62,770 bases of DNA from a virus. The stretch is taken from the IMG/VR virus record IMGVR_UViG_3300033571_013433, positions 1-62,770 of that record. The stretch is one strand, 5' to 3'. Position numbers and translations under genes: made by a program. The notes under the pieces are model-generated. The model did no database searches, was not told the DNA's origin, and saw nothing but the letters and a program-made list of their open reading frames with translations. Numbering within the stretch: the stretch's first letter is position 1; each line of letters starts with the position of its first letter. Of this stretch, positions 1 to 62,770 are shown piece after piece.

Positions 1-87
1 CAGGAATGGTGCTGTGACTGCGGCCAAGGTTGTAGGCGGCGACGGCGCGGATCGCAGCTCTGGCGTCGCCCCTGAATCCGTCGCACC
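1..87. repeat. Terminal direct repeat, left copy
   Basis: These 87 bases are identical to 62684-62770. A reading frame continues in phase through the join, so the repeat is best read as the overlap left when a circular or circularly permuted molecule was linearised, not as a biological terminal repeat. The real unit is about 62,683 bp. Confidence 0.9.
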
Positions 88-295
88 TGTGGTTGAGTTT
101 GATGGCTTCCGTGACTGCATCTAGTAGCGCATTCTGCGCTGGCACAACGACGGGGCTCACCTCCTCAGCGGTGAACACGTGGAGGCGGTTGGCGGCCTCC
201 AGTGCCTCAACCCGCTTGAGAAGCTCATAGACGCAGGCGGGGCTGGCGTAGCCGCGGCAGCTGTGTTGATATTCTTTTGCCAAAAGTCTATCCAC
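1..295 (-). CDS. Hypothetical protein, N-terminal part; continues at 62683-62430
   Basis: This is the first part of a leftward gene cut by the window ends. Joined across the circle it encodes about 182 residues from the GTG at 295, or 178 from the TTG at 283. No clear ribosome binding site decides between them. The visible part contains ELLKRVEALEA, a short coiled-coil-like stretch, and an Ala-rich segment RAAIRAVAAYNLG. I do not recognise a family. A promoter-like sequence lies just upstream at 343-370. It is the first gene after the AT-rich methyltransferase in the leftward block. Confidence 0.65.
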   Translation of the reverse strand, partial: MDRLLAKEYQHSCRGYASPACVYELLKRVEALEAANRLHVFTAEEVSPVVVPAQNALLDAVTEAIKLNHRCDGFRGDARAAIRAVAAYNLGRSHSTIP

Positions 296-342
296 AAAAG
301 CAAGAGCTATTGAAAGCAGTTCTTAGAAGAAAGATCGCTGCG

Positions 343-370
343 GTTATAAGGTTGTAAAAAGACTAGGCAA
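343..370 (-). promoter_or_regulatory. Candidate leftward sigma-70-type promoter
   Basis: On the minus strand TTGCCT (365-370) is followed after 16 bases by TATAAC (343-348). It lies over the methyltransferase stop codon and would fire into the junction-spanning gene. Called by eye only. Confidence 0.4.
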
Positions 371-1466
371 TGCATTGCTTAATCTGATTACCAACAGCAT
401 AGGCCAATGGAGGCGGTACAGCATTGGCCACCAATCGATGCTGGTCAAGATCCCTAACCGTTCCTGATCTTGCCCTAATTGGTCCGAAAAGTGGGTGGGT
501 ATCTAAAAAACCATGAAGTCTCATGTATTCCCTAGGGGTGAGATATCTATTCTCAGAGGGATGATAGAAAGCCTCTCCGCCTCTCAATGTCAATGCAGGC
601 TTTCCCCAAGCCATCCGCCTGAATTTGGTTGTATCCTTTTCAGGATCAAGTCGCATACGCTGATCTTTGGGTAAGTGAAATTGCCTAGCCAAGCATTCTC
701 CTTCTGGCACACCATTAATTCTTTCTCTATCTCGCCTTGGTGTGACATCTAGATGGTTGGGTATTTCTGGTGGTCTTTCTCCCTTTCTGGGAGGCGAAGG
801 CAAATCCGCAATGGCATCTTGAACAGTTCTATAGGGCTTTCTATCGTCAAAAAGGGAAGGTTGCTTGATCACGGTATTGGCTAAGTCGCAATGAGTTGGC
901 TGTGGGAAGTTAAACTCCTTACCACTCCTAATGGCTACAATTATAACTCTGTCTCGAAGCTGAGGGGCTCCATAATCAGCAGCCCTAAGCACACGATGTT
1001 GAACAGTGTAGCCAAGTTCCGAGAGAGAACTAATAAGACCAGTCATTACTGACCCGCTCTTTCCATCAGAGCCTTTGGCACTGAGCAGCCCTTTGACTTG
1101 CTCAATTAATATTGCCTTTGGGAGAAATTCACTTGCAAAATCAACCATTTTATATAAGAGAAGACCTCGTTTGTCATTTATGGAGTCTCTGCTACCAATA
1201 AGAGAAAAAGATTGGCAGGGTGGCCCGCCTGCCAAGAGGTCTAGTTCGCCGGGAACCAGTTCAAGTTGCCTTCGGAGACTTGTAGCGCAAACGTCACGAA
1301 TATCTCTGCCCAGCTGAGGATTCAGATTCTGTTGCAGGCACCAGTTTTGCAGGGATTCAAAAGCGTGAGGATCAATTTCACTGCAAAAAACGGGGGCGAA
1401 TCCAGCTCTGTGAAGGCCCTCGTCAAGCCCTCCAATCCCACTGAAGAGTGAAATGGCCTTAAGCAT
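363..1466 (-). CDS. DNA (cytosine-5) methyltransferase, Dcm-like
   Basis: This 367-residue protein should transfer a methyl group from S-adenosylmethionine to C5 of cytosine in double-stranded DNA. The ordered family motifs are visible: SLFSGIGGLDEG (motif I, cofactor) at the N terminus, GGPPCQSFS (motif IV, catalytic Cys), IEQVKGL in place of the usual ENV (motif VI), QLRDRVIIVA (motif VIII), and RYLTPREYMRLHGF followed by VANAVPPPLAYAVG (motifs IX-X) at the C terminus. Length is normal for a single-domain enzyme. No restriction enzyme partner is visible, so protection against host restriction is the likely role. The gene and its flanks are AT-richer than neighbouring phage genes, suggesting recent acquisition. 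Confidence 0.93.
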   Translation of the reverse strand: MLKAISLFSGIGGLDEGLHRAGFAPVFCSEIDPHAFESLQNWCLQQNLNPQLGRDIRDVCATSLRRQLELVPGELDLLAGGPPCQSFSLIGSRDSINDKRGLLLYKMVDFASEFLPKAILIEQVKGLLSAKGSDGKSGSVMTGLISSLSELGYTVQHRVLRAADYGAPQLRDRVIIVAIRSGKEFNFPQPTHCDLANTVIKQPSLFDDRKPYRTVQDAIADLPSPPRKGERPPEIPNHLDVTPRRDRERINGVPEGECLARQFHLPKDQRMRLDPEKDTTKFRRMAWGKPALTLRGGEAFYHPSENRYLTPREYMRLHGFLDTHPLFGPIRARSGTVRDLDQHRLVANAVPPPLAYAVGNQIKQCIA

Positions 1467-1512
1467 AGGATTCAGCCATGGACTAACACGCTAGCACACT
1501 TGCACTACCCGA

Positions 1513-1737
1513 TCAAGCTTCTCGTGCTCTGGTCGCGCGGAAGGGGCTGAATCGCATTCTGCATCTGCCATGGGCCGCAGCCCATTGGCAACATAGCTGA
1601 TTCGAAGCCAGCCCAACAAGCCCTTCGAGTGGACAGGCCTCCATTAACTCTCTGCTGCGCCACCTATGGCTCCCTGCCTGCCACTCAAGGGCAGCGATAG
1701 GCTCCCACTGCTCAGGTGTTGCCTTGTAGTCGGTCAT
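1513..1737 (-). CDS. Small hypothetical protein beginning MTDYKATPEQW
   Basis: A 74-residue frame starting six bases after the stop of the preceding leftward gene. The first eleven residues resemble the beginning of small phage proteins I know as TPEQW proteins, but the rest (Cys-, Trp- and Arg-rich) looks unlike that family. The gene may be frameshifted after residue 15 or decayed. Function unknown. Confidence 0.45.
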   Translation of the reverse strand: MTDYKATPEQWEPIAALEWQAGSHRWRSRELMEACPLEGLVGLASNQLCCQWAAAHGRCRMRFSPFRATRAREA

Positions 1738-1743
1738 GGCTAA

Positions 1744-1998
1744 TCAATACTTAGGGCAGAGTCGATGATGCAGTTCCACGGCTTCGAGTAGGTCGGCTTC
1801 GACCCTCTCGCCGTGGTATGTGACCCACTGGCGGGTGCGGCTGTAGTCAATGGAACGGGACACGGCAGCGTTGGCGGCTTCCTGGGAGGGAACGCCAGCG
1901 CGGCGCAGGGTGCAGTAAGACTGCGCGTAAACCTCCGGGATGACGGCCTGCGCGTGGGCGGGGCCGGTCAGGAGCAGGAGCAGGGCGAGTTGTTTCAT
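1744..1998 (-). CDS. Small exported protein with signal peptide
   Basis: An 84-residue protein. The N terminus MKQLALLLLLTGPAHAQA is a textbook Sec signal: one Lys, a Leu-rich core and an AHA-type cleavage site near residue 16-18. The mature part is about 66 residues with two Cys and no family I recognise. It overlaps the upstream gene by four bases (ATGA), so the two are probably translationally coupled. A role at the envelope is inference. Confidence 0.75.
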   Translation of the reverse strand: MKQLALLLLLTGPAHAQAVIPEVYAQSYCTLRRAGVPSQEAANAAVSRSIDYSRTRQWVTYHGERVEADLLEAVELHHRLCPKY

Positions 1999-2237
1999 GT
2001 TTTAATTGGTTCCCTGCTCAGTTCTAGCTGCGACACGCGCCATTCGGTGTTGTTGGCGTCCACCACCAGGCAGTGAGGTACGTGGACGCCTGCGGGTGAC
2101 AGGTGCAAGAGACGTTGCGTGACCTTTGCGGCCGGGGGATGGCCCCATCCGCGAACGTACACGTCGGCGCCGATGGCGAATTGAAAGCGGGTGTCCTCGT
2201 CGGAGGCGAGGATCAGGGCGGGGGTGGGGTCGGTCAC
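1995..2237 (-). CDS. Hypothetical protein, 80 aa
   Basis: The GTG start overlaps the stop of the upstream gene (GTGA), and the end overlaps the next start (ATGA), so it lies in a tightly coupled string. The sequence contains YVRGWGHPPAAKVTQRLLH, mostly beta-prone with no membrane segment. Function not recognised. Confidence 0.7.
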   Translation of the reverse strand: MTDPTPALILASDEDTRFQFAIGADVYVRGWGHPPAAKVTQRLLHLSPAGVHVPHCLVVDANNTEWRVSQLELSREPIKT

Positions 2238-2404
2238 TTCGCTGTCTCCTCAATCATGTCGGCTAGTTGGTCAAGGGAAATCTGGGCCGGAGCCAGCGCC
2301 GCAAATCGAACCATTTGCGCGGCGGCGCGGATGCCGTCGTTCATGGCATCATTGGTGACTTTTTCCATGGCTGCTCTGATAGCGGCTTCTTCGGTGGGGG
2401 TCAT
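2234..2404 (-). CDS. Small hypothetical helical protein, 56 aa
   Basis: The frame begins MTPTEEAAIRAAMEKV and ends ISLDQLADMIEETAK. It is almost entirely helix-forming with alternating charge. It starts on an ATGA overlap with the membrane peptide upstream and ends on a GTGA overlap with the next gene, which supports it as real. Function unknown. Confidence 0.7.
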   Translation of the reverse strand: MTPTEEAAIRAAMEKVTNDAMNDGIRAAAQMVRFAALAPAQISLDQLADMIEETAK

Positions 2405-2508
2405 CGCACCACGAGGTTCACAACCCCAAGAATGATGTTTAGTAGAAGCATGATGTGGAGGCGTCTGAGGTCTACGACCCGGACGCTGACTGTCTGAATG
2501 CGTGGCAT
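2401..2508 (-). CDS. 35-residue single-pass membrane peptide
   Basis: The frame reads MPRIQTVSVRVVDLRRLH followed by the hydrophobic segment IMLLLNIILGVVNLVV. A basic head and one membrane helix of about 17 residues suggest an inner-membrane peptide. It overlaps the end of the HTH gene by 37 bases and the next start by four. Could be holin-like or simply a membrane anchor; nothing decides. Confidence 0.6.
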   Translation of the reverse strand: MPRIQTVSVRVVDLRRLHIMLLLNIILGVVNLVVR

Positions 2509-2846
2509 TTGTTTGCGTACCTAGTCGAGAACTTGGAGTCGGGAAACTCCAGCGTGCAGTGGCCGTTCAACCAGTGAATGCACTGGGGGCAACGGCGGTC
2601 GTCGGCGCGGGCGGTGAGTACCCTGGTGCGGCGAAGATGCTTCAGGTCGTGGTCGGTCTCCGCCCACAATTCCCAGCGGCAGCACTTCCAGATGTAGCTC
2701 GATGCGGCGCCGGTTTCGCGGGCGACCAGCGTGGCTGATGCGCCGTCGCGAAGAACGCGCAGGCGCAGCTCGCGGATCTGCTCGGCAGTGCGGGCGGTGC
2801 GCGGGGATGGGATGGTGGCCTCCGGGGTGGTGGTTGCGCAGATCAT
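2472..2846 (-). CDS. Helix-turn-helix protein with Cys-rich C terminus
   Basis: A 124-residue protein at the head of the leftward block. Residues ~20-65 form a helix-turn-helix-like unit (IRELRLRVLRDGASATLVAR). The tail has a likely zinc site: CPQCIHW, then C seven residues on, then FPD and NKCHAF. The same architecture recurs at 56602-56904, so these are paralogues. Its position next to the divergent promoter region suggests a regulator of the leftward or rightward operon. The ATG at 2846 overlaps the best -10 sequence of the leftward promoter, so the true start may be further in, where GGAGG precedes an ATC, or the promoter call is wrong. Confidence 0.7.
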   Translation of the reverse strand: MICATTTPEATIPSPRTARTAEQIRELRLRVLRDGASATLVARETGAASSYIWKCCRWELWAETDHDLKHLRRTRVLTARADDRRCPQCIHWLNGHCTLEFPDSKFSTRYANKCHAFRQSASGS

Positions 2847-2870
2847 AAGGGCTTGCGACCGCAAGCGCAA
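2842..2870 (-). promoter_or_regulatory. Candidate leftward promoter (TTGCGC-17-TATGAT)
   Basis: On the minus strand TTGCGC (2865-2870) is followed after exactly 17 bases by TATGAT (2842-2847), an excellent sigma-70-type match. The -10 covers the ATG of the leftward HTH gene, so initiation would fall inside that gene's first codons. It is interleaved with a rightward promoter-like sequence. Confidence 0.5.
2851..2866. promoter_or_regulatory. Inverted repeat between divergent operons, operator candidate
   Basis: GCTTGC (2851-2856) and GCAAGC (2861-2866) are perfect arms around a four-base centre. The repeat lies inside both divergent promoter-like sequences, where a dimeric repressor could control both directions. 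The flanking RHH and HTH proteins are the obvious candidates to bind; this is inference. Confidence 0.45.
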
Positions 2871-2881
2871 GCGGTTAGGGT
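2853..2881 (+). promoter_or_regulatory. Candidate rightward promoter (TTGCGA-17-TAGGGT)
   Basis: TTGCGA (2853-2858) is followed after 17 bases by TAGGGT (2876-2881). Initiation near 2888 would leave a short leader containing the AGGAGG of the RHH gene. The -10 is imperfect. Confidence 0.4.
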
Positions 2882-2904
2882 TTGGGTCCGCCACAGGAGG
2901 CCCC

Positions 2905-3069
2905 TTGCCCGCCGAGAGCACAGTCACCATCACCATCCGGGTCACGCCGGCCATCGCCGACTGGCTGGAAACCGCTCGCGCCGAGGGGGAGTCGCGGGCT
3001 CAGTTGGTGCGGCGGGTACTTGGCGAGCGGATGCGGCTCGATCAGGCCCAGGCTGAGCGGATCGGTTGA
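2905..3069 (+). CDS. Ribbon-helix-helix-type small DNA-binding protein
   Basis: A 54-residue protein. The pattern is that of CopG/Arc-type repressors: a short strand (TVTITIRVT) that would pair in the dimer, then two helices (IADWLETARAEG and RAQLVRRVLGERM). The TTG start is chosen because AGGAGG (2895-2900) lies four bases upstream; there is no in-frame ATG nearby. Its stop overlaps the primase start (TGATG). Placed first in the rightward operon, beside the inverted repeat, it is likely an autoregulator. Confidence 0.7.
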   Translation: MPAESTVTITIRVTPAIADWLETARAEGESRAQLVRRVLGERMRLDQAQAERIG

Positions 3070-5777
3070 TGGCACGGCAAACACGCGCCGACCTGCTGGA
3101 GCGGGCGCGCGGACGGTGGCCGGCGATCCTGGGGGCCGTGGCCGGGATCGGCGACGAGTTTCTGACAGGGGAGCACGGGCCGTGCCCGTTGTGTGGCGGG
3201 ACCGACCGCTGGCGGTGGGACGACAAGGATGGCGAGGGGGGTGGCTACTGCAACCAGTGTTCTGGCAAGCGCGGTGCTGGCGGCGCCGTGAGCGGCATCG
3301 ACCTCGTGATGCAGGCGAAGGGCCTGACGTTCCCCGAGGCGTGCAATGCGATCAACGACTACTTGGGGGGAGACGTGGGCGAGGAAACGGCGACTGCCAA
3401 GGCGAAGGCGACCGTGCCCTGGCGCAAACCCGAGGTGCCACCGGAGGGCGTGGCGGCCCCGGCGCTCGGCAAGGCCACGGGGCAGTGGCCGGTGCAGAGG
3501 GGCGACGGGCACCCGTTGTTCTGGATCCAGCGGGTGCCGATGGCTGGCCTGGACAAGCGGGGCAAGGCCAAGAAGCGGTTTGTCCACCGCGTCTGGCTCG
3601 ACGGCGGCTGGCACTACCCCTCCACGAAACGGGACGGGTTCACGTGCGAGTGGTCCACGCCGAGGCCGCACTACGGGGTGCCTGAGCTACTGGCCAGACC
3701 CGAGGCCCCGGTGCTGCTGGTGGAGGGCGAGACCACCATGGACGCGGCCAAGCTGTTGCTGCCCGACTGGGTAGTGGTCGCGTGGCCCAACGGCTCCAAG
3801 GCGGTAGGCGTCATCGACTGGTCGCCGATGACGGGCCGGCGTGTCGTGATCTGGCCCGACAACGACAAGGACGGCCAGGTGTGTGCCGTGCGGCTGGTGA
3901 ATCTGCTCTACGGCGAGGGCGCGGAGTCGGTCGCGGTGGTGAAGCTGCCCAAGGGCCTGCCGGTGGGCTGGGATCTCGGGGATGCCGACGACTGGACGGG
4001 CGAACAGGTGGAGGCTTGGATCGCCGACCACGCCAGTGTTTGCGCTCCCGAGGGCGATGGGCCGAGCGATGGCGATGGCGATGACGGTGGAGGCGATGCG
4101 CCGGCAACGGCTACCGAGGGGGAGGCGTGGCCGTTCACGATGCTGGGGTTCAACGGCGACGATTACTTCTACCAGCCGGGGGAGTCTGGGCAGGTCACCA
4201 AGATCAACAAGAACGCTCACACCACAAACTCCCTGATCGCGCTGGCGGACCTGGGGTTCTGGGCGCGGACGTTCCCGCGCGTGGATCGAGAGGGCAATGC
4301 CATTGGCATCGACTGGAAGATGGCGCTCAACACGCTCTTTCGGCGGCAGCACCGGGTTGGCTGCTACGACCCGAGCCGCATTCGCGGGATTGGAGCCTGG
4401 TGGGATGGCGGTCGGCCGGTGTTTCACCTGGGCGACCGGCTGGTGGCAGACGGGCGCACGTGGCCGGTGCTGGAGCCGCCGCAGACGGATTGCCTCTATC
4501 AGCGGCTGCCGAGACGCGAGGGGCCGGGTGCGGCGGTGCCGCTTGGCGATCAGGAGGGCCTGGAGCTGATCGAGATTGCCGAGGGGTTCCACTGGGAATC
4601 CAAGACCTCTGGCGCTCTCCTGGCGGGCTGGACGGCCCTGGCTCCGATCTGTGGGGCGCTGGACTGGCGGCCTCACGTCTGGCTGAATGCCGCTGCTGGC
4701 TCCGGCAAGTCATCGCTGATGGATCTCTACGTGGGTCCGCTGCTGACGGACATGGGGCTTTTCGTGCTTGGGAATACGACCGAGGCTGGCATAAGGCAGA
4801 AGCTCAAGTCAGATGCGCTGCCGGTCATTTTTGATGAGGCCGAGAGTAATGAGAAGCGCGATCTCGACCGGATGCAGAACGTTCTGGGCCTGGCTCGGTC
4901 GTCGTCATCGGAGGGCCGTGGAACTACGGTCAAGGGCTCGGCGTCTAGTGAGGCGATGATGTATAACGTGCGCTCCATGTTCATGCTTTCCAGCATCAAT
5001 ATGTCGCTCAAGCAAGGGGCGGATCGGTCGCGATTCTCGGTGCTCTCCCTGCGGGTGCCCGACGAACTGGACGCCGAGGGCAAGGCGACGCACTGGCGAG
5101 ACCTCAAGGCCAGGCTCGTCGCCACTGTCAACTCCGACACTGGGCGTCGCCTGGTGGCGCGGATGGTGAACCTGATCCCCGAGGTGCGGCTGGCGGCTCG
5201 GGTGCTTGCCGCCGAGGCAGCGCTGGCGCTCGACGGGGCACGCGCGGGCGACCAGATCGGCGCACTGCTGGCCGGGGCCTGGTGCCTGCAGCATCAGCAG
5301 GCGCCGACCGCAGAGCAGGCTCGTGCGTTTGTCGCGCAATTCGACTGGGCCCACCATGGCGCCGAAAGCGACGAGAAGGCCAGCGACCAGAAGAACTGCC
5401 TACAGGTCATCCTGCAGTCGCGGATCCGCCTGGAGCTGGAGAAATCCACCGTCACGCGCACGGTCGCGGAGCTGATCGAGGCGGTGCAGCGCGGAGCCGG
5501 CGACCTCTCCCCGGTGCCAGGGGTGGTTGCTGCTGCCGAGCTTGCGCGCCATGGGTTACTCGTGCGCGGCTCGGCCGGCATCACTGTCAGCAACACGGCA
5601 GAGGGGGTCAAGCGGCTGCTGCGGGATACCCAATGGGCCAGTGGGGGCTGGGCGACGCTGCTGCGGGCGCTGCCGGGGGCTAGGCGGACAGCGAGCGCGG
5701 TGTGGTTCCCCGAGCTGAAGGCAATGGCGCGAGGAACCGAGATCCCGAACGAGCTGCTGGAGAAGCCTTTGCAGTGA
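3069..5777 (+). CDS. Bifunctional DNA primase-helicase
   Basis: A 902-residue replication protein expected to lay primers and unwind the fork. Domains in order: a zinc ribbon with C39, C42, C61 and C64 as in phage primases; a Toprim-like segment near residues 213-275 (LLVEGETTMDAAKLL, then VVIWPDNDKDG with acidic metal ligands); and an ATPase domain with Walker A AAAGSGKSS near residue 540 and Walker B PVIFDEAE near 585. This matches fused primase-helicases of phages and satellites. The ATG at 3069 is preferred to the TTG at 3066 because it makes the usual TGATG coupling with the RHH gene. A strong terminator follows. Confidence 0.9.
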   Translation: MARQTRADLLERARGRWPAILGAVAGIGDEFLTGEHGPCPLCGGTDRWRWDDKDGEGGGYCNQCSGKRGAGGAVSGIDLVMQAKGLTFPEACNAINDYLGGDVGEETATAKAKATVPWRKPEVPPEGVAAPALGKATGQWPVQRGDGHPLFWIQRVPMAGLDKRGKAKKRFVHRVWLDGGWHYPSTKRDGFTCEWSTPRPHYGVPELLARPEAPVLLVEGETTMDAAKLLLPDWVVVAWPNGSKAVGVIDWSPMTGRRVVIWPDNDKDGQVCAVRLVNLLYGEGAESVAVVKLPKGLPVGWDLGDADDWTGEQVEAWIADHASVCAPEGDGPSDGDGDDGGGDAPATATEGEAWPFTMLGFNGDDYFYQPGESGQVTKINKNAHTTNSLIALADLGFWARTFPRVDREGNAIGIDWKMALNTLFRRQHRVGCYDPSRIRGIGAWWDGGRPVFHLGDRLVADGRTWPVLEPPQTDCLYQRLPRREGPGAAVPLGDQEGLELIEIAEGFHWESKTSGALLAGWTALAPICGALDWRPHVWLNAAAGSGKSSLMDLYVGPLLTDMGLFVLGNTTEAGIRQKLKSDALPVIFDEAESNEKRDLDRMQNVLGLARSSSSEGRGTTVKGSASSEAMMYNVRSMFMLSSINMSLKQGADRSRFSVLSLRVPDELDAEGKATHWRDLKARLVATVNSDTGRRLVARMVNLIPEVRLAARVLAAEAALALDGARAGDQIGALLAGAWCLQHQQAPTAEQARAFVAQFDWAHHGAESDEKASDQKNCLQVILQSRIRLELEKSTVTRTVAELIEAVQRGAGDLSPVPGVVAAAELARHGLLVRGSAGITVSNTAEGVKRLLRDTQWASGGWATLLRALPGARRTASAVWFPELKAMARGTEIPNELLEKPLQ

Positions 5778-5802
5778 CCGGATCGGGGCGTTGAGCGCTC
5801 GG

Positions 5803-5850
5803 GCCACCAAACGCTTTGCCTTCCCGAGGGCGAGCGTTTGGTGGCTTTTT
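5803..5850 (+). terminator. Rho-independent terminator after primase
   Basis: A perfect 13-bp stem (5803-5815 with 5833-5845), a 17-base loop and five T (5846-5850). It lies 26 bases after the primase stop. Confidence 0.9.
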
Positions 5851-6157
5851 CGCTGAGATCCCTTGGTGCGACTGGAACCATACGCAACCTACAAACAAAC
5901 GCCGTGCAGACGCTTACCCCCATAGACGGAAAATTGGACACAGGAGTACGGACGTACTAAGGCTTACAGAGCCCTTTATAGAGAGAGATATATCTGTTTG
6001 GAATGTATGTTTGTATGTTTGCCTGCGCCGCAAGGGATCTCGGCCAAACGCTCGCCAAACGCACGCCAGGAAAGCGTTTGGCGAGCCCTGGCCCTCACGC
6101 CTTGACATTCGCGTTCGCGAGCGCGAGCATGGCGCCGAAACCACACCAGATCACGCC
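5851..6157. other. Noncoding region with inverted repeats and AT-rich core; origin candidate
   Basis: No convincing gene lies here. It holds an AT-rich core with the perfect palindrome AGATATATCT (5986-5995), and a perfect 12-bp inverted repeat CTCGCCAAACGC / GCGTTTGGCGAG (6051-6062 and 6074-6085). The motif CCAAACGC or its complement occurs twice in the preceding terminator stem and three more times at 6044-6080. Position between primase-helicase and sliding clamp fits a replication origin, but the hairpin could also be a second terminator without a T run. Confidence 0.4.
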
Positions 6158-6346
6158 ATGACCACCACGCCACCGCCCCCGTATCGCGGCAACAGCCAGG
6201 ATCCGCGTGATTGCCAGTACCGCTCAGCGCTCAGCGCCGTGTGGACCCTGCTCGACCGGCGGCGCACCCTTGGCGGCAGTTCCCATGAGATCGGGCGCCT
6301 GGAGGCCCTGAGCGCCGACCTGCTGGCTCTCGCGAGGGGGTTCTGA
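6158..6346 (+). CDS. Small hypothetical protein upstream of the clamp, 62 aa
   Basis: The frame begins MTTTPPPPYRGNSQDPRDCQ and ends in a helical segment, EIGRLEALSADLLALARGF. The stop overlaps the start of the clamp gene (TGATG), which is the main evidence that it is translated. No Shine-Dalgarno sequence is obvious. Function unknown. Confidence 0.55.
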   Translation: MTTTPPPPYRGNSQDPRDCQYRSALSAVWTLLDRRRTLGGSSHEIGRLEALSADLLALARGF

Positions 6347-7473
6347 TGCCTTTCGACGCAACCCTGCCCCAGGAGGCCCTGGAGAGCCTGCTGCGGGCCG
6401 CTGGACGGGCAGTGAGCAGCCGCCCCAACCTGCCGGTGCTGTCATCGGTGCTCCTGACCGCCCAGGAGGCCGCTCAGGGCCTCTCAGCCGTTGGGTATGA
6501 CCTGAGCATCGGCGTAAGGGCCTCCCAGCCCGCCGTGGTGGCCGCTGGCGGCTCCGTGGCCGTGCCCCACCGCCTGCTGGCCGCCCTGGTGGGCCGCCTG
6601 CCCGCTGGAGAGGCCGTGCGGCTGGTGGTGGACCCCGAGACCGACCAGCTCCGCGTGGAGGCCGGCGAGGGGCGGTATTCGGTGGCCCTGCGGGCTGACG
6701 CGGCGGATTTCCCGGCCCTGCCCGAGGTTGACGGCGCGTGCGGCGTGGTCTGGGGCCCCCTGAGGCGCGCCCTTGCCACGGTGGCCCACGCCGCCAGTCA
6801 GGCCGAAGCGAGGCCCGAGCTGTGCGGTGTGCGTTTCGTGCTGACCGGCGGCGATCTTCGGGTGGAGACCATCGACGGGGGCGGCCACCGGGCGGCGTTC
6901 TACTCGCTGCCGGGGATGGTGGCTGGTGTCGATGACGCTGAGTTCACCGTGCCCAGCGACGCGGTTCGCGAGCTGCTGCGGCTCGATCTCGGCGACGACG
7001 ACCTGCTGGGTATCGGTCAGGATCGGGGAGTTGCGATCTTCGACGCCGAAAGCGTCGTGTTGGTGTGCAACCTGCTGGACGGGACTTGGCCGCCTATGTA
7101 TGGCAAACTCCCGAAGAAGCACAAGGCGACCCTGATCGTGAATCGCACTGAGTTGCTGTCAGCCGTGGAGCGGGCGTCGGTGGTGGCAGACCTGGGCGAA
7201 TGCGTGGTTGCCCTTAAGCACTCGGACGGCGCGATTACCGTCTCGTCTGAGAACGAAATGGGGTCTGTCGCCGATCACGTCGCCATGGAAGATGGCTCGG
7301 CTGATGGAGAGGAAACCCTGCTATTCCGCTCCCGCCTGTTGATCGACGCACTCAAACACATTGAGGGCTCGCTGGTGACGATTAACTATGTGAAGCCCGA
7401 AATGGCTATCCTTGAGCCTCAAGGATCCTCGCTGCAGAGGTATCTGGTGATGGGGCTGGCACCGAAAGCATGA
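6346..7473 (+). CDS. dnaN: DNA polymerase III beta subunit (sliding clamp)
   Basis: A 375-residue protein with the length and three-fold layout of bacterial beta clamps. The N terminus is characteristic (LLRAAGRAVSSRPNLPVLSS, the family's strand-helix start), followed by GYDLSIGV; a middle domain (DFPALPEV) and a C-terminal domain with YVKPEMAILEP follow. As a head-to-tail dimer it would encircle DNA and tether a polymerase. No phage polymerase is visible in the window, so it presumably recruits the host Pol III alpha subunit. Start and stop overlap both neighbours, indicating a coupled operon. Confidence 0.9.
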   Translation: MPFDATLPQEALESLLRAAGRAVSSRPNLPVLSSVLLTAQEAAQGLSAVGYDLSIGVRASQPAVVAAGGSVAVPHRLLAALVGRLPAGEAVRLVVDPETDQLRVEAGEGRYSVALRADAADFPALPEVDGACGVVWGPLRRALATVAHAASQAEARPELCGVRFVLTGGDLRVETIDGGGHRAAFYSLPGMVAGVDDAEFTVPSDAVRELLRLDLGDDDLLGIGQDRGVAIFDAESVVLVCNLLDGTWPPMYGKLPKKHKATLIVNRTELLSAVERASVVADLGECVVALKHSDGAITVSSENEMGSVADHVAMEDGSADGEETLLFRSRLLIDALKHIEGSLVTINYVKPEMAILEPQGSSLQRYLVMGLAPKA

Positions 7474-8222
7474 CCATCAAAGTCACCGGCCTGCAGGAAT
7501 CTCTGGACGCGCTCGATGTATTCAAGCGCGTCCAGATTCCGTTTGCTGCCTCGTGGGGGTTGAATCAGCTCGCGTTCATGCTCAGGAAGAACGAGCAAGA
7601 GGTGATGAGCAAGACGTTCAACAGGCTGTCGAAGTTCACGCTCAACGCACCACTATTCACCCGCTCAGATAAGCAGAACCTGAGCATTAAGTTCTTCCTG
7701 CGCGACAACGCACCGGGAGGGCAGTCGCCTGATCGCTACCTGTTTCCGCAGGCAGAGGGTGGCGAGGTGTATGTGACGCGGTTTTCGCGGGCGTTGCGTC
7801 GGCGTGGGGTCATTCCTGAAACCGATTACGTCCTGCACTGGCAGAACCCGAAATACAAGCCCACGCCTGGGCGGATCCAGTCAATTCTTGCCTCGCTGAG
7901 CAAGAACACTGGACCCGTGCGGTCAGGCGCTCAATACAAGCGGAACCTGTCGCAGGTTGGGAAATACTTCCTTAGGGGGATGGACAAAATTAAGCCCGCT
8001 GGGGGCGCAGTTGTCGGCGAAAGAGATAACGAGTCAGACAATGGCTACCGTGGCGCGGGCATTTACACCCGCAAGGCAAGCGGACAGCTGGAGCTGATCT
8101 ATCGCATCGTGCGCGGCCTCCCCGAGGTGCCCAAGAAATACGACTGGAGCGAGCAGCGCATCGGCGCCTTCGCCCAGGAGAAGCTGCCGGATCTGATTCT
8201 GGGGAAGCTCAAGGCGCTGTAA
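7470..8222 (+). CDS. Phage protein of unknown function, possibly morphogenetic
   Basis: A 250-residue protein, its start overlapping the clamp stop by four bases. The sequence pattern (FAASWGLNQLAFMLRKNEQE, then FNRLSKFTLNAPLFT, DRYLFPQAEGG, and a later YFLRG) recalls a family of phage proteins usually found among head-tail genes, which begin with a helix that lines up alanine and asparagine residues and continue with a YL-P-I-GG strand. I cannot assign a function. Its place in a replication operon, away from the structural genes, is odd if it is structural. Confidence 0.75.
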   Translation: MTIKVTGLQESLDALDVFKRVQIPFAASWGLNQLAFMLRKNEQEVMSKTFNRLSKFTLNAPLFTRSDKQNLSIKFFLRDNAPGGQSPDRYLFPQAEGGEVYVTRFSRALRRRGVIPETDYVLHWQNPKYKPTPGRIQSILASLSKNTGPVRSGAQYKRNLSQVGKYFLRGMDKIKPAGGAVVGERDNESDNGYRGAGIYTRKASGQLELIYRIVRGLPEVPKKYDWSEQRIGAFAQEKLPDLILGKLKAL

Positions 8223-8225
8223 GGC

Positions 8226-8254
8226 TTGCGCACCCGAGCAGTTGCGTGTACGAT
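8226..8254 (+). promoter_or_regulatory. Promoter (TTGCGC-17-TACGAT)
   Basis: TTGCGC (8226-8231), 17 bases, TACGAT (8249-8254). Initiation near 8261 would give a leader able to fold through ATGGCGG/CCGCCAT (8253-8281). It shares its -35 and spacing with promoters at 8938, 12190 and the leftward 2842 site. Confidence 0.55.
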
Positions 8255-8298
8255 GGCGGAACGGGCAGCGAGCCCGCCATCCATTACTTAAGACGGCC

Positions 8299-8673
8299 GT
8301 GCCAATTCTCACCCTTCCTGCAATCGTTTGGCGTACCCCAGAGACATGGGGCGGACAGCATTTGTTTTTTACATGGGACAAGCTCTGCAAGGCAGCGGTC
8401 GCATTGCGTGATGACGGCATTACCGCCGACGTTGGCGAGTGCGATCAATATTTGCTAATTGGAGCACAGGGTTCTGGCGCTCAGTACGGCTGGTATCACC
8501 GACTTACCCGTGAAACTCAAGACGGTGTTACTACTTATGTGCATGATTGCGTTTTATTGGATCAGCACCAATTTGTCTTGCGCGACAAGCGCCTTTGTTT
8601 CACGAAACCTAGCGCGTTAATGACCAGTAAGGACGAAAAAGCACTGCTCATGCGACGCCTCGCTCAAGCCTGA
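8299..8673 (+). CDS. Hypothetical protein, first gene of the accessory cassette
   Basis: A 124-residue protein from the GTG at 8299. A longer frame opens at a TTG at 8242, but that lies upstream of the -10 of the promoter at 8226-8254, so the GTG is preferred. The sequence is mixed alpha/beta with WRTPETWGGQHLFFTWDKL and YGWYHRLTRET; no family recognised. Three copies of a 20-bp repeat follow immediately after its stop. Confidence 0.65.
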   Translation: MPILTLPAIVWRTPETWGGQHLFFTWDKLCKAAVALRDDGITADVGECDQYLLIGAQGSGAQYGWYHRLTRETQDGVTTYVHDCVLLDQHQFVLRDKRLCFTKPSALMTSKDEKALLMRRLAQA

Positions 8674-8761
8674 GGACTCGCGCGGCGCGATTAAAGGACA
8701 CGCGAGCGAGGCTTAGGGGGCTCGCGCGGCGCGATTACTAGGGACTCGCGAGCTGCGATTA
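8674..8761. repeat. Three copies of a 20-bp palindromic element
   Basis: Copies at 8674-8693, 8718-8737 and 8742-8761; the first reads GGACTCGCGCGGCGCGATTA. All share TCGC-N5-GCGA followed by TTA. Further copies lie at 12010-12029 and 13007-13026. Palindromic core and exclusive location in the leaders of this cassette suggest a protein-binding site. Confidence 0.75.
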
Positions 8762-8937
8762 ACGCGCGTGCGCGGGCGCACTTCCGCACCCTCCGCCGCT
8801 GATCGACCCGAGGCCCTGAGCGCCTCGTCGCGCGCTCCCCCGCCCCACCCCAAGTGCTCCCGCTCGCGCGCGCGTTTCTTCTATGTGGGCCCCGGTGTGG
8901 GCTGCTGTGACAATCCGCAATCCGTCTGCCTGCGTGG
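8762..8937. other. GC-rich leader with alternating CG tracts
   Basis: No gene seen. The stretch is rich in CGCGCG and GCGCAC runs and lies between the 20-bp repeats and the promoter at 8938. Similar tracts recur at 12040-12180 and 13030-13140. Confidence 0.5.
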
Positions 8938-8966
8938 TTGCGCTTGCGCTCGCTTGCGCCTATTGT
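8938..8966 (+). promoter_or_regulatory. Promoter (TTGCGC-17-TATTGT)
   Basis: TTGCGC (8938-8943), 17 bases, TATTGT (8961-8966), about 45 bases before an ATG with AGGAG. The stretch from about 8912 to 8973 is clearly similar to the leader at 12164-12226, so this is a duplicated promoter unit. Confidence 0.65.
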
Positions 8967-9011
8967 TCGGACACAGCCGCAGGAGACGCGGTTGCCACAC
9001 AGGAGAGAACA

Positions 9012-9614
9012 ATGCGCCACACCCACAAATCACTGAGAGAACAGTTGACCGGCGTCGCTGCCATGGCGCGGGAGCAAGGGCTCCCCATATACGTGGCGGA
9101 TGGCACAATCGGCCGCGCTGGGGCGGTTGACATAGAGAACACCTTTTACGGCTATTCCGTCAGCATGACAACGCGCGACGGCTGCAGTGGCGTCAGAATT
9201 ATCTCCCAAGATGGACTGACCGCCGCAGAATGCGCGCAGTTTTTGAGAGGTATGGGGACCGCGCTCGATTTGCGGCGCAGCCTGGAGCATTGCGGAATCA
9301 TCGGCTTTATTCGGCATGAATCGGCAGAATCGCGTGAACTAGCGCTATACGTGGAGAACGCACGCCACCTATGGCCACGCATCGCCAAACGCCTCTCTAA
9401 ACAGTGGCAAGATGGCACGTTCTCCCTTGATTCTGCGGTCAGTTATATCGAGCGGAATGGGTGCCAGCCAGCCGCTAAAGAATACGTGGGCGAGCATTGT
9501 GGGATGAATGACTCACACCTAACGGTGTTTCCCAAAACAGCCAAAACTGCCGCAGCAGAATCGCTCGCTCGCGGGTTAGTTGCAGAGTTCAAGTTGGGGA
9601 ACCTGTGGGAATGA
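9012..9614 (+). CDS. Hypothetical protein, two-part, 200 aa
   Basis: The ATG at 9012 is set by AGGAG six bases upstream; a longer upstream frame reads through the promoter and is rejected. Residues ~1-100 are unrecognised. Residues ~110-165 (LYVENARHLWPRIAKRL, then YIERNG and AAKEYVGEH) resemble a small phage and plasmid protein of about 60 residues with a VEN-LY-N-L-Y pattern, so this may be a fusion. Function unknown. First gene under the promoter at 8938 and coupled to the next by ATGA. Confidence 0.75.
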   Translation: MRHTHKSLREQLTGVAAMAREQGLPIYVADGTIGRAGAVDIENTFYGYSVSMTTRDGCSGVRIISQDGLTAAECAQFLRGMGTALDLRRSLEHCGIIGFIRHESAESRELALYVENARHLWPRIAKRLSKQWQDGTFSLDSAVSYIERNGCQPAAKEYVGEHCGMNDSHLTVFPKTAKTAAAESLARGLVAEFKLGNLWE

Positions 9615-9742
9615 AACCATCACACTTTTTCGGCTTCTTTGTCGCCGCTTGCATCACAGCCGCCGCGCTTGCAAATGCGGCAAATCAACCCAAGCCGCCG
9701 CCGGATTCTCGGTTGGCACCATACCTTACTCTGCAGGATTGA
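9611..9742 (+). CDS. 43-residue exported or lipid-anchored-like peptide
   Basis: MKPSHFFGFFVAACITAAAL is a signal-peptide-like or membrane segment, followed by a Pro-rich tail (NQPKPPPDSRLAP). It begins on an ATGA overlap with the previous gene and ends one base before the next ATG. Too short for a family call. Confidence 0.6.
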   Translation: MKPSHFFGFFVAACITAAALANAANQPKPPPDSRLAPYLTLQD

Positions 9743-9925
9743 ATGATGGCCAGCTATCGCATTGTCCGAAAGAGCGGCAGTTTCAATCAATACGGCCCCG
9801 CACCCGACGTGGTTCTATCTACTCACAGAACAGAATCGGCAGCATTGAAAGCATTCGATCGCGTTCTCGGTCGCGCTGTGCTGATTGCGCCAAATGGTCA
9901 AATTATCAACCACCGCATTGTGTGA
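9743..9925 (+). CDS. Small hypothetical protein, 60 aa
   Basis: The frame starts with two ATG codons (MMASYRIVRKSGSFNQYG) directly after the previous stop. It looks like a compact alpha/beta protein: strand, TESAALKAFDRVLG helix, strand LIAPNGQII. Part of the coupled small-gene string. Function unknown. Confidence 0.65.
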   Translation: MMASYRIVRKSGSFNQYGPAPDVVLSTHRTESAALKAFDRVLGRAVLIAPNGQIINHRIV

Positions 9926-9927
9926 CC

Positions 9928-10110
9928 ATGGCATTCTCCACCCTAAAAGCCGCGCGCGCAGAACAATCGCGTCGTATTCATCCGCACGAGATTATCAGGT
10001 TTCAGCGTCACGCTATTGATTGTCTCTACTCTGACGGCACAATCATTGCGCCCTATCACTGTACCTGCGGTAGCAAGACAGAAACACTCTACACTCTGAG
10101 GCTTGCCTGA
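9928..10110 (+). CDS. Small hypothetical protein with CxC, 60 aa
   Basis: Starts at the ATG at 9928, two bases after the previous stop. The C-terminal half contains YHCTCGSKTETLYTL, and there is one earlier Cys, so a metal site is possible. Neighbours are packed with one- to four-base gaps. Function unknown. Confidence 0.6.
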   Translation: MAFSTLKAARAEQSRRIHPHEIIRFQRHAIDCLYSDGTIIAPYHCTCGSKTETLYTLRLA

Positions 10111-10111
10111 T

Positions 10112-10345
10112 ATGAACTGGATCGTAGAAACCACCGATACATTCGGCGGTGAGGCTAACTATTCGTGGTGCAATCGGCACGAAATAACCACACCCGAGAA
10201 TGCGTCAGATCTATCGCTCGCGCGATTGTTTAAGTCAACCGCCGGCTGGGCAGGTATGCGTGGCCGCGCTGATTGGTCTGGCGGGATTTATACCTTTCGA
10301 CCCTATGGGTTGTGCCAAGTTTTGTTCGCTATCCCGGAGCACTGA
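10112..10345 (+). CDS. Small conserved-type phage/plasmid protein, 77 aa
   Basis: Begins MNWIVETTDTFGGEANYSW, a pattern I associate with a family of small proteins in unrelated phages and plasmids (strand, FGGEANYSW, then a Gly-rich middle and a final FRPYG strand). The ATG at 10112 is preferred over an in-frame TTG nine bases earlier that would overlap the previous gene. Function of the family is not known to me. Confidence 0.7.
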   Translation: MNWIVETTDTFGGEANYSWCNRHEITTPENASDLSLARLFKSTAGWAGMRGRADWSGGIYTFRPYGLCQVLFAIPEH

Positions 10346-10348
10346 ATT

Positions 10349-10831
10349 ATGACCAATCAACCACGCTGGAATTGTGTTGCCAACCTAGGCGATGCCGACC
10401 CATTTGAGTATGGCGGCCAGTTTCTGATGGTAGACTCCACTGGAGTGTATTCTCCAGAATTATGGGTCTACGATGAATCAGAGCGGACACGCCATACGAT
10501 TGTCCTAGATAAGTGTTTCCGCATTAACAACGACAACGGCGAGATTCTCGTCGGGGCAAATATCTATCACCACTACTTACCCGAATGGTTCGGCTATCAT
10601 AAAACTCTGGAGTTTGTGGCCAGCTTTATAGGCGAGACTACCGAACAGTTTGCAATTATGCTGTGCGGTGGTATCTATGATCGAGCGCGAGCATATAAAG
10701 CAATCGCCGATTATTACGGTATCGCAAACTTTGAGCACCACCCATACACTTACGAAACTAAACGCCAGGCGCGCGCATTCTGCAGTAAAATGCTCCGCCA
10801 AATTGAGAAGAACCGTGAGGCAGTCAAATGA
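10349..10831 (+). CDS. Conserved-type phage/plasmid protein, 160 aa
   Basis: Motifs include WNCVANLGDADPFEYGG near the N terminus, VDSTGVYSPELWVYD, and AYKAIADYYGIANFEHHPY in the C-terminal half. This is a recognisable but uncharacterised family of mobile-element proteins in which the second half (residues ~90-150) forms a helical unit. It follows the 77-aa gene by three bases and overlaps the next by four. Function unknown. Confidence 0.75.
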   Translation: MTNQPRWNCVANLGDADPFEYGGQFLMVDSTGVYSPELWVYDESERTRHTIVLDKCFRINNDNGEILVGANIYHHYLPEWFGYHKTLEFVASFIGETTEQFAIMLCGGIYDRARAYKAIADYYGIANFEHHPYTYETKRQARAFCSKMLRQIEKNREAVK

Positions 10832-11208
10832 GCGCCAAACACTGCATGATCGCACTGCTGTGGAGTGAATCCGACGATAACAGAGACTCTCTAGATACAC
10901 TGGACGCCGAACCTAGCACCGAACTGCTAGAGAGAATCGCCGCCGATTGGGATAGTTTCCGCTCGCAAGCTGAGGCAATAGGTTTCGACCCTGACGAACA
11001 CCTGGCGATGATGCTGCATCCCGACAATGATGGTGACGCCTGGAATAAAGCCGCGCATGATTTTATCCTGACGCGCAATGGCCATGGCGCCGGATTCTGG
11101 GACGGCGATTGGTGCCAACCGTGGGGCGATAAGTTGACCGAGCTGTGCCGCAAGTTCGGAGAACTCAACTGCTACGTGGGCGACGACAATCTTATCTACT
11201 TCTTCTGA
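10828..11208 (+). CDS. Conserved-type phage/plasmid protein, 126 aa
   Basis: The signature LTRNGHGAGFWDGDW at residues ~80-95, followed by GDKLTELCRKFGE and GDDNLIYFF, marks a small protein family I recall from many phages and plasmids. The N-terminal third is acidic. The conserved His, Gly and Asp residues suggest a binding or catalytic site, but none is established. Start overlaps the previous stop (ATGA). Confidence 0.75.
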   Translation: MSAKHCMIALLWSESDDNRDSLDTLDAEPSTELLERIAADWDSFRSQAEAIGFDPDEHLAMMLHPDNDGDAWNKAAHDFILTRNGHGAGFWDGDWCQPWGDKLTELCRKFGELNCYVGDDNLIYFF

Positions 11209-11210
11209 TT

Positions 11211-11297
11211 ATGGGCATTATCACTTTGATTTTCCTGATCTATTCCATTCCATTTTTTGCACTGTCATTCAAGCTAATTCGGATTCTGACAAAATGA
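11211..11297 (+). CDS. 28-residue membrane peptide
   Basis: MGIITLIFLIYSIPFFALSF is one hydrophobic helix, ending in a basic tail (KLIRILTK). It lies two bases after the previous stop and its own stop overlaps the next ATG by four bases, which supports translation. Confidence 0.5.
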   Translation: MGIITLIFLIYSIPFFALSFKLIRILTK

Positions 11298-11665
11298 GAC
11301 TCCCTTCAATCAAGACCCTAGAGAATGCTTTTCCTGGCAAGGGAAAAGCGGTCCGCGCGCTACTTGAATCGCCCAAACTCGCACGCCAGCATCCTGCGGG
11401 TGCCGCGAGAATCGCCGAATGCTACCATCCGCCCACGCAATTAGACGTGACTTTGCACGCTATAGATTCCGAAGTTGGCGGTTACGGTGTGGAATATATT
11501 CGGCACCGTGATGATGGATTTAGAGAGGGCGATCAGCTCGGCCTGGAATACATCAACCTAGGCGACACATACACTCCAACCCTGATTTACGATCACGGCC
11601 GAGATACCTGGCGCGTCAGCAGTTGGGGTGGCATAGTTGAGGCAAGAATGAGCGATTATGAATAA
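11294..11665 (+). CDS. Conserved-type phage/plasmid protein, 123 aa
   Basis: The family pattern I recognise is a basic helical N terminus (residues 1-45), ECYHPPTQLDVTLHAID, GGYGVEYI, and a beta-rich end YINLGDTYTPTLIYD and RVSSWGG. Seen in diverse phages and plasmids together with the neighbouring small genes; function unknown. It begins on an ATGA overlap. Confidence 0.75.
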   Translation: MRLPSIKTLENAFPGKGKAVRALLESPKLARQHPAGAARIAECYHPPTQLDVTLHAIDSEVGGYGVEYIRHRDDGFREGDQLGLEYINLGDTYTPTLIYDHGRDTWRVSSWGGIVEARMSDYE

Positions 11666-11701
11666 TTCAGCACCCGGCAACCTCTCACCCCACACAATCA
11701 A

Positions 11702-11965
11702 ATGACCCGCACAATCAATCAAGCTAACCGCGCAGTCTTTGAGCTACACCTTTCTAGAGAGTATGCTGATCTATTCCAGAATGATCCAGATTACGCTTAC
11801 TCTGCCAGCCGAAACACTCCCAGTGAGTTAGCCTACAAAATGACCCTAGGATTGGCCAAGGGCGAGGCAAATAAGGATGGCACCGGAATAAAGAGAACGT
11901 GCAAAAAACTGGGCATTAAATACACCTATAAAGCGATAGGAGAGTACCTAACTCTCAGCAACTAG
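11702..11965 (+). CDS. Conserved-type small protein, 87 aa
   Basis: Begins MTRTINQANRAVFELHLSRE and ends GIKRTCKKLGIKYTYKAIGEYL. The C-terminal KAT/RTCK-LGI-YTY-AI-YL pattern is that of a small mobile-element family I recognise by sequence only. Last gene before a terminator. The short gap upstream (11666-11701) contains a lone copy of the left half of that terminator (agcacccggcaac). Confidence 0.7.
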   Translation: MTRTINQANRAVFELHLSREYADLFQNDPDYAYSASRNTPSELAYKMTLGLAKGEANKDGTGIKRTCKKLGIKYTYKAIGEYLTLSN

Positions 11966-11973
11966 CTTACTAG

Positions 11974-12003
11974 CACCCGGCAACTCTGCCGGGTGTTTCT
12001 TTA
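11974..12003 (+). terminator. Rho-independent terminator
   Basis: CACCCGGCA (11974-11982), loop ACTC, TGCCGGGTG (11987-11995), then TTTCTTTAT. Nine perfect base pairs. Confidence 0.9.
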
Positions 12004-12009
12004 TGTTTG

Positions 12010-12029
12010 GGACTTGCGCGGTGCGATTA
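12010..12029. repeat. Fourth copy of the 20-bp element
   Basis: GGACTTGCGCGGTGCGATTA, seven bases after the terminator T run. It is the most divergent in the left arm of the palindrome. The region from here to 12189 is otherwise GC-rich (CGCACCC and CGCGCG runs) with no gene. Confidence 0.7.
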
Positions 12030-12189
12030 TCACGTGCATTCGGGCCGGCGCCATCGCCCGCGCGCGATCCCGCGCACCCGAGCACCCGAGCCCACGCGCG
12101 CACCCGCGCACCCGCGCGCACCCGCCGGAGCCCCACGCGCGCGCGACGCCGGCCCGGTGTGCCGATCCGCGAACCGTCCGGGTGTGGTG

Positions 12190-12218
12190 TTGCGCTTGCG
12201 AGCGCTTGCGCCTACCGT
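12190..12218 (+). promoter_or_regulatory. Promoter (TTGCGC-17-TACCGT)
   Basis: TTGCGC (12190-12195), 17 bases, TACCGT (12213-12218). The surrounding 60 bases match the leader at 8912-8973. GAGG precedes the ATG at 12262. Confidence 0.6.
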
Positions 12219-12261
12219 TTGGACACGCGGCACCCGAGCCCGCGCCACACCATGAGGAACA

Positions 12262-12693
12262 ATGCGCAAGATTGAAGCCCAGACAATCCAGACTGTTCGG
12301 AATCTCGCTAGCGGCACGCCGCTCGCTGATTGTCAGAAAAAAATCGGCAGCAACACTACAGTGGCCCATCGTTCTGAGGGAATCTATGGGACGTTCAGCT
12401 TTAACCGCTGGATTGAAGTTGCTTTGCATGGCCACACAATCGTAAAAATCTATCCTGCAACCGGCCGAATCTATGCGCGGGACTGCGGCTGGCAGACTGT
12501 AACGACTAAAAGCCGGATTAACTGTATTCTCAAAGCATTCTGCGGAAACACAATCCAACAGAGCAAGTTTGAATGGTTTCTGTCTAATGATGGCACCCGC
12601 TTTGAGTCTGGCCATGACTGGCAAGAATGCGGAATCTATCGCCTAGATTATGACAACTGGGCGCTGCGCTGTGCTGAAAAGATTGCCGCTTGA
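12262..12693 (+). CDS. Conserved-type mobile-element protein, 143 aa
   Basis: The signature is IGSNTTVAHR (residues ~28-37), a strand pair VALHGHTIVKI, and then GWQTVTTKSRINCIL, which I recognise as the core of a small protein family widespread in phages and plasmids (SNT...W-T-TT-SR-N). The C-terminal third (residues ~100-143) is unrecognised. Function unknown. It heads a two-gene unit between its own promoter and a terminator. Confidence 0.75.
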   Translation: MRKIEAQTIQTVRNLASGTPLADCQKKIGSNTTVAHRSEGIYGTFSFNRWIEVALHGHTIVKIYPATGRIYARDCGWQTVTTKSRINCILKAFCGNTIQQSKFEWFLSNDGTRFESGHDWQECGIYRLDYDNWALRCAEKIAA

Positions 12694-12696
12694 ATC

Positions 12697-12966
12697 ATGA
12701 TTGACCTTACTTGTTCGGCCGGTGTTGATAGGTTTCTAGATCTATTCGGCACCCGGCGCGGCCGGTGGCTTGCTAATCGGCTCGGATTGTCCGGCGCTGG
12801 ATCGGAGCGGTTCGCGGGTTCTCTTTCAAATCTCGCGTGGAATCGCCGCGCCTTTTACGCTTGCCAGACTGAGAACGCGCGCAACATATACGCTCACGCA
12901 ATCTCGCTGATACGTGAAGAGATTGCGCGCAGCCCGCAATACAATCCCGCGCGCCACAGAATCTAG
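12697..12966 (+). CDS. Small helical protein, 89 aa
   Basis: Starts three bases after the previous stop. GAGSERFAGSLSNLAWNRRA and a following YAHAISLIREEIA give two helices in a pattern (ALS-YAWNK...A-YE-ICDRIY) that I have seen in short plasmid proteins. Function unknown. A terminator follows at once. Confidence 0.65.
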   Translation: MIDLTCSAGVDRFLDLFGTRRGRWLANRLGLSGAGSERFAGSLSNLAWNRRAFYACQTENARNIYAHAISLIREEIARSPQYNPARHRI

Positions 12967-12975
12967 AAACCACGG

Positions 12976-12999
12976 CCCGGCAATCCCGCCGGGTTTTTT
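12976..12999 (+). terminator. Rho-independent terminator
   Basis: CCCGGC (12976-12981), six-base loop, GCCGGG (12988-12993), then six T. Confidence 0.85.
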
Positions 13000-13006
13000 A
13001 TTCTTG

Positions 13007-13026
13007 GGACTCGCAAGGGGCGATTA
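13007..13026. repeat. Fifth copy of the 20-bp element
   Basis: GGACTCGCAAGGGGCGATTA, again directly after a terminator and followed by TCAC as in the copy at 12010. Confidence 0.7.
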
Positions 13027-13029
13027 TCA

Positions 13030-13140
13030 CGCGCGCACCCGCACCCGCGCCGCGCGCGCCTATGCGCACCCGCGCCGCGCACCCGCACCCGCCGCGCGCA
13101 CCCGCACCCGCACCCGCGCGCCGCGCGCGCCGACACGCGG
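13030..13140. repeat. CGCACCC-type low-complexity tract
   Basis: About 110 bases made of CGCACCC, CGCGCG and CGCGCC units with no gene. The following 13141-13269 holds no clear promoter, but AGGAGAG precedes the ATG at 13270. Confidence 0.7.
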
Positions 13141-13269
13141 GGCCCCGATCCGGCCCGTGGGTCGATTGTTACGTTTTATCAATATTGCGCGATGCGACCG
13201 CACCCGCAAGCGATCCCGCGCGATCATGCGGGATAGCGAGCGCACCGCTCGCCCATACAGGAGAGAACC

Positions 13270-13863
13270 ATGGCCACCGCTCACACCATCGCCCGCCGCG
13301 CGCCGATCTATGCGCGCGCCGCGGTCCGTCTCGCTATCGCGTTAGGCGTGCTCGCTTATTGCGTGGGCGCTGATTGCGTCGCTCTTGCCTATTCCCTCGG
13401 TCGCCAAACGGGCGCCGCCGTTCACGCGCGAAACGATCAACTAGCGGCGCTGGCCGTCCGGCTGCTAGCACCCGCACCCGCACCCGCACCCGTGGCGACC
13501 GCCGAGCCCGAGCCCGAGCCCACACCCGCCGAGCCCGCGCCTACGCTCGCTGACCTATTCCGCGCGCAAGCGGCCGAGATCGCTGCCAGCGACGCGCGCC
13601 TATACCGCGCGGCCGGCGAGCGTATCGGCACCATGCGCGCCATCCTGGCCAGCGCCGAGCCCGCCGCCCCCGCACCCGTTACCGTCAGCATCGCACCCGA
13701 GCCCGGCGCGCCATCGCTCGCGCAAATCGCAGACTGCCGCCGCCGTATGGTGCGCCTTGAACGTATGACCGTCGCGCAGCTGCGCGACCTTACGGGCGCC
13801 CGTAGCAAGCGCCTAAGGAAGGCGGACCTAGTGCAAATCGCGCTGGAGTCTGCCATGGCATGA
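13270..13863 (+). CDS. Membrane-anchored protein with Pro-rich linker and SAP-like end
   Basis: A 197-residue protein in three parts: a membrane helix at about residues 20-43 (AIALGVLAYCVGADCVALAY), a Pro/Ala/Glu linker built on APAP and EPEP repeats, and a C-terminal domain (MTVAQLRDLTGARSKRLRKA then LVQIAL) like the SAP/Rho-N fold that binds nucleic acid. If both ends work, it would tether DNA or RNA at the membrane. The linker DNA contains the same CACCCG repeats found in the leaders of this region. No close family known to me. Confidence 0.7.
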   Translation: MATAHTIARRAPIYARAAVRLAIALGVLAYCVGADCVALAYSLGRQTGAAVHARNDQLAALAVRLLAPAPAPAPVATAEPEPEPTPAEPAPTLADLFRAQAAEIAASDARLYRAAGERIGTMRAILASAEPAAPAPVTVSIAPEPGAPSLAQIADCRRRMVRLERMTVAQLRDLTGARSKRLRKADLVQIALESAMA

Positions 13864-13886
13864 TCCAGCTGGAGCATTAACCACAC

Positions 13887-13915
13887 GCGCCGCGCGGCCG
13901 AGCACCGCGCGGCGC
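13887..13915 (+). terminator. Strong GC hairpin without T run
   Basis: GCGCCGCGCGG (13887-13897) pairs perfectly with 13905-13915 around a seven-base loop, 24 bases after the preceding stop. No T tract, so termination is uncertain. Confidence 0.4.
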
Positions 13916-14196
13916 TTCGCTGCGCTCACGGATCGCGCGGAGTTTTGTATGGGTCCCTCCCGCAATCTCCCGCCGCGGGTATATTCGAGCCGCTTCCTAT
14001 CCGTACTTAGTGCGGGGTAGTCTAGTAGACCAGGCATATCCAGATCAGCTATCTCTCACTTTGGGCATCCCGAAATCCGAGAAATATCCACGAAAACATC
14101 ACAAAATGCGGTCCAGCGCCAAAAAGCCGGGGATTTTACCACGAGAAATCAAGTCAAGAGTGCTTAACCTCTCACCGCGCTTGTCGCCGTACCAGA
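13916..14196. other. Intergenic region before the terminase genes
   Basis: No gene seen. It holds an 11-bp inverted repeat, GTCTAGTAGAC (14020-14030), and AT-richer sequence at 14060-14170. In lambda-type phages the packaging site (cos) lies just before the terminase genes, so this is the place to look for it; nothing here proves it. No convincing promoter was found. Confidence 0.35.
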
Positions 14197-14871
14197 TTGG
14201 CCCTGATAACGAAGTCCGAGGTTGCCCGCCGCCTAAATCGCAGCCCTGCGCGAGTGACCCAGCTCGTCAAGCAAGGGAAGGTGGCAATCCACGTTGACGA
14301 GGACGGAAAAGAGAAGATTGACGAGGCCGACGTTCCCGGCTTGCGCGTCTATCTCGACAAGGGACTGATTCGCGGCACCAAACCGACCCTTCGCCCCCGG
14401 CGCCCCGAGGGGATGGAGGATCTGGCCGAGCCAGGTGCCGAGCTTCGCCCTGTAGAGCCCGAGCCCTACCGCCCCCCGGCGTCAACCAGCTACGCGCCTC
14501 CCCCGCCGCAACCGCGCACGAGCCAGAAAAAGCCGAGCGAGATCACAGAGGACGACTTCGATCTCTATGACGACAACGGCAAGCTCGATCCCTACAGGTG
14601 TAGAGCGTGGCAGGAGTTTGAGAAGGCGAAAAAGCTGCAGACCGAGCGCCTTGCCGCAGAAGGCAAATACGTTGAAGTCGAAAAGATCAAGCCTGCGGTG
14701 GATCGCGCCATGCAAGTCATCCGCAAGGGCGTCATGGCCATTCCCACGCGCCTGAAAGCTGTCTGCCACGATCTCACTCTGGAGCAACAATCAATTCTTG
14801 AGCGCCTTTGCAGGGAGGCGCTTGATAAGGCAGTCGTCAACTACAACGGAGAAGAAGATGGCGGTTCGTGA
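14197..14871 (+). CDS. Terminase small subunit
   Basis: A 224-residue DNA-packaging protein. Residues ~4-45 (ITKSEVARRLNRSPARVTQL, then GKVAIHVDEDG and DEADV) form a winged helix-turn-helix like that of lambda Nu1 and would recognise the packaging site. A Pro-rich linker (~65-110) leads to a helical C-terminal part that should contact the large subunit and assemble the ring. The TTG at 14197 is the start that keeps the whole HTH; no strong ribosome site is visible. It overlaps the large terminase gene by 14 bases, as is usual. Confidence 0.82.
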   Translation: MALITKSEVARRLNRSPARVTQLVKQGKVAIHVDEDGKEKIDEADVPGLRVYLDKGLIRGTKPTLRPRRPEGMEDLAEPGAELRPVEPEPYRPPASTSYAPPPPQPRTSQKKPSEITEDDFDLYDDNGKLDPYRCRAWQEFEKAKKLQTERLAAEGKYVEVEKIKPAVDRAMQVIRKGVMAIPTRLKAVCHDLTLEQQSILERLCREALDKAVVNYNGEEDGGS

Positions 14872-16780
14872 TGCAGAGGCCCTGGTGCTGGAGTCTCTCA
14901 ACCAGCTCAAGCCGCCCCCAAAGCTCTCAACGAGCGAATGGGCGGACAAATACTTTGAGGTGAGCAAAGGGGGCAGCACTGGCAAGTGGGAAACTCGCCC
15001 GTATCAGCGCGAGATTCTTGATTGCTGGACGGATCCGCTGGTGTGGCGCACGTCCATTATGAAATCAGCTCGGGTTGGCGCAACAACCATGCTGAACATC
15101 AGCGAGTGCTATCACTTGCACTGGGATCCATGCGACTCTTGCACGGTTCAGCCGACTACCGGCTACGCGGAGAAATACAGCAGAGACACGTTCAACAAGA
15201 TCATCGAGAACGTATCTGTCATTGGCGAGCTGTTCAAGAAGTCCTCTTACCGCGATGGCACCAATTCGATTCTTGAGAAGTATGTCAACGGAGCGTCACT
15301 CTCCTTCCTGGGAGCGAACAGCCCGAACGGGTTTCGTGGCTGGACATATCGGGTAGCCCGTGCCGATGAGGTTGATGGCTACGTGTCATCTGGAGCCGGC
15401 AATGAGGGCGATCAGATTGAGCTGCTCCTGAACCGGACAATCGACTATCACAACCGGGTATTCATCGACGCCAGCACTCCCACGATTGAAGGATTCAGTC
15501 GCATCGAAGCCTCCTACAAGCAGGGGGATCAGCGGCAGCGGTTTGTGCCATGTCCGCACTGCGGGCACATGCAGTTTTTCAAGGCCAACGCATTCACCCC
15601 TGGCAGCAAAAAGGATGAGCCAGGCGGGTTCTGGTGGGAGCCTGGCAAGCCCTCCACTGTCGTCTACATCTGCGAAAGCTGCGATCAGCCGATCCTGCAC
15701 AGCCAGAAGTTCGACATGGATCGGAACGGCGAATGGCGCCCGACCGCACCGGCCAACATCGCGCCCGATGGCAGGGAGCACCGCAGCTATTTCATCTGGG
15801 CGGCTCTCAGCTACCAGGCCAATGCGAGTTGGGCACACATCGTTGAAGCCTACGAGAAAACTCACGAGTCGCCTCAACAGTTACAAGTGTTTATCAACAC
15901 TTGGCTTGGGCAGACATTCAAGGAAGATGCCGCCACTCGCGTGACCGCAGAGGGCCTCATGGCGAAGCGGGACACGTACAAATCAGGCACCGTACCCGAG
16001 GGTGTTCTGCTCATTACCATCGGCGTTGACATGCAAGATGACCGGGCAGAAATCAGTGTCTGGGGCTGGGGGCGCTCGCAAGTGACAGCGGGACTTGATT
16101 CTGAGGCCGAGGGTTGGCTGATTCAGCACGCGGTTATTCAGCAGCCCTACAACTCCAGCGAGGTCTACGCGCAGATTGATACGTTCGTGAATACTGAGTA
16201 CGCGCTGCCCTGTGGCGGGAAGATCAAGCCCGAGGTCACGGCGATTGACTCCGGCGACGGCGATCACACCCCCTACGTGTACGACTATGCACGCCAGCGC
16301 CGCCTGCAGGGTGTCATTCCAATCAAGGGTATGTCCACCAACGGCAAGCCGCCCATCGGCAAGGGCAGCGCGTCGGAATACACGATGAAGAACCGGCCGA
16401 AGAAATCATCGGTTGAAATGTTCCAAGTCGGCACCGACGTTATCAAGACACGCCTCATGTCCAGACTGCGGCAGGATAGAGCGTCAGGCCCCGGCGCGTT
16501 GCACTTCCCGGCTGAAACCACAGAGGAATACTTTGTGCAGCTTGTTTCTGAGCGCCGTCACAGTTACGTGCAGGCAGGCCAGCCGAAGTTCCGCTGGGTG
16601 CGTCGGCCGGGTGTTCGCGCTGAAACGCTCGACTGCGCTGTGTATGCCTATGCAGCCCTGCATCACGCATACAAGAAATACAACATGCGCACTATCTGGG
16701 ATCAACTGGAAGCCAGGCTCAAGGCGCCAGAGAGGCCCGCAGAGCAGCCACAGGCCGCCGGGTTCAATCTGCTCAAATAG
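14858..16780 (+). CDS. Terminase large subunit, GpA family
   Basis: A 640-residue packaging motor and nuclease. SARVGATTM near residues 68-77 is the Walker A-like loop of GpA enzymes and ADEVDGY near 170 is the Walker B region. CPHCGH near 231 and CESC near 272 form a zinc-binding pair. The nuclease domain begins around GVDMQDDR and includes the later AIDSGDGDHTPYVYDY. GGAGAAGAAG upstream of the ATG at 14858 sets the start; the frame opens 60 bases earlier. GpA-type enzymes usually cut at cos sites. Confidence 0.93.
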   Translation: MAVRDAEALVLESLNQLKPPPKLSTSEWADKYFEVSKGGSTGKWETRPYQREILDCWTDPLVWRTSIMKSARVGATTMLNISECYHLHWDPCDSCTVQPTTGYAEKYSRDTFNKIIENVSVIGELFKKSSYRDGTNSILEKYVNGASLSFLGANSPNGFRGWTYRVARADEVDGYVSSGAGNEGDQIELLLNRTIDYHNRVFIDASTPTIEGFSRIEASYKQGDQRQRFVPCPHCGHMQFFKANAFTPGSKKDEPGGFWWEPGKPSTVVYICESCDQPILHSQKFDMDRNGEWRPTAPANIAPDGREHRSYFIWAALSYQANASWAHIVEAYEKTHESPQQLQVFINTWLGQTFKEDAATRVTAEGLMAKRDTYKSGTVPEGVLLITIGVDMQDDRAEISVWGWGRSQVTAGLDSEAEGWLIQHAVIQQPYNSSEVYAQIDTFVNTEYALPCGGKIKPEVTAIDSGDGDHTPYVYDYARQRRLQGVIPIKGMSTNGKPPIGKGSASEYTMKNRPKKSSVEMFQVGTDVIKTRLMSRLRQDRASGPGALHFPAETTEEYFVQLVSERRHSYVQAGQPKFRWVRRPGVRAETLDCAVYAYAALHHAYKKYNMRTIWDQLEARLKAPERPAEQPQAAGFNLLK

Positions 16781-16789
16781 ACTCTCTCT

Positions 16790-17362
16790 ATGGCGACGAT
16801 TCCCTCACAGTTCCGCGCAGGCGATTACGTTGCCTGGACCGAAACGGACGCGCCGGAAGGCACGACCGCGATCACGGTCTATCTGCGCACCAGAGCGGCC
16901 TCAGGGGCCGCCATCGCCGCCACCGTCAACGGCGATGGAACGTTCGACTTCTCCATCAGCAGCGTCACCAGCGCCGCTCTGGCGGCCGGCGCCTACCTGG
17001 CCCAGTTCCTCGCCACCGTGGACGGCCAGCCACAGACCTACCGCGAAGTGCGGTTTGACGTGCTGGCGTCTCTGAGCTACACCGGCAGCCCGACTGCGTT
17101 CGATCCGCGCAGCCAGGCCGAGAAGGATCTGGAGGCCGTTGAGGAGGCGATCAGGGTTCTCACCACTTCGGCTCAGGAGTACCGCATTGGCACCGGAACG
17201 GCAAACGGCGGGCGCATGGTCCGCAGGGCCGATCTCGCTGAGCTGATTAAGTGGCGCGATCAGTTGAGGGCAGAAGTCCTGAAAGAGCAGCAAGCCTCAA
17301 TGATTGAAAACGGGAAAGGCGACCCGAATAAGCTCTATGTTCGATTCACGCCGGCATTCTGA
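16790..17362 (+). CDS. Head-tail joining protein with gpW-like C terminus
   Basis: A 190-residue protein between terminase and portal, where lambda has gpW. Residues 1-110 form a beta-rich domain (AITVYLRTRAA, TFDFSISSVTSA). Residues ~118-165 (EEAIRVLTTSAQEYRIG and VRRADLAELIKWRDQLRAEV) follow the helix-hairpin-helix pattern of gpW. Fusion of an immunoglobulin-like or decoration-type domain to a gpW-like end is my reading. It overlaps the portal start by one base. Confidence 0.65.
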   Translation: MATIPSQFRAGDYVAWTETDAPEGTTAITVYLRTRAASGAAIAATVNGDGTFDFSISSVTSAALAAGAYLAQFLATVDGQPQTYREVRFDVLASLSYTGSPTAFDPRSQAEKDLEAVEEAIRVLTTSAQEYRIGTGTANGGRMVRRADLAELIKWRDQLRAEVLKEQQASMIENGKGDPNKLYVRFTPAF

Positions 17363-18879
17363 TGGGCGTCCGTACTTGGCTACGCACTCACGGATTCGGC
17401 TTTGGTCCCGGCAAGTATGAGCGCCCTCGCGCAGCATTTGAGGCGGCTCGCCAAGGTCGCCTTACCTCTGATTTTCTGAGGCCGCAGACGAGCGCAGACG
17501 CTTCCCTGGTGGGTGAGCTAGCAGTTCTTCGGAACAGCGCCCGCGCACTTGCACGCGATAGCAGTCACGCTCGCAAGATCAAGCGCACCTACAAGGTCAA
17601 CGTGATCGGGCACAGGGGCATCCAGCTCCAGCCCCAGATCCGCAATCTGAGCGATGGCGAGCTAGACGAGCGCCGCAACCGAATGGTATTGGAGGAATAC
17701 CAGCGGTGGTGCGCTGCCGATTCGTGTGACGTTGCCGGCAGGCACAGCTTCCACGGGTTTGAGCTGGCGATTCCCGGCGCCTGGTGCGAATCGGGCGAAG
17801 TGTTTTTCCGTTTGGTGCGCCGGCCGTTTGGCAGGAGCCGTGTGCCCCTTGCCCTGGAAATGATCGAAGCGGACATGCTCGATGAGCACCATTCCGGCAT
17901 GTCAGACCGGCCAGGTCACTACTGGCGCATGGGCATTGAGCATAACGAATGGGGACGCCCGACTCGTTACAAGTTCCTGCGCAAGCACCCTGGCGACTAC
18001 GAGCTGTCTAGCCGGATCGACACCGAAAAGCACGTCACCGTTGACGCGGCCGATATTCTCCACGTCTACGGCCTGCCCGAGCGTGTTGGCCAGACGCGAT
18101 TTGAGCCAATTCTCACCCCAGCAATCGTTGAAGCCCACGCGCTGCGTCAATACCAAAAGGCGCACCTGACCCGCAAGCGCGTACAGTCGAATCAACTCGG
18201 CTGGATTCAGACGCCAGAGGGGCTCAACGGTGACGACGTGATTGACAATCGCCGAGTCGTTGATTCCGAGGCTGGCCAGTGGTTCAGGCTCAATCCTGGC
18301 GAGGTTCCCGTTGCCCCGAACCTGGGCCCCGAGGACACGTCGTTTGCGGACGTGATTAAGGACAACCTGCGCACACAGGCAGTTGGCACTGGCGTTGATT
18401 ACAGCACGCTCAGCGGTGACTTCTCCGAAGGCTCCTACGCTTCGCTCCGCATTGCTGTATTTGAGAACCGCGACTACTGGCGGATGCTGCACACTGCCGT
18501 TATCGAGCAGTTTCACCAGCGCGTGTTTGAGGAATGGCTACAGGCTGCGGTGCTGATTGGCGTTCTGCCGTCGCCCACATTCGATGATTACTGGATCCGC
18601 CCCGAGCGTTACCAGCATCCGCACTGGCAGGCGCGCTCCTGGGGGCTTCTCGATACTAGCAAGGATATTTCCGCGTTTGAGAAAGCTCGCGAGCTGCAGC
18701 TTGAAACGCACAGCGAACAGGTCAACAACTACACGGGCAACGACTTCCGTCGTGTCATTGACCAGATTGTATCTGAGCGGGAATACAAGGCGAAGCGCGG
18801 AGTTCTCATGCCGATTGACGATCCGCAGTCGCCGAAATTGTCAGCAGGTAATACTGCTGACCGCAATCAGGAACCGTAA
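17362..18879 (+). CDS. Portal protein, lambda gpB family
   Basis: A 505-residue protein that would form the dodecameric vertex for DNA entry and exit. Lambda-type portal signatures are present: LARDSSHARKIKRTYKVNVIG in parts, NVIGHRGIQLQPQ, ESGEVFFRLVRR, IEADMLDEHH, YDSTLSG-like DYSTLSGDFSEGSYASLR and a C-terminal FEKARELQLETHSE helix. Position after terminase and before protease-capsid agrees. The last 13 bases overlap an antisense HNH gene. Confidence 0.92.
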   Translation: MGVRTWLRTHGFGFGPGKYERPRAAFEAARQGRLTSDFLRPQTSADASLVGELAVLRNSARALARDSSHARKIKRTYKVNVIGHRGIQLQPQIRNLSDGELDERRNRMVLEEYQRWCAADSCDVAGRHSFHGFELAIPGAWCESGEVFFRLVRRPFGRSRVPLALEMIEADMLDEHHSGMSDRPGHYWRMGIEHNEWGRPTRYKFLRKHPGDYELSSRIDTEKHVTVDAADILHVYGLPERVGQTRFEPILTPAIVEAHALRQYQKAHLTRKRVQSNQLGWIQTPEGLNGDDVIDNRRVVDSEAGQWFRLNPGEVPVAPNLGPEDTSFADVIKDNLRTQAVGTGVDYSTLSGDFSEGSYASLRIAVFENRDYWRMLHTAVIEQFHQRVFEEWLQAAVLIGVLPSPTFDDYWIRPERYQHPHWQARSWGLLDTSKDISAFEKARELQLETHSEQVNNYTGNDFRRVIDQIVSEREYKAKRGVLMPIDDPQSPKLSAGNTADRNQEP

Positions 18880-19358
18880 TAGCGGGCCGCTGCAGCAGCA
18901 GCTTCCTTTTCGGTCGCGAAACTACCAAGATGCACATACTTGCCTTGGCGCCAGTGCCTTGCCACCCACTTTCCGTTTCCGACGTGAAAGTGAACTCCCT
19001 TGTGCTCTGACCTCCCGTAGGTGTTGCGGTTTTTCATTTGCAGTGACATGTCGGCCAGCCGAAGGTTGCTGAACCTATTGTCAACTGGATTTCGATTGAT
19101 GTGATCGACCGTGAGACAGCCCGGATCTTCGCCGGTAACCATTGCCCAAGCAAGCCTGTGAGCAAGATAAACCTTGCCATGGATTCTCACTTGAATTGCC
19201 TGCGGCTCTCCGTCGTAGCGATATATTGGGCACCCGCAGGGGCGTGACACGTCCCTGCCTTTGCCGGTCTTTTTCCACCATAGCAATCCAGTTTCCGACT
19301 CGTAGCGCAGGTTTTCCAGCAGCCACTCGCGGTCTGGCAATGGCTTAACTTGAGTCAT
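18867..19358 (-). CDS. HNH homing endonuclease with AP2 domain
   Basis: A 163-residue freestanding endonuclease. LAHRLAWAMVTGE and LTVDHINRNPVDNRFSNLR (residues ~55-95) are the HNH core with its HIN-N-D-N motif, and HKGVHFHVGNGKWVARH with LGSFATEKEAAAA form a C-terminal AP2 DNA-binding domain. Such proteins cut a target in phage DNA and spread by repair. The ATG at 19358 is chosen because GGAGG lies nine bases upstream; the frame could open at a TTG at 19400. It lies antisense in the middle of the structural operon, between portal and capsid. Confidence 0.88.
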   Translation of the reverse strand: MTQVKPLPDREWLLENLRYESETGLLWWKKTGKGRDVSRPCGCPIYRYDGEPQAIQVRIHGKVYLAHRLAWAMVTGEDPGCLTVDHINRNPVDNRFSNLRLADMSLQMKNRNTYGRSEHKGVHFHVGNGKWVARHWRQGKYVHLGSFATEKEAAAAAARYYGS

Positions 19359-19483
19359 TAGCTTGCCTCCAGCAAGTTGGTCGCGGGTCGGTAGCTCCAA
19401 CTAGCCGGCCCATCTAAATCATAACTCATGCGCTCGCGAACGCAAAGGACTGCTTAGCCTCAGCGTTGAATTGCAGCGTCACA

Positions 19484-21664
19484 ATGACAACGCGAAGCCG
19501 AGCGCGTCGCCCGGCAGCCGGCTTCGGCCAACGCGACGCCGAACCTGCGACTAAACCGACAGCCAGCCCGGTCGCCGCGCCTCAGATGGGCGTCCGCCTG
19601 GATGCTCCCGCCGATGGCTCAACGGCCACGATCAGCCTTATGGGCGAGATCGGATACGACGTGACCGTTGGCCAGGTAGACGCCGCCCTGGCCGCCGCCA
19701 AGGGCGTGCCTGTCACGGTCAACATTTTCAGCTACGGCGGTGACGCTCTCGCTGGCCTCGCGATCTACCAGATGCTGTCGGCGCACGACGCCGAGGTGAC
19801 AACCAACGTCCTGGGCGTGGCCGCGTCCGCTGGCAGCGTTATCGCCATGGCTGGCGATAAGCGCGTGGTGCCCGCCAACGGCGCGCTCATGGTTCACAAC
19901 GCCTGGAGCTTCACCGTTGGTGACGCCGAGACCCACCGGCAGTCTGCAGACATGCTCGATGGAGTCACCGAAGCGTATGTGCGCACTTACTCGGCTGCTA
20001 CCGGAATGAGCGCCGAACAGGTTCGCCCGTATCTGCAGCAGGAGCGTTGGATCTACGGCGAGGAGGCAGCTTCGCTTGGATTTGCCACCGAAACCGGCGC
20101 GCAGATGCAGGCATTTGCCAGTGCCGCCCCGATCCCTCAAGGCCGGTTCAAGAGCGTACCTGAAGACCTCAAGGCCCTGCTCGGGGAGGAAAGGCCCCAA
20201 GCTGGAGTCTCCGTTGAAGTGTGCGTTGAAGTCACCGACCCCACGGATCCCCCCAAATCGGAAGAACTGGAGGTGTCAGGCCCTCCCGACGCTGTAATTG
20301 AACTTCTCAACGTGAATAGCCTTAGCACCGTAACCCCTGCTGATGGCGGACTATCTGCCGCCCCGCTTTCGATGAACGAAACCAACGAAATCAAGGCGGC
20401 TGCTGCGCTTGCTGAGCGCGAGCGTGTTGCCGCCATCCGTGGCCTGGCCAAGGCTCACAGCCTGCCCGAGTCCCTCACCGATGAGCTGATCGAGAAAGGC
20501 ACCGAAGTCTCCGATGCCCGCGCCCGCGTGCTGGAGTTCATCGGCGCCAAACAGATCGCCGTCCCGACTTCCGGCATTTCCGACGCCGGCTGCGCCAATA
20601 TCGGCCTTAGCGCTCGCGAGGTCGAAAGCTACTCGTTCATGAAGGTCGCCCGTTACCTGGCCGACCCCAACCCCCGGACCGCCGAAGCCGCCGCCTTCGA
20701 GCTGGAAGCCTCCAGGGCCGCCGCCGACAAGCACGGCCGCAGCCCCGCAGGCGTGCTGATCCCGTTCGATGTGCTGTCCGCCCGCCCGCAGGCATCCCAG
20801 ACCGTGGGCGACTTCGGCAAGGGTGGCGCCCTCGTCGGCACCCAACGCCTTGACGGGAGCTTCATCGAACTGGTGCGCAACCGCTCCGCGTTCATCAGCT
20901 CCGGCGTGACCGTGCTCAACGGCCTCCAGGGCAACGTGGAAATCTCGAAGCAGACCGGGGCTTCGACCTATTACTTCGTGGGCGAGGAGGTGAATGTCAG
21001 CGAATCCGACGCCACCTACGGCCTGGTCAACCTGACCCCGAAAACCATCGGTGTCCGCGTTTCGCTGAGCCGTCGCGCGCTGATTCAAACCAGCCCCGAC
21101 ATTGAGCAGCTCACCCGTAACGACATGATTTCCCAGCTCGCGCTGGGCGTCGATTACACCATCGGCTACGGCAGCGGCACGTCCTCGCAGCCGCAGGGCA
21201 TCCGAAACGTCACCGGCATCGGCTCCGTCACCCTCGGCGGTGGTGCATCCAAGGTTTACCCCAGCAACGTCGGCGGCGGCACCCACGACACCGGCGACTG
21301 GGCCGACTACGTGGACCTGGAAACCGCCATCGCAGCCAACAACCTGGAAGGCGTTCGCTACGTGATGAATGCCGTCACTCGTGGCGGCTGCCGTCAAACG
21401 CTGCGCTCCAGCGTTGCCGGTGCTGACTACATCTACAAGGACGACGGCACCATCGCCGGCTATCCCGTGACCGTCAGCAACCAGATCCAAACCAACGACG
21501 TTTTTTACGGCGACTTCTCCTCGCTGCTCGTCGGCTTCTGGTCTGGGCTCGATGTGACCGTGGATCCCTTCACCCAGAGCGCCAAGGGTCAAGTGATCCT
21601 GACCGTTCACCAGGACTTCGATGTGGCCGTGCGCCGCGCTGAAGCCTTCGCGCTGGGGACCTGA
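19484..21664 (+). CDS. Fused prohead protease (ClpP-type) and HK97-fold major capsid protein
   Basis: A 726-residue fusion. Residues ~20-210 are a ClpP-like serine protease: FSYGGDALAGLAIYQML, the nucleophile region AASAGSVIAMAG near residue 118 and the His region LMVHNAW near 137, with LDG downstream. A charged linker follows (~230-380, with DELIEKGTEVSDA). The C-terminal ~330 residues are an HK97-type capsid: NRSAFISSGVTVL, SRRALIQTSPDIEQL, YGSGTSSQPQGI, and GDFSSLLVGFWSGLDV. The protease probably releases the capsid domain during head maturation. The start is uncertain: ATG 19484 is used, but a TTG at 19466 is possible, and no clear ribosome site was seen. Confidence 0.88.
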   Translation: MTTRSRARRPAAGFGQRDAEPATKPTASPVAAPQMGVRLDAPADGSTATISLMGEIGYDVTVGQVDAALAAAKGVPVTVNIFSYGGDALAGLAIYQMLSAHDAEVTTNVLGVAASAGSVIAMAGDKRVVPANGALMVHNAWSFTVGDAETHRQSADMLDGVTEAYVRTYSAATGMSAEQVRPYLQQERWIYGEEAASLGFATETGAQMQAFASAAPIPQGRFKSVPEDLKALLGEERPQAGVSVEVCVEVTDPTDPPKSEELEVSGPPDAVIELLNVNSLSTVTPADGGLSAAPLSMNETNEIKAAAALAERERVAAIRGLAKAHSLPESLTDELIEKGTEVSDARARVLEFIGAKQIAVPTSGISDAGCANIGLSAREVESYSFMKVARYLADPNPRTAEAAAFELEASRAAADKHGRSPAGVLIPFDVLSARPQASQTVGDFGKGGALVGTQRLDGSFIELVRNRSAFISSGVTVLNGLQGNVEISKQTGASTYYFVGEEVNVSESDATYGLVNLTPKTIGVRVSLSRRALIQTSPDIEQLTRNDMISQLALGVDYTIGYGSGTSSQPQGIRNVTGIGSVTLGGGASKVYPSNVGGGTHDTGDWADYVDLETAIAANNLEGVRYVMNAVTRGGCRQTLRSSVAGADYIYKDDGTIAGYPVTVSNQIQTNDVFYGDFSSLLVGFWSGLDVTVDPFTQSAKGQVILTVHQDFDVAVRRAEAFALGT

Positions 21665-21665
21665 T

Positions 21666-21881
21666 ATGGCGAAAATCGAACTCGGGGCCGCCGTATTCGT
21701 GCATGGCGAGCCCCACGCCATTGGCGACATTCTCGATCTCGACTCTGGCACCGCCGAGTACCTGATCCGCGCCGGCAAAGCGACCGCTGTCGTCGCCACC
21801 GAGCAACCGGCCGAGCAACCGGCCAAGCCCCCAGCCCAGAAGCCCACCCGTAAGCCCACCCCCGCCCCTAAGGAGGACTGA
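21666..21881 (+). CDS. Small protein after the capsid gene, 71 aa
   Basis: Begins MAKIELGAAVFVHGEPHAIG; a compact beta domain (residues 1-45, with TAEYLIRAGKATAV) is followed by a Pro/Lys-rich tail (PAEQPAKPPAQKP). Similar small proteins follow the capsid gene in many phages. Its role is unknown. The start is two bases after the capsid stop. Confidence 0.65.
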   Translation: MAKIELGAAVFVHGEPHAIGDILDLDSGTAEYLIRAGKATAVVATEQPAEQPAKPPAQKPTRKPTPAPKED

Positions 21882-21884
21882 TCC

Positions 21885-22271
21885 ATGGCCGTTCAGCAAC
21901 GAAACCTGGAGAACCTGCGAATCGGTTCTCTCCTGTCTGCCGGCATCAAAACCATCACCGCGATCGGCGATGAAACCGGCGTTGATTTCGCCGGGTTTGA
22001 CGGCGATCTCGTGATTCGCCTGAACTACACCGCTGCTGGCGTCGGTGCCACGTTTGACTTCCGCATTGAGGAGGCTGACACCCAAGGCGGCACCTACACC
22101 CCCGTAACCGGCGGCGCGTTCACCCAAATCGGCAACGCCGCTGGCGCCCAAACGCTCGTCATCAGCAAGGATGACACCAAGCGATGGTTGCGTTTCAGTG
22201 TCACGTCCGACGCCGGTACCGGATCCTCCAGCGTGAGCGCCGACTACATCGGCCTCAGGAAGTACCAGTAA
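21885..22271 (+). CDS. Probable head decoration or head-completion protein, 128 aa
   Basis: An all-beta protein of 128 residues (LVIRLNYTAAGVGATFDFRI, RWLRFSVTSDAG) with no Cys. Size, fold and place directly after the capsid genes suggest a capsid decoration protein; this is inference. A terminator follows. Confidence 0.6.
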   Translation: MAVQQRNLENLRIGSLLSAGIKTITAIGDETGVDFAGFDGDLVIRLNYTAAGVGATFDFRIEEADTQGGTYTPVTGGAFTQIGNAAGAQTLVISKDDTKRWLRFSVTSDAGTGSSSVSADYIGLRKYQ

Positions 22272-22296
22272 GCCCCATAGCTCGCAAAGGAGTAAG

Positions 22297-22320
22297 CCCT
22301 GCTTATCGCGGGGTTTTTTT
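22297..22320 (+). terminator. Rho-independent terminator after head genes
   Basis: CCCTGC (22297-22302), five-base loop, GCGGGG (22308-22313) with one G-T pair, then seven T. It separates the head genes from the fibre and tail genes. Confidence 0.8.
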
Positions 22321-22355
22321 ATTGCTTAGCATTTGCATGGGGCATTCACCTGATA

Positions 22356-22808
22356 ATGAATCTCGTTGACGACGCCAGCATTTATCTCGGCGACTTTGAT
22401 AGCGTCGTAGTCGTCAACTCCCAGACCGGCACGGGCATTCTTGACGCACCGGGCCAAGTTGTCATTGATGGAATGGTCATGACAACGGACTATGCTATTA
22501 CAGTGCCATCAGAGCTTGTCAGCGGCGTCACTTACGGCACCCCTTTAACGGTAGATGGCATTGCCTACTCCGTAAAAGAAAACACGCCACAGCAAGACGG
22601 CCTGTTCAGCGTCGTAACCCTTTCCAAGCTGAGCCCCGATCTCGCCGCTCCTGGTGGCGTTCAGCGCGAGTGGAGTCTATCTGATCTCTCTGACGTTGAA
22701 ATGCGCAATCCCCAGCTTGGGGATCGCCTGGTTTACAACGGCAGTAAGTGGGTTGACATGGAAGAATCCGATGGCACCAATGTTGTTGATGGCGGTGGTG
22801 CGGCATGA
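22356..22808 (+). CDS. Head-tail joining-like protein with a fibre-type tail module
   Basis: A 150-residue protein. Residues ~1-95 (VVIDGMVMTTDYAI, YGTPLTVDGIAYSVKEN, LFSVVTLSKL) have the strand pattern of lambda gpFII-like connectors. Residues ~107-140 carry WSLSDLSDVEMRNPQLGDRL and YNGSKWVDM, a module typical of tail fibres, where LSDV and YNG-KW recur. The combination suggests a connector that also carries part of an appendage. It overlaps the next gene by four bases. Confidence 0.6.
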   Translation: MNLVDDASIYLGDFDSVVVVNSQTGTGILDAPGQVVIDGMVMTTDYAITVPSELVSGVTYGTPLTVDGIAYSVKENTPQQDGLFSVVTLSKLSPDLAAPGGVQREWSLSDLSDVEMRNPQLGDRLVYNGSKWVDMEESDGTNVVDGGGAA

Positions 22809-23116
22809 CCTACGCGCGTCAACATATTCTGTTCAGAAGGGATTCTGCTGCTAACTGGACAGCTCAGAACCCGGTGCTGCTTGACGGCGAGCCTGGTTAC
22901 GAGACAGACACTCGCAAGATGAAGATTGGCAATGGGGTTGCGGCGTGGAATGCCTTGCCATACTCGGCCGGCGGCAGCTCCCTTGAGGGGCTGTCAGACG
23001 TAACCACTACTGACAAAGTTGATAAAAGCGTTCTGTATTACGACCAGGCCACCAATGGGTTTTACGTTGATTCTGCCGTGACTAGGCTGACGATAACAGA
23101 CGGCGGCAATTTCTAG
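22805..23116 (+). CDS. Fibre-related protein with tropism-determinant-like N terminus, 103 aa
   Basis: The first ~55 residues (ILFRRDSAANWTAQNPVLLD and GYETDTRKMKIGNG) match the short beta module at the start of many phage receptor-binding proteins (Mtd-N-like). It continues with LEGLSDVTTTDKVDKSVLYY, the same LSDV/Y module as the previous gene. No reverse transcriptase or variable repeat was seen, so no diversity-generating system is implied. Confidence 0.65.
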   Translation: MTYARQHILFRRDSAANWTAQNPVLLDGEPGYETDTRKMKIGNGVAAWNALPYSAGGSSLEGLSDVTTTDKVDKSVLYYDQATNGFYVDSAVTRLTITDGGNF

Positions 23117-23119
23117 ACC

Positions 23120-24568
23120 ATGCCTAACTCCATTCGCCTCAAGCGTCGCGCTGTCGGTGGGTCAGCTGGAGCACCGGCTTCGCTGCTAAGCGCCGAACCC
23201 GCGTTTAACGAACAGGACGAGATTCTTTATTACGGCAAGGGCGACAGTGGCGGTGTCGCTACCTCAATTATCGCCATTGGCGGACCCGGCGCCTACGCCA
23301 CGCTCGGCACCACTCAAACAATCGGTGGCGCTAAAACCTTCTCTGGGCTCGTCACGTTTTCCGGCTCGGGCGCCAGCAGCCCTACTGCGGTCACGCAGGC
23401 CGCAAACGATAACAGCACTCGCATTGCCACAACGGCCTTTGTGCTTGGCCAAGCGAATAGCACTGCCGGCACGATTGCGGTCAACGGCACCCAAGCGGCT
23501 GGCACGTCAAACCTTTACGCTCGCGCAGATCACGTCCACCCGACCGACACCAGTCGGGCTGCGCTCGCTTCGCCGACGTTCACGGGCACGCCTGCTGCTC
23601 CTACGGCTGCGGTGGACACAAACACCACCCAGCTCGCCACCACGGCATTTGTGCTTGCCCAGGCGGCTAGCGCAAACCCCCTGGCACTGGGCAGCGCCAC
23701 GGTAGGCACATCTGCTCGATACGCACGAGCCGATCACGTTCACGCGATGCCAACGCTGTCGCAGGTCGGCGCGCCAACCGCCGATGTTGCGTTTGGCAGC
23801 TTCAAAATCACAGGACTAGCGGATCCCGTTGCCGACACCGATGGCGCAAACAAGCGATATGTTGATTCTGCTCGTGCTGGCCTAGACGTTAAGGCCAGCG
23901 TTCGCGCCGCGTCTACGGCAAACGTCACCGTTACCTATAGCGCCACCGGCGGCGCAAGCACTCGCGGTCAGATCACTGCGGCTCCTAACACGCTGGACGG
24001 CGTGACCCTGGCGGCAAATGATCGTATTCTGCTAAAAAACCAGACAACTGGCGCCCAGAATGGCATCTGGGTTGTGTCTACGGTTGGCACTGGCGCCAAT
24101 GGTGTTTGGGATCGCGCCAGTGACTTCGATGCTGACGCCGAAGTGACGGCCGGAGCATTCGCCTTTGTCGAAGAAGGGACCGCCAACTCGGATTCGGGAT
24201 GGGTTCTTGCCACCAATAATCCGATCACGATTGGAGGCGCATCTGGAACCGCGCTCACCTTCAACCAGTTCAACGGCGCAGGCAGCGGCGTGTCGTCGTT
24301 CTCAGCCGGAACAACCGGCCTGACTCCGAACACGGGCACAACCGGCGCAATTACACTGGCCGGTGTTCTGGCCGCAGCCAATGGCGGTACGGGCGTTTCT
24401 AACAGCAACACTATTACTCTTGGCGGCAACATTTCAACCGCTGGAGCGTTTACAACAACTGGCGCGTTTGCCATCACCCTCGCGACCACCGCAAGTACCT
24501 CGCTGACCCTGCCCACTTCTGGCGTATTGCTCAGCGACGGTAGCACTATTGACGGAGGCACGTTCTAA
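23120..24568 (+). CDS. Tail fibre-like structural protein, 482 aa
   Basis: A long Ala/Thr/Gly-rich, Cys-poor protein. It holds repeated fibre modules: ALASPTFTGTPAAPTAA, TQLATTAFVL twice (with IATTAFVLGQA), and ARADHVHP/ARADHVHA twice, followed by NDRILLKNQTTGAQNGIWVV, a domain common in phage tail proteins, and NGGTGVSNSNTITLGG near the end. The first residues (MPNSIRLKRRAVG) match those of the next gene. Likely a side-fibre or baseplate appendage. Confidence 0.75.
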   Translation: MPNSIRLKRRAVGGSAGAPASLLSAEPAFNEQDEILYYGKGDSGGVATSIIAIGGPGAYATLGTTQTIGGAKTFSGLVTFSGSGASSPTAVTQAANDNSTRIATTAFVLGQANSTAGTIAVNGTQAAGTSNLYARADHVHPTDTSRAALASPTFTGTPAAPTAAVDTNTTQLATTAFVLAQAASANPLALGSATVGTSARYARADHVHAMPTLSQVGAPTADVAFGSFKITGLADPVADTDGANKRYVDSARAGLDVKASVRAASTANVTVTYSATGGASTRGQITAAPNTLDGVTLAANDRILLKNQTTGAQNGIWVVSTVGTGANGVWDRASDFDADAEVTAGAFAFVEEGTANSDSGWVLATNNPITIGGASGTALTFNQFNGAGSGVSSFSAGTTGLTPNTGTTGAITLAGVLAAANGGTGVSNSNTITLGGNISTAGAFTTTGAFAITLATTASTSLTLPTSGVLLSDGSTIDGGTF

Positions 24569-25221
24569 TGCCCAACACGATTCGTTTGCGGCGTGGATCC
24601 ACCGCGCCAAGTGCGGGTAGCTTTGCTGAAGGGGAACCCGCGTGGGATAGCACCAACAGCAAGCTCTACATCAAGAACGCCGCCGGCTCCATGGTGGAGA
24701 TCGGGGGAGCGGGAGGCGGTGCCAACTGCGCTGAGGACACCTTCACCGGCAACGGCACCACAACCAACTGGATAATGAGCCGCAGTGTGAGCGCAGCGGC
24801 TAACGTCCTCGTCAGCGTTACGCCCACAACTTGGTCGTCGCCTGAGATTCTCCTTACTAGCGCATATACGGTCAGCGGCACTACGCTTACGATCAGCCCC
24901 GCCGTGGCCTCTGGCAGCGCAATCCGAGTGCTGCATCTGCTTGGCCGGGGCCCCGCCGGCCCCGCTGCCAATATCGTAAATGAAACACTTGACTTTGGGA
25001 GCAACCCGCAGTGGTCGGCCATGTTTACAGTTACCACTGTCGCCGCGACTGTAGGCCAAGACGTTATCATGGTGGCATCTGGAGAAAATGGCGACGAGCT
25101 TGAAATGGATGGCTTTACCTGCTCTGCCAGGGTAACAGCCACCAACACAATCCAGGCCTGGGTCACGGCCCTTCCGGGCCCTGTAGCGGGCACCCGCGTC
25201 TTTCAGTTCCTTCTTTCCTGA
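24568..25221 (+). CDS. Fibre-like structural protein, 217 aa
   Basis: Opens MPNTIRLRRGSTAPSAGSF, then EGEPAWDSTNSKLYIKN: the Mtd-N-like module again. The middle (EDTFTGNGTTTNWIMSRSV, ILLTSAYTVSGTTLTISPAV) is a beta domain seen in other tail proteins. The C-terminal 70 residues are unrecognised. Start overlaps the previous stop by one base. Confidence 0.7.
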   Translation: MPNTIRLRRGSTAPSAGSFAEGEPAWDSTNSKLYIKNAAGSMVEIGGAGGGANCAEDTFTGNGTTTNWIMSRSVSAAANVLVSVTPTTWSSPEILLTSAYTVSGTTLTISPAVASGSAIRVLHLLGRGPAGPAANIVNETLDFGSNPQWSAMFTVTTVAATVGQDVIMVASGENGDELEMDGFTCSARVTATNTIQAWVTALPGPVAGTRVFQFLLS

Positions 25222-25230
25222 TTCAGACCG

Positions 25231-26661
25231 ATGGCAATTCTTCAAGACGGCACCGTAGGTTCAATCGTTGCAAAAATCTTCAACGTATCGAAGGGCCTTG
25301 CCTCGATGCTGGTGGCGGCGGATGGCTCCACCATTCCCAAGACCAATGGCGAGGCCAGGGGAGACACCGATGGGTTCCTGGCTGTTGGTGGAGTCAACGA
25401 CGACAACTACAGGCCGGCGAGAGCAGATCGACTCGGCAACCTGATCCCTGGGACTGTCAACCTGCTGCTCCATGAGCCCTTTGAGGGTGCGACTGTCAGC
25501 AGCCCCAACCGGGTCACGGTCGCCACGACGACATTCACTCAGGCCCAGGCCGCAGCGAACGGCCTCAACTTCAACAGCGGCAACAGCTCAGCCGCTGCTG
25601 CTGCTGCACTGCTGACCACCAACCGCCAGTTCGCCAAGTTGCAGCGAGCACCGCTGCAGTGCAAGATCCGGGCCCGAGCCGGCCACGTCACCAATGCCGT
25701 AATTGAGTTCGGCTTTGGCAACCCTGCCAACCAGACTTCGGCTCCCACGATTGGCGCGTTCTGGCAGATCACCACGGGTGGCGTCGTGCAGCCGGTGCTG
25801 ACCTACAACTCTGTGGACATCACCGGCACTGCCGTCACCATGCCTTCAGGCTGGCAGAGCAACTACTACACCTGGGACGTGATCCTGGATGACGACGAGG
25901 CGTTCTTCACGGTCCAGGACACATCGACCGGCCTGATCATCGCCGAGCGGAAGATCAAGCTCCCGGCTACTCAGGTCCGGCTGTGGAACGCCTCCCGCCT
26001 GCCTGCCTTCGCCCGGCTCCACAACGTCTCAGCACCAGCGTCGGCGCCGGTGCTGATCCTGGCCTCCCTGGACGTGGCGCTGCTGGACATGGCGCAGAAC
26101 AAGCCCTGGGCCCACATCGCGGCGCTCTCCGGCTTCGGTGGTGAGGTGGTCCCAACCACTTTTGCCCAGGCTGCCAACTACGCGAACAGTGCAGCCCCGG
26201 CCAGCGCCACGCTGAGCAACACGGCGGCCGGCTACACCACGCTCGGCGGCCAGTTCCAGTTTGCCGCCGTGGTGGGAGCTGAGACCGACTTTGCCCTATT
26301 CGGCTTCACCGTGCCGGCTCCCTACTCCTTCGTTTGCACGGGCATCGAGATCGACACCTACAACTCCGGCGCGGCGGTCGCCACCACGGCCCACGTTCTG
26401 CAGTGGTTCGCCAGCCCTGACCAAACAGCCATCTCGCTGGCCACTGCCACGAACCGCCGCGTCACGCTGGGGATCCAGTCGTTCCCGGTCGGCGCCGCCA
26501 TTGGCGCCCTGGCTGCACCGATCCTCCGCAGCCTGAACGACGCGCCGCTGGTGACGAACCCCGGCCGCATCATGGTGGTCGGTCTCAAGATCCCGGTCGG
26601 CACCGCCACCGCCTCGCAGATCATCCGCGGCACGGTGGCGATTCGCGGTTATTTTGAGTAA
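25231..26661 (+). CDS. Probable appendage or tail structural protein, 476 aa
   Basis: A 476-residue, Ala-rich beta protein without Cys apart from a few scattered residues. The middle part (FEGATVSSPNRVTVATTTFT, YYTWDVILDDDEAFFTVQDT) looks like a jelly-roll or carbohydrate-binding-type domain, and a second beta domain lies near the end (FALFGFTVPAPYSF). The family is not recognised by name. Codon use at 25480-26660 is GC-richer than the flanking fibre genes. Confidence 0.65.
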   Translation: MAILQDGTVGSIVAKIFNVSKGLASMLVAADGSTIPKTNGEARGDTDGFLAVGGVNDDNYRPARADRLGNLIPGTVNLLLHEPFEGATVSSPNRVTVATTTFTQAQAAANGLNFNSGNSSAAAAAALLTTNRQFAKLQRAPLQCKIRARAGHVTNAVIEFGFGNPANQTSAPTIGAFWQITTGGVVQPVLTYNSVDITGTAVTMPSGWQSNYYTWDVILDDDEAFFTVQDTSTGLIIAERKIKLPATQVRLWNASRLPAFARLHNVSAPASAPVLILASLDVALLDMAQNKPWAHIAALSGFGGEVVPTTFAQAANYANSAAPASATLSNTAAGYTTLGGQFQFAAVVGAETDFALFGFTVPAPYSFVCTGIEIDTYNSGAAVATTAHVLQWFASPDQTAISLATATNRRVTLGIQSFPVGAAIGALAAPILRSLNDAPLVTNPGRIMVVGLKIPVGTATASQIIRGTVAIRGYFE

Positions 26662-26667
26662 TTGTCC

Positions 26668-27366
26668 ATGCCCATCAACGACACCACCACAAGCAGGGCC
26701 TATCAAAAGCCTAACTCGGCAAATGATTTGCCTTACGATGTTGCTCGCATCCGCAGCGCGCTAGACGCAATCGACACCGACGTTGCTGGCTTACTGGCAG
26801 CAGGCGGCCTTTCCGATGGCGACAAGGGCGACATAACTGTTTCAGCGTCTGGCGCGACGTGGACGATTGACAACGGTGCTGTTTCCACCGGCAAGATGGG
26901 TGGCGACGTTACCACCGCCGGCAAGGCTCTACTGGGTGACGCCGATGCAGCGGCCCAGCGCACGACGCTCGGGCTGGGAACTGCCGCAACAAAGGCTGGG
27001 CCCACGGGTGCCATTGTTGGCACGACTGATGCGCAGACCTTGAGCGGCAAGACGCTCGATAACTACACCGAGACTGTTTTTACCGTAGTTGACGGCACTA
27101 CGGTCAATCTAAACCCCAATAACGGCCCGATTCAGCAGTGGACACTGGGAGCCAACAGAACACCAGGCCAGGCGAGTTGGGCGGCGGGTCAAAGTATCAC
27201 CTTGATGATCGACGATGGTACGGCTCGGACGCTTACATGGACAACATTGGCAGTGACCTGGGTCACAAACGGTGGAACAGCGCCTGCGCTTAAAACCACG
27301 GGCTTTACTGTCATCGTGCTCTGGAAAGTCGGGACCACAATTTACGGCTGCACTGTAGGGAGTTGA
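26668..27366 (+). CDS. Fibre-like protein, 232 aa
   Basis: Begins MPINDTTTSRAYQKPNSAND and DVARIRSALDAIDTDVA, a start typical of phage fibre N termini. Then come AQRTTLGLGTAATKAG and LSGKTLDNYTETVFTVVDG with NPNNGPIQQWTLGANRTP, both common tail-fibre modules. The ATG at 26668 is used rather than a TTG six bases earlier. Confidence 0.7.
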   Translation: MPINDTTTSRAYQKPNSANDLPYDVARIRSALDAIDTDVAGLLAAGGLSDGDKGDITVSASGATWTIDNGAVSTGKMGGDVTTAGKALLGDADAAAQRTTLGLGTAATKAGPTGAIVGTTDAQTLSGKTLDNYTETVFTVVDGTTVNLNPNNGPIQQWTLGANRTPGQASWAAGQSITLMIDDGTARTLTWTTLAVTWVTNGGTAPALKTTGFTVIVLWKVGTTIYGCTVGS

Positions 27367-27370
27367 ACAG

Positions 27371-28075
27371 GTGCTCTCTAAACTGCTGACCGTTGCCAAT
27401 CCAACACCCGCTATCGTTGGGTTCGATCAAGCGACCGTAGCCGCATCAAGTACACCGTCCTACAGCCTTACGGGCTTATTCGCTTTAGGTGGCCTTGGGA
27501 GCGCGCCCATAGCGGGCGATCTCGTAGTTGCGGCGATTGCCTTCAAGGACGCCACCGATAGAGACATAACCTGCACTACATCAGGGTACACAGAGCTAGC
27601 TGATCTATTTCAGTCTGCGACTAACTCAATCCAGCTTGGCGTGTTCTACAAGCGACTTACTACAGCGGAAACCTCCATCGCATTTAACATTGGTGCTGCT
27701 GTCAACTCGTATTTCGCGGTGCATGTCTGGCGAAATGTAGCGGCTACTCAGCCTGACGCCACAACGACAACTTCACAAGGAACTACCGCCCAGCCCAATG
27801 CTCCTTCCATCACGACTACTATTGCAAACGCAGTCGTCATCGCTATCGGCGCAGGCGCAGCTAGCGCTACCAATCCCATCGCTAGTGGGCCCAGCGGGGG
27901 CTACTCAAACAGCAATGACGCGAAAATCTACGATGAGGTTACGGCTGGTATAATCATGAACTCAACTTTTAAGCGCGTTCCAGGCGCCGAAGACCCCCCG
28001 ACATTTAGCAGCTTCAACGCTAATGTCAACAATGCTGTCTGCGCTGCAACCGTAGCAATTCGCCCCACGTCATAG
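27371..28075 (+). CDS. Structural protein, probable fibre or appendage, 234 aa
   Basis: GTG start four bases after the previous stop. A beta-rich protein (AIVGFDQATVAASSTPSYSL, GDLVVAAIAFKD, YFAVHVWRNV, AVVIAIGAGAAS) that resembles a sandwich domain found in phage and bacterial surface proteins of unknown role. Its codon use is AT-richer than the gene at 25231. Confidence 0.6.
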   Translation: MLSKLLTVANPTPAIVGFDQATVAASSTPSYSLTGLFALGGLGSAPIAGDLVVAAIAFKDATDRDITCTTSGYTELADLFQSATNSIQLGVFYKRLTTAETSIAFNIGAAVNSYFAVHVWRNVAATQPDATTTTSQGTTAQPNAPSITTTIANAVVIAIGAGAASATNPIASGPSGGYSNSNDAKIYDEVTAGIIMNSTFKRVPGAEDPPTFSSFNANVNNAVCAATVAIRPTS

Positions 28076-28079
28076 GACC

Positions 28080-28823
28080 ATGACCTACGCGCTGCTCGCT
28101 GACAACTCTATCGCTCAGTATCCCTATGACCTTGGGCTGCTACAGCGCAATGTCAGCCTTCCCGAGGGCTTCACGGCTGAAACCCTGGCGGATCACAGTG
28201 TCGTCGTGGTTGCCGCTGTCACCCAGCCACCCACCGATCACACCCAAGACTGCATAGAAGGCGCCCCCGAGAATGTCAATGGCGAATGGCGCCAAACCTG
28301 GCTAATCCAACCGGCCAGTCCTGAGACGATTGTTTATCGCACAGACTCACAGGCAGAAGCTGTGCGATACCAGCGCAACGCTCGGCTAGCGTCGAGCGAC
28401 TGGACCCAGGCCGGCGATGCCGCCGCAGCGGGTGTGTCTAGGCAGGCTTGGGCCCAGTACCGACAGCTCTTGCGCGATGTTCCTTTGCAGCCGGGGTTCC
28501 CGTGGAATGTTCAGTGGCCGACCGAGCCCGCTCCCCCGCCTCCGGCCCCGACTCCACAGTGGGTTCAGTTCGGCGCGGCACTCGCCTCCGATGCGCAGGT
28601 CAACGCCATGATCGCCACTGCCGCCACCGCCGCCCCGGTACTCCACCTGATGCTCGGCGTGGGTCTTGGCCAGGCGGCACAGGGCGACCCTCAGACGTTC
28701 GTCGTTGGCTGGGCCAGCGCTCGCGCGGCAGGCCTGGTGTCTGCCGAGCTGGCCGCCCATGTCGCGACAGTCGGCGCTGGCTACGACCTGCCGGCAGACT
28801 TTCTGGCCCAGCTTGAGGCCTGA
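28080..28823 (+). CDS. Tail fibre assembly-like protein, 247 aa
   Basis: Residues ~85-160 carry the signature of fibre-assembly chaperones: RLASSDWTQAGDAA, then WAQYRQLLRDVPLQPGFPW and NVQWPTEP. In known phages this domain helps trimerise fibre proteins. The C-terminal ~90 residues (HLMLGVGLGQAAQGDPQTF) are unrecognised. It closes the fibre block, which fits the role. Confidence 0.7.
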   Translation: MTYALLADNSIAQYPYDLGLLQRNVSLPEGFTAETLADHSVVVVAAVTQPPTDHTQDCIEGAPENVNGEWRQTWLIQPASPETIVYRTDSQAEAVRYQRNARLASSDWTQAGDAAAAGVSRQAWAQYRQLLRDVPLQPGFPWNVQWPTEPAPPPPAPTPQWVQFGAALASDAQVNAMIATAATAAPVLHLMLGVGLGQAAQGDPQTFVVGWASARAAGLVSAELAAHVATVGAGYDLPADFLAQLEA

Positions 28824-28859
28824 ATAACCTCTGCAATCGAGCCCTAGCCCCGCCCAGCC

Positions 28860-29234
28860 ATGCCAGGCAGTGAGCCCACCCATTCGGACATTATGGCTCG
28901 CCTGGGCGAGCTTAAGGGGCAGGTTGAAACCCTGACCCTTCTAGTCTCCCAGAAGCGCGAGGATCTAAACACAGCTTTTACGCTCATCAGAAGTCTAGAG
29001 CAGAGCGTTCCCGATAAAACAAAGGTTGACGAAATAGAGAAGCGGATGCGTGTCATTGAGGGGCAGATCGCTAAGTGGGTCGGCATTTGCCTAGCCTGCA
29101 GCTTTCTGTTCCCGGTCACGCTCAAGCTGCTCACTTCGCCTCATTCTGCCCGCACCGCGACTAGCCTTTTCTCATGGATCACACCAACGGATTCGGCGGC
29201 ATCTACGTGGTCAACCCCGAAACCGGGGAGGTGA
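28860..29234 (+). CDS. Coiled-coil protein with one membrane segment, holin/XhlA-like
   Basis: A 124-residue protein. A heptad-rich region at residues ~10-70 (MARLGELKGQVETLTLLVSQ, VDEIEKRMRVIEGQIAKWV) precedes one hydrophobic helix (GICLACSFLFPVTLKLL), the layout of XhlA-type and some holin proteins. The last 40 residues overlap the next small gene and look random, so the functional protein may be shorter. A lysis role is inference. Confidence 0.6.
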   Translation: MPGSEPTHSDIMARLGELKGQVETLTLLVSQKREDLNTAFTLIRSLEQSVPDKTKVDEIEKRMRVIEGQIAKWVGICLACSFLFPVTLKLLTSPHSARTATSLFSWITPTDSAASTWSTPKPGR

Positions 29235-29344
29235 CTCGCTTGCCCTCTGACGCTCGCGCTCCCGAGCCCGAACCCAAGGCGACCGCCAAGCCCAAGCCCA
29301 AGCCCACCGCCACCGAGGCCCTGACCGATGCCCCTGAGAAGTAA
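29174..29344 (+). CDS. Small Lys/Pro-tailed protein, 56 aa
   Basis: MDHTNGFGGIYVVNPETGEV is followed by a KPKPKPT-type tail. It overlaps the previous gene by 61 bases and the tail tube start by 17. Base use fits this frame better than the overlapping one. Function unknown; the tail resembles that of the small protein at 21666. Confidence 0.55.
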   Translation: MDHTNGFGGIYVVNPETGEVTRLPSDARAPEPEPKATAKPKPKPTATEALTDAPEK

Positions 29345-30518
29345 GCAGCGCCTGGTCCTCGTCAAAACCGAGGCTTCCAGCTACGGCGTCAACTCGTCGC
29401 CCACCGGCAGCAATGCGCTGTTCATCAACGACGACCTGGAGCTGTCGCAGCCCGCAGGCGGTGGCACCACGCAACGGCGGATCATCCGCCCGTATCGCGG
29501 CGCCTACGAAACGCTGATCGTCAACAGCCAGGTTGGCATCACGTTCTCCGTTGAGCTTGCCGGGAGCGGCACTGCTGGCACAGCCCCCGCCTATGCCGAC
29601 CTGCTGCGCGCTTGCGGTTTGGCTCAAACCGTCACCGGCACCGCCCTGACCGGCACCGCAGCCGCAGGCGCGGCCGGCAGTATCACGCTGGCCGCTGGCA
29701 CTTCGGCCATCAACAACTTCTACGTTGGCCAGCTTATTTCCATCACGAGCGGCACCGGCGCTGGCGGCGCTGGCATCATCACCGCCTACAACGGCACCAC
29801 GAAAGTTGCAACTGTCGCCAAGACAACTACCACTTTCACCCCGGCCGCAAGCAGCCAATACAGCATTGGCGCCAATGTGTCGTTCAAGCCGATTTCCATT
29901 GTTGACGGCGTTGCTGACACGTCCTGCACCATTGTCTACAACGTAGACGGCGTGCAACACGTTCTGCTTGGCTGCCGTGGCACCGCTACAATCGGCATGA
30001 GCCTGGGCGAGATTCCGAGCATCAGCTATACGATGACCGGCATCTACACCACACCGACCGATACGGCGCAGTCCACCTACACGCTGGCCTACGCCAACCA
30101 GGCTGCGCCAGTTGTATTCAAGTCGGATGCCGTCAGCGGCTACAACTTCTTCGGTGTCACTACTTGCCTCCGAAGCATCCAGCTCGATATTGGCAACGAG
30201 GTGACTTACCGCGAGCTGATTGGCTGCGGCAAGCGTGTTGACATTGTTGACGGTCAGACTTCTGGCACGGTGATGATGGAAGCCACCACCATGGCGACCT
30301 GGAACCCGTTTGAGGCATCGCTGACTGATGGCTCGCCTGGCCTGCTGTCCGCTGTTCACGGACCCACCGCAGGCAACAGGGTCGGCCTCGTCGTTCCTCG
30401 TGTCGATCTCGGCCAACCTACCTACGCTCGGGATCAAGGCATCGAAATGATTAACGTTCCGATCACCGCACTTCCCAGCGTAGTTGGCAACGACGACTTC
30501 TACCTCGTCTATAGCTGA
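29328..30518 (+). CDS. Major tail tube protein with inserted beta domain
   Basis: A 396-residue protein expected to stack as hexamers into the tail tube. The flanking parts (RIIRPYRGAYETLIVNSQVG, FSVELAGSGTAGTAPAYADL, LRACG; and later LDIGNEVTYRELIG, GQTSGTVMMEAT) follow the tube-protein pattern of long-tailed phages. Residues ~105-185 (GSITLAAGTSAINNFYVGQL, GAGIITAYNGTTKVATV) are an inserted beta domain common in phage structural proteins and probably displayed outside. Confidence 0.8.
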   Translation: MPLRSKQRLVLVKTEASSYGVNSSPTGSNALFINDDLELSQPAGGGTTQRRIIRPYRGAYETLIVNSQVGITFSVELAGSGTAGTAPAYADLLRACGLAQTVTGTALTGTAAAGAAGSITLAAGTSAINNFYVGQLISITSGTGAGGAGIITAYNGTTKVATVAKTTTTFTPAASSQYSIGANVSFKPISIVDGVADTSCTIVYNVDGVQHVLLGCRGTATIGMSLGEIPSISYTMTGIYTTPTDTAQSTYTLAYANQAAPVVFKSDAVSGYNFFGVTTCLRSIQLDIGNEVTYRELIGCGKRVDIVDGQTSGTVMMEATTMATWNPFEASLTDGSPGLLSAVHGPTAGNRVGLVVPRVDLGQPTYARDQGIEMINVPITALPSVVGNDDFYLVYS

Positions 30519-30955
30519 TGGCTGATTCAATCCGCGAGCGTATTCTTGCGGAGATCAAAACGCGCCTGACCGCCACTACTGGCGTGTCTGGGCGCGTTTT
30601 TCGTTCTCGCATTGAAGCGGTTCAGCGCAACGAAATGCCTGCGATCATCGTGTTCCCGATGGGGGAAGCACCGGAGCAGCGCACGTCGTCGTGCAAGGTC
30701 GATAAGCGGCTGACCGTCAACGTCATGGTGCTGGTTCACGCTGACGTGCCCGACCAGGCGGCGGACGGCATCCTGCAGGATGCGCACAAGCGCATCATCC
30801 CGACCACGGCCGGCGCCCTTGATTTCACGCTTGGCGGGCTTGCCATTGACATTGAAGAAGCCGGGACCGACTTCCGCATGGCTGCCACCGATGGCGTGAT
30901 CGTGGCGTCGTACACGGTCTGGTATCGCCATTCCACAGGCGACCTAGCTGCCTAA
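30518..30955 (+). CDS. Tail terminator / minor tail protein, gpU-like
   Basis: A 145-residue protein following the tail tube. The N-terminal helix (IRERILAEIKTRLTATTGV), the strand PAIIVFPMGE, the VDKRLTVNVMVLVH strand and a helical DQAADGILQDAHKRI are the layout of gpU-type tail-completion proteins. It overlaps the tube gene by one base. Its place after rather than before the tube gene differs slightly from lambda (Z-U-V), so the assignment is by fold pattern. Confidence 0.7.
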   Translation: MADSIRERILAEIKTRLTATTGVSGRVFRSRIEAVQRNEMPAIIVFPMGEAPEQRTSSCKVDKRLTVNVMVLVHADVPDQAADGILQDAHKRIIPTTAGALDFTLGGLAIDIEEAGTDFRMAATDGVIVASYTVWYRHSTGDLAA

Positions 30956-30978
30956 CCTTTCGTGCTTCGTGCAATACC

Positions 30979-31302
30979 ATGGCATTCACAAAACGCCCTG
31001 CTGGAACCGGCACCTACAAGTGGCCCGCCACTATCAAGACGCCGATCGACGGCGGCTATGACAGCGAGACGATGACACTGGTGTTCAAGCGCCAGAAGGC
31101 GTCTGACACCACTTCTTACAAGGGAGACCGCGACTTCCTGCGCAGTGTTATTGCCGGCTGGGAGGACTACAACGACGAGAACGGCAAACCTATTCCGTTC
31201 TCGCGTAAAGAGCTAGACGAGCTGCTTGAGGATGAGTTCTTCATCATTGGCGCTTCCGAGAGCTACACCGACTCTCTGCGCGGTGCCCGCGAAAAAAACT
31301 GA
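30979..31302 (+). CDS. Tail assembly chaperone, gpG-like (upstream frame)
   Basis: A 107-residue protein between tail completion and tape measure genes, where lambda has G and GT. Sequence: YKWPATIKTPIDGGYDSETM at the start and FSRKELDELLEDEFFI near the end. Its last sense codons are GAA AAA AAC before TGA, forming a slippery site for -1 frameshifting into the next frame. Together with the product of the next frame it would coat the tape measure protein during tail assembly. Confidence 0.8.
   Translation: MAFTKRPAGTGTYKWPATIKTPIDGGYDSETMTLVFKRQKASDTTSYKGDRDFLRSVIAGWEDYNDENGKPIPFSRKELDELLEDEFFIIGASESYTDSLRGAREKN
31293..31299 (+). promoter_or_regulatory. Programmed -1 frameshift site A AAA AAC
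   Basis: The heptamer is in phase with the upstream gene, one codon before its TGA. A -1 slip continues as CTG ATT GAG GTG into the frame of the next gene with no stop between. Same organisation as lambda G/GT. Confidence 0.75.
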
Positions 31303-31307
31303 TTGAG

Positions 31308-31637
31308 GTGGCCGAGGCGTTGTACGGTGGTGCTGGCGACGGCACTACCGTTGAGGATGATGCCCGTGCATTGGGCGTCATCCTCCCGCCTAGCGAGCCA
31401 CCACCGCCAGTCGAAGTCTGGGAGGAAAACTGGGAAGCGTTCCAGATGGCGCTCCTGATGCTGAACGAATGGGTGTACGCCGGCATGGGCGGACCCGTAG
31501 GCTATAACAAACAGACTATGCAGTGGTACTTTGAGGTGGCCAAAGTGGCTGATCCCCAGAGGTTGCTAGCCGAAATGCGCGTAGTTGAGCGCGTCGGCCT
31601 GGAGATCATAAATAAGCGACTGTCAAAAACTACTTAG
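31308..31637 (+). CDS. Tail assembly chaperone extension, gpGT-like (-1 frame)
   Basis: 109 residues from the GTG at 31308, but more likely made mainly as a fusion to the previous protein (about 220 residues). The signature VWEENWEAFQMALLMLNEW and GYNKQTMQWYFEV fits the DUF1799-type T domain that binds the tape measure protein. The frame is open without a stop from the slippery site onward. Confidence 0.75.
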   Translation: MAEALYGGAGDGTTVEDDARALGVILPPSEPPPPVEVWEENWEAFQMALLMLNEWVYAGMGGPVGYNKQTMQWYFEVAKVADPQRLLAEMRVVERVGLEIINKRLSKTT

Positions 31638-31672
31638 ACTGCAGGGTAGTTCCTTGTTAGCCAGCGAGTTTC

Positions 31673-34600
31673 GTGACTGCCGACAAGCGGACTATTCAGT
31701 TTACGATCAAGGCCGATGCCGACGTTGGAAGCGTCGCGAAGTTCACCAAGTCGCTGCGCGAACTTGCGGACTCGGCTCCTGTAACTGACAAGGTTATCAA
31801 GGCGGTTCGCGAGGGTATCCTCGACTTTGCCAAGTCTGGCGATGTTTCGACTCGCACCCTTGAGTCTCTCCAAGGGGCTCTCAAGAAACTACAGAGCGAA
31901 GCTAAAGCCGGCGGCCCGGTCTACAAGCAACTTGGCAACGATATTGCCGATGCAAGACGGCAACTGGGGCAGCTTACTGGTACTGCAAACGCAACCACTG
32001 AGCAGCTAAACCGACTCCTCAATGCTGGCGCTAAGCCGACGTTTGGCGGGCTCTCAGAGCAAACCGCGCGACTCAATAAAGAACTCCGGGATCTCAAGTT
32101 CCGCTCCGAGGACTACCTGCGCACTCTCACGCGCATTAAGGAGCTGGAAACGGTTGGCTCATTCAACCAGGGCCGGCTGAACACCATCGCGGCCAATCGG
32201 GCGTTCATGGGCGCCACGCTCAACCGTGGCTATGGCGCGCCTGCGAACCTGCCCGGCCTGCCCGACACCCTGGCCGGCGATGCGCAGCTCGTTTCTGAGC
32301 TGAATGAGCGGATCAGGAATCTCGACCGGGGGAGCGAGCTGTATCTGCAAACAGTCCGCGAACTGGCAACCGCCCAGGCTCAGGCTGCTGCGTCCCAGGC
32401 CCAGCTTAACCGGGCAGTTGATGGCGGCGCCGCCTCGTTCGCTCGTATCAATGAAGTAACCCTGCGCCGCGATGCCAAGCTCGCTAGCATCGCAGATTAC
32501 TACGCATCTGGCAACATCGCCGAGCGCCGTAACGATGGCTTCGGGGACCGGCCGCAGGCACAGCAGCGCGGCGACGGTGCTTTAATTGCCCCGCCCTACC
32601 GCACCGGCAACTACACCGGCATGGGCGATGCTGGCCTTGGGCAGTTTGGCCCCAAAACAGCAGGCGAGGTTCAGGCGCAGATCCGGCCACTTGAGGCGGC
32701 TATTCAACAAGCGCAGCAATCCCTAGATCAGGCTCGCGATAATGCCGCTCGTCGCGGTGCCGAGCAATCTGCACGCCGCTCTCAGCTCCTAAACGAGGTT
32801 GAAGATCAGCTTGCGGCCCAGCAACTCGCCGCCAACAAGAAGCGCGACGATGCGCTCCTCAAGGACTTCGACACTCGCCTTGAGAACCGCGTCAAGCGCC
32901 GCGAGGCTCGCCGACAAGGGCTCCGCGAGTTCGGACAAACGGCAACAGCGGTCGGCGTGGCCGGCTACTTCGGCGGCCCCGAGGCAGTCGCTGGCGCGTC
33001 ACTGGGCGCCTTCTTCGGTCCTGGCGGTGCCCAGGTGGGCACTACGGTTGGCCTGGCTGTCGGGGGGCTGAGGCAGCAGATCGCTGGCTTCTCGGGGCAA
33101 GCCGCCGAGCTGAGCAAGATGCAGATTGCCCTCAAGGCAAACACCACGAGCGCCCAGGAGTATGCGCGCTCGCTGAATATCATCGAGAATGCTAACAAGC
33201 AGCTCAACATTCCCCTGCAGGAAGGCACGCGCGGGTTCACGCAGTTGCTCGCGGCAGTCAAGGGCGCTGGCGGCACGATCAATGACGCCGAGATCGCGTA
33301 TCGCGCCATCAACTCTGCAATCAAAGCGAATGGCGGAAGCACGCAAGATGCAGAAGGCGCGATGAGGGCTTTGGTGCAGACTTTCTCGAAGGGGAAGGTC
33401 TCTGCTGAGGAGCTGAGAGGACAACTCGCTGAGCGTCTCCCAGGAGCAGTAACACTATTCGCCAAGTCTATCGGCATGACCGGCCCCGAGCTGGACAAAG
33501 CTCTGGAACAAGGCAAGGTCGGGCTAGGCGATCTGATGAAGTTTCTAGTTGAGCTTGAGAAGCGCAACTACACCACCGCTGAGCGCATCGCCGCATCGCA
33601 AGAAGAAGCAGGCATTCGACTCCAAAACAAGTGGAATGACGTTACTCTGGCAATCGGTAAATCATTCCAAGGTCTTGGCGCCAGAATCCAAGACGACCTA
33701 GCCAAATGGCTTAAAGCGAACGAAACCAGTATTGCGCAATGGGCTAAGTCATTCGGTGACGGAATCGGTTTTGCTCTAGACAAGCTGGGCGCCCTGGTCA
33801 ATGGCCTTATTCAGGCTGACAAGTTCTTGCGTCAACTCAAGAACCCCCTAGGGATCTTCAACCCATTTGAGCAAGGTGCTGACCCCAACTTTAGCACTAA
33901 CAATTACTGGAAGTCCATCGGCGGAGACTCGCAAACGCGAAGTCAGATCAACAGCCAGCTTTCCGATGTAAAAGCTAGCATTATTGAACTGGAGAAAGCC
34001 AAAAAAGAAATCTGGTTCCCCTCTATGAACCAATCGCGCGTATCGGATCTTGATGCGCGTATTCTCCAGCAGCGCGCGAAACAAGCGCGCCTTGAGACTG
34101 GCTTGGCCGCTTCCCCTGCGTCCTCCCCGCTGGCCCCGTCTGGGCTACTCGTCAACAATCCCGCCGATGCTTCCCGCCGCAAAGCCGACGCCGAAGCCGA
34201 GCGCCAACTGCGCCTTGCGCAGGCTTACGCCGACCAGCAGCAGAAGCTCCTAGAGGCGCGAACGGATCTTGAGATCCGCCTGGCCGATATGGTCTACCAG
34301 CACAAGGTAGACCTCGCCAATAAGGAGTACGAGCGCAAGCGCAACATTGAGAACATGCTGGCCGAGGCGCAGATCGCACGCCTCAATCCAAACCAGCGCA
34401 ATGCCGCCGCACTGCTTCAGCAGTTCAGACAGTTCCGCAGCGAGCAACAGGACACCATCCGCGTTGCCGAGCAGGCACTGGAAGCCGCACGCCGCACGCT
34501 GGAGGCCGAGCGCAGGCGGGCTGCTGTTAGCGCCATGGCACCGGCCGCGATTGCGCCGATGATGCCGAGCGCGGGCGGCGGGCTCGCGACGTTTGGCTCA

Positions 34601-36154
34601 ACCGGAAACGTTCGCAACGCACCCGGCTGGGTTCATGGACATTTCCAGACCAACACTGGCACCCTGGCTCAGCTCATTGCAGACACGGCGCCGGTCGTGA
34701 TGGCGCTGATTCGCGCTGGAGTGCCCGCCGAACTGGCAAACGGCGTCAAGTTCCGCGCCGGCATGAGCCAAGCCGAAGTTGTGCGGATGCTATATCAGGC
34801 AGCTCGACTTCACGGGCACAGCGGCGACGGTCGCTCGATTGATGTATTTGTGCCTGAAGGGACCAAAGTTCCTGTTCCTCTATCTGACGTGCGACCCGGC
34901 AGTGGTCGCGGTGGCGTTACCGGCGTTCTCCCTGGCAGTGGGCAGTCTTGGGTTGGGCATCTTGCCCGATCCTCTGTCTCCGGGGGCGCCCTCGCCAAAC
35001 CCGCCGTGGGTCAATTCGCTCAAGAACGCCGCGCCGCTGGCGATCAGTCCGGTGTTGCCAGGGCTGAGCAGGACTACAGGAACAAGCAGGCTGCCCTCGC
35101 GAAAGCGCGCGAAGGCCAGGCCGCCGAGGCAGCAGCGAAATGGGAGCTGCTCATGGTGCAAGATACCCAGTCCATGCGCGACAATACAACCTCAATCAAG
35201 GAAAACATTCAGCAGCTCCAGGACCGAACACGCCTGACACTGGAAGGATTTGGCCCCGAGTATGTCAACTCGCTGGTAGAGATCAACAGTCTCCAGCGCA
35301 AGAATAACGACCAAATCGCGATCTACAACCAAGAGCTAAAAGCGGCTCAGGCTTCTGGGCGCACTGACGACGTTGCGCGAATCACGGATCTCATTCGCAA
35401 CCAAACGGACGCCACTCGCGAAAACATCAACGCCATCAGGGAGCAGACGCGCGCCCAGCTTGAGGCGAACGAGGCCATGGGCAGAGGCTTCGGCTACCGC
35501 GAAGGCGCACGCCAGTACGTTGAGTCGATTGGCACGATGCGCGAAGCCACCGCCGAACTCGTCAATGGCGGCATCAAGGGTATTGAGGAATCCCTGTTTA
35601 GCCTTGCCACCACGGGGACTGCAAACTTCCGCGAGTTCACTGCCAACATTCTCAGGGATACAACTCGGATGATTATTCAGCAGTTCATCCTGAGGGCCTT
35701 GCTCAAGGCAGTTGGCTTCCTGGGCGGCGGTGGCGGTGGCGGCGGCATACAGGACGCTGTAAGCCCTGAGGCTTATTCAGTCGGCACCGGAGCCTCCATC
35801 TTCGCTGCGGCCAATGGCGCCGCTTTCGCCGGGAACGGTATTCAACTGTTCGCCAAGGGCGGCGTTGTCTCCGCGCCCAAGCTGTTCCAGTTTGCCAATG
35901 GCGGTGTCCCCGGCCTTGGCGTAATGGGAGAAGCCGGCCCCGAGGCGATCATGCCCCTTCGGCGCGGCCCCGATGGCCGCCTTGGCGTCAGCGGAGGTGG
36001 CGGCACGGTCAATGTGACAGTCAACGTGTCCGCAGATGGCAGCCAGCAGTCCGAGGCAAGCGGCGACAAGGCCGCACAGCTCGGTCGCGTTGTCGCCTCT
36101 GCTGTGCAACAGGAAATCATCAACCAGAAACGGCCTGGGGGGCTGCTCGCCTGA
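31673..36154 (+). CDS. Tape measure protein with embedded M23-like domain
   Basis: A 1493-residue protein that sets tail length. An N-terminal coiled-coil region (ELVSELNERIRNLDRGSELY in part) is followed at ~472-640 by the classic tape-measure domain (AELSKMQIALKANTTSAQEY, GTRGFTQLLAAVKGAGGTI, LRGQLAERLPGAVTLF). A second coiled coil lies at ~830-960. Residues ~980-1105 contain APGWVHGHF, HSGDGRSIDVFVPEGTKVPV and WVGHL, which recall LytM/M23 peptidoglycan peptidases and could open the wall. The end has the IKGIEESLFSLATTGTANF region and a Gly run. GTG start; the -1 chaperones lie directly upstream. Confidence 0.92.
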   Translation: MTADKRTIQFTIKADADVGSVAKFTKSLRELADSAPVTDKVIKAVREGILDFAKSGDVSTRTLESLQGALKKLQSEAKAGGPVYKQLGNDIADARRQLGQLTGTANATTEQLNRLLNAGAKPTFGGLSEQTARLNKELRDLKFRSEDYLRTLTRIKELETVGSFNQGRLNTIAANRAFMGATLNRGYGAPANLPGLPDTLAGDAQLVSELNERIRNLDRGSELYLQTVRELATAQAQAAASQAQLNRAVDGGAASFARINEVTLRRDAKLASIADYYASGNIAERRNDGFGDRPQAQQRGDGALIAPPYRTGNYTGMGDAGLGQFGPKTAGEVQAQIRPLEAAIQQAQQSLDQARDNAARRGAEQSARRSQLLNEVEDQLAAQQLAANKKRDDALLKDFDTRLENRVKRREARRQGLREFGQTATAVGVAGYFGGPEAVAGASLGAFFGPGGAQVGTTVGLAVGGLRQQIAGFSGQAAELSKMQIALKANTTSAQEYARSLNIIENANKQLNIPLQEGTRGFTQLLAAVKGAGGTINDAEIAYRAINSAIKANGGSTQDAEGAMRALVQTFSKGKVSAEELRGQLAERLPGAVTLFAKSIGMTGPELDKALEQGKVGLGDLMKFLVELEKRNYTTAERIAASQEEAGIRLQNKWNDVTLAIGKSFQGLGARIQDDLAKWLKANETSIAQWAKSFGDGIGFALDKLGALVNGLIQADKFLRQLKNPLGIFNPFEQGADPNFSTNNYWKSIGGDSQTRSQINSQLSDVKASIIELEKAKKEIWFPSMNQSRVSDLDARILQQRAKQARLETGLAASPASSPLAPSGLLVNNPADASRRKADAEAERQLRLAQAYADQQQKLLEARTDLEIRLADMVYQHKVDLANKEYERKRNIENMLAEAQIARLNPNQRNAAALLQQFRQFRSEQQDTIRVAEQALEAARRTLEAERRRAAVSAMAPAAIAPMMPSAGGGLATFGSTGNVRNAPGWVHGHFQTNTGTLAQLIADTAPVVMALIRAGVPAELANGVKFRAGMSQAEVVRMLYQAARLHGHSGDGRSIDVFVPEGTKVPVPLSDVRPGSGRGGVTGVLPGSGQSWVGHLARSSVSGGALAKPAVGQFAQERRAAGDQSGVARAEQDYRNKQAALAKAREGQAAEAAAKWELLMVQDTQSMRDNTTSIKENIQQLQDRTRLTLEGFGPEYVNSLVEINSLQRKNNDQIAIYNQELKAAQASGRTDDVARITDLIRNQTDATRENINAIREQTRAQLEANEAMGRGFGYREGARQYVESIGTMREATAELVNGGIKGIEESLFSLATTGTANFREFTANILRDTTRMIIQQFILRALLKAVGFLGGGGGGGGIQDAVSPEAYSVGTGASIFAAANGAAFAGNGIQLFAKGGVVSAPKLFQFANGGVPGLGVMGEAGPEAIMPLRRGPDGRLGVSGGGGTVNVTVNVSADGSQQSEASGDKAAQLGRVVASAVQQEIINQKRPGGLLA

Positions 36155-36855
36155 TGGCTGCGTTTGCTTTCTCGGTTGACTTCCCGGCATCAGAGTCATC
36201 TGCTCCGCGCGTTAATAAAGCTGACTTCGGCGGCTACGAGCAGCGTGTCACGCATGGCCTCAATCCCCTAGTTGAGAACTGGAGCATCCAGCTTGGCAGC
36301 CGCACCTTGACCGAGATCAGGGCTGCATCCATCTTCCTGGAAAACCAGCGTGGCACCACGCCATTTACGTGGACTACGCCATTTGGCGAGACTGGTCAGT
36401 TTGTCTGCTCCGAGTGGAGCGCCAGGCCGGAATCATTGAACCTGCTAACGCTCACGGCAGAGTTTGTGCTGACCTATGTTCCCGGCCAGTCCAACATCAC
36501 AAAGCCGGCAGCCCCCGGCTCTGCTTTTGCTTATTGCCACGATCTCGCCAGCTCTCGCCAGAGTGACAGCAACTCTAAGCTCGTGCAATTTGGCGATGGC
36601 TATGCTCAGCGTGTCACGATGGGCCTCAACCCGCAAACTACAATTCACAATCTTTCATTCCTGAGCCGCTCCAATTCAGAGCGCGATCTGATTCGTGCTT
36701 ATTTCAGAGGCGCGGCTGGCGTCCAAGCGTTCACCTGGACGGACCCCCAGACTGGAGCGACCGGCAAGTATGTTTGCCAGGACTGGAGCATTACCTATAA
36801 TAACTTCAATAATAATAACATTCAGGCGAAGTTCCGCCAGGTGTTTGAGCCCTGA
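36154..36855 (+). CDS. Minor tail protein, gpM-like, internally duplicated
   Basis: A 233-residue protein. Lambda-type gpM is about half this size. Two halves repeat the same pattern: GGYEQRVTHGLNPLVENWSI, then TTPFTWTTPFG and FVCSEWS; and GDGYAQRVTMGLNPQTTIHN, then VQAFTWTDPQTG and YVCQDWS. A tandem duplication of the phage minor-tail domain explains this. It is expected at the tail tip. It overlaps both neighbours by one base. Confidence 0.85.
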   Translation: MAAFAFSVDFPASESSAPRVNKADFGGYEQRVTHGLNPLVENWSIQLGSRTLTEIRAASIFLENQRGTTPFTWTTPFGETGQFVCSEWSARPESLNLLTLTAEFVLTYVPGQSNITKPAAPGSAFAYCHDLASSRQSDSNSKLVQFGDGYAQRVTMGLNPQTTIHNLSFLSRSNSERDLIRAYFRGAAGVQAFTWTDPQTGATGKYVCQDWSITYNNFNNNNIQAKFRQVFEP

Positions 36856-38525
36856 TGCCAGTACCAACATCTGAACTCCAGTCGGTATCGCCAACTTCTG
36901 TCATTGAGCTGTTTGAGCTGCAGCTTGTCACGGCTCTGCACGGCTCTGCCGACGTGTATAGGTATCACTCGGGCTCAAGCCTCAACCTGAGCGGCGTTGT
37001 TACGTGGAACAGCAATACCTACACCCGCTACCCCGTTGAAGCTGACGGCTTTGAGTATTCGGGCACGGGTCAGCTCCCCCAGCCCAAGCTGCGCGTTTCC
37101 AATATCGCTGGCACGATCACTGCGCTTTTGCTGATCGTCAACGGTGTAACACCCGGAAACGATCTCATAGGCGCAAAGGTTACGCGGATCCGCACACTGG
37201 CACGCTATCTCGATGCCGCGAACTTCCCCGCGCGGCGGAACCTCCTTCTCCGTACCGACGAGTTTGATCAAGCCGCCTGGACAAAAGTTCGCTCCGTGGC
37301 GACCGCAAGCGGGACCATTGGCCCATTCGGCGAGCCCACCGCCAAGCTTTTTCGCGAGGACTCAACAGCCAGCTCTACCCACTACGTTGAGCAGACCGTA
37401 TCTGGCTTGCTTTCCTCCACAGCGTATTCTTTCTCTGTCTACGCCAAGCCGGCCGGTCGTGACATTGTACGCCTTGAGCTGGTCGCCGGTACTGCATACT
37501 CGTCTACTCAGGCTGGCACGTTTGATATTGCGTCTGACAGGCTTCTGAGCACGACCGGAACCCCTACCGCCGCAGTCTCCGATGCCGGCAATGGCTACGC
37601 CAAGTGCTCTCTCACTGCAACCACCACGGGCGCTGGCAGCGTGACGGTGCGCATCTACCTCCAGGCCGCAGCAGGGAGTACCACCTACTCGGGCGATGGC
37701 GCCTCGGGTGTCACGCTGGCGGCGGCCCAGCTTGAGGCTGGCAGCGGCTCCGATTACCAGGCAATAGGAGCCTCTTTTTCGCAGAATCCATTTGGCACCC
37801 CCGATCCGACCGTCGAGTTTCCCCGTGAAATCTATTACATAAGCCAGAAAGTCAACGAAAACCGCGACTATGTTGAGTTCGCGCTTTCGGCTGCGTTTGA
37901 CCTACAGGGTGTGCGTGCGCCCAGAAGGCAGTGCATTGCAAATATCTGCCAGTGGGTCTACCGATCAACTGAGTGCGGCTACCTCGGCACAGCCTACTTC
38001 AATGAGAGTGATGTATCGGTCGGAAGTGCGGCATTAGATGTGTGCGGCAAGCGCACCTCAAGCTGCCGTATCAGGTTTGCGGCGAACTCCAATCTCTCCA
38101 CTGCCGGCACTAGCTCGACTCTTAATGCCGGCTCAACTCTTGCGTCCGGCAGCCAGCTTGTGTCCACGAATGGCTGGTATCGACTCGCAATGCAAACTGA
38201 TGGCAACCTTGTTCTTTATGACAAGTCTGGCCTCGTGCGTTGGTCAACAAGCACTAACCTTGCGGGAGCTTCGCGGTTGGTAATGCAAGCTGACGGCAAT
38301 CTAGTTGTCCTCCGCAATAGCGATAATGCTGTCATGTGGGCCAGTGGCACCGTGGGGTCCGGCGGCAACCGGCTTGTGCTGCAGACTGATGGTAACGCTG
38401 TGATTTACACCGCTGCCAACGTTGCTGTCTGGGCCACGGATACGGGCAACAACGGTGAGCCTGGCAACCCTGCAGTTGCGCTTCCATACGGCAGCTTCCC
38501 TGGCGTTGGATCGTATTTCTCGTGA
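36855..38525 (+). CDS. Minor tail protein gpL with inserted sugar-binding-type domain and bulb-type lectin
   Basis: A 556-residue gpL-like protein, more than twice lambda gpL. Residues 1-125 and ~310-405 are the gpL framework; the latter holds the Cys set CIANIC, ECGY, VCGK and SSCRIR that in gpL ligates an iron-sulfur cluster. Residues ~128-308 (RNLLLRTDEFDQAAW, YTFSV-like AYSFSVYAKPAG, GVTLAAAQLEAGS) are a jelly-roll module of the kind found in phage adhesins. Residues ~422-530 are a B-lectin: QTDGNLVLY, QADGNLVVL and QTDGNAVIY match the mannose-binding QxDxNxVxY motif. The gpL end (SFPGVGSYFS) resumes after it. Confidence 0.88.
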   Translation: MPVPTSELQSVSPTSVIELFELQLVTALHGSADVYRYHSGSSLNLSGVVTWNSNTYTRYPVEADGFEYSGTGQLPQPKLRVSNIAGTITALLLIVNGVTPGNDLIGAKVTRIRTLARYLDAANFPARRNLLLRTDEFDQAAWTKVRSVATASGTIGPFGEPTAKLFREDSTASSTHYVEQTVSGLLSSTAYSFSVYAKPAGRDIVRLELVAGTAYSSTQAGTFDIASDRLLSTTGTPTAAVSDAGNGYAKCSLTATTTGAGSVTVRIYLQAAAGSTTYSGDGASGVTLAAAQLEAGSGSDYQAIGASFSQNPFGTPDPTVEFPREIYYISQKVNENRDYVEFALSAAFDLQGVRAPRRQCIANICQWVYRSTECGYLGTAYFNESDVSVGSAALDVCGKRTSSCRIRFAANSNLSTAGTSSTLNAGSTLASGSQLVSTNGWYRLAMQTDGNLVLYDKSGLVRWSTSTNLAGASRLVMQADGNLVVLRNSDNAVMWASGTVGSGGNRLVLQTDGNAVIYTAANVAVWATDTGNNGEPGNPAVALPYGSFPGVGSYFS

Positions 38526-39244
38526 GCTGGCGCCCTCAGGCACTTGAGCACGCCAAGCAGGAGGCCCCGCGCGAATCCTGCGGGCTGCTTGTCATCGTCA
38601 AGGGCAAGGAGGTTTACTATCCATGCCGGAATGATTCGCTCTTAACTGAGCAGTTCATCCTTAACGCAGGCGACTATGCCAGAGCAGAGGACATGGGTGA
38701 GATCCTCGCCGTTGTCCACAGTCATCCTGCGATGCCGGCGGTTCCCAGCGAGGCGGATTTGATTGGGTGTGAACAAAGTGGGCTGACCTGGCACATTGTC
38801 AATCCAAATAACGAAGAATGGTGCGAGTTTTCGCCCAGCGGCTACAAGGCCCCCCTCGTCGGCAGGCAGTGGGTCTGGGCAGTAACCGACTGCTGGGCGC
38901 TCGTTCGCGACTGGTACGCGGAGCACGGCGTCATCTTGCGCGACTGGCAGCGCCCATCGACGCCAAGCGATTTTGACGCTAGCCCTATGTTCGCAGACTG
39001 CTGGCAGCGCACCGGGTTTCGTGAGCTTGAGCCTGACGAAGAACTCAAATACGGGGATGGGCTGCTTATGGCCATTGGCGGCGACCAGTTAAACCATATC
39101 GCTGTTTACGTTGGCGATGGGCTTGTGCTTCACCACCTCAGGCCGCGACTTTCTTCCATTGATATGTATGGTGGCTGGCTACAGAAGTCAACTGGACTTC
39201 GGATGCGTCATTATGCTTATGCGAGCTTGTCTGCTGTGAAATGA
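38522..39244 (+). CDS. Tail tip peptidase gpK-like (JAMM plus NlpC/P60)
   Basis: A 240-residue protein with two enzymatic domains. Residues ~1-110 are a JAMM metallopeptidase: ESCGLL supplies the Glu and HSHPAMPAVPSEAD gives the HxHP-S-x2-D zinc site. Residues ~115-240 are NlpC/P60: TDCWALVRDWY carries the nucleophilic Cys and NHIAVYVGDG the His. In lambda this protein acts at the tail tip, likely on peptidoglycan or on tail maturation. GTG start overlapping the gpL stop by four bases. Confidence 0.9.
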   Translation: MSWRPQALEHAKQEAPRESCGLLVIVKGKEVYYPCRNDSLLTEQFILNAGDYARAEDMGEILAVVHSHPAMPAVPSEADLIGCEQSGLTWHIVNPNNEEWCEFSPSGYKAPLVGRQWVWAVTDCWALVRDWYAEHGVILRDWQRPSTPSDFDASPMFADCWQRTGFRELEPDEELKYGDGLLMAIGGDQLNHIAVYVGDGLVLHHLRPRLSSIDMYGGWLQKSTGLRMRHYAYASLSAVK

Positions 39245-39804
39245 GGGCAATTCGCCTCTACGGGCAACTGGCTCGATTTATCGGAAAACGCAAGCTGCAG
39301 GCAGAAGTGGCCAACGCTGCCGAGGCAGTGAGATTCCTGGTCGTCAACTTCCCCGGTCTTGACGCGCACATGGCAGAACGCCACTACAAAGTAGAAGTCG
39401 GCGATACAGCCATTGGAACCGAAGAACTGCACTTTCCCAGTAGCGACTTAGAGGAAATCAAAATCATTCCGGTCATTGCTGGTGCTGGCGTTGTTGGGCG
39501 AATCATTGCGGGAGTGGCACTGGTGGCGCTCTCGTTTATCCCAGGTATTGGCGCCCTTGGGGTGTCTCTGCTGTTTGGTGTTGGCGCCTCGCTTGTGCTC
39601 GGCGGCGTCGCTCAGTTGCTGACTCCTGTGCCAGTGGCGCCTAAGGGGGCCGACTCTGATCGAAACCCGCGCCGAAGTTACAGCTTTAGCGGGATTCAGA
39701 ACGTCAGTCGGCAAGGCGTTCCCGTACCCATCTGCTATGGCGAGGCCCTTGTGGGCTCCGTTGTGATCTCGGCCGGTATTGACTTCGATCAGGTGGTGGC
39801 GTGA
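39241..39804 (+). CDS. Tail assembly protein gpI-like
   Basis: A 187-residue protein. The N-terminal ~80 residues have a ubiquitin-like pattern (IRLYGQLARFIGKRKLQAEV, AVRFLVVNFPGL), followed by a glycine-rich hydrophobic middle (GRIIAGVALVALSFIPGIGA, LFGVGASLVLGG) and the conserved end SRQGVPVPICYGEALVGS. This is the usual gpI layout. Four-base overlaps with gpK-like and gpJ-like genes. Confidence 0.9.
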   Translation: MRAIRLYGQLARFIGKRKLQAEVANAAEAVRFLVVNFPGLDAHMAERHYKVEVGDTAIGTEELHFPSSDLEEIKIIPVIAGAGVVGRIIAGVALVALSFIPGIGALGVSLLFGVGASLVLGGVAQLLTPVPVAPKGADSDRNPRRSYSFSGIQNVSRQGVPVPICYGEALVGSVVISAGIDFDQVVA

Positions 39805-42800
39805 GCAGGATCATTGGCGCTGGCGGCGGCGGTGGCGGCGGCAAGGGCGGCGGCGGCGCAAAGCAGCGCACGCCTCGCACGACTCCTGACGGCCTGGATA
39901 GCAAGGCATACGCCAAGGTCATTGACCTCTTGGGCGAGGGCGAGATCCAGGGCCTCAAGAATGGCGCCAAGTCAATCTTCCTGAACAATACGCCACTCCA
40001 GGCCAGTGACGGCTCATTCAACTTTCAGAACTTCACCTGGGAGACCAGAACCGGCACGCAAGCTCAATCGCATGTTGCAGGGTTTGACGAGGCACTCAAT
40101 GAACTGCTTGTCAATACCACGGTAACAAAGCCGACTCCAATCACCCGCACAATCACCCGTACTCAAGTTGATGCTGTACGCCTAACAATCACTGTTCCTC
40201 AGCTCCAGCGTATTGAAAACGATGGGGATATTCGCGGTGACGTTATTGATCTCCGAATTGAAACTAGGGCAAACGCCGGGGCGTGGGTAACGAAAATCAC
40301 CGATACGATTCGTGGCCGCACAGGCGACCCCTACCAGCGCGCCTACTTGGTTCCGATTGCAGGCCCTTTCCCGGTTGATGTGCGCGTTACCCGCCTGACC
40401 GATGACAGCACGAATCCAAAGCTCGTCAATGCTTTCACGTGGACAAGTTATACCGAGATTACCTATGTAAAACTTGCGTACCCGAACAGTGCGCTCGTTG
40501 CCATGAGGGTAGACGCTGAGCAGTTCAATAGCATTCCCCAGCGCAGTTACCTGATTCGTGGCATTAAGGTCAGGATCCCAAACAATGCGACGGTAGACTC
40601 CACTACGGGGGCTTTGATCTACTCAGGCGTCTGGAGCGGCACCTTCGGTGCGGCCCAGTGGACTTCCGATCCGGCCTGGTGTCTATACGATCTTCTTACT
40701 AGCAAGCGGTACGGCTTTGGCGCCTTTCTCAATGATGCGGTGCTCGACAAATGGGCCTTCTATCAGGCGTCTGTGTACTGCAGCGCGCTTGACACGCGGC
40801 CAGGCGGCACCACAAATGACTATAACGCCACCACCGGCAGGCATGGCGTGGCGGATGGTCTCGGCAACTTTGAGCCCCGCTTTAGCTGCAACGTCAATAT
40901 CCAGACAGCCGAAGAAGCATACAAGCTCGTCAATGATATGTGCTCGGTTTTCCGAGCAATGCCTTATTGGTCTGTTGGCGCATTGACGTTATCCCAGGAC
41001 GCTCCGACTTCACCGACTTACCTCTTTAACCTGTCTAACGTTGAGTCGCCTGGGTTTAACTACAGTGGTAGTTCTCAGAAAACCCGCGCAACCGTTGCAG
41101 TCGTCAAATACTTCGACAACAATCTCAGGGACTACGCCTATGAAGTCGTAGAGGATCAGAAAGGCATTTCCAAGTATGGTGTCTTAACAAAGGAAGTTGA
41201 AGCGTTTGCTTGCACGAGTCGCGGTCAGGCCCGTCGCCTAGGTGAGTGGCTGGTCTACGCGGAACTCAACGAAACGGAAGTGGTCTCATTCGCTGCTTCC
41301 ATTGAGGCTGGTGTCGTAGTGCGCCCTGGCCAGGTCATTTCTATCGCTGATCCGGCTCGATCTGGCGCTAGGAGGGGCGGGCGCATTTCATCGGCCACCA
41401 CAACCGCGATCACAGTCGATGACGCTACCGGGCTGACGCTGGGCACCACGCCTCAGCTCAGCGTAATTCTCCCTACTGGAGCCCTGGAAACCAAAGCGGT
41501 TAGCAGCATTGTTGGCAGCGTCATCACAGTGTCTAGCGCGTTTTCCGCCACGCCCAACGCCAACGCACCCTGGCTATTCCAGAACACCACCATTGTCCCA
41601 ACGACGTGGAGGGTGCTTTCGGTTCAAGAGCAAGATTCCTGCAAGTATGCAATTACCGCGCTTGAGTATGACAGCTCAAAGTATGCTTATGTTGAGCGGG
41701 GTGTTCCCCTGCAGAGTCAAGAGATCAGTGTTCTTAACCAAATCCCGCCTGCGCCAACAAACCTGTCATTCTCGGAAAGCCTTTACACCTACCAAAATGA
41801 GGTAAGGTCTAAGTTGTCGGCCGAGTGGCAGCCCGTCGAAGGCGTCGCAAGTTACCAAGTGCAGTGGCGAAAAGACAACGGTAACTGGAATATCGAGCAA
41901 GCTATTGGCCCTGTTTACGAGATCCTTGATGTTACGCCTGGTGTATTCGAGTTTCGTATCTACTCTCTGAATGCTGCTGATCTTGCATCTAGCACTTTCC
42001 TTTCCAGCTCGGTTACAGCCCTTGGCAAGACCGCTGCCCCGTCCAACGTCACGGGCTTTTTTGCCATCGTAGACCCCGAGATTGGCGTTACTCTCGTTTG
42101 GGACAAGTCGCCAGACCTTGACCTGCAGGGATATGAAATCTGGCAGGGCGTCTCCTGGGGCACTGGCACAGAAATCGGGCTATTCCAGACAACCTCGGCG
42201 AAGGTCGGGTTGCTGCCCTCTGGCACCGCAAGCTGGTGGATCAGGGCGCTTGACACTTCCGGCGCTTATTCAGCGTCAGCTACCCAAGCGACTGTCACGA
42301 TCAGCGGCGCCGCAGCGCCAACGGTCACGGGAGCGTTCAGTGGCGGCGACATTGAGCTGCGCTGGACCGATTCGGCTGGCACCCTTGCCACGCAATCCTA
42401 TGAGATCAGGTACGGCACAACCAGCTCCACCTGGGCGACGGCCACCGTTGCTGGTGCTGTTCAGGGAACTGTCTTTACAACCAAAGTCACCTGGGCCGGC
42501 ACTCAACGCTGGTTTGTTGCCGCGATTGACCTTGTTGGAAACTACGGAACCGCCGGCCAGTGGGACGGCATCGTTGCATCGCCAACCCAGCCAACCATTA
42601 CTCAGCAGGTAATTGACAATAACGTGCTGCTGCAATGGAATGATTGCACGCAAACGCTCCCCATTGACAGCTACGAGTTGCGTCGCGGCTCGACATGGGC
42701 AGGCGCAACGGTCGTCGGGACTAAGCAGGGCCGGTTCACCTCGGTTTTTGAGACGGTAGGCGGAACATTTACTTATTGGCTTGCCGGCATTGACTCGGCC

Positions 42801-43565
42801 GGCAACTATGGCACCCCTGGCTCGGTTTCGGCAGTCGTCAATCAGCCGCCGGACTATCAACTGCAGATGAATGCCAACAGCACATTCTCTGGTACGCGAA
42901 CAAACGTCGCCCTTGAGAATGGCCGGCTAGTTGCCGCTGTGAGCACGACCGAAACCTGGCAGTCTCATTTCACCTCCCGTGGCTGGACAACGCTCCAGAA
43001 CCAAGTGTCGGCCGGATTTGCCTATTACGGGATGCCATCGCAAACTACAGGCTCCTACGAGGAAACAATGGATCTCGGTAGCGTACTCGCGGGATCTAAG
43101 GTTACGGCTACCATCACAAGTCAAACAGTCGCGGGCGCCATCACAGTCACGCCGACTCTCAGTGTCCGCAAGCTGGTTACTGACGCCTGGACAAACTATG
43201 CCGGCGTTGATTCTGTATTTGCCACTGATTTCCGTTACATCAAAGTCCGCTATGACTTCGCCTCCGCTGGCGGCGATGATCTGTTTGTGATCTCAGCCCT
43301 TAACGTGCGAGTTGACGCCAAGCTGCGGAATGACTTCGGGACTGGAACTGCTAACTCGGCGGACTCGGGCGGCACTACTGTCACCTTCGGCGTTCCATTC
43401 GTTGACGTGCAATCTATCTCTGTCACGCCAGCAACAACGAGCGCGGTAATCGCTGTCTACGACTTTGTTGACGTTCCCAATCCGACTAGCTTTAAGGTGC
43501 TGCTGTTTAACAACTCCGGTACTCGGGTAAGCGGCAACTTTAGCTGGAGCGCAAGAGGCGTGTAA
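39801..43565 (+). CDS. Tail tip / host specificity protein gpJ-like
   Basis: A 1254-residue central tip protein. The N terminus has a Gly-rich start (GAGGGGGGGKGGGG) and the conserved YAKVIDLLGEGEIQGL and KSIFLNNTPL. The middle holds the hub-like barrel domains. From ~residue 640 to 1060 there are several fibronectin type III-like repeats (EWQPVEGVASYQVQWRKDNG; two close repeats with DSYELRRGSTW and ATQSYEIRYGTTS). The C-terminal ~180 residues should contact the receptor. It follows gpI and overlaps it by four bases. Confidence 0.92.
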   Translation: MSRIIGAGGGGGGGKGGGGAKQRTPRTTPDGLDSKAYAKVIDLLGEGEIQGLKNGAKSIFLNNTPLQASDGSFNFQNFTWETRTGTQAQSHVAGFDEALNELLVNTTVTKPTPITRTITRTQVDAVRLTITVPQLQRIENDGDIRGDVIDLRIETRANAGAWVTKITDTIRGRTGDPYQRAYLVPIAGPFPVDVRVTRLTDDSTNPKLVNAFTWTSYTEITYVKLAYPNSALVAMRVDAEQFNSIPQRSYLIRGIKVRIPNNATVDSTTGALIYSGVWSGTFGAAQWTSDPAWCLYDLLTSKRYGFGAFLNDAVLDKWAFYQASVYCSALDTRPGGTTNDYNATTGRHGVADGLGNFEPRFSCNVNIQTAEEAYKLVNDMCSVFRAMPYWSVGALTLSQDAPTSPTYLFNLSNVESPGFNYSGSSQKTRATVAVVKYFDNNLRDYAYEVVEDQKGISKYGVLTKEVEAFACTSRGQARRLGEWLVYAELNETEVVSFAASIEAGVVVRPGQVISIADPARSGARRGGRISSATTTAITVDDATGLTLGTTPQLSVILPTGALETKAVSSIVGSVITVSSAFSATPNANAPWLFQNTTIVPTTWRVLSVQEQDSCKYAITALEYDSSKYAYVERGVPLQSQEISVLNQIPPAPTNLSFSESLYTYQNEVRSKLSAEWQPVEGVASYQVQWRKDNGNWNIEQAIGPVYEILDVTPGVFEFRIYSLNAADLASSTFLSSSVTALGKTAAPSNVTGFFAIVDPEIGVTLVWDKSPDLDLQGYEIWQGVSWGTGTEIGLFQTTSAKVGLLPSGTASWWIRALDTSGAYSASATQATVTISGAAAPTVTGAFSGGDIELRWTDSAGTLATQSYEIRYGTTSSTWATATVAGAVQGTVFTTKVTWAGTQRWFVAAIDLVGNYGTAGQWDGIVASPTQPTITQQVIDNNVLLQWNDCTQTLPIDSYELRRGSTWAGATVVGTKQGRFTSVFETVGGTFTYWLAGIDSAGNYGTPGSVSAVVNQPPDYQLQMNANSTFSGTRTNVALENGRLVAAVSTTETWQSHFTSRGWTTLQNQVSAGFAYYGMPSQTTGSYEETMDLGSVLAGSKVTATITSQTVAGAITVTPTLSVRKLVTDAWTNYAGVDSVFATDFRYIKVRYDFASAGGDDLFVISALNVRVDAKLRNDFGTGTANSADSGGTTVTFGVPFVDVQSISVTPATTSAVIAVYDFVDVPNPTSFKVLLFNNSGTRVSGNFSWSARGV

Positions 43566-44881
43566 TGGCAAACTGGAGCAACCCGGTTCTCACAAGCACC
43601 TACACCAACTTTGTCACCGAGGTAAAGGACCGCGACGTTGATCTCGCGCTTGGCTTTGATGGTGTTACGCCAACAAACCTGCCTACAGGGGCGATCCGCT
43701 GGAATAGCAGTATCAGCCGCTGGCAGAAGTGGTCTGGCACTGCCTGGGGGGAGCTGGCCACTACCTACGCGCTAACAACGATCACGGCGACAGGCACGGT
43801 CACTGGTACGGCGCTGATCCCGTCCTCTAGCACTGTCCCGACCAACGGCGTCTACCTGCCGGCGACGAACGCTGTCGGCATTGCCACAAACAGCACTGGC
43901 AGGGCCTATGTTGACGCCACGGGCCGCTTGCTCATTGGCGCAAGCTCGATCCTTTCTTCGCCACCAGGCTCTGCCACCTCACTACTGCAGATTCGCTCGA
44001 CTGGTGATGATGCTGCGCTGATCTCGGGCGATAGCACAACTGGCCTCTCGATCAATGGCTACCTCACGTCGGCCACTGTCAAGAGTGTTCTCAACCTTAA
44101 CGGCGCGAGGGGCAGCCTTGCCTCGCCTGTCACCATTGCCAGTGGTGACGTAATCTCGGCAATTAACATGCGAGGTTGGGGTGGAAGCTCTTTCCTCGTT
44201 GGCGCAGCGACATACGCGGTTGCGGATGGAGCTTTCAGCTCAACCTCAGCCCCTACTCGGCTTGTTTTCCTCACCACTCCCTCTGGGAGCACAAGTCCGC
44301 TTGAAAGAATGCGGATTGAGGCTAGTGGCCGGATTCTGATTGGCCAGACCACAACTGCCTCCCCTGGATTTGGCAATACGACAACGGGCGTCGGTATTGA
44401 GCCGGACAATGGCGCACTCTTTCTTTCTCGTGCAGATGGCAACTTTGTCCTATCCCTTAACAGCAACCTTACTTCTGCTAGTACCGCAACGCATGTCAAA
44501 ATCCACCGCTCTGGTGTTGAAGTAGGCTCAATTTCGTCTGCGGCTGGCATTACCAGCTATGTCACGACTTCTGACTACCGCCTTAAGGAGAATATCGTTC
44601 CCCTAGGTGGTGCCATTGATAGGGTAAAAACCTTAAGCCCGTGTCGATACAACTTTATCTCAGCGCCTTCCGCCACGGTTGACGGCTTTCTTGCGCACGA
44701 GGTTCACAATGTTGTCCCCGAAGCGGTAGTTGGCGCGAAGGATGCGGTCGATCTGTCGAATAATCCTGTTTATCAGGGTATTGACCCTTCCAAGCTCGTT
44801 CCGCTCCTGACTGCTGCGCTAAAGGAAGCCGTCGCGCGCATTGAACAGCTTGAGGCTGATGTTGCCTCTCTCATGCCTTAG
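43565..44881 (+). CDS. Tail fibre with C-terminal intramolecular chaperone (peptidase S74)
   Basis: A 438-residue fibre. Residues 1-60 carry a short head (VDLALGFDGVTPTNLPTGAI, RWNSSISRWQKWSG) common to fibre proteins. From ~residue 334 comes the S74 chaperone: TTSDYRLKENIVPLGGAIDR, FLAHEVHNVVPEAVVG and a closing coiled coil (AALKEAVARIEQLEADVASL). In related fibres the chaperone trimerises and then cuts itself off before the conserved Ser. The ATG overlaps the gpJ stop. Confidence 0.88.
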   Translation: MANWSNPVLTSTYTNFVTEVKDRDVDLALGFDGVTPTNLPTGAIRWNSSISRWQKWSGTAWGELATTYALTTITATGTVTGTALIPSSSTVPTNGVYLPATNAVGIATNSTGRAYVDATGRLLIGASSILSSPPGSATSLLQIRSTGDDAALISGDSTTGLSINGYLTSATVKSVLNLNGARGSLASPVTIASGDVISAINMRGWGGSSFLVGAATYAVADGAFSSTSAPTRLVFLTTPSGSTSPLERMRIEASGRILIGQTTTASPGFGNTTTGVGIEPDNGALFLSRADGNFVLSLNSNLTSASTATHVKIHRSGVEVGSISSAAGITSYVTTSDYRLKENIVPLGGAIDRVKTLSPCRYNFISAPSATVDGFLAHEVHNVVPEAVVGAKDAVDLSNNPVYQGIDPSKLVPLLTAALKEAVARIEQLEADVASLMP

Positions 44882-44898
44882 CGGGCTTAGCCTTTCCT

Positions 44899-45207
44899 AT
44901 GCGCAGTGCCCTCCTGATTGGTTCAGCTTCTGTGCTGGCCGTTGTCGCTGGTGCGATCTACATAGTTGATTGCCGTAGTTGGGCAAAAACGCAGGATGAG
45001 ACCACTGGCTGCTATCTGACCGGCCTCCCGATTATGGGCATTGGCGCCGCCGGTCAGGGTGGCTTCCGCGCAGGCTTCAACACTTACAACCCCGCCCTCA
45101 GGAAAGACGATGAGTATGTGGTTGGTCCGCCTCGCGCGGCTGATAGCGAGACTGGCGCTGCCCCGCCAACTCCGCAGCGATCTGGCAAGGGTTTTCGACC
45201 CGATTGA
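44899..45207 (+). CDS. Single-pass membrane protein, 102 aa
   Basis: Residues ~3-24 are a membrane helix or uncleaved signal (LLIGSASVLAVVAGAIYIVD). The rest is Gly-rich and Pro-rich, with ETTGCYLTGLPIMG. It lies just before the endolysin, so a holin- or spanin-like role is possible but unsupported by a family match. Confidence 0.55.
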   Translation: MRSALLIGSASVLAVVAGAIYIVDCRSWAKTQDETTGCYLTGLPIMGIGAAGQGGFRAGFNTYNPALRKDDEYVVGPPRAADSETGAAPPTPQRSGKGFRPD

Positions 45208-45376
45208 CCAGCGCGTGCCGATGCTGCTGGCAAGTGGCGCGCAGCTCGATACGGTCAGAAGTGAAGTTGCCTGGGCCCTCGCGGAGCGGCTCACCGACTC
45301 AATCAAGCCTGGTTACATCGAAGCCGCGATGTTGCTCTACGACCCCCTGCAGGCTGCTCTTAAGAACAAGCGATGA
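45110..45376 (+). CDS. Small basic helical protein before the endolysin, 88 aa
   Basis: The frame begins MSMWLVRLARLIARLALP, an amphipathic membrane-active-looking helix, and continues with helical sequence (DTVRSEVAWALAERLTDSI). It overlaps the previous gene by about 100 bases and the endolysin by four. The N-terminal helix would suit a lysis accessory protein; no family recognised. Confidence 0.6.
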   Translation: MSMWLVRLARLIARLALPRQLRSDLARVFDPIDQRVPMLLASGAQLDTVRSEVAWALAERLTDSIKPGYIEAAMLLYDPLQAALKNKR

Positions 45377-46533
45377 CCAACGCCAGTGTTCGCGCAGCCG
45401 CGCAGGAGATCGCCAAGCGTGGCGCGCTGACACCCCATCAGCTATCTGCGTTCAGTCAGCTTGACGAGCTGTTGACTGATTCTCAGCGCCAGGCGTTCAC
45501 CGAGCTTTGGCGCGCAGAGGGATCGCCTGCTGCGGACGCAGATCCGACGTGGATGGCGCCTGCTCTCAAGGTCATCCGCGAGCATGAGGGGCTGGCTACG
45601 ACCAGTTATCGCGACCCGGTTGGTTTATGGACAATCGGATATGGCCTAACCCGTCTCAATGGCGGCCCGGTGCGCGAGGGTGACACGATCACCAAAGCAC
45701 AAGCCGAACAGCTTCTACGGCGCGAACTGCTCGATCTGTTTGCGCCTGGGCTGTTCACACTGCTGCCCATGGCGAAGAAGTGGAAGCCGAATCAACAGGC
45801 AGCATTGTTGAGCTTTGCCTTCAATACTGGCTTGGGTGCATTAGAAGATAGTACGCTGAGAAAGCGACTCTTGGCAGGCGAGGATCCTGTCCTCGTTGTC
45901 AACGGTGAACTGCCGCGATGGAAGCACGCCGGGGAGGCGGTACTTGCGGGCCTAGAGCGGCGCAGGGCGGCAGAGGTGGCGCTTTTCATGGGTGGCGCTT
46001 CTGCAAACTCAGTGCTGCTCAAGGTGCCATACTTCTCTCAGCTCGACAACAAGAGCGGCGAGGGGGCGCGTGAATGCGCCAGTTCATCGTGCGCGATGGT
46101 GGCCGCGTTCTTCGGCAAGATAACTGGCGGCGATGACGAATACAACAAGCTGCGCGCCAAGTGGGGCGACACCACGGATATTCAAGCGCACGTAAAAACC
46201 TTGCGGGCGCTAGGGCTCGATGCTCGATTCAGGACTGACGCAACTCCGGTGATGCTGGAGACTGAGCTTCGCGCGGGGCGGCCTATTGCTGTTGGCTGGC
46301 TGCACAAAGGTTCGGCATCGGCCGCCTCGGGCGGGGGCCACTGGAGCGTGGCGATTGGGTATAGCTCATCGCACTGGATTCATAACGATCCGTATGGTGA
46401 GGCCGACATGGTGAAAGGTGGTTACATCAATCATTCCGGCGGCAAAGGAGTTGCCTACAGCCGCAAGAACTGGAATCGCAGGTGGATGCCTGACGGTAAA
46501 GGATGGGCGATATTCTGTCAGCCGCTTGCCTAG
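45373..46533 (+). CDS. Two-domain endolysin: GH24 lysozyme plus C39-type peptidase
   Basis: A 386-residue cell-wall enzyme. Residues ~60-205 are a T4-type lysozyme: VIREHEGLATTSYRDPVGLW gives the catalytic Glu and the Asp/Thr region (TIGYGLT), with QQAALLSFAFNTG and ERRRAAEVALF downstream. Residues ~215-386 are a papain-like C39 domain: PYFSQLDNKSG, ECASSSCAMVAAFFG (catalytic Cys), GGHWSVAIGYSS (His) and HNDPYG (Asp). The first would cut glycan strands and the second peptide bonds or a protein in the envelope. No signal peptide is visible, so export depends on a holin. Confidence 0.88.
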   Translation: MTNASVRAAAQEIAKRGALTPHQLSAFSQLDELLTDSQRQAFTELWRAEGSPAADADPTWMAPALKVIREHEGLATTSYRDPVGLWTIGYGLTRLNGGPVREGDTITKAQAEQLLRRELLDLFAPGLFTLLPMAKKWKPNQQAALLSFAFNTGLGALEDSTLRKRLLAGEDPVLVVNGELPRWKHAGEAVLAGLERRRAAEVALFMGGASANSVLLKVPYFSQLDNKSGEGARECASSSCAMVAAFFGKITGGDDEYNKLRAKWGDTTDIQAHVKTLRALGLDARFRTDATPVMLETELRAGRPIAVGWLHKGSASAASGGGHWSVAIGYSSSHWIHNDPYGEADMVKGGYINHSGGKGVAYSRKNWNRRWMPDGKGWAIFCQPLA

Positions 46534-46724
46534 AAGGGGCACTTTCCGCTTAGCTCAAGTGCCATCTGCCACGATTCCCATTCGCGATGGGATAGTTTGT
46601 GGTCTCCAGCTTCTAGGGCGTTCAGGCTGCGCTCATACGCGCAAAGTCCTACCTCAATCCAATCTATGCTTTGCTCGGGTTGATTCGGGATCCTCTCCCT
46701 CGGCTTCGGTCGGGGGTCTTTCAT
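46530..46724 (-). CDS. Small hypothetical protein, 64 aa
   Basis: Leftward gene facing the endolysin gene and overlapping it by four bases. MKDPRPKPRERIPNQPEQS is a basic Pro-rich head; residues ~20-60 are helical with several Trp (DWIEVG, SHREWESWQMALE). Last of a four-gene leftward string. Function unknown. Confidence 0.6.
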   Translation of the reverse strand: MKDPRPKPRERIPNQPEQSIDWIEVGLCAYERSLNALEAGDHKLSHREWESWQMALELSGKCPF

Positions 46725-46963
46725 GTTCCAGGCTCTCCGATTCTCCCTCCGTCAAGATCGCGCATCACCGGCAGTGACCGGCGGCCGAGCTGACGGCAAT
46801 ACCAGACTACGGGCAGCGATACGCCACTTGAGGCGGCCAACTGTTGCAGCATCGCCTCAGCTTGCCAGAGCTGCGGATGGGCGACCGACAATGACTCGTA
46901 GCTAAGTTCGTAGCACGGCTGACCGTTCTCACCCGGCACGATTTCGTAGGTCGGCATATCCAT
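46721..46963 (-). CDS. Small hypothetical protein, 80 aa
   Basis: Begins MDMPTYEIVPGENGQPCYEL and contains LWQAEAMLQQLAASSGV. A strand-helix protein with two Cys. It is coupled to both neighbours by a four-base overlap (downstream) and TGATG (upstream). Function unknown. Confidence 0.65.
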   Translation of the reverse strand: MDMPTYEIVPGENGQPCYELSYESLSVAHPQLWQAEAMLQQLAASSGVSLPVVWYCRQLGRRSLPVMRDLDGGRIGEPGT

Positions 46964-47202
46964 CAGTTCACACTCCGAGTCGGCCTCCTGGGCGCCACCG
47001 GCTTGGCCACTGCGTCGAGATCAGCCGCAAGCCTGAACAGCAGCCGGTTGTCATGCACATCAGTGGCCTGGGCCGCCGTGTATCGCGCGTGATCGGCCAC
47101 GGCCTGCAGGATCGCCGCGACGCCGCTGTGGGTGCTTGTGGCGTAACCCACGGCGTCATCCGCCCGCTTGGCGTGGAGCTGGGCGAGATCGTCAAGATCC
47201 AT
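46963..47202 (-). CDS. Helical hypothetical protein, 79 aa
   Basis: The ATG at 47202 opens MDLDDLAQLHAKRADDAVGY; three further helices follow (AILQAVADHARYTAAQAT, RLLFRLAADLDAVAKPV) and a basic Pro tail. The frame is open far upstream, but that part lies antisense to the recombinase and is rejected. It overlaps the upstream small gene by 11 bases. Confidence 0.65.
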   Translation of the reverse strand: MDLDDLAQLHAKRADDAVGYATSTHSGVAAILQAVADHARYTAAQATDVHDNRLLFRLAADLDAVAKPVAPRRPTRSVN

Positions 47203-47344
47203 GACAACGGCGCTGCATTTCGGCGATGCGGCCAGGAACGAGGTGCTCGCTTGAAACCGTGCTGGTGAACACGCCAACGGTGATGCGGATGCAGCCGTCA
47301 GGCAGGCGCGTGATTTGCGGCACAAGCATTGCGGCGCAGTGCAT
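47192..47344 (-). CDS. Small hypothetical protein, 50 aa
   Basis: Frame MHCAAMLVPQITRLPDGCIR followed by ITVGVFTSTVSSEHLV and a basic end. It begins just inside the divergent space with the recombinase gene. On the minus strand TATACT (47353-47358) lies upstream but without a matching -35. Modest support. Confidence 0.5.
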   Translation of the reverse strand: MHCAAMLVPQITRLPDGCIRITVGVFTSTVSSEHLVPGRIAEMQRRCHGS

Positions 47345-47410
47345 TCGATCAAGTATAGTCCGCTGTTACCCAACCCGAGGGCTTGTGCGACACGGCCTAT
47401 AGTCGCCCGA

Positions 47411-48694
47411 ATGGACGCACTAACCATTGGATACAGCCGTGTCAGCACCGCATCGGGCGAGCAGCTCAGCGCGTTACAGCGGCAGGTTTCGCGCCTAGAG
47501 GCCGCCGGCTGCGACCTGATTCTGCAGGACGTGGAATCCGGCCTCAACCAGCGCCGGCCCCAGTACCAGCAGCTTCGGCGCCTGGTAAAGGATGGGCGGG
47601 TGGCCCTGGTGCTCGTCACGGCGATCTCGCGCCTGGGCAGGAACGCGGCCGAGAGCGACGCATTCGTGGCCCTGTGCGACGAGCGGGGCGTGGCCTGCCG
47701 CTCCCTCTCCGAAGGCCAGCTCACCATGGCAACCCCCGAGGATCTGCTGCTGACGCGGCTCCGGGGCAGTCTCAGCCAGGGGGAGTCCATGCGCCTGAGT
47801 CAGCGCGTCAAGGCCGGGCTTGCGGAGGGGCGTCGGCATGGACGGCCCATGCGGAAACCGTGCTGGGGCTACCGACTGGCTGCTGATCGGTCGCGGATGG
47901 AGCCCGACCCCGAGCAGTGGCCGAGGGCGCAGGCGTTTCTGGAGAAGCTGCGAGGCAACAGCTGGCGGATGCTGCCGACCCTGCGCGAGAGTCCCGGCCT
48001 GTCGCCGTTCAAGTCATGCCGGGGCGTCCGGGCCTGGTTGCTGAATCCGACAATCCGTGGCGGGATTGGCTACGGGCAGCGGGCGAATCACGTGTTCGAT
48101 CAGATCACGTGGAGCCGGCACCCTGCGCTACTCAGTCACGCTGAGTTCACGGAAATGGAGCGCGTCATTGCGCACAACCGAAAGCTCTGGGGGCACAACT
48201 ACGGAACCATCCCCAGGATCCTGACCGGGTTGTGCGAGTGCGAGGAGTGCGGGTCGCGAATGTGCTACATCGCGGGCCGCACTCACCCTTCGCTCAAGTG
48301 TCGCGGCGAAGGGTGCAGTCAGCTCTACCGAAGCACGCGCGAAAGCGTGATCGTTTCTTATGTATGCGACCACTTGACCGTCGCCGCGGCTGAGCGATTA
48401 GCAGCGACGGTCAATCAGTCAGAGAGCGCGGAAGCGGCCGAGCTACGCCGACAGATCGTGCAGCTTGAGGCGATGGGTGACCCAGAACTGGCCGCCGCCA
48501 TCGCCGTCAAGCGGCAGCGGCTGGAGTCGGTACTAGCCGCGCCGATGGCCGATTCTGCGTTGATCGAGAAGCTGCGCGACCGCCGGTGGCTTGACCTGGC
48601 AACCGCCGATGAACTGCGCCTGATCCTGCAGCAGACCGTGGCAAGGGTTGTGATTGCCAAACAGGTGCCGGTGGCCATTCGTTTGCGGCTTTAG
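47411..48694 (+). CDS. Large serine recombinase (integrase-type)
   Basis: A 427-residue site-specific recombinase. The catalytic resolvase domain starts TIGYSRVST (nucleophile Ser about residue 12) and includes ISRLGRNAAESDAFV. Residues ~145-230 are the recombinase domain (RVKAGLAEGRRHGRPMRKP, WGYRL), followed by a zinc ribbon CECEECGSRMCYIAG and CRGEGC, and a helical C-terminal part. Enzymes of this build integrate temperate phages between attP and attB. The start at 47411 is the only good ATG; the frame is open 96 bases upstream. An attP site is expected nearby but cannot be read from one genome. Confidence 0.9.
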   Translation: MDALTIGYSRVSTASGEQLSALQRQVSRLEAAGCDLILQDVESGLNQRRPQYQQLRRLVKDGRVALVLVTAISRLGRNAAESDAFVALCDERGVACRSLSEGQLTMATPEDLLLTRLRGSLSQGESMRLSQRVKAGLAEGRRHGRPMRKPCWGYRLAADRSRMEPDPEQWPRAQAFLEKLRGNSWRMLPTLRESPGLSPFKSCRGVRAWLLNPTIRGGIGYGQRANHVFDQITWSRHPALLSHAEFTEMERVIAHNRKLWGHNYGTIPRILTGLCECEECGSRMCYIAGRTHPSLKCRGEGCSQLYRSTRESVIVSYVCDHLTVAAAERLAATVNQSESAEAAELRRQIVQLEAMGDPELAAAIAVKRQRLESVLAAPMADSALIEKLRDRRWLDLATADELRLILQQTVARVVIAKQVPVAIRLRL

Positions 48695-48743
48695 CGGCGT
48701 CGTAACGCTCAATGACGGTGAGGATGGTTTCGGCGAGGGTCAT
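48507..48743 (-). CDS. Possible small gene overprinted by the recombinase end
   Basis: The frame opens MTLAETILTVIERYDAAKAA on an ATGA overlap with the methyltransferase remnant, then runs antisense into the last 190 bases of the recombinase, where the sequence becomes composition-like. The first 26 residues look like a real start and resemble that of the peptide at 61480-61608 (VTLPETIL). Probably a gene truncated when the recombinase arrived. Confidence 0.35.
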   Translation of the reverse strand: MTLAETILTVIERYDAAKAANEWPPAPVWQSQPLPRSAAGSGAVHRRLPGQATGGRAASRSTQNRPSARLVPTPAAAA

Positions 48744-48862
48744 GCTTGCGAGGCCAGTTGAAGAACCCTTGCGAGGGGGATTGCTGCTACTTGGGGCACC
48801 ACGGCATTGCCTAGCGCCTTCAGGCGGTTGAGGCTCTGCGGTCTGTTGCCCAGTGATGCTTC
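48740..48862 (-). pseudogene. C-terminal remnant of a cytosine methyltransferase
   Basis: The frame reads ASLGNRPQSLNRLKALGNAV and VPQVAAIPLARV, i.e. motif X of a C5 methyltransferase without the rest of the enzyme. It parallels the end of the gene at 49179 (RLKALGNTIVPQCAAIPLAR), but at DNA level the two differ at many positions, so it is not a fresh copy. The HNH gene overlaps its upstream edge. Best read as the tail of a second methyltransferase displaced by the HNH gene. Confidence 0.7.
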
Positions 48863-49197
48863 AGGTGACATGAAGCGCATAAAGGCTGCATGTTCTCCAA
48901 GGCCATGTTCCATGGGTCGCCGTCTATGTGGTGAATGTGAATCTGGTGATTGGTGCCGCACTCGCCGCATGTCAAAGGCATCCCTGCATTGATGTAGCGG
49001 CGACGACTGGCTGACCTCGCTCCACTTTCTCCGGTGTGTTCTCCGGGCCGTTTACTTGTTGCGCATCCTTCGCGGCAGAAACGGCGGTTCAGGAAGCGCG
49101 TGAGATCCTCAAGCCTGCCTCCGTAGCGACGCCTCTCAAACGTTTGCCCGCAGAACTGGCAGACCCTCGGCCCCGCGTCTACTGCTCTTCTTCCCAT
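48820..49197 (-). CDS. HNH endonuclease between two methyltransferase tails
   Basis: A 125-residue nuclease. CQFCGQTF and later FCREGC form one Cys pair set, and LTCGECGTNHQIHIHHIDGD with NMQPLCASCHLKHH is the HNH core with its CxxC zinc frame. The ATG overlaps the last 19 bases of the intact methyltransferase. The end runs into the methyltransferase remnant in another frame. Such genes are mobile; the flanking methyltransferase ends mark the insertion. Confidence 0.85.
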   Translation of the reverse strand: MGRRAVDAGPRVCQFCGQTFERRRYGGRLEDLTRFLNRRFCREGCATSKRPGEHTGESGARSASRRRYINAGMPLTCGECGTNHQIHIHHIDGDPWNMALENMQPLCASCHLKHHWATDRRASTA

Positions 49198-50108
49198 AGC
49201 CGCTTAACCCTTGCAAGTGGAATAGCTGCACACTGAGGAACGATTGTGTTGCCTAATGCCTTAAGTCTGTCCACCCTATTGGATAACCTTGCATCTCCTC
49301 TACGAAGGACGGGTTCAGATAGGTAGCCTCGCCAGTCTGGGGAGAGACGGTGTGAATTTCGCGGCCAAGTAGGCCGTTGCTGGGGACGTTCGCACAGGCT
49401 TGCGCTGAACCGTCCTTCCAGTCTCTGGTGGTCGACGTGGGCAGCATCCGGCCAATGACCGTCTCCAGATTTGGGAAACGCTCCCCTTTGAGGTTGCCCC
49501 TGCTGTTCACTGGTGTTGCCATGGCCGAACATGCTCGTGGCGTAGGCAGCATCCAGTCTTCCGTGTTGCTCAGTCCACGCTGTTTGCTGTTTCTCCCTCT
49601 CCGCCTGGTGTCGTGCGTCGTTGGCGTAGGCAACGCACCACCAGCGATCACGCCGGTGGCAGGCGCCCACATCTGATGCGCGTATGCACGCCCACTCCGC
49701 GTCATACCCTGCCTCGGCCAGCTCTCCGAGAACGGTGTCCAGTCCGTTAGAAAGGATCGCTGATACGTTTTCCAAGACAACGAATCTTGGTCGTACCAAG
49801 CAAACGACTCGCATGAGTTCATAAAACAGCCCTGATCGTGTGCCTTGTTTGATTCCCGCGCCCTTGCCAGCCCTTGATATGTCCTGACAAGGGAATCCGC
49901 CGCAGATAACATCGGCTATGCCCTGAGCAGGATTGTAAGTGCAAATGTCATCGTGAATAGGGACAGTAGGCCAGTGCTTACAGAGAACTTTTTGGCAGAA
50001 GGGGTCGCGCTCTACAAATTGCACGGTCTGGAACCCGCCGACTAGGTGCTCGGCAGCGTAGGAGAAGCCGCCAATCCCAGAAAATGTATCGAGCAAGCGG
50101 AGCGTCAT
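49179..50108 (-). CDS. DNA (cytosine-5) methyltransferase, phage type
   Basis: A 309-residue C5 methyltransferase unrelated in detail to the one at 363. Motif I is LLDTFSGIGGFSYAAE, motif IV CGGFPCQDISRAG with the catalytic Cys, motif VI VLENVSAIL, motif VIII GACHRRDRWWCVAYA and motif X RLKALGNTIVPQ. The region between VIII and X, which would choose the target sequence, is short and low in recognisable structure. Its DNA also encodes a long frame in another phase (49253-49912). ATGA coupling with the dNMP kinase gene upstream. Confidence 0.92.
   Translation of the reverse strand: MTLRLLDTFSGIGGFSYAAEHLVGGFQTVQFVERDPFCQKVLCKHWPTVPIHDDICTYNPAQGIADVICGGFPCQDISRAGKGAGIKQGTRSGLFYELMRVVCLVRPRFVVLENVSAILSNGLDTVLGELAEAGYDAEWACIRASDVGACHRRDRWWCVAYANDARHQAEREKQQTAWTEQHGRLDAAYATSMFGHGNTSEQQGQPQRGAFPKSGDGHWPDAAHVDHQRLEGRFSASLCERPQQRPTWPRNSHRLSPDWRGYLSEPVLRRGDARLSNRVDRLKALGNTIVPQCAAIPLARVKRLWEEEQ
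49253..49912 (-). CDS. Overlapping alternative-frame protein inside the methyltransferase gene
   Basis: A 219-residue frame lying wholly inside the methyltransferase gene in another phase of the same strand. Unlike a random frame it holds motifs that I recognise from separately annotated phage proteins: LSWKTYQRSFLTDWTPFSES, WPRQGMTRSGRAYA, two LPTPTT/LPTPRA units, and the end LNPSFVEEMQGYPIGWTDL. It may be a true overprinted gene, or the known family may itself descend from reading methyltransferase DNA out of frame. No start signal stands out. Confidence 0.35.
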   Translation of the reverse strand: MLSAADSLVRTYQGLARARESNKAHDQGCFMNSCESFAWYDQDSLSWKTYQRSFLTDWTPFSESWPRQGMTRSGRAYAHQMWAPATGVIAGGALPTPTTHDTRRRGRNSKQRGLSNTEDWMLPTPRACSAMATPVNSRGNLKGERFPNLETVIGRMLPTSTTRDWKDGSAQACANVPSNGLLGREIHTVSPQTGEATYLNPSFVEEMQGYPIGWTDLRH

Positions 50109-50635
50109 CCCAGAACCTGCGCCTCCAGCTCCTCAAGGCTGCCGTCGTTGATGATTACGCGGTCGAACGTGCGGCCGGCGAGCGCATTCTCGGATTTGTG
50201 ACCTGTTTTGTCGTAGAAGCCTGGGCGCACAACCGACCACACTTCGCCGCCGAGATCGCGGATGGCATCCATTTCCTCGCCGAAGCGGACATCATCTGCG
50301 ACGACGTGCTCGCATTCGGTGGCGCGGAAAATCCAGAGATTCACCCACAGCAACGGGTGAATCTGATCGCGCCCGAACTCTGAGCCCAGGCGCTGCAGCA
50401 GCGCGCGTCCGGTGGGCCAGCCGCTCAGGCGCGTCAGGGACTCGTGCTTGTCGCGGTAGAGCAGTCGTTGGGCTTCATCCTCGCGGTAGCCGGCGCAGAT
50501 CAGCAGCTCGGTCGCCATCCGCTTGAGGGGCTCGGCAAATGAAACAATGGTGTGATCTGCTAGCAGTTGCGCCACGGTGGTCTTTCCGCTCCCTGGCGCG
50601 GGGCTCCACAGTCCGATGATCTTGGGCAGGGTCAT
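50105..50635 (-). CDS. Deoxynucleoside monophosphate kinase-like P-loop protein
   Basis: A 176-residue protein. LWSPAPGSGKTTVAQLL is a good Walker A loop; SFAEPLKRMATELL, the RALLQRLGSEFGRD region, VNLWIF and VADDVRFGEEMDAI follow the plan of T4 gp1-like dNMP kinases, which raise the dNTP supply for phage DNA. A shorter paralogue without a proper P-loop lies at 59111-59632. Coupled to the methyltransferase by ATGA, which would suit making and modifying phage DNA together. Confidence 0.82.
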   Translation of the reverse strand: MTLPKIIGLWSPAPGSGKTTVAQLLADHTIVSFAEPLKRMATELLICAGYREDEAQRLLYRDKHESLTRLSGWPTGRALLQRLGSEFGRDQIHPLLWVNLWIFRATECEHVVADDVRFGEEMDAIRDLGGEVWSVVRPGFYDKTGHKSENALAGRTFDRVIINDGSLEELEAQVLG

Positions 50636-50691
50636 TTGTGATCTGGCAATGGGGAGCGGCCCCCTCGCGGAGGCCGCAGTGAGCAGCGCGA

Positions 50692-51075
50692 TCAGGCGGC
50701 GGCGGCTTCGGTCTCGGTCTCGGGCTCCAGGGGGATCAGCTTGTAGCCGCCGTCCTCCAGTTCCTCAATCTCGAACTCGTCGCCAGGCACGAACTCCTGC
50801 TTGATGGTGTACGCCTTGCCGATGATGAGGTTGCCGCTGGCCTGAACGCGGGCCAAGAAGCTCAGCTCGCGGCCGGGGCGGTTGGATTGAGCGGGAGCCA
50901 GGGCCAGGCCCTTCGCCTCCAGCAGCGCCTCGTAGAAAGCGGAGTAGAGAACGCGCTCGGTGCCGTCTTTCTTGGTGCTGGTGTAGCCAGTCTCACGGGC
51001 GAGAACGTCCTTCGGGGTGTCCTCGGCGAACTCGCTGATCTTGCTGAGCAGATCCTTTCCGGTCAGTTGAGCCAT
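50692..51075 (-). CDS. Cyanobacterial-type AbrB transcription regulator
   Basis: A 127-residue protein. LTGKDLLSKISEFAEDTPKD, ARETGYTSTKKDGTERVL and FYEALLEAKGLAL match the N-terminal half of cyanobacterial cyAbrB proteins, and residues ~75-115 (LSFLARVQASGNLIIGKAYT, PGDEFEIEEL) are the swapped-hairpin AbrB DNA-binding domain, here at the C terminus as in the cyanobacterial family. In the host these proteins control carbon, nitrogen and other global genes. It has its own excellent promoter (51105-51133) and AGGA before the ATG, so it is expressed independently of the sigma genes upstream. Confidence 0.88.
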   Translation of the reverse strand: MAQLTGKDLLSKISEFAEDTPKDVLARETGYTSTKKDGTERVLYSAFYEALLEAKGLALAPAQSNRPGRELSFLARVQASGNLIIGKAYTIKQEFVPGDEFEIEELEDGGYKLIPLEPETETEAAAA

Positions 51076-51104
51076 GTCCTGTATTGAATGGGATGGACTG
51101 TCGA

Positions 51105-51133
51105 ATGATAGCCCTGTTTGCTCGCGAGTGCAA
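51105..51133 (-). promoter_or_regulatory. Promoter of the AbrB gene (TTGCAC-17-TATCAT)
   Basis: On the minus strand TTGCAC (51128-51133), 17 bases, TATCAT (51105-51110). The spacer carries ACTCGCGAGC overlapping the -35, which is identical to ten bases of the 20-bp element copy at 8742-8761 and is a likely binding site. Confidence 0.7.
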
Positions 51134-51135
51134 GC

Positions 51136-52101
51136 CTACAGATCGAAAAGGCTGGTCTGCGATGCGCCAGCTGGCGTAGCCACGGGTGCGGGGGCCGGCT
51201 GTGGCGTCCCCCGAGTGAGCAGGGTGCGGCAGCGACGCAGCGAGCGCGCTTCGATCTCCTGCAGGACAACCCGGCTTTTGCCCAGGCGCTCTTGCAGGTC
51301 AGACCAACGCTCAGGGTGCGGGCCATGCCGCGCCAGCAGAACCTCACGCGCCAGGGGTGACAGCGCCTCGGCAACGATGGCCTCCAGTCGCTCGGCCTGA
51401 TGGCTGGCGTCCAGTTCCTCAAGGCGCTCGTCAAGGGTCAGCGCGGCAGGGTCGGCGATGAACTCGCCCCTGGTGGCCTCGCCGTCACCGGCCTGGCCCA
51501 CGGGCTCGTCAAGGCTGCCGACGAACTGTGTTCGGCGGATGGCCTCTAGCAGCACGTCAAGAGGCACGTCGAGTCTCACCGCGATCTCGTCAGGCGACGG
51601 GTTGCGCCCCAGCTCGCGAGTGAGTTCTTCCCGTGCGCGGCTGATTTTGATGAGCTGGTTGTGAATTGGCAATGGCAACCGGATCAGGAAGTCATCCCAC
51701 TGGATTGCGTGCTGAATCGCCTGGCGGATCCACCAGTAGGCATAGGTCGAGAACTTGTAGCCCTTGCTCGGGTCGAACTTCTCCACGGCGCGGGCCAGGC
51801 CCACGTTGCCCTCCTGGATCAAGTCGGCTAGGTCGAGACTGCGACGATGCTGGCGGTAGCGTTTGGCCACGTCCACCACCAGGCGCAGGTTCGCCTCAAT
51901 GAATCTCTCCCTGGCGCGCAAGCCGCGTTTGATTTCGCGCTGCTCGTCAGGGGTGGGCGTGTAACCTGACGCATCCCGCGCCTTGAGTTCCTGCAGGCGC
52001 GCAATCAGCCGGCCCAGCTTGATTTCATCCTCGGCAGTCAGCAGGGGATACCGACTGAGCCGATCCAAGTAGGCGCGAAGGGCGGGATCCTGGCTGCTCA
52101 T
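51136..52101 (-). CDS. Sigma-70 family RNA polymerase sigma factor (first of two)
   Basis: A 321-residue SigA-like factor. Region 1.2 is DPALRAYLDRLSRYPLLTAE; region 2 is nearly canonical (EANLRLVVDVAKRY, DLADLIQEGNVGLARAVEKF, YKFSTYAYWWIRQAIQHAI), with RLPLPIHNQLIKISRA and ELGRNPSPDEIAVRL for region 3. Region 4 is present but diverged (SDLQERLGKSRVVLQEIEAR). Region 2.4 suggests a -10 like the host's; the altered region 4 suggests a different -35. A Pro/Ala tail ends it. It overlaps the second sigma gene by four bases. Confidence 0.93.
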   Translation of the reverse strand: MSSQDPALRAYLDRLSRYPLLTAEDEIKLGRLIARLQELKARDASGYTPTPDEQREIKRGLRARERFIEANLRLVVDVAKRYRQHRRSLDLADLIQEGNVGLARAVEKFDPSKGYKFSTYAYWWIRQAIQHAIQWDDFLIRLPLPIHNQLIKISRAREELTRELGRNPSPDEIAVRLDVPLDVLLEAIRRTQFVGSLDEPVGQAGDGEATRGEFIADPAALTLDERLEELDASHQAERLEAIVAEALSPLAREVLLARHGPHPERWSDLQERLGKSRVVLQEIEARSLRRCRTLLTRGTPQPAPAPVATPAGASQTSLFDL

Positions 52102-52961
52102 GCTGCCCCCTTCATCGTCAGTATCCGCCGCAGCTTGCGCTCGGCAGTGGCGATGCGCGAGGAAACGGCCTGATGACTGATGCCATGGGTGCGAGCCAGC
52201 GCCCGAATAGTGGGCTGCTCTGAGCCGTCAAGGCCATAGCGGGCCTCAATCAGGGTGCGTTCTTCGTCGCTGAGCGAGTTGATGGCACTGCGAAGAAAGT
52301 CGTAGTCGCTGACGGATGGCTGGCTGTTTTCGTCAGGGATATTGCTGATCCAGCTGTTATCGTTTTCAATGTGAGAGGCGTCAAGTGACGAGACCTTGCG
52401 GCACGCTAGGGCAAGCACCTGATAGTCCTCTAGCTTGACTTCGGCCCTCTCGGCGACCTCGGCTGCCCTGACGACCCTTCCCTCATGCGAGATCGCTTCT
52501 GCGGCGCGCTTGATCTTGCGCCACCGCTCCACCTGATGCTGTGGCGTGCGAATGAGCCTGTCGGCTTGATCCAATTCGCGAACCATGGCCTGACGGATCC
52601 ACCATGAGGCATAGGTCGAGAACTTGTAGCCGCGCTCAGGGTCGAACAGTTCAACGGCGCGGCGCAGGCCGATGATTCCAACCTGAACGAAATCGTCAAT
52701 CTCAAGAAACTCGGCGCGGTTTGCATACGGCTTGGCAAGGCTGACAACCAGGCGAAGATTGCAGTTCACCATGCGATCTGCGGCGGATCTCGACTTGCGC
52801 AAGATCGCACGCTCGCGAGGGGTGGGCTTGCGGTCGCCCAGTTGCTCGGTCAGCTCTGCGCCCGCCTTGTAGAGCCTGCTTAGCTCAATTTCTTCTACAG
52901 CGGTCAGCAGGGGCCATCGCCCGAGCTGATTCATAAACCAGTCAAAGCCGTTGCTGCGCAT
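52098..52961 (-). CDS. Sigma-70 family RNA polymerase sigma factor (second of two)
   Basis: A 287-residue factor. FMNQLGRWPLLTAVEEIEL is region 1.2; NCNLRLVVSLAKPYANR, FVQVGIIGLRRAVELFDPER and YKFSTYASWWIRQAMVREL form region 2; region 4 is well kept (TIRALARTHGISHQAVSSRI). It differs from its neighbour throughout, so the two are not a recent duplication and probably read different promoters. An acidic linker (ENDNSWISNIPDENSQPSVS) separates 3 and 4. The start overlaps the NblA-like gene by 20 bases. Confidence 0.93.
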   Translation of the reverse strand: MRSNGFDWFMNQLGRWPLLTAVEEIELSRLYKAGAELTEQLGDRKPTPRERAILRKSRSAADRMVNCNLRLVVSLAKPYANRAEFLEIDDFVQVGIIGLRRAVELFDPERGYKFSTYASWWIRQAMVRELDQADRLIRTPQHQVERWRKIKRAAEAISHEGRVVRAAEVAERAEVKLEDYQVLALACRKVSSLDASHIENDNSWISNIPDENSQPSVSDYDFLRSAINSLSDEERTLIEARYGLDGSEQPTIRALARTHGISHQAVSSRIATAERKLRRILTMKGAA

Positions 52962-53112
52962 TAGAAAGCATCATTGCGAGGATGAGGCCGCGATGGGCTT
53001 GGGCGTAGTCGATAATCATTGGGGCTATCTGCTGCGCTTGTTCGTGGTTGGCATCGCGCACCATGCGGCGCCACTGGTCAAAGCGGAGTTGCTCGTGAAG
53101 TGGAAGATCCAT
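52942..53112 (-). CDS. NblA-like small protein (candidate), 56 aa
   Basis: The frame is MDLPLHEQLRFDQWRRMVRD, then ANHEQAQQIAPMIIDYAQAH and a short tail. Length, two-helix character and the spacing of L-x-L-x2-Q, VRD and EQ agree with NblA, the cyanobacterial adaptor that triggers phycobilisome breakdown and that some freshwater cyanophages carry. This rests on remembered sequences, not a search; similar short helical phage proteins of other function exist. It lies directly upstream of the two sigma factors and overlaps one. Confidence 0.45.
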   Translation of the reverse strand: MDLPLHEQLRFDQWRRMVRDANHEQAQQIAPMIIDYAQAHRGLILAMMLSNAQQRL

Positions 53113-53143
53113 TGCATGATGCGCGAATGGCTAGAAGCTCAGA

Positions 53144-53548
53144 CTAAAAAGGAACTTCTTCGTCGCTAGGCTCGCCGCCGCCCCACTGATTCTGGGGCTG
53201 TGGGCGCGACTGGGATCCGCCTTGCTGGCCCTGATTGTCAGATTTGCTGCCTAGGAGGCGCAGATCATTGGCAACCAACTTGAGCTGCTTGCGCTCCTCG
53301 CCAGTGGTGCGGTCGGTCCACACGTCAAGGTCAATTTCGCCGCTGACGCCAATGAGGCCGCCCTTCTTCACGTAGTCGGCGGCAACCTGGGCCGGCTTGC
53401 CCCATATCTCAACCTTCACCCAAAGCGGTTCGGCATCGCGCTTGCGGCGATTAACGGCAATGGTGAAGTTTGTGACTATCTTGCCGTTTTCGAGATAACG
53501 GGCTTCGGCGTCACGGCCAGCGCGGCCGACAAGGCTTGCGTTGTTCAT
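53144..53548 (-). CDS. ssb: Single-stranded DNA-binding protein
   Basis: A 134-residue bacterial-type SSB. The OB fold is clear (NNASLVGRAGRDAEARYLEN, VTNFTIAVNRR, LWVKVEIWGKPAQVAADYVK, LIGVSGEIDLDVW) and a Gln/Gly-rich linker leads to the acidic tip DEEVPF that recruits partner proteins. It would coat phage single strands in replication and in exonuclease-driven recombination. Its start overlaps the small RHH gene by four bases. Confidence 0.95.
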   Translation of the reverse strand: MNNASLVGRAGRDAEARYLENGKIVTNFTIAVNRRKRDAEPLWVKVEIWGKPAQVAADYVKKGGLIGVSGEIDLDVWTDRTTGEERKQLKLVANDLRLLGSKSDNQGQQGGSQSRPQPQNQWGGGEPSDEEVPF

Positions 53549-53721
53549 TGAAGATCAGGCAGATTGATGAGAGGGTGAGTGCGGAGCAACTTGTGAATCG
53601 CCCCGCTCAGGGATAGGTTCTGAGCAGTGGCGTAGGCCCTGACGGCATCGGCACAGTCGAGCCACAGATGGGTGGAGGCCGCGAGTGAATCGCGGCGGGG
53701 CGGTCTATACGGCTGTGCCAT
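53545..53721 (-). CDS. Small ribbon-helix-helix-like protein, 58 aa
   Basis: MAQPYRPPRRDSLAASTHLW then two helices, DCADAVRAYATAQN and LSLSGAIHKLLRTH, the pattern of a small RHH repressor. The ATG at 53721 is chosen; the frame opens 63 bases upstream inside the previous gene. Coupled to ssb by ATGA, so it may regulate it. Confidence 0.55.
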   Translation of the reverse strand: MAQPYRPPRRDSLAASTHLWLDCADAVRAYATAQNLSLSGAIHKLLRTHPLINLPDLQ

Positions 53722-53938
53722 CGGTCCATGCAAGGGGATAGCGCGAAGCAGTGCAGTGCAGCTCAACTTCGCGTAGCTGGGCACCAGTCAGGTCTAAGCC
53801 GTGGATTTGTCGAACCCGGCTGGCTGCAACCCGCAGATCACTCCACAGTTGCGCCCAGCTCGGTAGTTGCGTCCAGTTCAGGTCCGTCGTCAGATAGCCC
53901 AGGCCGGGGTGATACAGGGCCCATCGGCGGGTAGTCAC
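53705..53938 (-). CDS. Small hypothetical protein, 77 aa
   Basis: GTG start opening VTTRRWALYHPGLGYLTTDL, with WAQLWSDLRVAASRVRQIHG and the end YPLAWTDGTAV. It reads like one of the short phage proteins built as a strand, a helix and a closing strand. The frame is open upstream but that part is in the overlapping gene. Function unknown. Confidence 0.6.
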   Translation of the reverse strand: MTTRRWALYHPGLGYLTTDLNWTQLPSWAQLWSDLRVAASRVRQIHGLDLTGAQLREVELHCTASRYPLAWTDGTAV

Positions 53939-54146
53939 AGAGGCCCTTGACTGCCACAAGGGCGTCCATGAGCCTGGCGTGATAGGCGCAAACGTCCCCG
54001 TAGGCGGTGAATCGAGCTTCTCGGACAGCCGAGAAATAGCTGTCAGTACGCTCGTCGGTTGTTGCAGTGAGGGCGGCGCTGAGGTGCGAGAGCGCTTGAT
54101 TGAGGTGCTCATTGGCCAGCGAGAGATTCGGTGATGTAATCGGCAT
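53838..54146 (-). CDS. Small helical protein, 102 aa
   Basis: Residues 1-70 are convincing (LSLANEHLNQALSHLSAALT, YFSAVREARFTAYGDVCAYH, ARLMDALVAVKGLC). The last 30 residues overlap the next gene by about 100 bases and look less natural. The ATG lies within the end of the upstream 290-aa gene. Function unknown. Confidence 0.6.
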   Translation of the reverse strand: MPITSPNLSLANEHLNQALSHLSAALTATTDERTDSYFSAVREARFTAYGDVCAYHARLMDALVAVKGLCDYPPMGPVSPRPGLSDDGPELDATTELGATVE

Positions 54147-54981
54147 GTTCCTGGGAGGTGATTGCGTTGGCGATGGTTACTCCTGGCCTGGTCTCAAAGC
54201 GTTTGGCGAACGCGCTGAGAGCAGCGGCCTGTTGTTCGGTGGGCAGAGACTCGATCTGTTTCAGCAGCGCTCGTTTCGCGGCCAGGGTGAGCGGCTTCGG
54301 GGGCTCAGGCGCTTCCGGCGCGGGATCCGTGTCGGTCGGGTCGGGCTGCTCGGCCGGCTCGGGGGCCTCGGGCAGTGGTGACTGCTCGCCCTCGGGAGCG
54401 CGAGCAAGCTCGGTCGAGCGGGAGTCGATGGCGGCGCTGATTTTGGAGAACTCGGCGGGGGTGAGCTTGCCGGCCTCGGTGAGCTGGGTTGCGCGAGCCA
54501 TGACCGCCTCAAGCTCGGCGGTCGCAGTCGCGGCTTCGACCTTGGCCAGGGCCGCCTGGAGGGTGGCGCTGATTACCGGCTTGAGGGTTTGCACGAGCTT
54601 TCGCTTGCGGGGAGGCGTCCATTCGCAGCGGATTTCCTCGTCAATGTCGGGCGACCCCCAAACACGAATGCAAGGCTCATCCTTCCGCGTAGGCAGCGGC
54701 ATGATCGTGGTCGTGCCATACAAAGTGACACGTTTGCCAATCCATTCCGTTACCTGAGGGCCAAACATCGCCTTGATCGCAACGGCGTTGACTTTGGCCA
54801 ACACCAGCGGGTGCGGGGTTTCCGCGAACGACATAACGATCTTGGGCTCGGGGCCTTTCTCGCCCTCAAGTTCCTCGCGAGCAATATCCTTGATCGTGAA
54901 GGTAGCGGGCTGACCGTTAAACAGGCCAGCTTTCAGGAATCGACCGGGGTAGAGTTCGTCAAATGATTGGAATGCTGTCAT
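54109..54981 (-). CDS. Phage protein of the recombination region, 290 aa
   Basis: Residues 1-130 have the pattern of a phage family usually next to exonuclease or annealing genes: FDELYPGRFLKAGLFNGQPA, KIVMSFAETPHPLVLAKVNA, MFGPQVTEWIGKRVTLYG, and PCIRVWGSP. Residues ~145-200 are helical, ~200-240 are Pro/Glu-rich, and the last ~50 form helices again. Its partner is the RecE-like exonuclease directly upstream, overlapping by four bases, so a role in single-strand annealing or end protection is plausible but not shown. Confidence 0.7.
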   Translation of the reverse strand: MTAFQSFDELYPGRFLKAGLFNGQPATFTIKDIAREELEGEKGPEPKIVMSFAETPHPLVLAKVNAVAIKAMFGPQVTEWIGKRVTLYGTTTIMPLPTRKDEPCIRVWGSPDIDEEIRCEWTPPRKRKLVQTLKPVISATLQAALAKVEAATATAELEAVMARATQLTEAGKLTPAEFSKISAAIDSRSTELARAPEGEQSPLPEAPEPAEQPDPTDTDPAPEAPEPPKPLTLAAKRALLKQIESLPTEQQAAALSAFAKRFETRPGVTIANAITSQEHADYITESLAGQ

Positions 54982-55856
54982 AGCCCCTCCAGGCCAAGAT
55001 CGGACAGTTCGGTGTCATCATCGGCAGCGGTCAGGTTGGCGTACCTGGGCGGGCTGATGGTGACTTCACCGTGGGATGGCCAGATTCCGCTCTCGCGGCA
55101 CTCCAGAATGCGCTCGATTGCGTCGCGGCGGCGATCAAGGCCCATGGCGAGATAGTCGTCATCGGCCCAAATTAGAGCGCAATCATGGGGCCATTCCCAT
55201 TCGTAGACGATAAATCCCATCTTCTCCGGGGGGCGCCCGTTGCGATCCTCGTAGCCGAGTGAATAGTGGGCAATCTGTATGTCATAGCCCAGCTTGTATG
55301 CCTGGGCCGCGAAGGTGCGGGGTGTGGCGCTGGCCCCTTTCTTGAGGTCGATCAGGTACTCGTTCTCAAGGTCTGGCTTGTAGCGGCAGGGAGCCTGGTG
55401 TTCGGCGTCTACCCAGAAATGCGGCTCTTGCGAGATTCGCGGTAGCTCAAGCAGTGGGCCAATCAACGGGTCGAGGTGTAGGGTCTCTACAATCCGCCAT
55501 GCGTTGTCCAGCCACGCCTTTGTAATCGGCTCGCGGCCTTGCGCTTGGTCGTCAAAATCGCGCCAGAACTCTATGGCCTCCACGGTCGCGGGGGCCGGTT
55601 TTTTCGCGTTCAGTTGCGCACTGGTAGGGCGCTTGGGAGCACAAGCAGGCTGCTCCACGTAGCGAAGCCCAAAGCTGTCAGGCTCCGTGATGAGGCAATC
55701 CACCAGGGAACCCTGGCGCATGGGCTCGGTAGGAAGAAAGGGTTTGCGAGCCGGATCCTCGTGCTTGGCCCAGTAGCGCCGGCTTGTGCCGGTAGCCATG
55801 GCCTTGATTTTTGTGGCGCTGAGCGCCGGGTGAGCGTGGTAGTCCTGATCCAGCAC
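54978..55856 (-). CDS. RecE-like PD-(D/E)xK exonuclease
   Basis: A 292-residue nuclease. The start DQDYHAHPALSATKIKAM and MRQGSLVDCLITEPDSFG are family hallmarks; the catalytic core is CRYKPDLENEYLIDLKKGAS (Asp and the D-x-K) followed by AQAYKLGYDIQIAHYSLGY, the Gln/Tyr helix. RecE-like enzymes chew the 5 prime strand from double-strand ends for recombination. GTG start. It pairs with the 290-aa gene and SSB in one overlapping operon. Confidence 0.87.
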   Translation of the reverse strand: MLDQDYHAHPALSATKIKAMATGTSRRYWAKHEDPARKPFLPTEPMRQGSLVDCLITEPDSFGLRYVEQPACAPKRPTSAQLNAKKPAPATVEAIEFWRDFDDQAQGREPITKAWLDNAWRIVETLHLDPLIGPLLELPRISQEPHFWVDAEHQAPCRYKPDLENEYLIDLKKGASATPRTFAAQAYKLGYDIQIAHYSLGYEDRNGRPPEKMGFIVYEWEWPHDCALIWADDDYLAMGLDRRRDAIERILECRESGIWPSHGEVTISPPRYANLTAADDDTELSDLGLEGL

Positions 55857-55905
55857 CGTCTGGCCGTGTGGGGCGAGCCCATGATGCCATTAGCGTTCGC
55901 GAACG

Positions 55906-56541
55906 TCAAGGCTTTTCCCACCGGCTCAGCAGCAGATCGACCAGGGTTGCGGTTTCGGCCTCGTCTGGGCCGAACTCGGCAAACCCAAACAGCACTTCCT
56001 CCACGCGGTCGCGGGTCTGTCGGGGGTGCCGTGGCTGCAGGGACAGGAGGTAGTCGAGAGCGGCGCGGGGGCTCAGGCCGCCCTCTGTGCGGAGCTTCTG
56101 GAAACGCTCGCGCAGGATGGCGGTCTCAGGCGGGGGAGGCTCGGTCATCAGCTCGGCCGGCGGACTGATGAACCCAGTGAACGCGGCGAAGAAATCGGCC
56201 CCATCCCAGGCGCTGCCGTCCTCGTGCGTGATCGGCGTCGCCCCGTACACGCGGTCGCGGAGGATGCGCTCACGGATCACCCCTCGGTCGGGCTTGGCAA
56301 GGGCCTGGTTGGCGATCCCGAGCGCAAGGAAAGTGGAGGGAATGGTTCTCTCGTTTTTGCATAGCTCCAGGCCGGTGACAACCGAGTTGACCAGGGGGAT
56401 CGGCAGCACCTCGGGGCAGGCTGCGGCCCAGTCCTCCCAGGTGCGGCCAGACCAGCCCTGGCGCTTTCGCCATCGTTTGAGCATCTGCCCGAATTGGATG
56501 CGTGAACGCTTGAGGTTTTCGAGTGCGGATTCGCTTTCCAT
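55906..56541 (-). CDS. XRE-like DNA-binding protein, 211 aa
   Basis: Residues ~15-80 (FGQMLKRWRKRQGWSGRTWE, the PLVNSVVTGLELCKNE helix, then FLALGIANQALA) look like an XRE/Cro-type helix-turn-helix with an extended loop. The rest is helical without a protease motif, so it is not a LexA-type repressor. The ATG at 56541 is used; a GTG at 56577 adds twelve residues. A short inverted repeat (56590-56602) lies just upstream and may be its operator. It could be a phage repressor, given the recombinase. Confidence 0.6.
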   Translation of the reverse strand: MESESALENLKRSRIQFGQMLKRWRKRQGWSGRTWEDWAAACPEVLPIPLVNSVVTGLELCKNERTIPSTFLALGIANQALAKPDRGVIRERILRDRVYGATPITHEDGSAWDGADFFAAFTGFISPPAELMTEPPPPETAILRERFQKLRTEGGLSPRAALDYLLSLQPRHPRQTRDRVEEVLFGFAEFGPDEAETATLVDLLLSRWEKP

Positions 56542-56589
56542 GGCGCATGGTATTGGTTGCGTCCGATCAGCATACACGCTTGCTACCGC

Positions 56590-56602
56590 ATACGCCCCGT
56601 AT
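56590..56602. promoter_or_regulatory. Inverted repeat before the XRE-like gene
   Basis: ATACG and CGTAT flank a three-base centre. It lies about 50 bases upstream of the ATG at 56541 and next to the end of the preceding gene. Operator role is a guess. Confidence 0.3.
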
Positions 56603-56904
56603 CAATTTTCTTTATATTTACCCTTGCTTAGGTAAGCGTGGCAATCCGTTGCTGCGGTCATGCCGTCGTCAGGATCGCGAAAACCCAGCAGGCATCGGCG
56701 TTCCCACTGGAGGCAGTTCTGGCAATACCTCAGTCGGCCCTGCCTTCGGGGTAGCTCAGGGCGGATATTACGATGTGTTCTGCCACGTCTAATGTTGTTG
56801 ATGGTTTGCCGAGAAGTGTAAAACTTGCGCGCAACGGCAGCGTCTGACTCCCCGCTCAGAAGGATCAGCTCTATGTCGGCGTCACTCAGGCTGTAGCGTT
56901 CCAA
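56602..56904 (-). CDS. Helix-turn-helix protein with Cys-rich C terminus (paralogue)
   Basis: A 100-residue protein from the TTG at 56904; the frame is open to 56946. SDADIELILLSGESDAAVAR and FYTSRQTINNIRRGRTHR form a helix-turn-helix of the homeodomain-like kind. The tail has CQNCLQWERRCLLGFRDPDD and DCHAYLSKG, the same C-x2-C-x2-W-x4-C ... FxDPD ... CHA layout as the protein at 2472-2846. Two such proteins in one genome suggest a two-regulator set. Confidence 0.65.
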   Translation of the reverse strand: MERYSLSDADIELILLSGESDAAVARKFYTSRQTINNIRRGRTHRNIRPELPRRQGRLRYCQNCLQWERRCLLGFRDPDDGMTAATDCHAYLSKGKYKEN

Positions 56905-57244
56905 GCAGTTTTCGCGCCTCGGGGACGGACGTTGCCACGCCGGCAAGACCGCCCATGCCGCGAACCATCGCCTGAAACCGTTGCTGCTGCTCGGTGGGCC
57001 TCATGCCAGGGCGCTTGATCTCCAGCGCGACAAACTGGCCGATTTCTTGCCCGACCATCTGCGGCGTGATGCGGACGCGGCGCAGGCCGATCAGGTCGCT
57101 GCCGCCAGGGTTTCCCACGCCGTAGCGAACGAACGTGCCGGTAGGCGATTTGTAGCTGCCGCAGTTGTTTCGCAGTAGCCGCACATCGCCGATGGAGCAC
57201 TCAAGCAAGATGTTTTGTTGAATTGCCTGTTCTGATTGAGGCAA
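56882..57244 (-). CDS. VRR-NUC domain nuclease
   Basis: A 120-residue single-domain nuclease. RYGVGNPGGSDLIGLR supplies the catalytic Asp, FVALEIKRPGMRPTEQQQRF the E-x-K and the conserved TEQQ helix, and GLAGVATSVPEARKLL the end. Stand-alone VRR-NUC proteins in phages and bacteria cut branched DNA such as Holliday junctions. It lies between helicase and recombination genes, which fits. Overlaps the HTH gene by 23 bases. Confidence 0.87.
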   Translation of the reverse strand: MPQSEQAIQQNILLECSIGDVRLLRNNCGSYKSPTGTFVRYGVGNPGGSDLIGLRRVRITPQMVGQEIGQFVALEIKRPGMRPTEQQQRFQAMVRGMGGLAGVATSVPEARKLLGTLQPE

Positions 57245-57252
57245 TGAAGCGA

Positions 57253-57573
57253 TTACGGCTCCGTATAGCTTAGGGACTGCTCTCTGAACAGTTCTGTTAC
57301 CGCAGGCCAGTGGGGCTCCATGTCCTCGTGAGTCGTATCCCCCATCACCGATACTTGCAGGGTGAAGTCCTCAATAAAACGTGTGGCTTCTGCAAACCCA
57401 AGGCCGTGATACTCGTCTGCTGTCATCTTCGCTGACAGCTCCAGGCCGACCCAGCCCTGTAGTATGTCAGTGCCAAGCAGATCCTCGCGGAGCTGAAACT
57501 GGCGGCAGAGGCAGACGTTGGCTTCGGTTTCGACAACGCACCAGTTCGACCAGGCGACGGCGATGGAGGTCAT
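57253..57573 (-). CDS. Hypothetical protein, 106 aa
   Basis: Begins MTSIAVAWSNWCVVETEANV and includes FQLREDLLGTDILQGWVGLE and AEATRFIEDFTLQV. Mixed alpha/beta with three early Cys. ATGA overlap with the helicase gene upstream. I know similar small proteins next to phage helicases but no function. Confidence 0.65.
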   Translation of the reverse strand: MTSIAVAWSNWCVVETEANVCLCRQFQLREDLLGTDILQGWVGLELSAKMTADEYHGLGFAEATRFIEDFTLQVSVMGDTTHEDMEPHWPAVTELFREQSLSYTEP

Positions 57574-59114
57574 CGGCGCTGCCTCGCTGCGTAGATGTGA
57601 CGCGCCCAGCCAGGCTTATATCCGCGCTGCTTCTCAATGGCCAGCAGTTCCTCGTAGCTACTCGCCCCCGCAGACGGGCGGCGGGGCTTGTGCGTGGTGG
57701 GGACTAGCTCGCTGAGCGGTGCAACATGGCGCATGTCGTAGTGATTACCGCGACCCCGAGCCAAGGCTAGGGCTGCTGTTTTCGTGTCACTGAGGCTTAC
57801 CTGATCGAGGCGTGGATGGCTGGCAATATACCAAACCTTGCCGCGCCATTGAACAGTGTCACCAGGGCGCAGGCCCTTTGGCGCGAGTTCCTGCAGTTCA
57901 CCGGCAACCTGGGCGATTTCGGCCGCTGTCTGCACCGGGAACTCGTGACCGCACTCGCAGCAGTGCGTCGCCACGCTCGGATTGGCGGCGTAGCAGTTGA
58001 CGCACACGCGGACGCTGGGAGCGTCAGAGCTGCGCTTCGGCTTGCCCTCCAGGGACCATTCGCGGTGGTCGGTGTGGAACCCGTGGCGCAGCGCGTTACC
58101 AACGTGGTCAATGATGACTGCCGTCTGCTTCCCTGGCGAAGGGCGCAGGCACCGTCCCACCATCTGTAGATACCAGCCGACTGACATGGTGGGTCGAAGC
58201 ATGATGCAGCCGTTGACGCTTGGCACGTCTACGCCTTCCCCGACGAGGCTTGCGCTGGTGAGCACCTTGATGGCGCCACTTCCTAGGTCATCCAACAACC
58301 CGCGCCGCGTTTCGGTGTCCATGCGACCGTCGATGCTCGCTGCGACGATGCCGGCCTCGTTGAACGCAGCGGCAGTGCTTTCGGCGTGCTTAATCGAGCA
58401 GCAGAACGCAATCGCGGTGCCACCGGGGAGAAATCGGCGGTAGTGCTCAATCACGTCGCCCATCACGGCGGCCTTGCCCATTTGCGCGGCGGCTTCATCC
58501 ATGCGGTAGTCGCCGCCGAGCGTGTGTAGCTTGCCCGCGTCTACCTGGCACGGTGGCGCGTAATACTTCGCTGGCGCCAGGAATCCGTTCTCGGTTAGCC
58601 ACACCGGATCCGGCCCGTGAACCATGGAGTCGTAATACTCACCTAGGCCGCGACCATCGGTACGGATCGGCGTTGCAGAAACCCCAAGAAGTTTGGCGCT
58701 GGAGAAGTGATTGATTACCTTCTCCCACGTTCCGGCGTTGCTGTGATGGCATTCGTCAACAATTAGGAGGCGGAAATAGTCAGCGGGCAGGGTATCAAGC
58801 CGCCTAGCAAGTGTTTGCACGGAGGCAACATGCACCATTGCATCCATGGTGACGGCCGAGCCTGCGCTGATCCTTGCGTGCTCAACTCCGAGACTGACAA
58901 GGCTTCCGCTGGCTTGATCCAGCAGTTCGCGGCGATGCACAAGAATGCACGTGCGATTGCCGCGTTCGGCTGCTCGCTGGGCGATGTGGCTGAATGTCAC
59001 GGTCTTGCCTCCGCCCGTACTCAGGCAGAACACGACCGATTTCTTGCCGCTTTTGTATTCGTCGGCGATCTTCGCGACGGAGCTGGACTGATACGCCCGG
59101 AGGGTGACAGTCAC
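57570..59114 (-). CDS. SF2 DNA/RNA helicase
   Basis: A 514-residue helicase. Motif I STGGGKTVTFSH, motif II VDECHHSNAGTW, motif III GVSATPIRTDGRGLG, a middle AIAFCCSIKHAESTA, and motif VI QMVGRCLRPSPGKQ all stand in order; CVNCYAANPSVATHCCECGH is a zinc-ribbon insert after the second RecA lobe. Phage enzymes of this UvsW- or RIG-like build remodel forks and recombination intermediates. Length is normal. It overlaps its neighbours by four bases on each side. Confidence 0.92.
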   Translation of the reverse strand: MTVTLRAYQSSSVAKIADEYKSGKKSVVFCLSTGGGKTVTFSHIAQRAAERGNRTCILVHRRELLDQASGSLVSLGVEHARISAGSAVTMDAMVHVASVQTLARRLDTLPADYFRLLIVDECHHSNAGTWEKVINHFSSAKLLGVSATPIRTDGRGLGEYYDSMVHGPDPVWLTENGFLAPAKYYAPPCQVDAGKLHTLGGDYRMDEAAAQMGKAAVMGDVIEHYRRFLPGGTAIAFCCSIKHAESTAAAFNEAGIVAASIDGRMDTETRRGLLDDLGSGAIKVLTSASLVGEGVDVPSVNGCIMLRPTMSVGWYLQMVGRCLRPSPGKQTAVIIDHVGNALRHGFHTDHREWSLEGKPKRSSDAPSVRVCVNCYAANPSVATHCCECGHEFPVQTAAEIAQVAGELQELAPKGLRPGDTVQWRGKVWYIASHPRLDQVSLSDTKTAALALARGRGNHYDMRHVAPLSELVPTTHKPRRPSAGASSYEELLAIEKQRGYKPGWARHIYAARQRR

Positions 59115-59632
59115 ACCAGCACCCCCTCCACCGCCCGCCGAAGCGCGTCGCGGTCACGGATGCCAGGGATAACAGCATCGGGCACGAACCCTAAGCCCTC
59201 GGGAGCGCCAATCCCCGGCGCTAGCACGAGCCAGATCGCCGTGTTTTCGCGCGTGTGGAGGATGGCGCGTTCGCTGGCGGTCTCCAGATCCTCTACGACA
59301 ACGCCGGGGTAGTCAGCGGCCATGTGGCACCAGGCGTCGAGCCAGAGATCGCGGTGAACGGAGCCCCGGCCCCAGTCGTCGCGCAGGGTGCCGAGCAGAT
59401 ACCGGGGTGTTGGCTGGCCAGGGACCAGATCGAGTGGCGCGTTCTGCAGCGCGCCCAGGCGGCTGTTCACCTCCGATGCGCTGTAGCCGTAGCCCAGCAG
59501 CAGGCGCTCCAGCATGGCGCGGACGGGACTGGCGAATGGGAGGATTTTGTAACCGCGAAACTCGCTCAGGTATTCCGCGATTTCGGTGCGGGGGCCGGGG
59601 CCGGTTAGGGCGATGGTGGTGGGGTGGGTCAT
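59111..59632 (-). CDS. dNMP kinase-like protein without a proper P-loop
   Basis: A 173-residue relative of the protein at 50105: the ordered pieces LPFASPVRAMLERLL, the YLLGTLRDDWGRG region, LWLDAWCHMA and VVVEDLETASERAIL correspond to those of the kinase. The expected Walker A is ALTGPGPRTEIAEYL, which lacks the conserved GKT/S lysine, so ATP binding is doubtful. It may be a pseudoenzyme that regulates or binds nucleotides. Part of the leftward overlapping string. Confidence 0.65.
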   Translation of the reverse strand: MTHPTTIALTGPGPRTEIAEYLSEFRGYKILPFASPVRAMLERLLLGYGYSASEVNSRLGALQNAPLDLVPGQPTPRYLLGTLRDDWGRGSVHRDLWLDAWCHMAADYPGVVVEDLETASERAILHTRENTAIWLVLAPGIGAPEGLGFVPDAVIPGIRDRDALRRAVEGVLV

Positions 59633-59940
59633 GGCCTAATCGTGCGCACTGCGAACCTGAGTGCCATCGCTGGTGATAGGCCGTTGCGCAGGTGCAAGAA
59701 AAAGACAAGCGGACACCTGACTAGGCGTGATAGCCACGGGCGACGCTTAAGTGGTATGGGCACGGTGTATTTGTCGCTGAGCCAAACAAGTTCCCTCCAT
59801 CCTTCGGGCGTAAAGACCGGAATCGTGACAGCTTCTCCTTCGATTACAAAGTAGCGGTGATGGCTGCTAAATGGTCGCTGTACCTTGGCGCAATCTTCAA
59901 TGGTCAGACTGTCTGGGTCAAACCGGAGGAGGTAGGTCAT
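59629..59940 (-). CDS. Hypothetical protein, 103 aa
   Basis: Opens MTYLLRFDPDSLTIEDCAKV at the ATG at 59940. A beta part (RYFVIEGEAVTIPVFTPEGW) is followed by a basic helical end (RRPWLSRLVRCPLVFFLHLR) that could bind membrane or nucleic acid. Function unknown. Four-base overlaps on both sides. Confidence 0.65.
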   Translation of the reverse strand: MTYLLRFDPDSLTIEDCAKVQRPFSSHHRYFVIEGEAVTIPVFTPEGWRELVWLSDKYTVPIPLKRRPWLSRLVRCPLVFFLHLRNGLSPAMALRFAVRTIRP

Positions 59941-60323
59941 GCAATCCCAGCCTCCTCGGCGTCGTAGCGGGCGAAGCGTTCGGCAGCGATTTTGATGGCG
60001 TGGTTCTCGTCGCGGGCGTACACGTAAACACACACGGCCGCAGGGTATTCACAAACGCTGTGAAAATCTGTCACATCGGAAGGCATGCGCCTTAGTGCCC
60101 ATATTGTTCCTGTTTTCTTGAATCGAGAACATGAATAAGTGCTCATCCCTTGGGGCGGCTCAGGAAACTCTGGATTCAGCGGTAACTCCTCAATCTCGGC
60201 GACGAATCCCAGTCCCGAGTAAGCAAACAGTTGCTTCTCGGCAAGCTCCCTAGTTGTGAATACGGAGTGAACCGTGTAGTCGCTGTATTCACCAGAAACA
60301 ATGGCGTAGGCAGTGTCAGTCAT
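59937..60323 (-). CDS. Conserved-type phage protein, 128 aa
   Basis: Begins MTDTAYAIVSGEYSDYTVHS and continues VFTTRELAEKQLFAYSG, then beta strands (FVAEIEELPLNPEFPEP) and the end DENHAIKIAAERFARYDAEE. The first 35 residues are a pattern I recognise from many small phage and actinobacterial proteins (YAVVSGEYSDY-V), function unknown. The ATG at 60323 follows the ligase stop by four bases. Confidence 0.7.
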   Translation of the reverse strand: MTDTAYAIVSGEYSDYTVHSVFTTRELAEKQLFAYSGLGFVAEIEELPLNPEFPEPPQGMSTYSCSRFKKTGTIWALRRMPSDVTDFHSVCEYPAAVCVYVYARDENHAIKIAAERFARYDAEEAGIA

Positions 60324-60327
60324 GGCA

Positions 60328-60861
60328 TCACTTAGCGTATTTGACCTTGCGCAGGCTGGGGGACCGGCCTGCAATGTAGAGGGAGCCGGGTTCGCGGAGC
60401 ATCAGGCCCTCGCCACCCAGCGAATGCACGGCACTGAGCAGGCCTAGCATGTGATCGACGCTCTCCAGCTTGACCGCTATCGCAAACGTAGCGCGGGCAG
60501 GGAGGCTGAGACGGGTGAGCTGGGCATACCTTTGCCCCCACGTCAAGCCGGGGTACGGGAAATCAAACACCTTCACGTGCATGGTGTCGGTGAAGCGACC
60601 CCAGCGGGCGGCGGTGGCGCAGCGGCGCTCGGCAGGGATGCCGTTGCCGTCGAACAGCTCGCAATCCAAGGCAATGCCGCGCGGGAGCTGCCATTCTGGT
60701 GCGTCGGGGAGCGCAATGCTTTTGCCTTGCCGAGTGTGAGCACGCTCACCGTCCCAAAAAAGCCTGATGCCCCGGTACTTCTCCTGGGCGAACCAGCCAA
60801 CGTAATCGGTAAGGCTGTCAAGATCAGCGTCGATCCCGTGCATGAGAGCGGTGTGATCCAT
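60328..60861 (-). CDS. Minimal ATP-dependent DNA ligase (nucleotidyltransferase domain only)
   Basis: A 177-residue protein with the ligase motifs in order: motif I EKYRGIRLFWDG with the lysine that becomes adenylated, motif III ALDCELFDG, IIIa MHVKVFDFPY, motif IV GGEGLMLREPGSLY and motif V SLRKVKYAK. The protein ends at motif V; the OB-fold domain present in ATP-dependent ligases is absent. ATG 60861 is used; a GTG at 60885 adds eight residues. It may seal nicks on its own poorly, work with a partner, or be a truncated gene. Confidence 0.8.
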   Translation of the reverse strand: MDHTALMHGIDADLDSLTDYVGWFAQEKYRGIRLFWDGERAHTRQGKSIALPDAPEWQLPRGIALDCELFDGNGIPAERRCATAARWGRFTDTMHVKVFDFPYPGLTWGQRYAQLTRLSLPARATFAIAVKLESVDHMLGLLSAVHSLGGEGLMLREPGSLYIAGRSPSLRKVKYAK

Positions 60862-60909
60862 GGCGTCGTTTCGTGTGGGCGCCACTGGTGCGGCGCTGAT
60901 GGAATCGTA

Positions 60910-61272
60910 TCACAGACCAGCGGCCTTGAACAGGGCTGCGGTCTCGGATGCACCGATTTTCTCGATCAGGGCCTCGCGCAGAATGGCCAGCTTGTCGGTG
61001 CGCTCCTGATTCCGCACTTCCTGTTCAATGCGGGCGGCCTGGCGGTAGGCCCTGATAATCCCGATTTTGTGCCGAACGTGATGGCGGGCTACATCATTCT
61101 CGGGCAATGCAGTGTGATCCTCGCGGAGGTCGCTGATCTGCATATCAGCCTCCACGGTGAGCTGCTGCAGTTCGGTGTCGGTCAGATCACCCATTTCATC
61201 CACATAAACCTCGCGCTGTAGGCGCTCGGAGAAGTGCATCAGTTTATTTTTCCTGACGTATGCGATTGACAT
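60910..61272 (-). CDS. Coiled-coil hypothetical protein, 120 aa
   Basis: Begins MSIAYVRKNKLMHFSERLQR; most of the length is charged helix (DTELQQLTVEADMQISDLRE, AARIEQEVRNQERTDKLAIL). The end EKIGASETAALFKAAGL is less charged. Function unknown. It starts 44 bases after the small basic protein at 61316. Confidence 0.65.
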   Translation of the reverse strand: MSIAYVRKNKLMHFSERLQREVYVDEMGDLTDTELQQLTVEADMQISDLREDHTALPENDVARHHVRHKIGIIRAYRQAARIEQEVRNQERTDKLAILREALIEKIGASETAALFKAAGL

Positions 61273-61315
61273 TTCGTGATCTGGTAATGGGCACAGTTTA
61301 GGCGGGGTGGTTCCG

Positions 61316-61483
61316 CTAAGAAGATCCTAGCACGCGCCGCAGCAGTTTGCGCCAGCGGTTGATTTTGCGTTGGTGCTTCTCCGCTTTGCGCACCACCCAC
61401 TGGGCCTCTGAGCGGGTAGTGGTTTGCTCTGCTTGCAGCATCCGCTGTGCCAGTTTCGTTACGTGGTGATGAAGGGGTTTCAT
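61316..61483 (-). CDS. Small basic helical protein, 55 aa
   Basis: MKPLHHHVTKLAQRMLQAEQ, then a strongly basic helix (VVRKAEKHQRKINRWRKLLR). It may bind nucleic acid. Starts on an ATGA overlap with the membrane peptide upstream. Confidence 0.6.
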   Translation of the reverse strand: MKPLHHHVTKLAQRMLQAEQTTTRSEAQWVVRKAEKHQRKINRWRKLLRRVLGSS

Positions 61484-61608
61484 TGCCGCTTGTGTCCCGA
61501 GTTGACTCTATGTAGCACTTCGGATGCGACTAGCAGAATGGCAATGTAGGTCAGCATGAGCATGTTGATTGCGGCAGCGGTTAGGAGGATGGTTTCGGGG
61601 AGGGTCAC
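61480..61608 (-). CDS. 42-residue membrane peptide
   Basis: GTG start, VTLPETILLTAAAINMLMLT and then YIAILLVASEVLHRVNSG: one long membrane helix and a basic tail. It overlaps both neighbours by four bases. The first residues resemble those of the fragment at 48507-48743. Confidence 0.6.
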   Translation of the reverse strand: MTLPETILLTAAAINMLMLTYIAILLVASEVLHRVNSGHKRQ

Positions 61609-62045
61609 GGCCCCACCTCCGGCAGCGGGATGGCGGCGGCGGGGAGCATTACGCCACAGGTGCAGCTTTGCGGAACAGAAACCAACCACCACACAGGAGG
61701 AAGCACGGTGACCGTGGGGTTCAACCACCAGCACCGCCCCTTGGCGTCGCAGAACCCCTCGCGCTCCCATGGCCGCTCCGCCACCGGGATGGGGCGGGGG
61801 TGGGTGCCGTAGCGGGCCAAGACGGCGCGGGCAAAACCCACTAGGTCGCTGTCAAACGTAGGGGCGTAGCTTGACCATGACCGCAGGGCTAGAAGCTGCT
61901 CATCCGTCGCCCCCACCCCAGCCTCCTCGGCCAGAGCGGCGCGGGCGCGGTCCAGTAGCTCCTGAACGTCGTCGGGTTGAGCGGCTCCCCATGTGTAGTC
62001 AATCTTGCCCACCAGCTCGGAGCACAGGGCGCGGAAGTCACTCAT
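61605..62045 (-). CDS. Conserved-type cyanobacterial/cyanophage small protein, 146 aa
   Basis: The N-terminal ~75 residues are helical (VQELLDRARAALAEEAGV). The second half holds PIPVAERPWEREGFCDAKGR, CWWLNP and then SVPQSCTCGVMLPAAAIPLP, a Cys/Trp pattern (PVSERLP...DCD-EGRCW...) that I associate with small proteins of picocyanobacteria and their phages. Function unknown. The ATG at 62045 is used; the frame is open upstream. It is one of the hints to the host. Confidence 0.7.
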   Translation of the reverse strand: MSDFRALCSELVGKIDYTWGAAQPDDVQELLDRARAALAEEAGVGATDEQLLALRSWSSYAPTFDSDLVGFARAVLARYGTHPRPIPVAERPWEREGFCDAKGRCWWLNPTVTVLPPVWWLVSVPQSCTCGVMLPAAAIPLPEVGP

Positions 62046-62260
62046 CGCCCCACCACCGGCACCGACTTCCGGCCTTGCTTCACCCACTGAACAGGAACGA
62101 TCTGCTCAACAGTCTGGGCGGTGTAGAAGCGATGATCGCAGGTCGGGCAATGGCGCCTGCGAACGAAGCTGGTTTGTCGCTGGTCTTTCATGGTGAGAAT
62201 TACCTTGGTTATCAATGTGCCGCATTTGGGACATGGGGCGCCGGTCATGTTTAGGCCCAT
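62042..62260 (-). CDS. NrdR-like zinc-ribbon protein, 72 aa
   Basis: CPKCGTLITKVILTM near the start and RRRHCPTCDHRFYTAQTVE near residue 35-53 give the two CxxC pairs of a zinc ribbon laid out like the N-terminal domain of NrdR, the ribonucleotide reductase repressor. The ATP-cone domain of NrdR is absent. Start ATG 62260 follows the previous stop by two bases (TGATAATG). It could be a small DNA-binding regulator. Confidence 0.65.
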   Translation of the reverse strand: MGLNMTGAPCPKCGTLITKVILTMKDQRQTSFVRRRHCPTCDHRFYTAQTVEQIVPVQWVKQGRKSVPVVGR

Positions 62261-62262
62261 TA

Positions 62263-62433
62263 TCAAACCTCAGGCCAGCACTCGTCAGCGCAAGCCTGCA
62301 GCCTGGCAATGAACTCGTTAAGCGCCTGGCGCGACTCAAAGGCTTCGCTGTAGTAGCTGTCATCGTCATTGAACAGCCAGAGCACGCCGTTTTCGTGCTC
62401 GCACAAATGGCGACAGTTACTTTTGTCGCTCAT
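62263..62433 (-). CDS. Small acidic hypothetical protein, 56 aa
   Basis: MSDKSNCRHLCEHENGVLWL, then FNDDDSYYSEAFESRQALNE and a helical end. Two Cys near the N terminus and one near the C terminus. Its ATG overlaps the stop of the junction-spanning gene (ATGA). Function unknown. Confidence 0.6.
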   Translation of the reverse strand: MSDKSNCRHLCEHENGVLWLFNDDDSYYSEAFESRQALNEFIARLQACADECWPEV

Positions 62434-62770
62434 CGCATCGCCTCATAAACCTTCCCGTTCGCCACAATGCGGTCGGGGTGGGTCACGTCGCCCCATTTGC
62501 CGGCGATGGTCAGGGTTGATACCGGAGGCTTGGCTCCATCGGGGGCCAGTGTTCGCAGGAGGTCGGCGGCAGCGCGGAGTTCGGTGTCGTCGATGCAAAT
62601 GGTGTGGTTCAACTCCTCGTAGTGGGAGGCTTCGCGTTCAAGCAGTGAAGCCAGGGAGCGCGCTTGCTCGGGGTCGAAGTCGGCAGGAATGGTGCTGTGA
62701 CTGCGGCCAAGGTTGTAGGCGGCGACGGCGCGGATCGCAGCTCTGGCGTCGCCCCTGAATCCGTCGCACC
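62430..62770 (-). CDS. Hypothetical protein, C-terminal part; begins at 295 on the circle
   Basis: The rest of the junction-spanning gene, in the same phase. It reads DFDPEQARSLASLLEREASH, a helix, then HTICIDDTELRAAADLLRTL and ends with a small beta part (VSTLTIAGKWGDVT, RIVANGKVYEAMR). ATGA overlap with the next gene. Function unknown. Confidence 0.7.
   Translation of the reverse strand, partial: CDGFRGDARAAIRAVAAYNLGRSHSTIPADFDPEQARSLASLLEREASHYEELNHTICIDDTELRAAADLLRTLAPDGAKPPVSTLTIAGKWGDVTHPDRIVANGKVYEAMR
62684..62770. repeat. Terminal direct repeat, right copy
   Basis: Identical to 1-87. It lies inside the junction-spanning gene, so it is coding sequence repeated by the linear presentation of a circle. 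Confidence 0.9.

Follow-up and report, generated by a model that had tools for sequence, protein, structure and literature searches.

A bulb-type lectin and a jelly-roll module inserted into a gpL-like tail-tip hub protein of an uncultivated phage

Results

Gene context of the gpL-like protein

The viral DNA analysed here, a stretch of 62,770 nucleotides (IMG/VR record IMGVR_UViG_3300033571_013433, positions 1 to 62,770), is referred to as the window at its full length. It carries tail genes in the order M-L-K-I-J, as in phage lambda, with overlapping starts and stops, together with a separate tail fibre gene:

36154–36855, plus strand: gpM homologue (PF05939, in two stretches)
36855–38525, plus strand: gene of the gpL-like tail-tip hub, 556 aa including two inserted modules (PF05100, E 1.1e-50; phrog_18, 7e-74)
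38522–39244, plus strand: gpK homologue (JAB + NlpC/P60, Pfam)
39241–39804, plus strand: gpI homologue (phrog_32, 1.6e-49)
39801–43565, plus strand: gpJ homologue, the central fibre (phrog_31, 2.5e-241)
43565–44881, plus strand: separate tail fibre with an S74 chaperone (PF13884, 1.9e-8)

The gpL-like ORF forms one uninterrupted frame. Phage_tail_L (PF05100) matches it in two stretches flanking the insert, our own gpL HMM matches it at 2.8e-121, and the two pieces of the core jointly cover nearly all of the gpL profile. The PHROGs assignment, minor tail protein, is in agreement with Pfam. Together with the gene order and the presence of all four Fe–S cysteines, the Pfam match confirms the gpL identity proposed in the initial annotation. 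The neighbouring gpM homologue consists of two tandem copies fused into one protein, with 34% identity between the halves (2.6e-18). The gpM of lambda builds a ring of six members in two conformers at a threefold tip, and three fused gpM dimers would form the same ring with the alternation hard-wired.

Domain organization of the window gpL

The gpL core is interrupted at two of the discrete insertion points, here called sockets, that are seen among its relatives: socket 1 follows the hub domain, socket 2 lies between Cys 2 and Cys 3 (C374–C397) and is empty in the window gpL, and socket 3 follows Cys 4. Within the gene the following features are found:

36855–37229, plus strand: residues 1–125, gpL N-terminal hub (HDI) domain (gpL HMM, 9e-61)
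37230–37778, plus strand: residues ~126–308, socket 1, carbohydrate-module-type jelly roll (Rcc01080, 4e-18; fold matches)
37779–38081, plus strand: residues 309–409, gpL second half with the Fe–S domain (gpL HMM, 1e-56; second PF05100 stretch)
37947–38066, plus strand: codons of the Fe–S ligands C365, C374, C397 and C404 (invariant in 37 aligned gpLs)
38082–38459, plus strand: residues 410–535, socket 3, bulb-type (B_lectin) domain with short linkers (PF01453; own lectin HMM, 4e-32)
38193–38219, plus strand: lectin site 1, QTDGNLVLY, perfect, residue 447 (sequence)
38286–38312, plus strand: lectin site 2, QADGNLVVL, Y to L, residue 478 (sequence)
38382–38408, plus strand: lectin site 3, QTDGNAVIY, perfect, residue 510 (sequence)
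38460–38522, plus strand: residues 536–556, gpL C-terminal clip, LPYGSFPGVGSYFS (conserved in all aligned gpLs)

Residues 12–347 of the predicted model superimpose on lambda gpL (8iyk_L) with a Z score of 15.7 when the insert is skipped. The 9-23-7 spacing of the Fe–S cysteines is that of lambda Cys173, 182, 205 and 212 (PMC10721106). The Fe–S region itself (residues 349–417) has a pLDDT under 50, and the placement of the lectin on the core is likewise of low confidence; a further prediction for the Fe–S domain, made with gpLs that lack a lectin, reached a mean pLDDT of 56 and was rejected.

The jelly roll at socket 1 is bounded by the end of the hub domain (...LDAANFP) and by NPFGTPDP. Residues ~127–298 are homologous over about 170 residues to the head-spike fibre Rcc01080 (6tb9) of the Rhodobacter capsulatus gene transfer agent (RcGTA), at 4e-18, and a weaker sequence match is found to tail fibre gp17 (2e-9). 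The fold, modelled with a pLDDT mostly of 60–85, resembles the tail fibre of phage Pa193 (9b45, Z 15.5), an alginate-binding CBM (8zqf, Z 14.2), 8env (Z 13.6; like 9b45, from phage baseplate or fibre chains), CBM4 (Z 11.9) and CBM61 (Z 11.4). Tagged Rcc01080 was reported to bind capsule-bearing cells (PMC10218006). In view of this binding, the Rcc01080 homology and the CBM-like folds, the assignment of a second sugar-binding-type module in the initial annotation is well founded by homology and agrees with both sequence and fold.

The insert at socket 3 is recognized by the B_lectin profile (PF01453) at E 4.5e-8, with 34.0 bits against a curated cut-off of 32.4, and matches solved bulb lectins and pyocin L1 with E values down to 1e-23. 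The lectin proper comprises three repeats (residues ~418–533), starting after the last Fe–S cysteine at CGKRTSSCRIRF and ending before LPYGSFPGVG of the clip, and sits exactly between CxxRF and the LPYGSFPG that represents the conserved LPxGSFPG end of gpL. A tryptophan follows each motif by 16–17 residues (W463, W495 and W526). In the AlphaFold model of the whole protein, the lectin has a local pLDDT of about 89 and superimposes on gastrodianin (1xd5_D) over 108 residues with a Z score of 19.0, an rmsd of 1.0 Å and 44% identity. These results bear out the earlier description of a complete three-repeat B-lectin with two perfect QxDxNxVxY sites, inserted at residues ~410–535 between the Fe–S cysteine region and the last residues, and the structure prediction that it had called for yields a gastrodianin-like fold. 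A lectin-like bacteriocin (LlpA) identity was ruled out, as there is one lectin domain within gpL and not a free-standing pair of tandem domains with a short C-terminal extension.

Sugar-contact residues are conserved among gpL lectins

In repeats 1 and 2, the sugar-contact positions (Q, D, N, V and Y) have a mean entropy of 0.55 bits across 51 gpL lectin domains, compared with 1.82 elsewhere; an entropy as low was reached in 1 of 20,000 random draws. At least one perfect motif is present in 74 of 76 gpL-lectin ORFs. This is the pattern expected under selection for binding, though the motif partly serves the fold.

Bulb lectins occupy several sockets of gpL in uncultivated phages

Relatives were collected by scans of IMG/VR with profiles; an exact-peptide-pattern scan of viral sequences with the window lectin alone gave no relative, such patterns being too narrow. 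In these relatives gpL is a fixed chassis with discrete insertion points. Most gpLs have all sockets empty and measure about 246 aa. The search for gpL–lectin fusions in other phages, also recommended in the initial annotation, returned at least 76 distinct ORFs among the matches listed. In these 76, the lectin lies in the Fe–S loop (socket 2) in 69, at the N-terminus in 2 and at socket 3 in 1, the window gpL, with 4 fragments. A later scan added one further socket-3 case at a contig end, L335, whose lectin is 52% identical to that of the window, with the same linker and junction; among the matches listed, the window and L335 are the only gpLs with a lectin after Cys 4.

The sockets accept other payloads as well. 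Jelly rolls at socket 1 are also found in L001, L002, L093, L330 and L331, socket 2 carries other payloads in L012, L074 and L094, and socket 3 carries unrelated beta-rich payloads in L069, L097, L130 and L330. The non-lectin payloads include coil-like, E1_FCCH-like and beta-repeat modules.

Among the best 80 loci of a gpL-seeded lectin scan, 57 had the lectin in gpL; a scan seeded with non-gpL lectins, from which the best 80 were kept, gave 38 of 79 loci, all at socket 2. Both values describe best-80 lists and are not frequencies. Among best matches, gpL is the commonest home of the bulb lectin in IMG/VR.

Several variants of this arrangement were observed. Many socket-2 lectins (L009, L053, L064, L076 and others) contain an extra domain of ~130–150 aa between repeats 2 and 3, so that in the L009 type a domain is nested in a lectin, which is nested in the Fe–S domain of gpL. 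The gpLs of L152, L182, L210, L217 and L221 (940–975 aa) have four to six lectin matches in tandem in the Fe–S loop, and a single chain can hold as many as nine perfect QxDxNxVxY motifs. L177 (3995–5215) and L178 (3977–5041) carry a complete bulb lectin at the gpL N-terminus, on the tube-facing hub domain and not on the Fe–S domain. The marine virus AG-345-A17 (L172) has, by eye, a possibly cupredoxin-like insert at socket 1 of an ORF starting at about 2977; its Fe–S domain is apparently mostly missing, and it may be an amplification chimera. Bulb lectins also occur in other tail-type proteins (L184, L192, L194 and L216), among them a DUF1833 protein, two proteins of 841–1015 aa with an N-terminal lectin and a gpI/gpJ-like protein of 1463 aa. 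L185 has one in a glycosyl-hydrolase-like protein.

Repeated gain of the lectin

In a tree of the gpL core built without the insert columns, the socket-2 lectin gpLs form one group (84–87%), and the window gpL falls among gpLs without a lectin (99% support, or 97% when more rows are included). This group includes L097, which has another payload at the same socket 3. Given its position among lectin-less gpLs, the window lectin is, as far as the core tree can tell, a separate gain. L335 falls in a different, well-supported group of lectin-less gpLs, and forcing the window and L335 into one clade was not rejected (AU p 0.059). The N-terminal-lectin gpLs (L177 and L178) represent a further lineage. 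The socket-2 group, the window lineage and the N-terminal lineage together indicate that a lectin joined gpL at least three times. In a tree of the lectins themselves, which is weakly resolving at 79 columns, the window lectin groups with an N-terminal gpL lectin (87%, unstarred); this grouping was set aside.

PF01453 was found in 0 of 101 genomes from the order of a related cyanobacterial MAG, in a search of limited sensitivity that detected 3 of 4 known lectin carriers in a control. Within this sensitivity, the result lends no support to a recent host gene as the source of the lectin, and no origin is assigned to it.

Cultured phages and the literature

The cultured set comprised 50,697 records, of which 1,257 had a gpL by tblastn. 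Lectin queries (tblastn) found no lectin in gpL in any of these 1,257 records; in the whole set they hit four Pseudomonas records only, none of them in gpL. These are free-standing bulb-lectin genes in Pseudomonas phages Riah (OR351070), Hali (PQ533658) and Pacha_bin_1 (PQ533669) and in OQ658367. The lectin gene adjoins the repressor in Riah and is close to the integrase in Hali; such genes are possible lectin-like bacteriocin cargo of temperate phages.

The earlier claim that lectins are rare at this place can accordingly be divided. It holds for cultured phages and fails for the environment, where gpL is the commonest carrier among the best matches. As to the exact position, environmental gpL lectins mostly lie in the Fe–S loop, and the placement after the Fe–S domain is shared by the window and L335 alone among the matches. 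The literature searched, from which subscription papers were mostly absent, yielded no bulb lectin in a phage tail, and an earlier description is possible; it likewise yielded no gpL bulb lectin, no recurrence in several sockets, no tandem lectin arrays and no pairing with a head-spike-type jelly roll.

Predicted host and other genes of the window

Among cultured phages, the closest head genes belong to Synechococcus phages S-CBS1 and S-CBS3, with 67–76% DNA identity over short stretches, and the group-2 sigma factor of the window is 43% identical to its S-CBS1/S-CBS3 counterparts; both agree with the cyanobacterial host assumed in the initial annotation. In addition, S-LBS1 gives the terminase match with the best coverage, and the window gpL core is matched at 72%, in the best segment, by the gpL of a MAG labelled Cyanobacteria. 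As judged from these relationships, a picocyanobacterial host is well supported. Picocyanobacteria of the kind infected by S-CBS1 and S-CBS3 are single-celled, and a classical sheath is not known as one of their traits. The fit to a cyanobacterial sheath suggested earlier is a guess, and glycans of the lipopolysaccharide, capsule or S-layer are equally possible ligands.

Two adjacent sigma-70-family genes lie at 51136–52101 and 52098–52961 (minus strand), the first being similar to the group-2 sigma genes that S-CBS1 and S-CBS3 carry. An ORF at 47315–48694 (plus strand) reads like a large serine recombinase, which suggests a temperate phage. The ORFs at 363–1466 and 49179–50108 (both minus strand) read like cytosine-5 DNA methyltransferases.

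Discussion

A candidate glycan adhesin on the tail-tip hub

In lambda, gpL forms a trimer under the tail tube with the Fe–S domain on its outer surface, where the function of this domain is unexplained (PMC10721106). By homology, the core of the window gpL would assemble in the same way, and foreign sugar-binding modules would have been spliced into permissive loops of this core: the jelly roll after the N-terminal hub domain, and the three-site bulb lectin between the last Fe–S cysteine and the C-terminal clip. Based on the outer position of the lambda Fe–S domain and on the inserts in the hubs of RcGTA and roseophage R4C (see below), we infer that three lectins and three jelly rolls surround the tip, so that the three gpL copies would present six to nine lectin sites. 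The lectins and jelly rolls may then bind a host-envelope glycan of mannose-like or deoxy-sugar type in a weak, multivalent and reversible manner, and after this first contact the gpJ fibre and the S74 fibre would commit the virion. We therefore consider it probable that the window gpL is a structural hub doubling as a glycan adhesin, present in three copies per tail tip, with exposure, sugar binding, the ligand and a part in adsorption all being predictions from homology and the model. This reading is favoured by the intact gpL core, the complete gastrodianin-like lectin, the conserved contact positions, the occurrence of lectins at three gpL positions with a separate gain in the window, and the capsule-cell binding of Rcc01080. 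The degenerate middle site (Y to L) argues against this reading, and B-lectin folds that do not bind sugar exist, such as curculin. Since gpJ and the S74 fibre are other likely receptor binders, the lectin may also be dispensable.

The same degenerate site would fit inserts that are decorative or architectural, that is, beta-rich modules that stiffen, pad or mask the tip without meaningful sugar binding, their fold being kept for stability. The coil-like, E1_FCCH-like and beta-repeat payloads in the same sockets of relatives also fit, because they imply that a socket needs no sugar binder. We nevertheless regard this explanation as unlikely, as conservation in the gpL lectins is highest at the sugar-contact columns and the jelly roll, with its CBM-like fold, belongs to a family that includes a capsule-cell binder. 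Less likely still is a lectin that binds the environment or other particles, such as mucus, an exopolysaccharide matrix or phytoplankton aggregates, and thereby holds virions where hosts are dense. An analogous proposal exists for Ig-like domains on capsids, weak multivalent binding would be compatible with such a role, and the lectin–gpL fusions come only from uncultivated phages, with none in the cultured records searched; yet the site at the tail tip favours contact with the host over capsid-style decoration.

An assembly or frame artefact, for example a gpL gene joined chimerically to a host lectin gene, might be suspected in a single uncultivated contig, all the more as B_lectin was not found in the 101 genomes noted above. 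This explanation was rejected and has a negligible probability: the frame runs without interruption to the conserved gpL C-terminus, the GC and GC3 of the lectin match those of its flanks, L335, an independent contig, shows a lectin at this junction too, and many contigs have lectins at other sockets.

Beyond the adhesin reading of the window gpL, we tentatively suggest a wider one, in which we have less than even confidence: gpL might be a general socket protein whose Fe–S domain serves as a rigid, outward mounting block for swappable sugar-binding modules, above all bulb lectins. It would offer at least four insertion points, namely the N-terminus, socket 1, the Fe–S loop and the post-Fe–S position. 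Environmental siphophages could then have plugged in such modules repeatedly, with the lectins single, interrupted or in tandem runs of four to six, and tuned adsorption without changing gpJ. If true, this would give a role to the conserved, functionally unexplained Fe–S cluster of gpL.

Bulb lectins are familiar from plant defence and from lectin-like bacteriocins, where they do the binding. In dozens of uncultivated phages they are built into the tail-tip hub, with three distinct positions represented. Provided that the lectins are functional, they would form an adhesion layer on the hub itself and not on the fibres. They would also provide a testable answer to the question of the exposed gpL Fe–S domain left open in the lambda structure paper (PMC10721106). 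Few phage receptors are established among the envelope glycans of cyanobacteria and other aquatic bacteria, and the gpL lectins represent a compact natural library, with predicted contact residues, for probing these glycans.

Comparison with known systems

Our comparison reveals that lambda gpL (PF05100; 8iyk chain L) and the window gpL share the hub domain, the four-cysteine Fe–S domain with the same spacing, the C-terminal clip and the M-L-K-I-J gene order, whereas the lambda protein, at 232 aa, is free of inserts and the window gpL is enlarged by two further domains, together about 300 aa. The lectin shares the three-repeat fold, the QxDxNxVxY motif and one tryptophan per repeat with the monocot mannose-binding lectins such as gastrodianin (1xd5), but those are plant defence lectins, while the window lectin is part of a predicted virion protein. 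The bacteriocins LlpA and pyocin L1 illustrate a bacterial use, in which B-lectin domains grip an envelope glycan (D-rhamnose of LPS); LlpA consists of two tandem lectins without a tail part, whereas the window has a single lectin inside gpL. The B-lectins of the Pseudomonas phages lie near an integrase or repressor where annotated and not in tail genes, in contrast to the window lectin.

A parallel is found in the evolved Dit and Tal proteins of phages of Gram-positive hosts, in which carbohydrate-binding modules are inserted in a conserved tail-tip scaffold. The principle is the same as in the window gpL, although the scaffold has no Fe–S domain and the modules differ. The relative of the jelly roll in RcGTA, Rcc01080, is a separate fibre on the capsid, while the window jelly roll is inserted in the tail-tip hub.

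Sugar-binding inserts in tail-tip proteins, even in Fe–S hubs of the gpL type, are already known. The hub proteins of RcGTA (Rcc01696) and of roseophage R4C combine, like the window gpL, an Fe–S hub with a proposed sugar-binding insert, which is an oligosaccharide-binding domain of 82 residues within the Fe–S domain, at socket 2 (PMC7296036, PMC10276861). By comparison, the window gpL has a bulb lectin after the Fe–S domain, at socket 3, and a jelly roll at socket 1; in RcGTA terms, its lectin lies between the ion-binding and clip domains.

Follow-up and report, generated by a model that had tools for sequence, protein, structure and literature searches.

Two overlapping sigma-70 genes in a probable cyanobacterial siphovirus, and a clamp-like tail on the second

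Sigma factors direct RNA polymerase to its start sites, and how late genes are controlled in the siphoviruses of cyanobacteria is little understood. Among 4,350 phage genomes surveyed, one sigma was found in 11.7%, two in 1.1% and three in 0.7%, and SPO1 and SP10 are known to use two or three (PMC9429907). The SPO1 sigmas gp28 (middle) and gp34 (late) follow each other in succession, as the pair proposed here would, in a different host (PMC9429907). A second precedent is the Prochlorococcus siphovirus P-SS2, which likewise has two sigmas, one of them a group 2 factor encoded beside ssb (PMC2784084). An earlier note on the DNA studied here, according to which phages usually carry one divergent sigma at most, is right as to frequency, but one at most is no rule.

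The cyanosiphoviruses S-CBS1, S-CBS3, S-LBS1 and KBS-S-2A, in each of which we found one sigma, carry the rpsD4 type: group-2-like, without region 1.1 and encoded in the replication cluster. More generally, ssb stood near the sigma gene in most of the viral loci that we retrieved. At a greater distance stands the late sigma of T4, gp55, made up of a sigma-2-type core and a tail only. Its linker, some 17 residues long, has diverged, while the hydrophobic-acidic motif at its C-terminus, which binds the sliding clamp, is conserved (PMC2988020). The T4 late system further comprises a trimeric clamp, the coactivator gp33 and the promoter TATAAATA. The literature found on cyanophage sigma factors, sliding clamps and late genes concerned T4-type phages, other myoviruses or jumbo phages.

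In this study, we analyse the whole of IMG/VR record IMGVR_UViG_3300033571_013433 (62,770 bases; hereafter the window), in which two sigma genes, here called sigUp and sigDn, lie in tandem. Two or three sigmas in one phage have been described before; what is new is a clamp-like tail on a sigma of full length.

The sigma-sigma-AbrB cassette and its setting

Besides the genes listed in Table 1, the window encodes a lambda-type terminase and portal, a capsid protein, a helicase and a primase. The host is probably a cyanobacterium (a small photosynthetic bacterium). The terminase is 35.6% identical to that of the freshwater Synechococcus siphovirus S-LBS1, one of the closest isolates, and no prophage terminase was found in the 17 cyanobacterial genomes searched. 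The window also carries a DNA C5-cytosine methyltransferase recognised by Pfam (363-1466) and an ORF that, judged from its sequence, resembles a second one (49179-50108) and is overlapped by an HNH-like ORF (48820-49197).

Table 1. Features of the window discussed in the text
Feature	Position in window	Strand	Remarks
DNA polymerase III beta (sliding clamp), phage-encoded, three-domain	6346..7473	+	possible partner of the sigDn tail
Serine integrase	47315-48694		
AbrB-like regulator (PF14250, cyAbrB)	50692..51075	-	third gene of the conserved cassette
60-bp gap before abrB	51076..51135	-	promoter-like TTGCAC-17-TATCAT and short inverted repeat, by sequence inspection
sigDn, 321 aa, viral group-2-like sigma-70	51136..52101	-	remodelled region 4 and C-terminal tail
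QTSLFDL, putative beta-clamp-binding motif	51139..51159	-	residues 315-321, extreme C-terminus of sigDn
Pro/Ala-rich linker and C-terminal end of sigDn, predicted disordered	51139..51201	-	residues 301-321; pLDDT about 40
sigDn region 4	51211..51357	-	residues 249-297; complete predicted helix-turn-helix
sigUp, 287 aa, viral group-2-like sigma-70	52098..52961	-	regions 1.2, 2, 3, 4; first of the pair
sigUp region 4 (Pfam r4)	52128..52286	-	-35 contacts changed
56-aa ORF, earlier called NblA-like	52942..53112	-	no family match
ssb (SSB)	53144..53548	-	usual upstream neighbour of the sigma gene in cyanosiphoviruses

The sigma pair follows ssb and closes the replication operon of the minus strand. 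Both ORFs are intact, their overlap of 4 bp reads ATGA, and the two proteins share 34% overall identity, so that the two distinct sigmas overlapping by four bases described in the earlier note are real. The ATGA junction couples the translation of sigUp and sigDn, and both should consequently be made together. At the level of the Pfam gathering thresholds, sigUp matches r1.2, r2, r3 and r4 and sigDn the first three of these, its region 4 being recognised through alignment and an AlphaFold2 model; in Foldseek the whole sigDn model aligns to sigma-A chains in initiation complexes. Both proteins lack region 1.1, their N-termini starting at region 1.2, and both fall outside the host sigmas sampled below. 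The description of the pair as SigA-like is hence acceptable only in a loose sense.

Comparison with the described systems places sigUp among the rpsD4-type sigmas, as it belongs to a viral lineage and adjoins ssb in the replication cluster, in the same place that the sigma takes in the order ssb, small ORF, sigma of S-CBS3. The rpsD4 cyanosiphoviruses have a single sigma, whereas the window has a tandem in which both -35 helices are altered and after which abrB comes. In P-SS2 a long distance separates the two genes, and the second encodes a group 3 sigma, while those of the window are both group-2-like and overlap by 4 bp.

The arrangement recurs in a second viral record, IMGVR_UViG_3300032287_002590 (L139), as sigma-sigma with the identical 4-bp overlap and then AbrB. 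Between the two viruses sigUp is 37%, sigDn 58% and AbrB 60% identical, and the same order and overlap in so diverged a relative show that the arrangement in the window is no accident of assembly. The tandem is genuine, conserved and built from parts of known kinds. It is also rare: L139 was the one locus with two sigmas among the 104 viral sigma loci first checked, and a second sigma match was present in 3 of 50 sigma-bearing virus records, namely that of L139, G288 and, weakly, G253. Relatives were recovered by an alignment-based search of the viral sequences that a search with the single protein sigUp, which gave no match in the viral records, had missed.

Other viruses with two sigmas are arranged differently. 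In G288 (the contig of locus L217) the sigma genes lie about 13 kb apart (C1:15291-15713 and 28931-29494). A later scan added a further two-sigma locus, L360:5932-8205 (IMGVR_UViG_3300044508_000032), with a sigma of canonical region 4, two small ORFs and a shortened sigma ending PPAPPPPRPAHLVAAEQLQLALTV, in this order.

The third gene of the cassette encodes a genuine cyAbrB, matching PF14250 with 66 bits against a Pfam gathering cut-off of 25, and the AbrB that the earlier note had reported beside the pair is thereby borne out; it is kept with the sigmas in L139. No AbrB-like match was found in 50,697 phage records; the nearest copies found are AbrB paralogues of small-genome cyanobacteria, at 50-54% identity. 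The gap in front of the gene holds the inverted repeat GCTTGC-4-GCRAGC and is partly conserved at L139:6815-6874, and from this sequence abrB may have a regulated promoter of its own. We find no support for the proposed NblA identity of the 56-aa ORF upstream, which gave no match to Pfam even at E = 10 and has no counterpart in the L139 cassette. With this member unsupported, the "takeover island" that the earlier note had drawn shrinks to sigma-sigma-AbrB.

Region 4 and the lineages of the two sigmas

The promoter-reading residues were mapped via a host SigA and are given in E. coli numbering (positions 425-440 and 584-589). The residues for binding core RNA polymerase are kept in both sigmas. 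All of Y425, T429, Y430, W433, W434 and Q437, which serve recognition and melting of the -10 element, are kept in both sigmas, and T440 is replaced by V in sigUp and by Q in sigDn. The canonical -35 contacts R584, E585, R588 and Q589 have become H, Q, S and S in sigUp and R, V, Q and E in sigDn; the host rows keep them in 20, 21, 23 and 20 of 24 cases respectively. These contacts mark canonical promoter reading and not membership of the sigma-70 family, and their loss limits any claim as to which promoters are read.

The earlier contrast of a degraded region 4 in one sigma with an intact one in the other does not survive this comparison. AlphaFold2 predicts region 4 of sigDn confidently and completely, with helices at 249-259, 266-273 and 277-297, and this helix-turn-helix, together with conservation across the clade, rules out degradation; it is sigUp that has lost as many of the usual -35 contacts as sigDn, or more. 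Region 4 of sigDn falls below the Pfam threshold because of a three-residue deletion and a different recognition helix that run through the whole of the virus-only clade to which it belongs (clade vB, below). Nor can an order of use be deduced from region 4, since both copies are altered and translation of the one gene is coupled to that of the other.

Probably the two sigmas read different promoters. The T4-type late octamer occurs 0 times in the window, and scans for consensus promoters and terminators gave results near chance and identified no promoter class.

For 85 sigmas, viral and from cyanobacterial hosts, a careful maximum-likelihood tree was computed; the host sigmas were drawn from 244 genomes belonging to the same phylum as one cyanobacterial match, because a scan of genome contigs had given mainly distant bacteria. 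In this tree sigUp groups with its L139 counterpart (100/97) and sigDn with its own (100/100). The sigDn pair is nested in clade vB (100/99), with sigUp outside. Both window sigmas lie outside the sampled host sigmas and are held in strong virus-only sub-clades; the overall split between virus and host is weaker (78/84), and the grouping of sigUp with S-CBS3 is weak (92/83). Forcing the four paired sigmas of the window and L139 into one clade cost 41 log units, with a moderate p-AU of 0.026.

On the strength of these alignments and the tree, sigUp and sigDn are old, separate viral lineages, which most simply were joined before the window virus and L139 split. We reject a recent tandem duplication on the 34% identity, the separate and strongly supported clades and the p-AU value, and a recent capture of a host SigA or group 2 gene on the viral nature of the closest relatives, among which both rows fall. 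The members of clade vB (loci L220-L298) share the three-residue deletion, W266 and a non-canonical -35 helix, and those other than the pair have a single sigma in the records examined.

The C-terminal tail of sigDn

Beyond region 4, sigDn runs on for about 20 residues predicted to be disordered, a linker that ends in QTSLFDL. The bacterial clamp-binding consensus is QL[S/D]LF (PMC3716654), and a clamp motif, QLxLF, is usually C-terminal and set in unstructured sequence (PMC4549789). The sigDn motif fits except at position 2, which is T or V and not L, and to judge from this short match the peptide resembles a hook for the clamp of DNA replication. In L139 the tail ends QVSLFDL: the linker has diverged from that of the window, and QxSLFDL is kept. 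All five codons of SLFDL differ between window and L139 (AGC/TCG, CTT/CTG, TTC/TTT, GAT/GAC, CTG/CTT) and are synonymous, an indication that the peptide is under selection.

Motifs of this kind are concentrated in sigmas. The final 12 residues contain Qx[SD]L[FL] in 5 of 3,337 distinct viral ORFs of at least 120 aa, three of the five being sigmas of the sigDn clade. With QLxL added, clamp-like C-termini are found in 7/81 sigma clusters and 6/897 other ORFs (Fisher p = 2.4e-5, an optimistic value because the patterns were chosen after the first cases had been seen), and 0 of 2000 tail shuffles reached seven such sigma clusters. Of these seven, L154 (QLKL) probably matches by chance. Among individual sigmas, KBS-S-2A ends QLPLIP, S-LBS1 ends QLVLVEAP, and the second sigma of L360 has a Pro-rich linker followed by QLQLALTV. 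The exact form QxSLFDL is confined to the two related sigmas of the window and L139. Within clade vB, L260 has QSSLL; most members, although they share the region-4 deletion and W266 with sigDn, end ...TPLG without a clamp motif, the QxSLF tail being absent from nearly all of them.

Two other conserved tails were seen. In vB (L220-L298, L379-L445) a conserved ...NPLxxTPLG directly follows region 4, and a sub-group of sigmas (L196, L197, L205 and L216) shares the ending ...SSSLIWGWG, which may be a short linear motif as well.

The records of L139 and L360 yielded no clamp gene, so that the tailed sigmas there would need the clamp of the host. Only the window record has both a tail and a phage clamp, and we discarded a general correlation between the two.

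The layout of linker and terminal motif fits that of T4 gp55, and if our reading of sigDn is correct, the two would also have in common that they serve as late sigmas, bind a clamp and make no use of a standard -35 (PMC2988020, PMC7892883). Unlike gp55, sigDn has regions 3 and 4 and for this reason stands outside the gp55 family, and its partner would be a clamp of the bacterial type.

A two-step module and its alternatives

We propose, with a probability of roughly 0.4, that sigUp and sigDn form a transcription module working in two steps in a temperate cyanosiphovirus, with sigDn as a clamp-tethered late factor. The two sigmas would be translated together from the end of the replication operon. 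sigUp would do the usual job of the single cyanosiphovirus sigma: it would take hold of the host RNA polymerase and redirect it to phage promoters in which the -35 is non-standard or missing. sigDn, whose remodelled region 4 would no longer read the standard -35, would bind the sliding clamp, either the phage's own beta clamp or that of the host, through its QTSLFDL tail. The clamp would stabilise promoter complexes of sigDn in place of the lost -35 contact, and efficient firing of late promoters would then be limited to DNA under replication, following the logic of gp55 with a full-length sigma. The sequences and models show the genes, their conservation, the lineages, the predicted folds and the conserved peptide, whereas clamp binding, late timing and distinct promoters are inferred. 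Against the proposal speak the lack of a T4-type octamer in the window, the other tailed sigmas in records that yielded no phage clamp, and the many vB sigmas without the tail. Should the sigmas be used one after the other, the switch that we propose is the clamp-like C-terminus of sigDn, which the earlier note had not seen.

A wider suggestion, which we hold tentatively, is that cyanosiphoviruses, outside the T4 family, came to couple late transcription to replication by means of a full-length sigma with a tail that binds the beta clamp, and that some of them run a coupled two-sigma relay ordered by clamp loading and not by separate synthesis. If true, sigDn would to our knowledge be the first promoter-recognition protein outside the T4 family found to be tethered to the replication machine, and the coupled pair would offer a natural system in which sigmas made together are told apart by something besides the timing of their synthesis.

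A possible, if rather doubtful, alternative is that two sigmas serve two promoter classes with no part for the clamp, each region 4 reading a new -35 or touching a phage activator, and the sigDn tail binding an anti-sigma factor, AbrB or a protease adaptor, or being a stability tag. This agrees with the -35 recognition helices, which differ from those of the host and from each other, and with the coherent region 4, W266 and own recognition helix that the sigDn clade keeps; the different tails of other viral sigmas (...SSSLIWGWG, ...NTPLG) also suggest that tails may serve several partners. What it leaves unexplained is the convergence of independent sigma tails on Q-x-[S/D]-L-[F/L] or QLxL.

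It is unlikely that the second sigma is a redundant gain by recombination between related phages, with much the same promoters and one copy dispensable. Phage mosaicism is common, second sigmas are as scarce as the 3 of 50 records indicate, and sigUp evolves faster than sigDn; yet throughout the divergence of sigUp to 37% identity the coupled pair and AbrB stayed together in two viruses, and the two sigmas differ in the residues that read DNA.

About equally unlikely, finally, is that the pair mainly diverts RNA polymerase to selected host promoters, with AbrB tuning host or lysogeny genes and late genes controlled otherwise: S-CBS3 RpsD4 expressed in Synechococcus elongatus is reported to have altered growth and metabolism (PMC10452541), and the AbrB resembles cyanobacterial copies, but the viral lineages of the sigmas and their location near ssb in the replication cluster suggest phage promoters as the targets.
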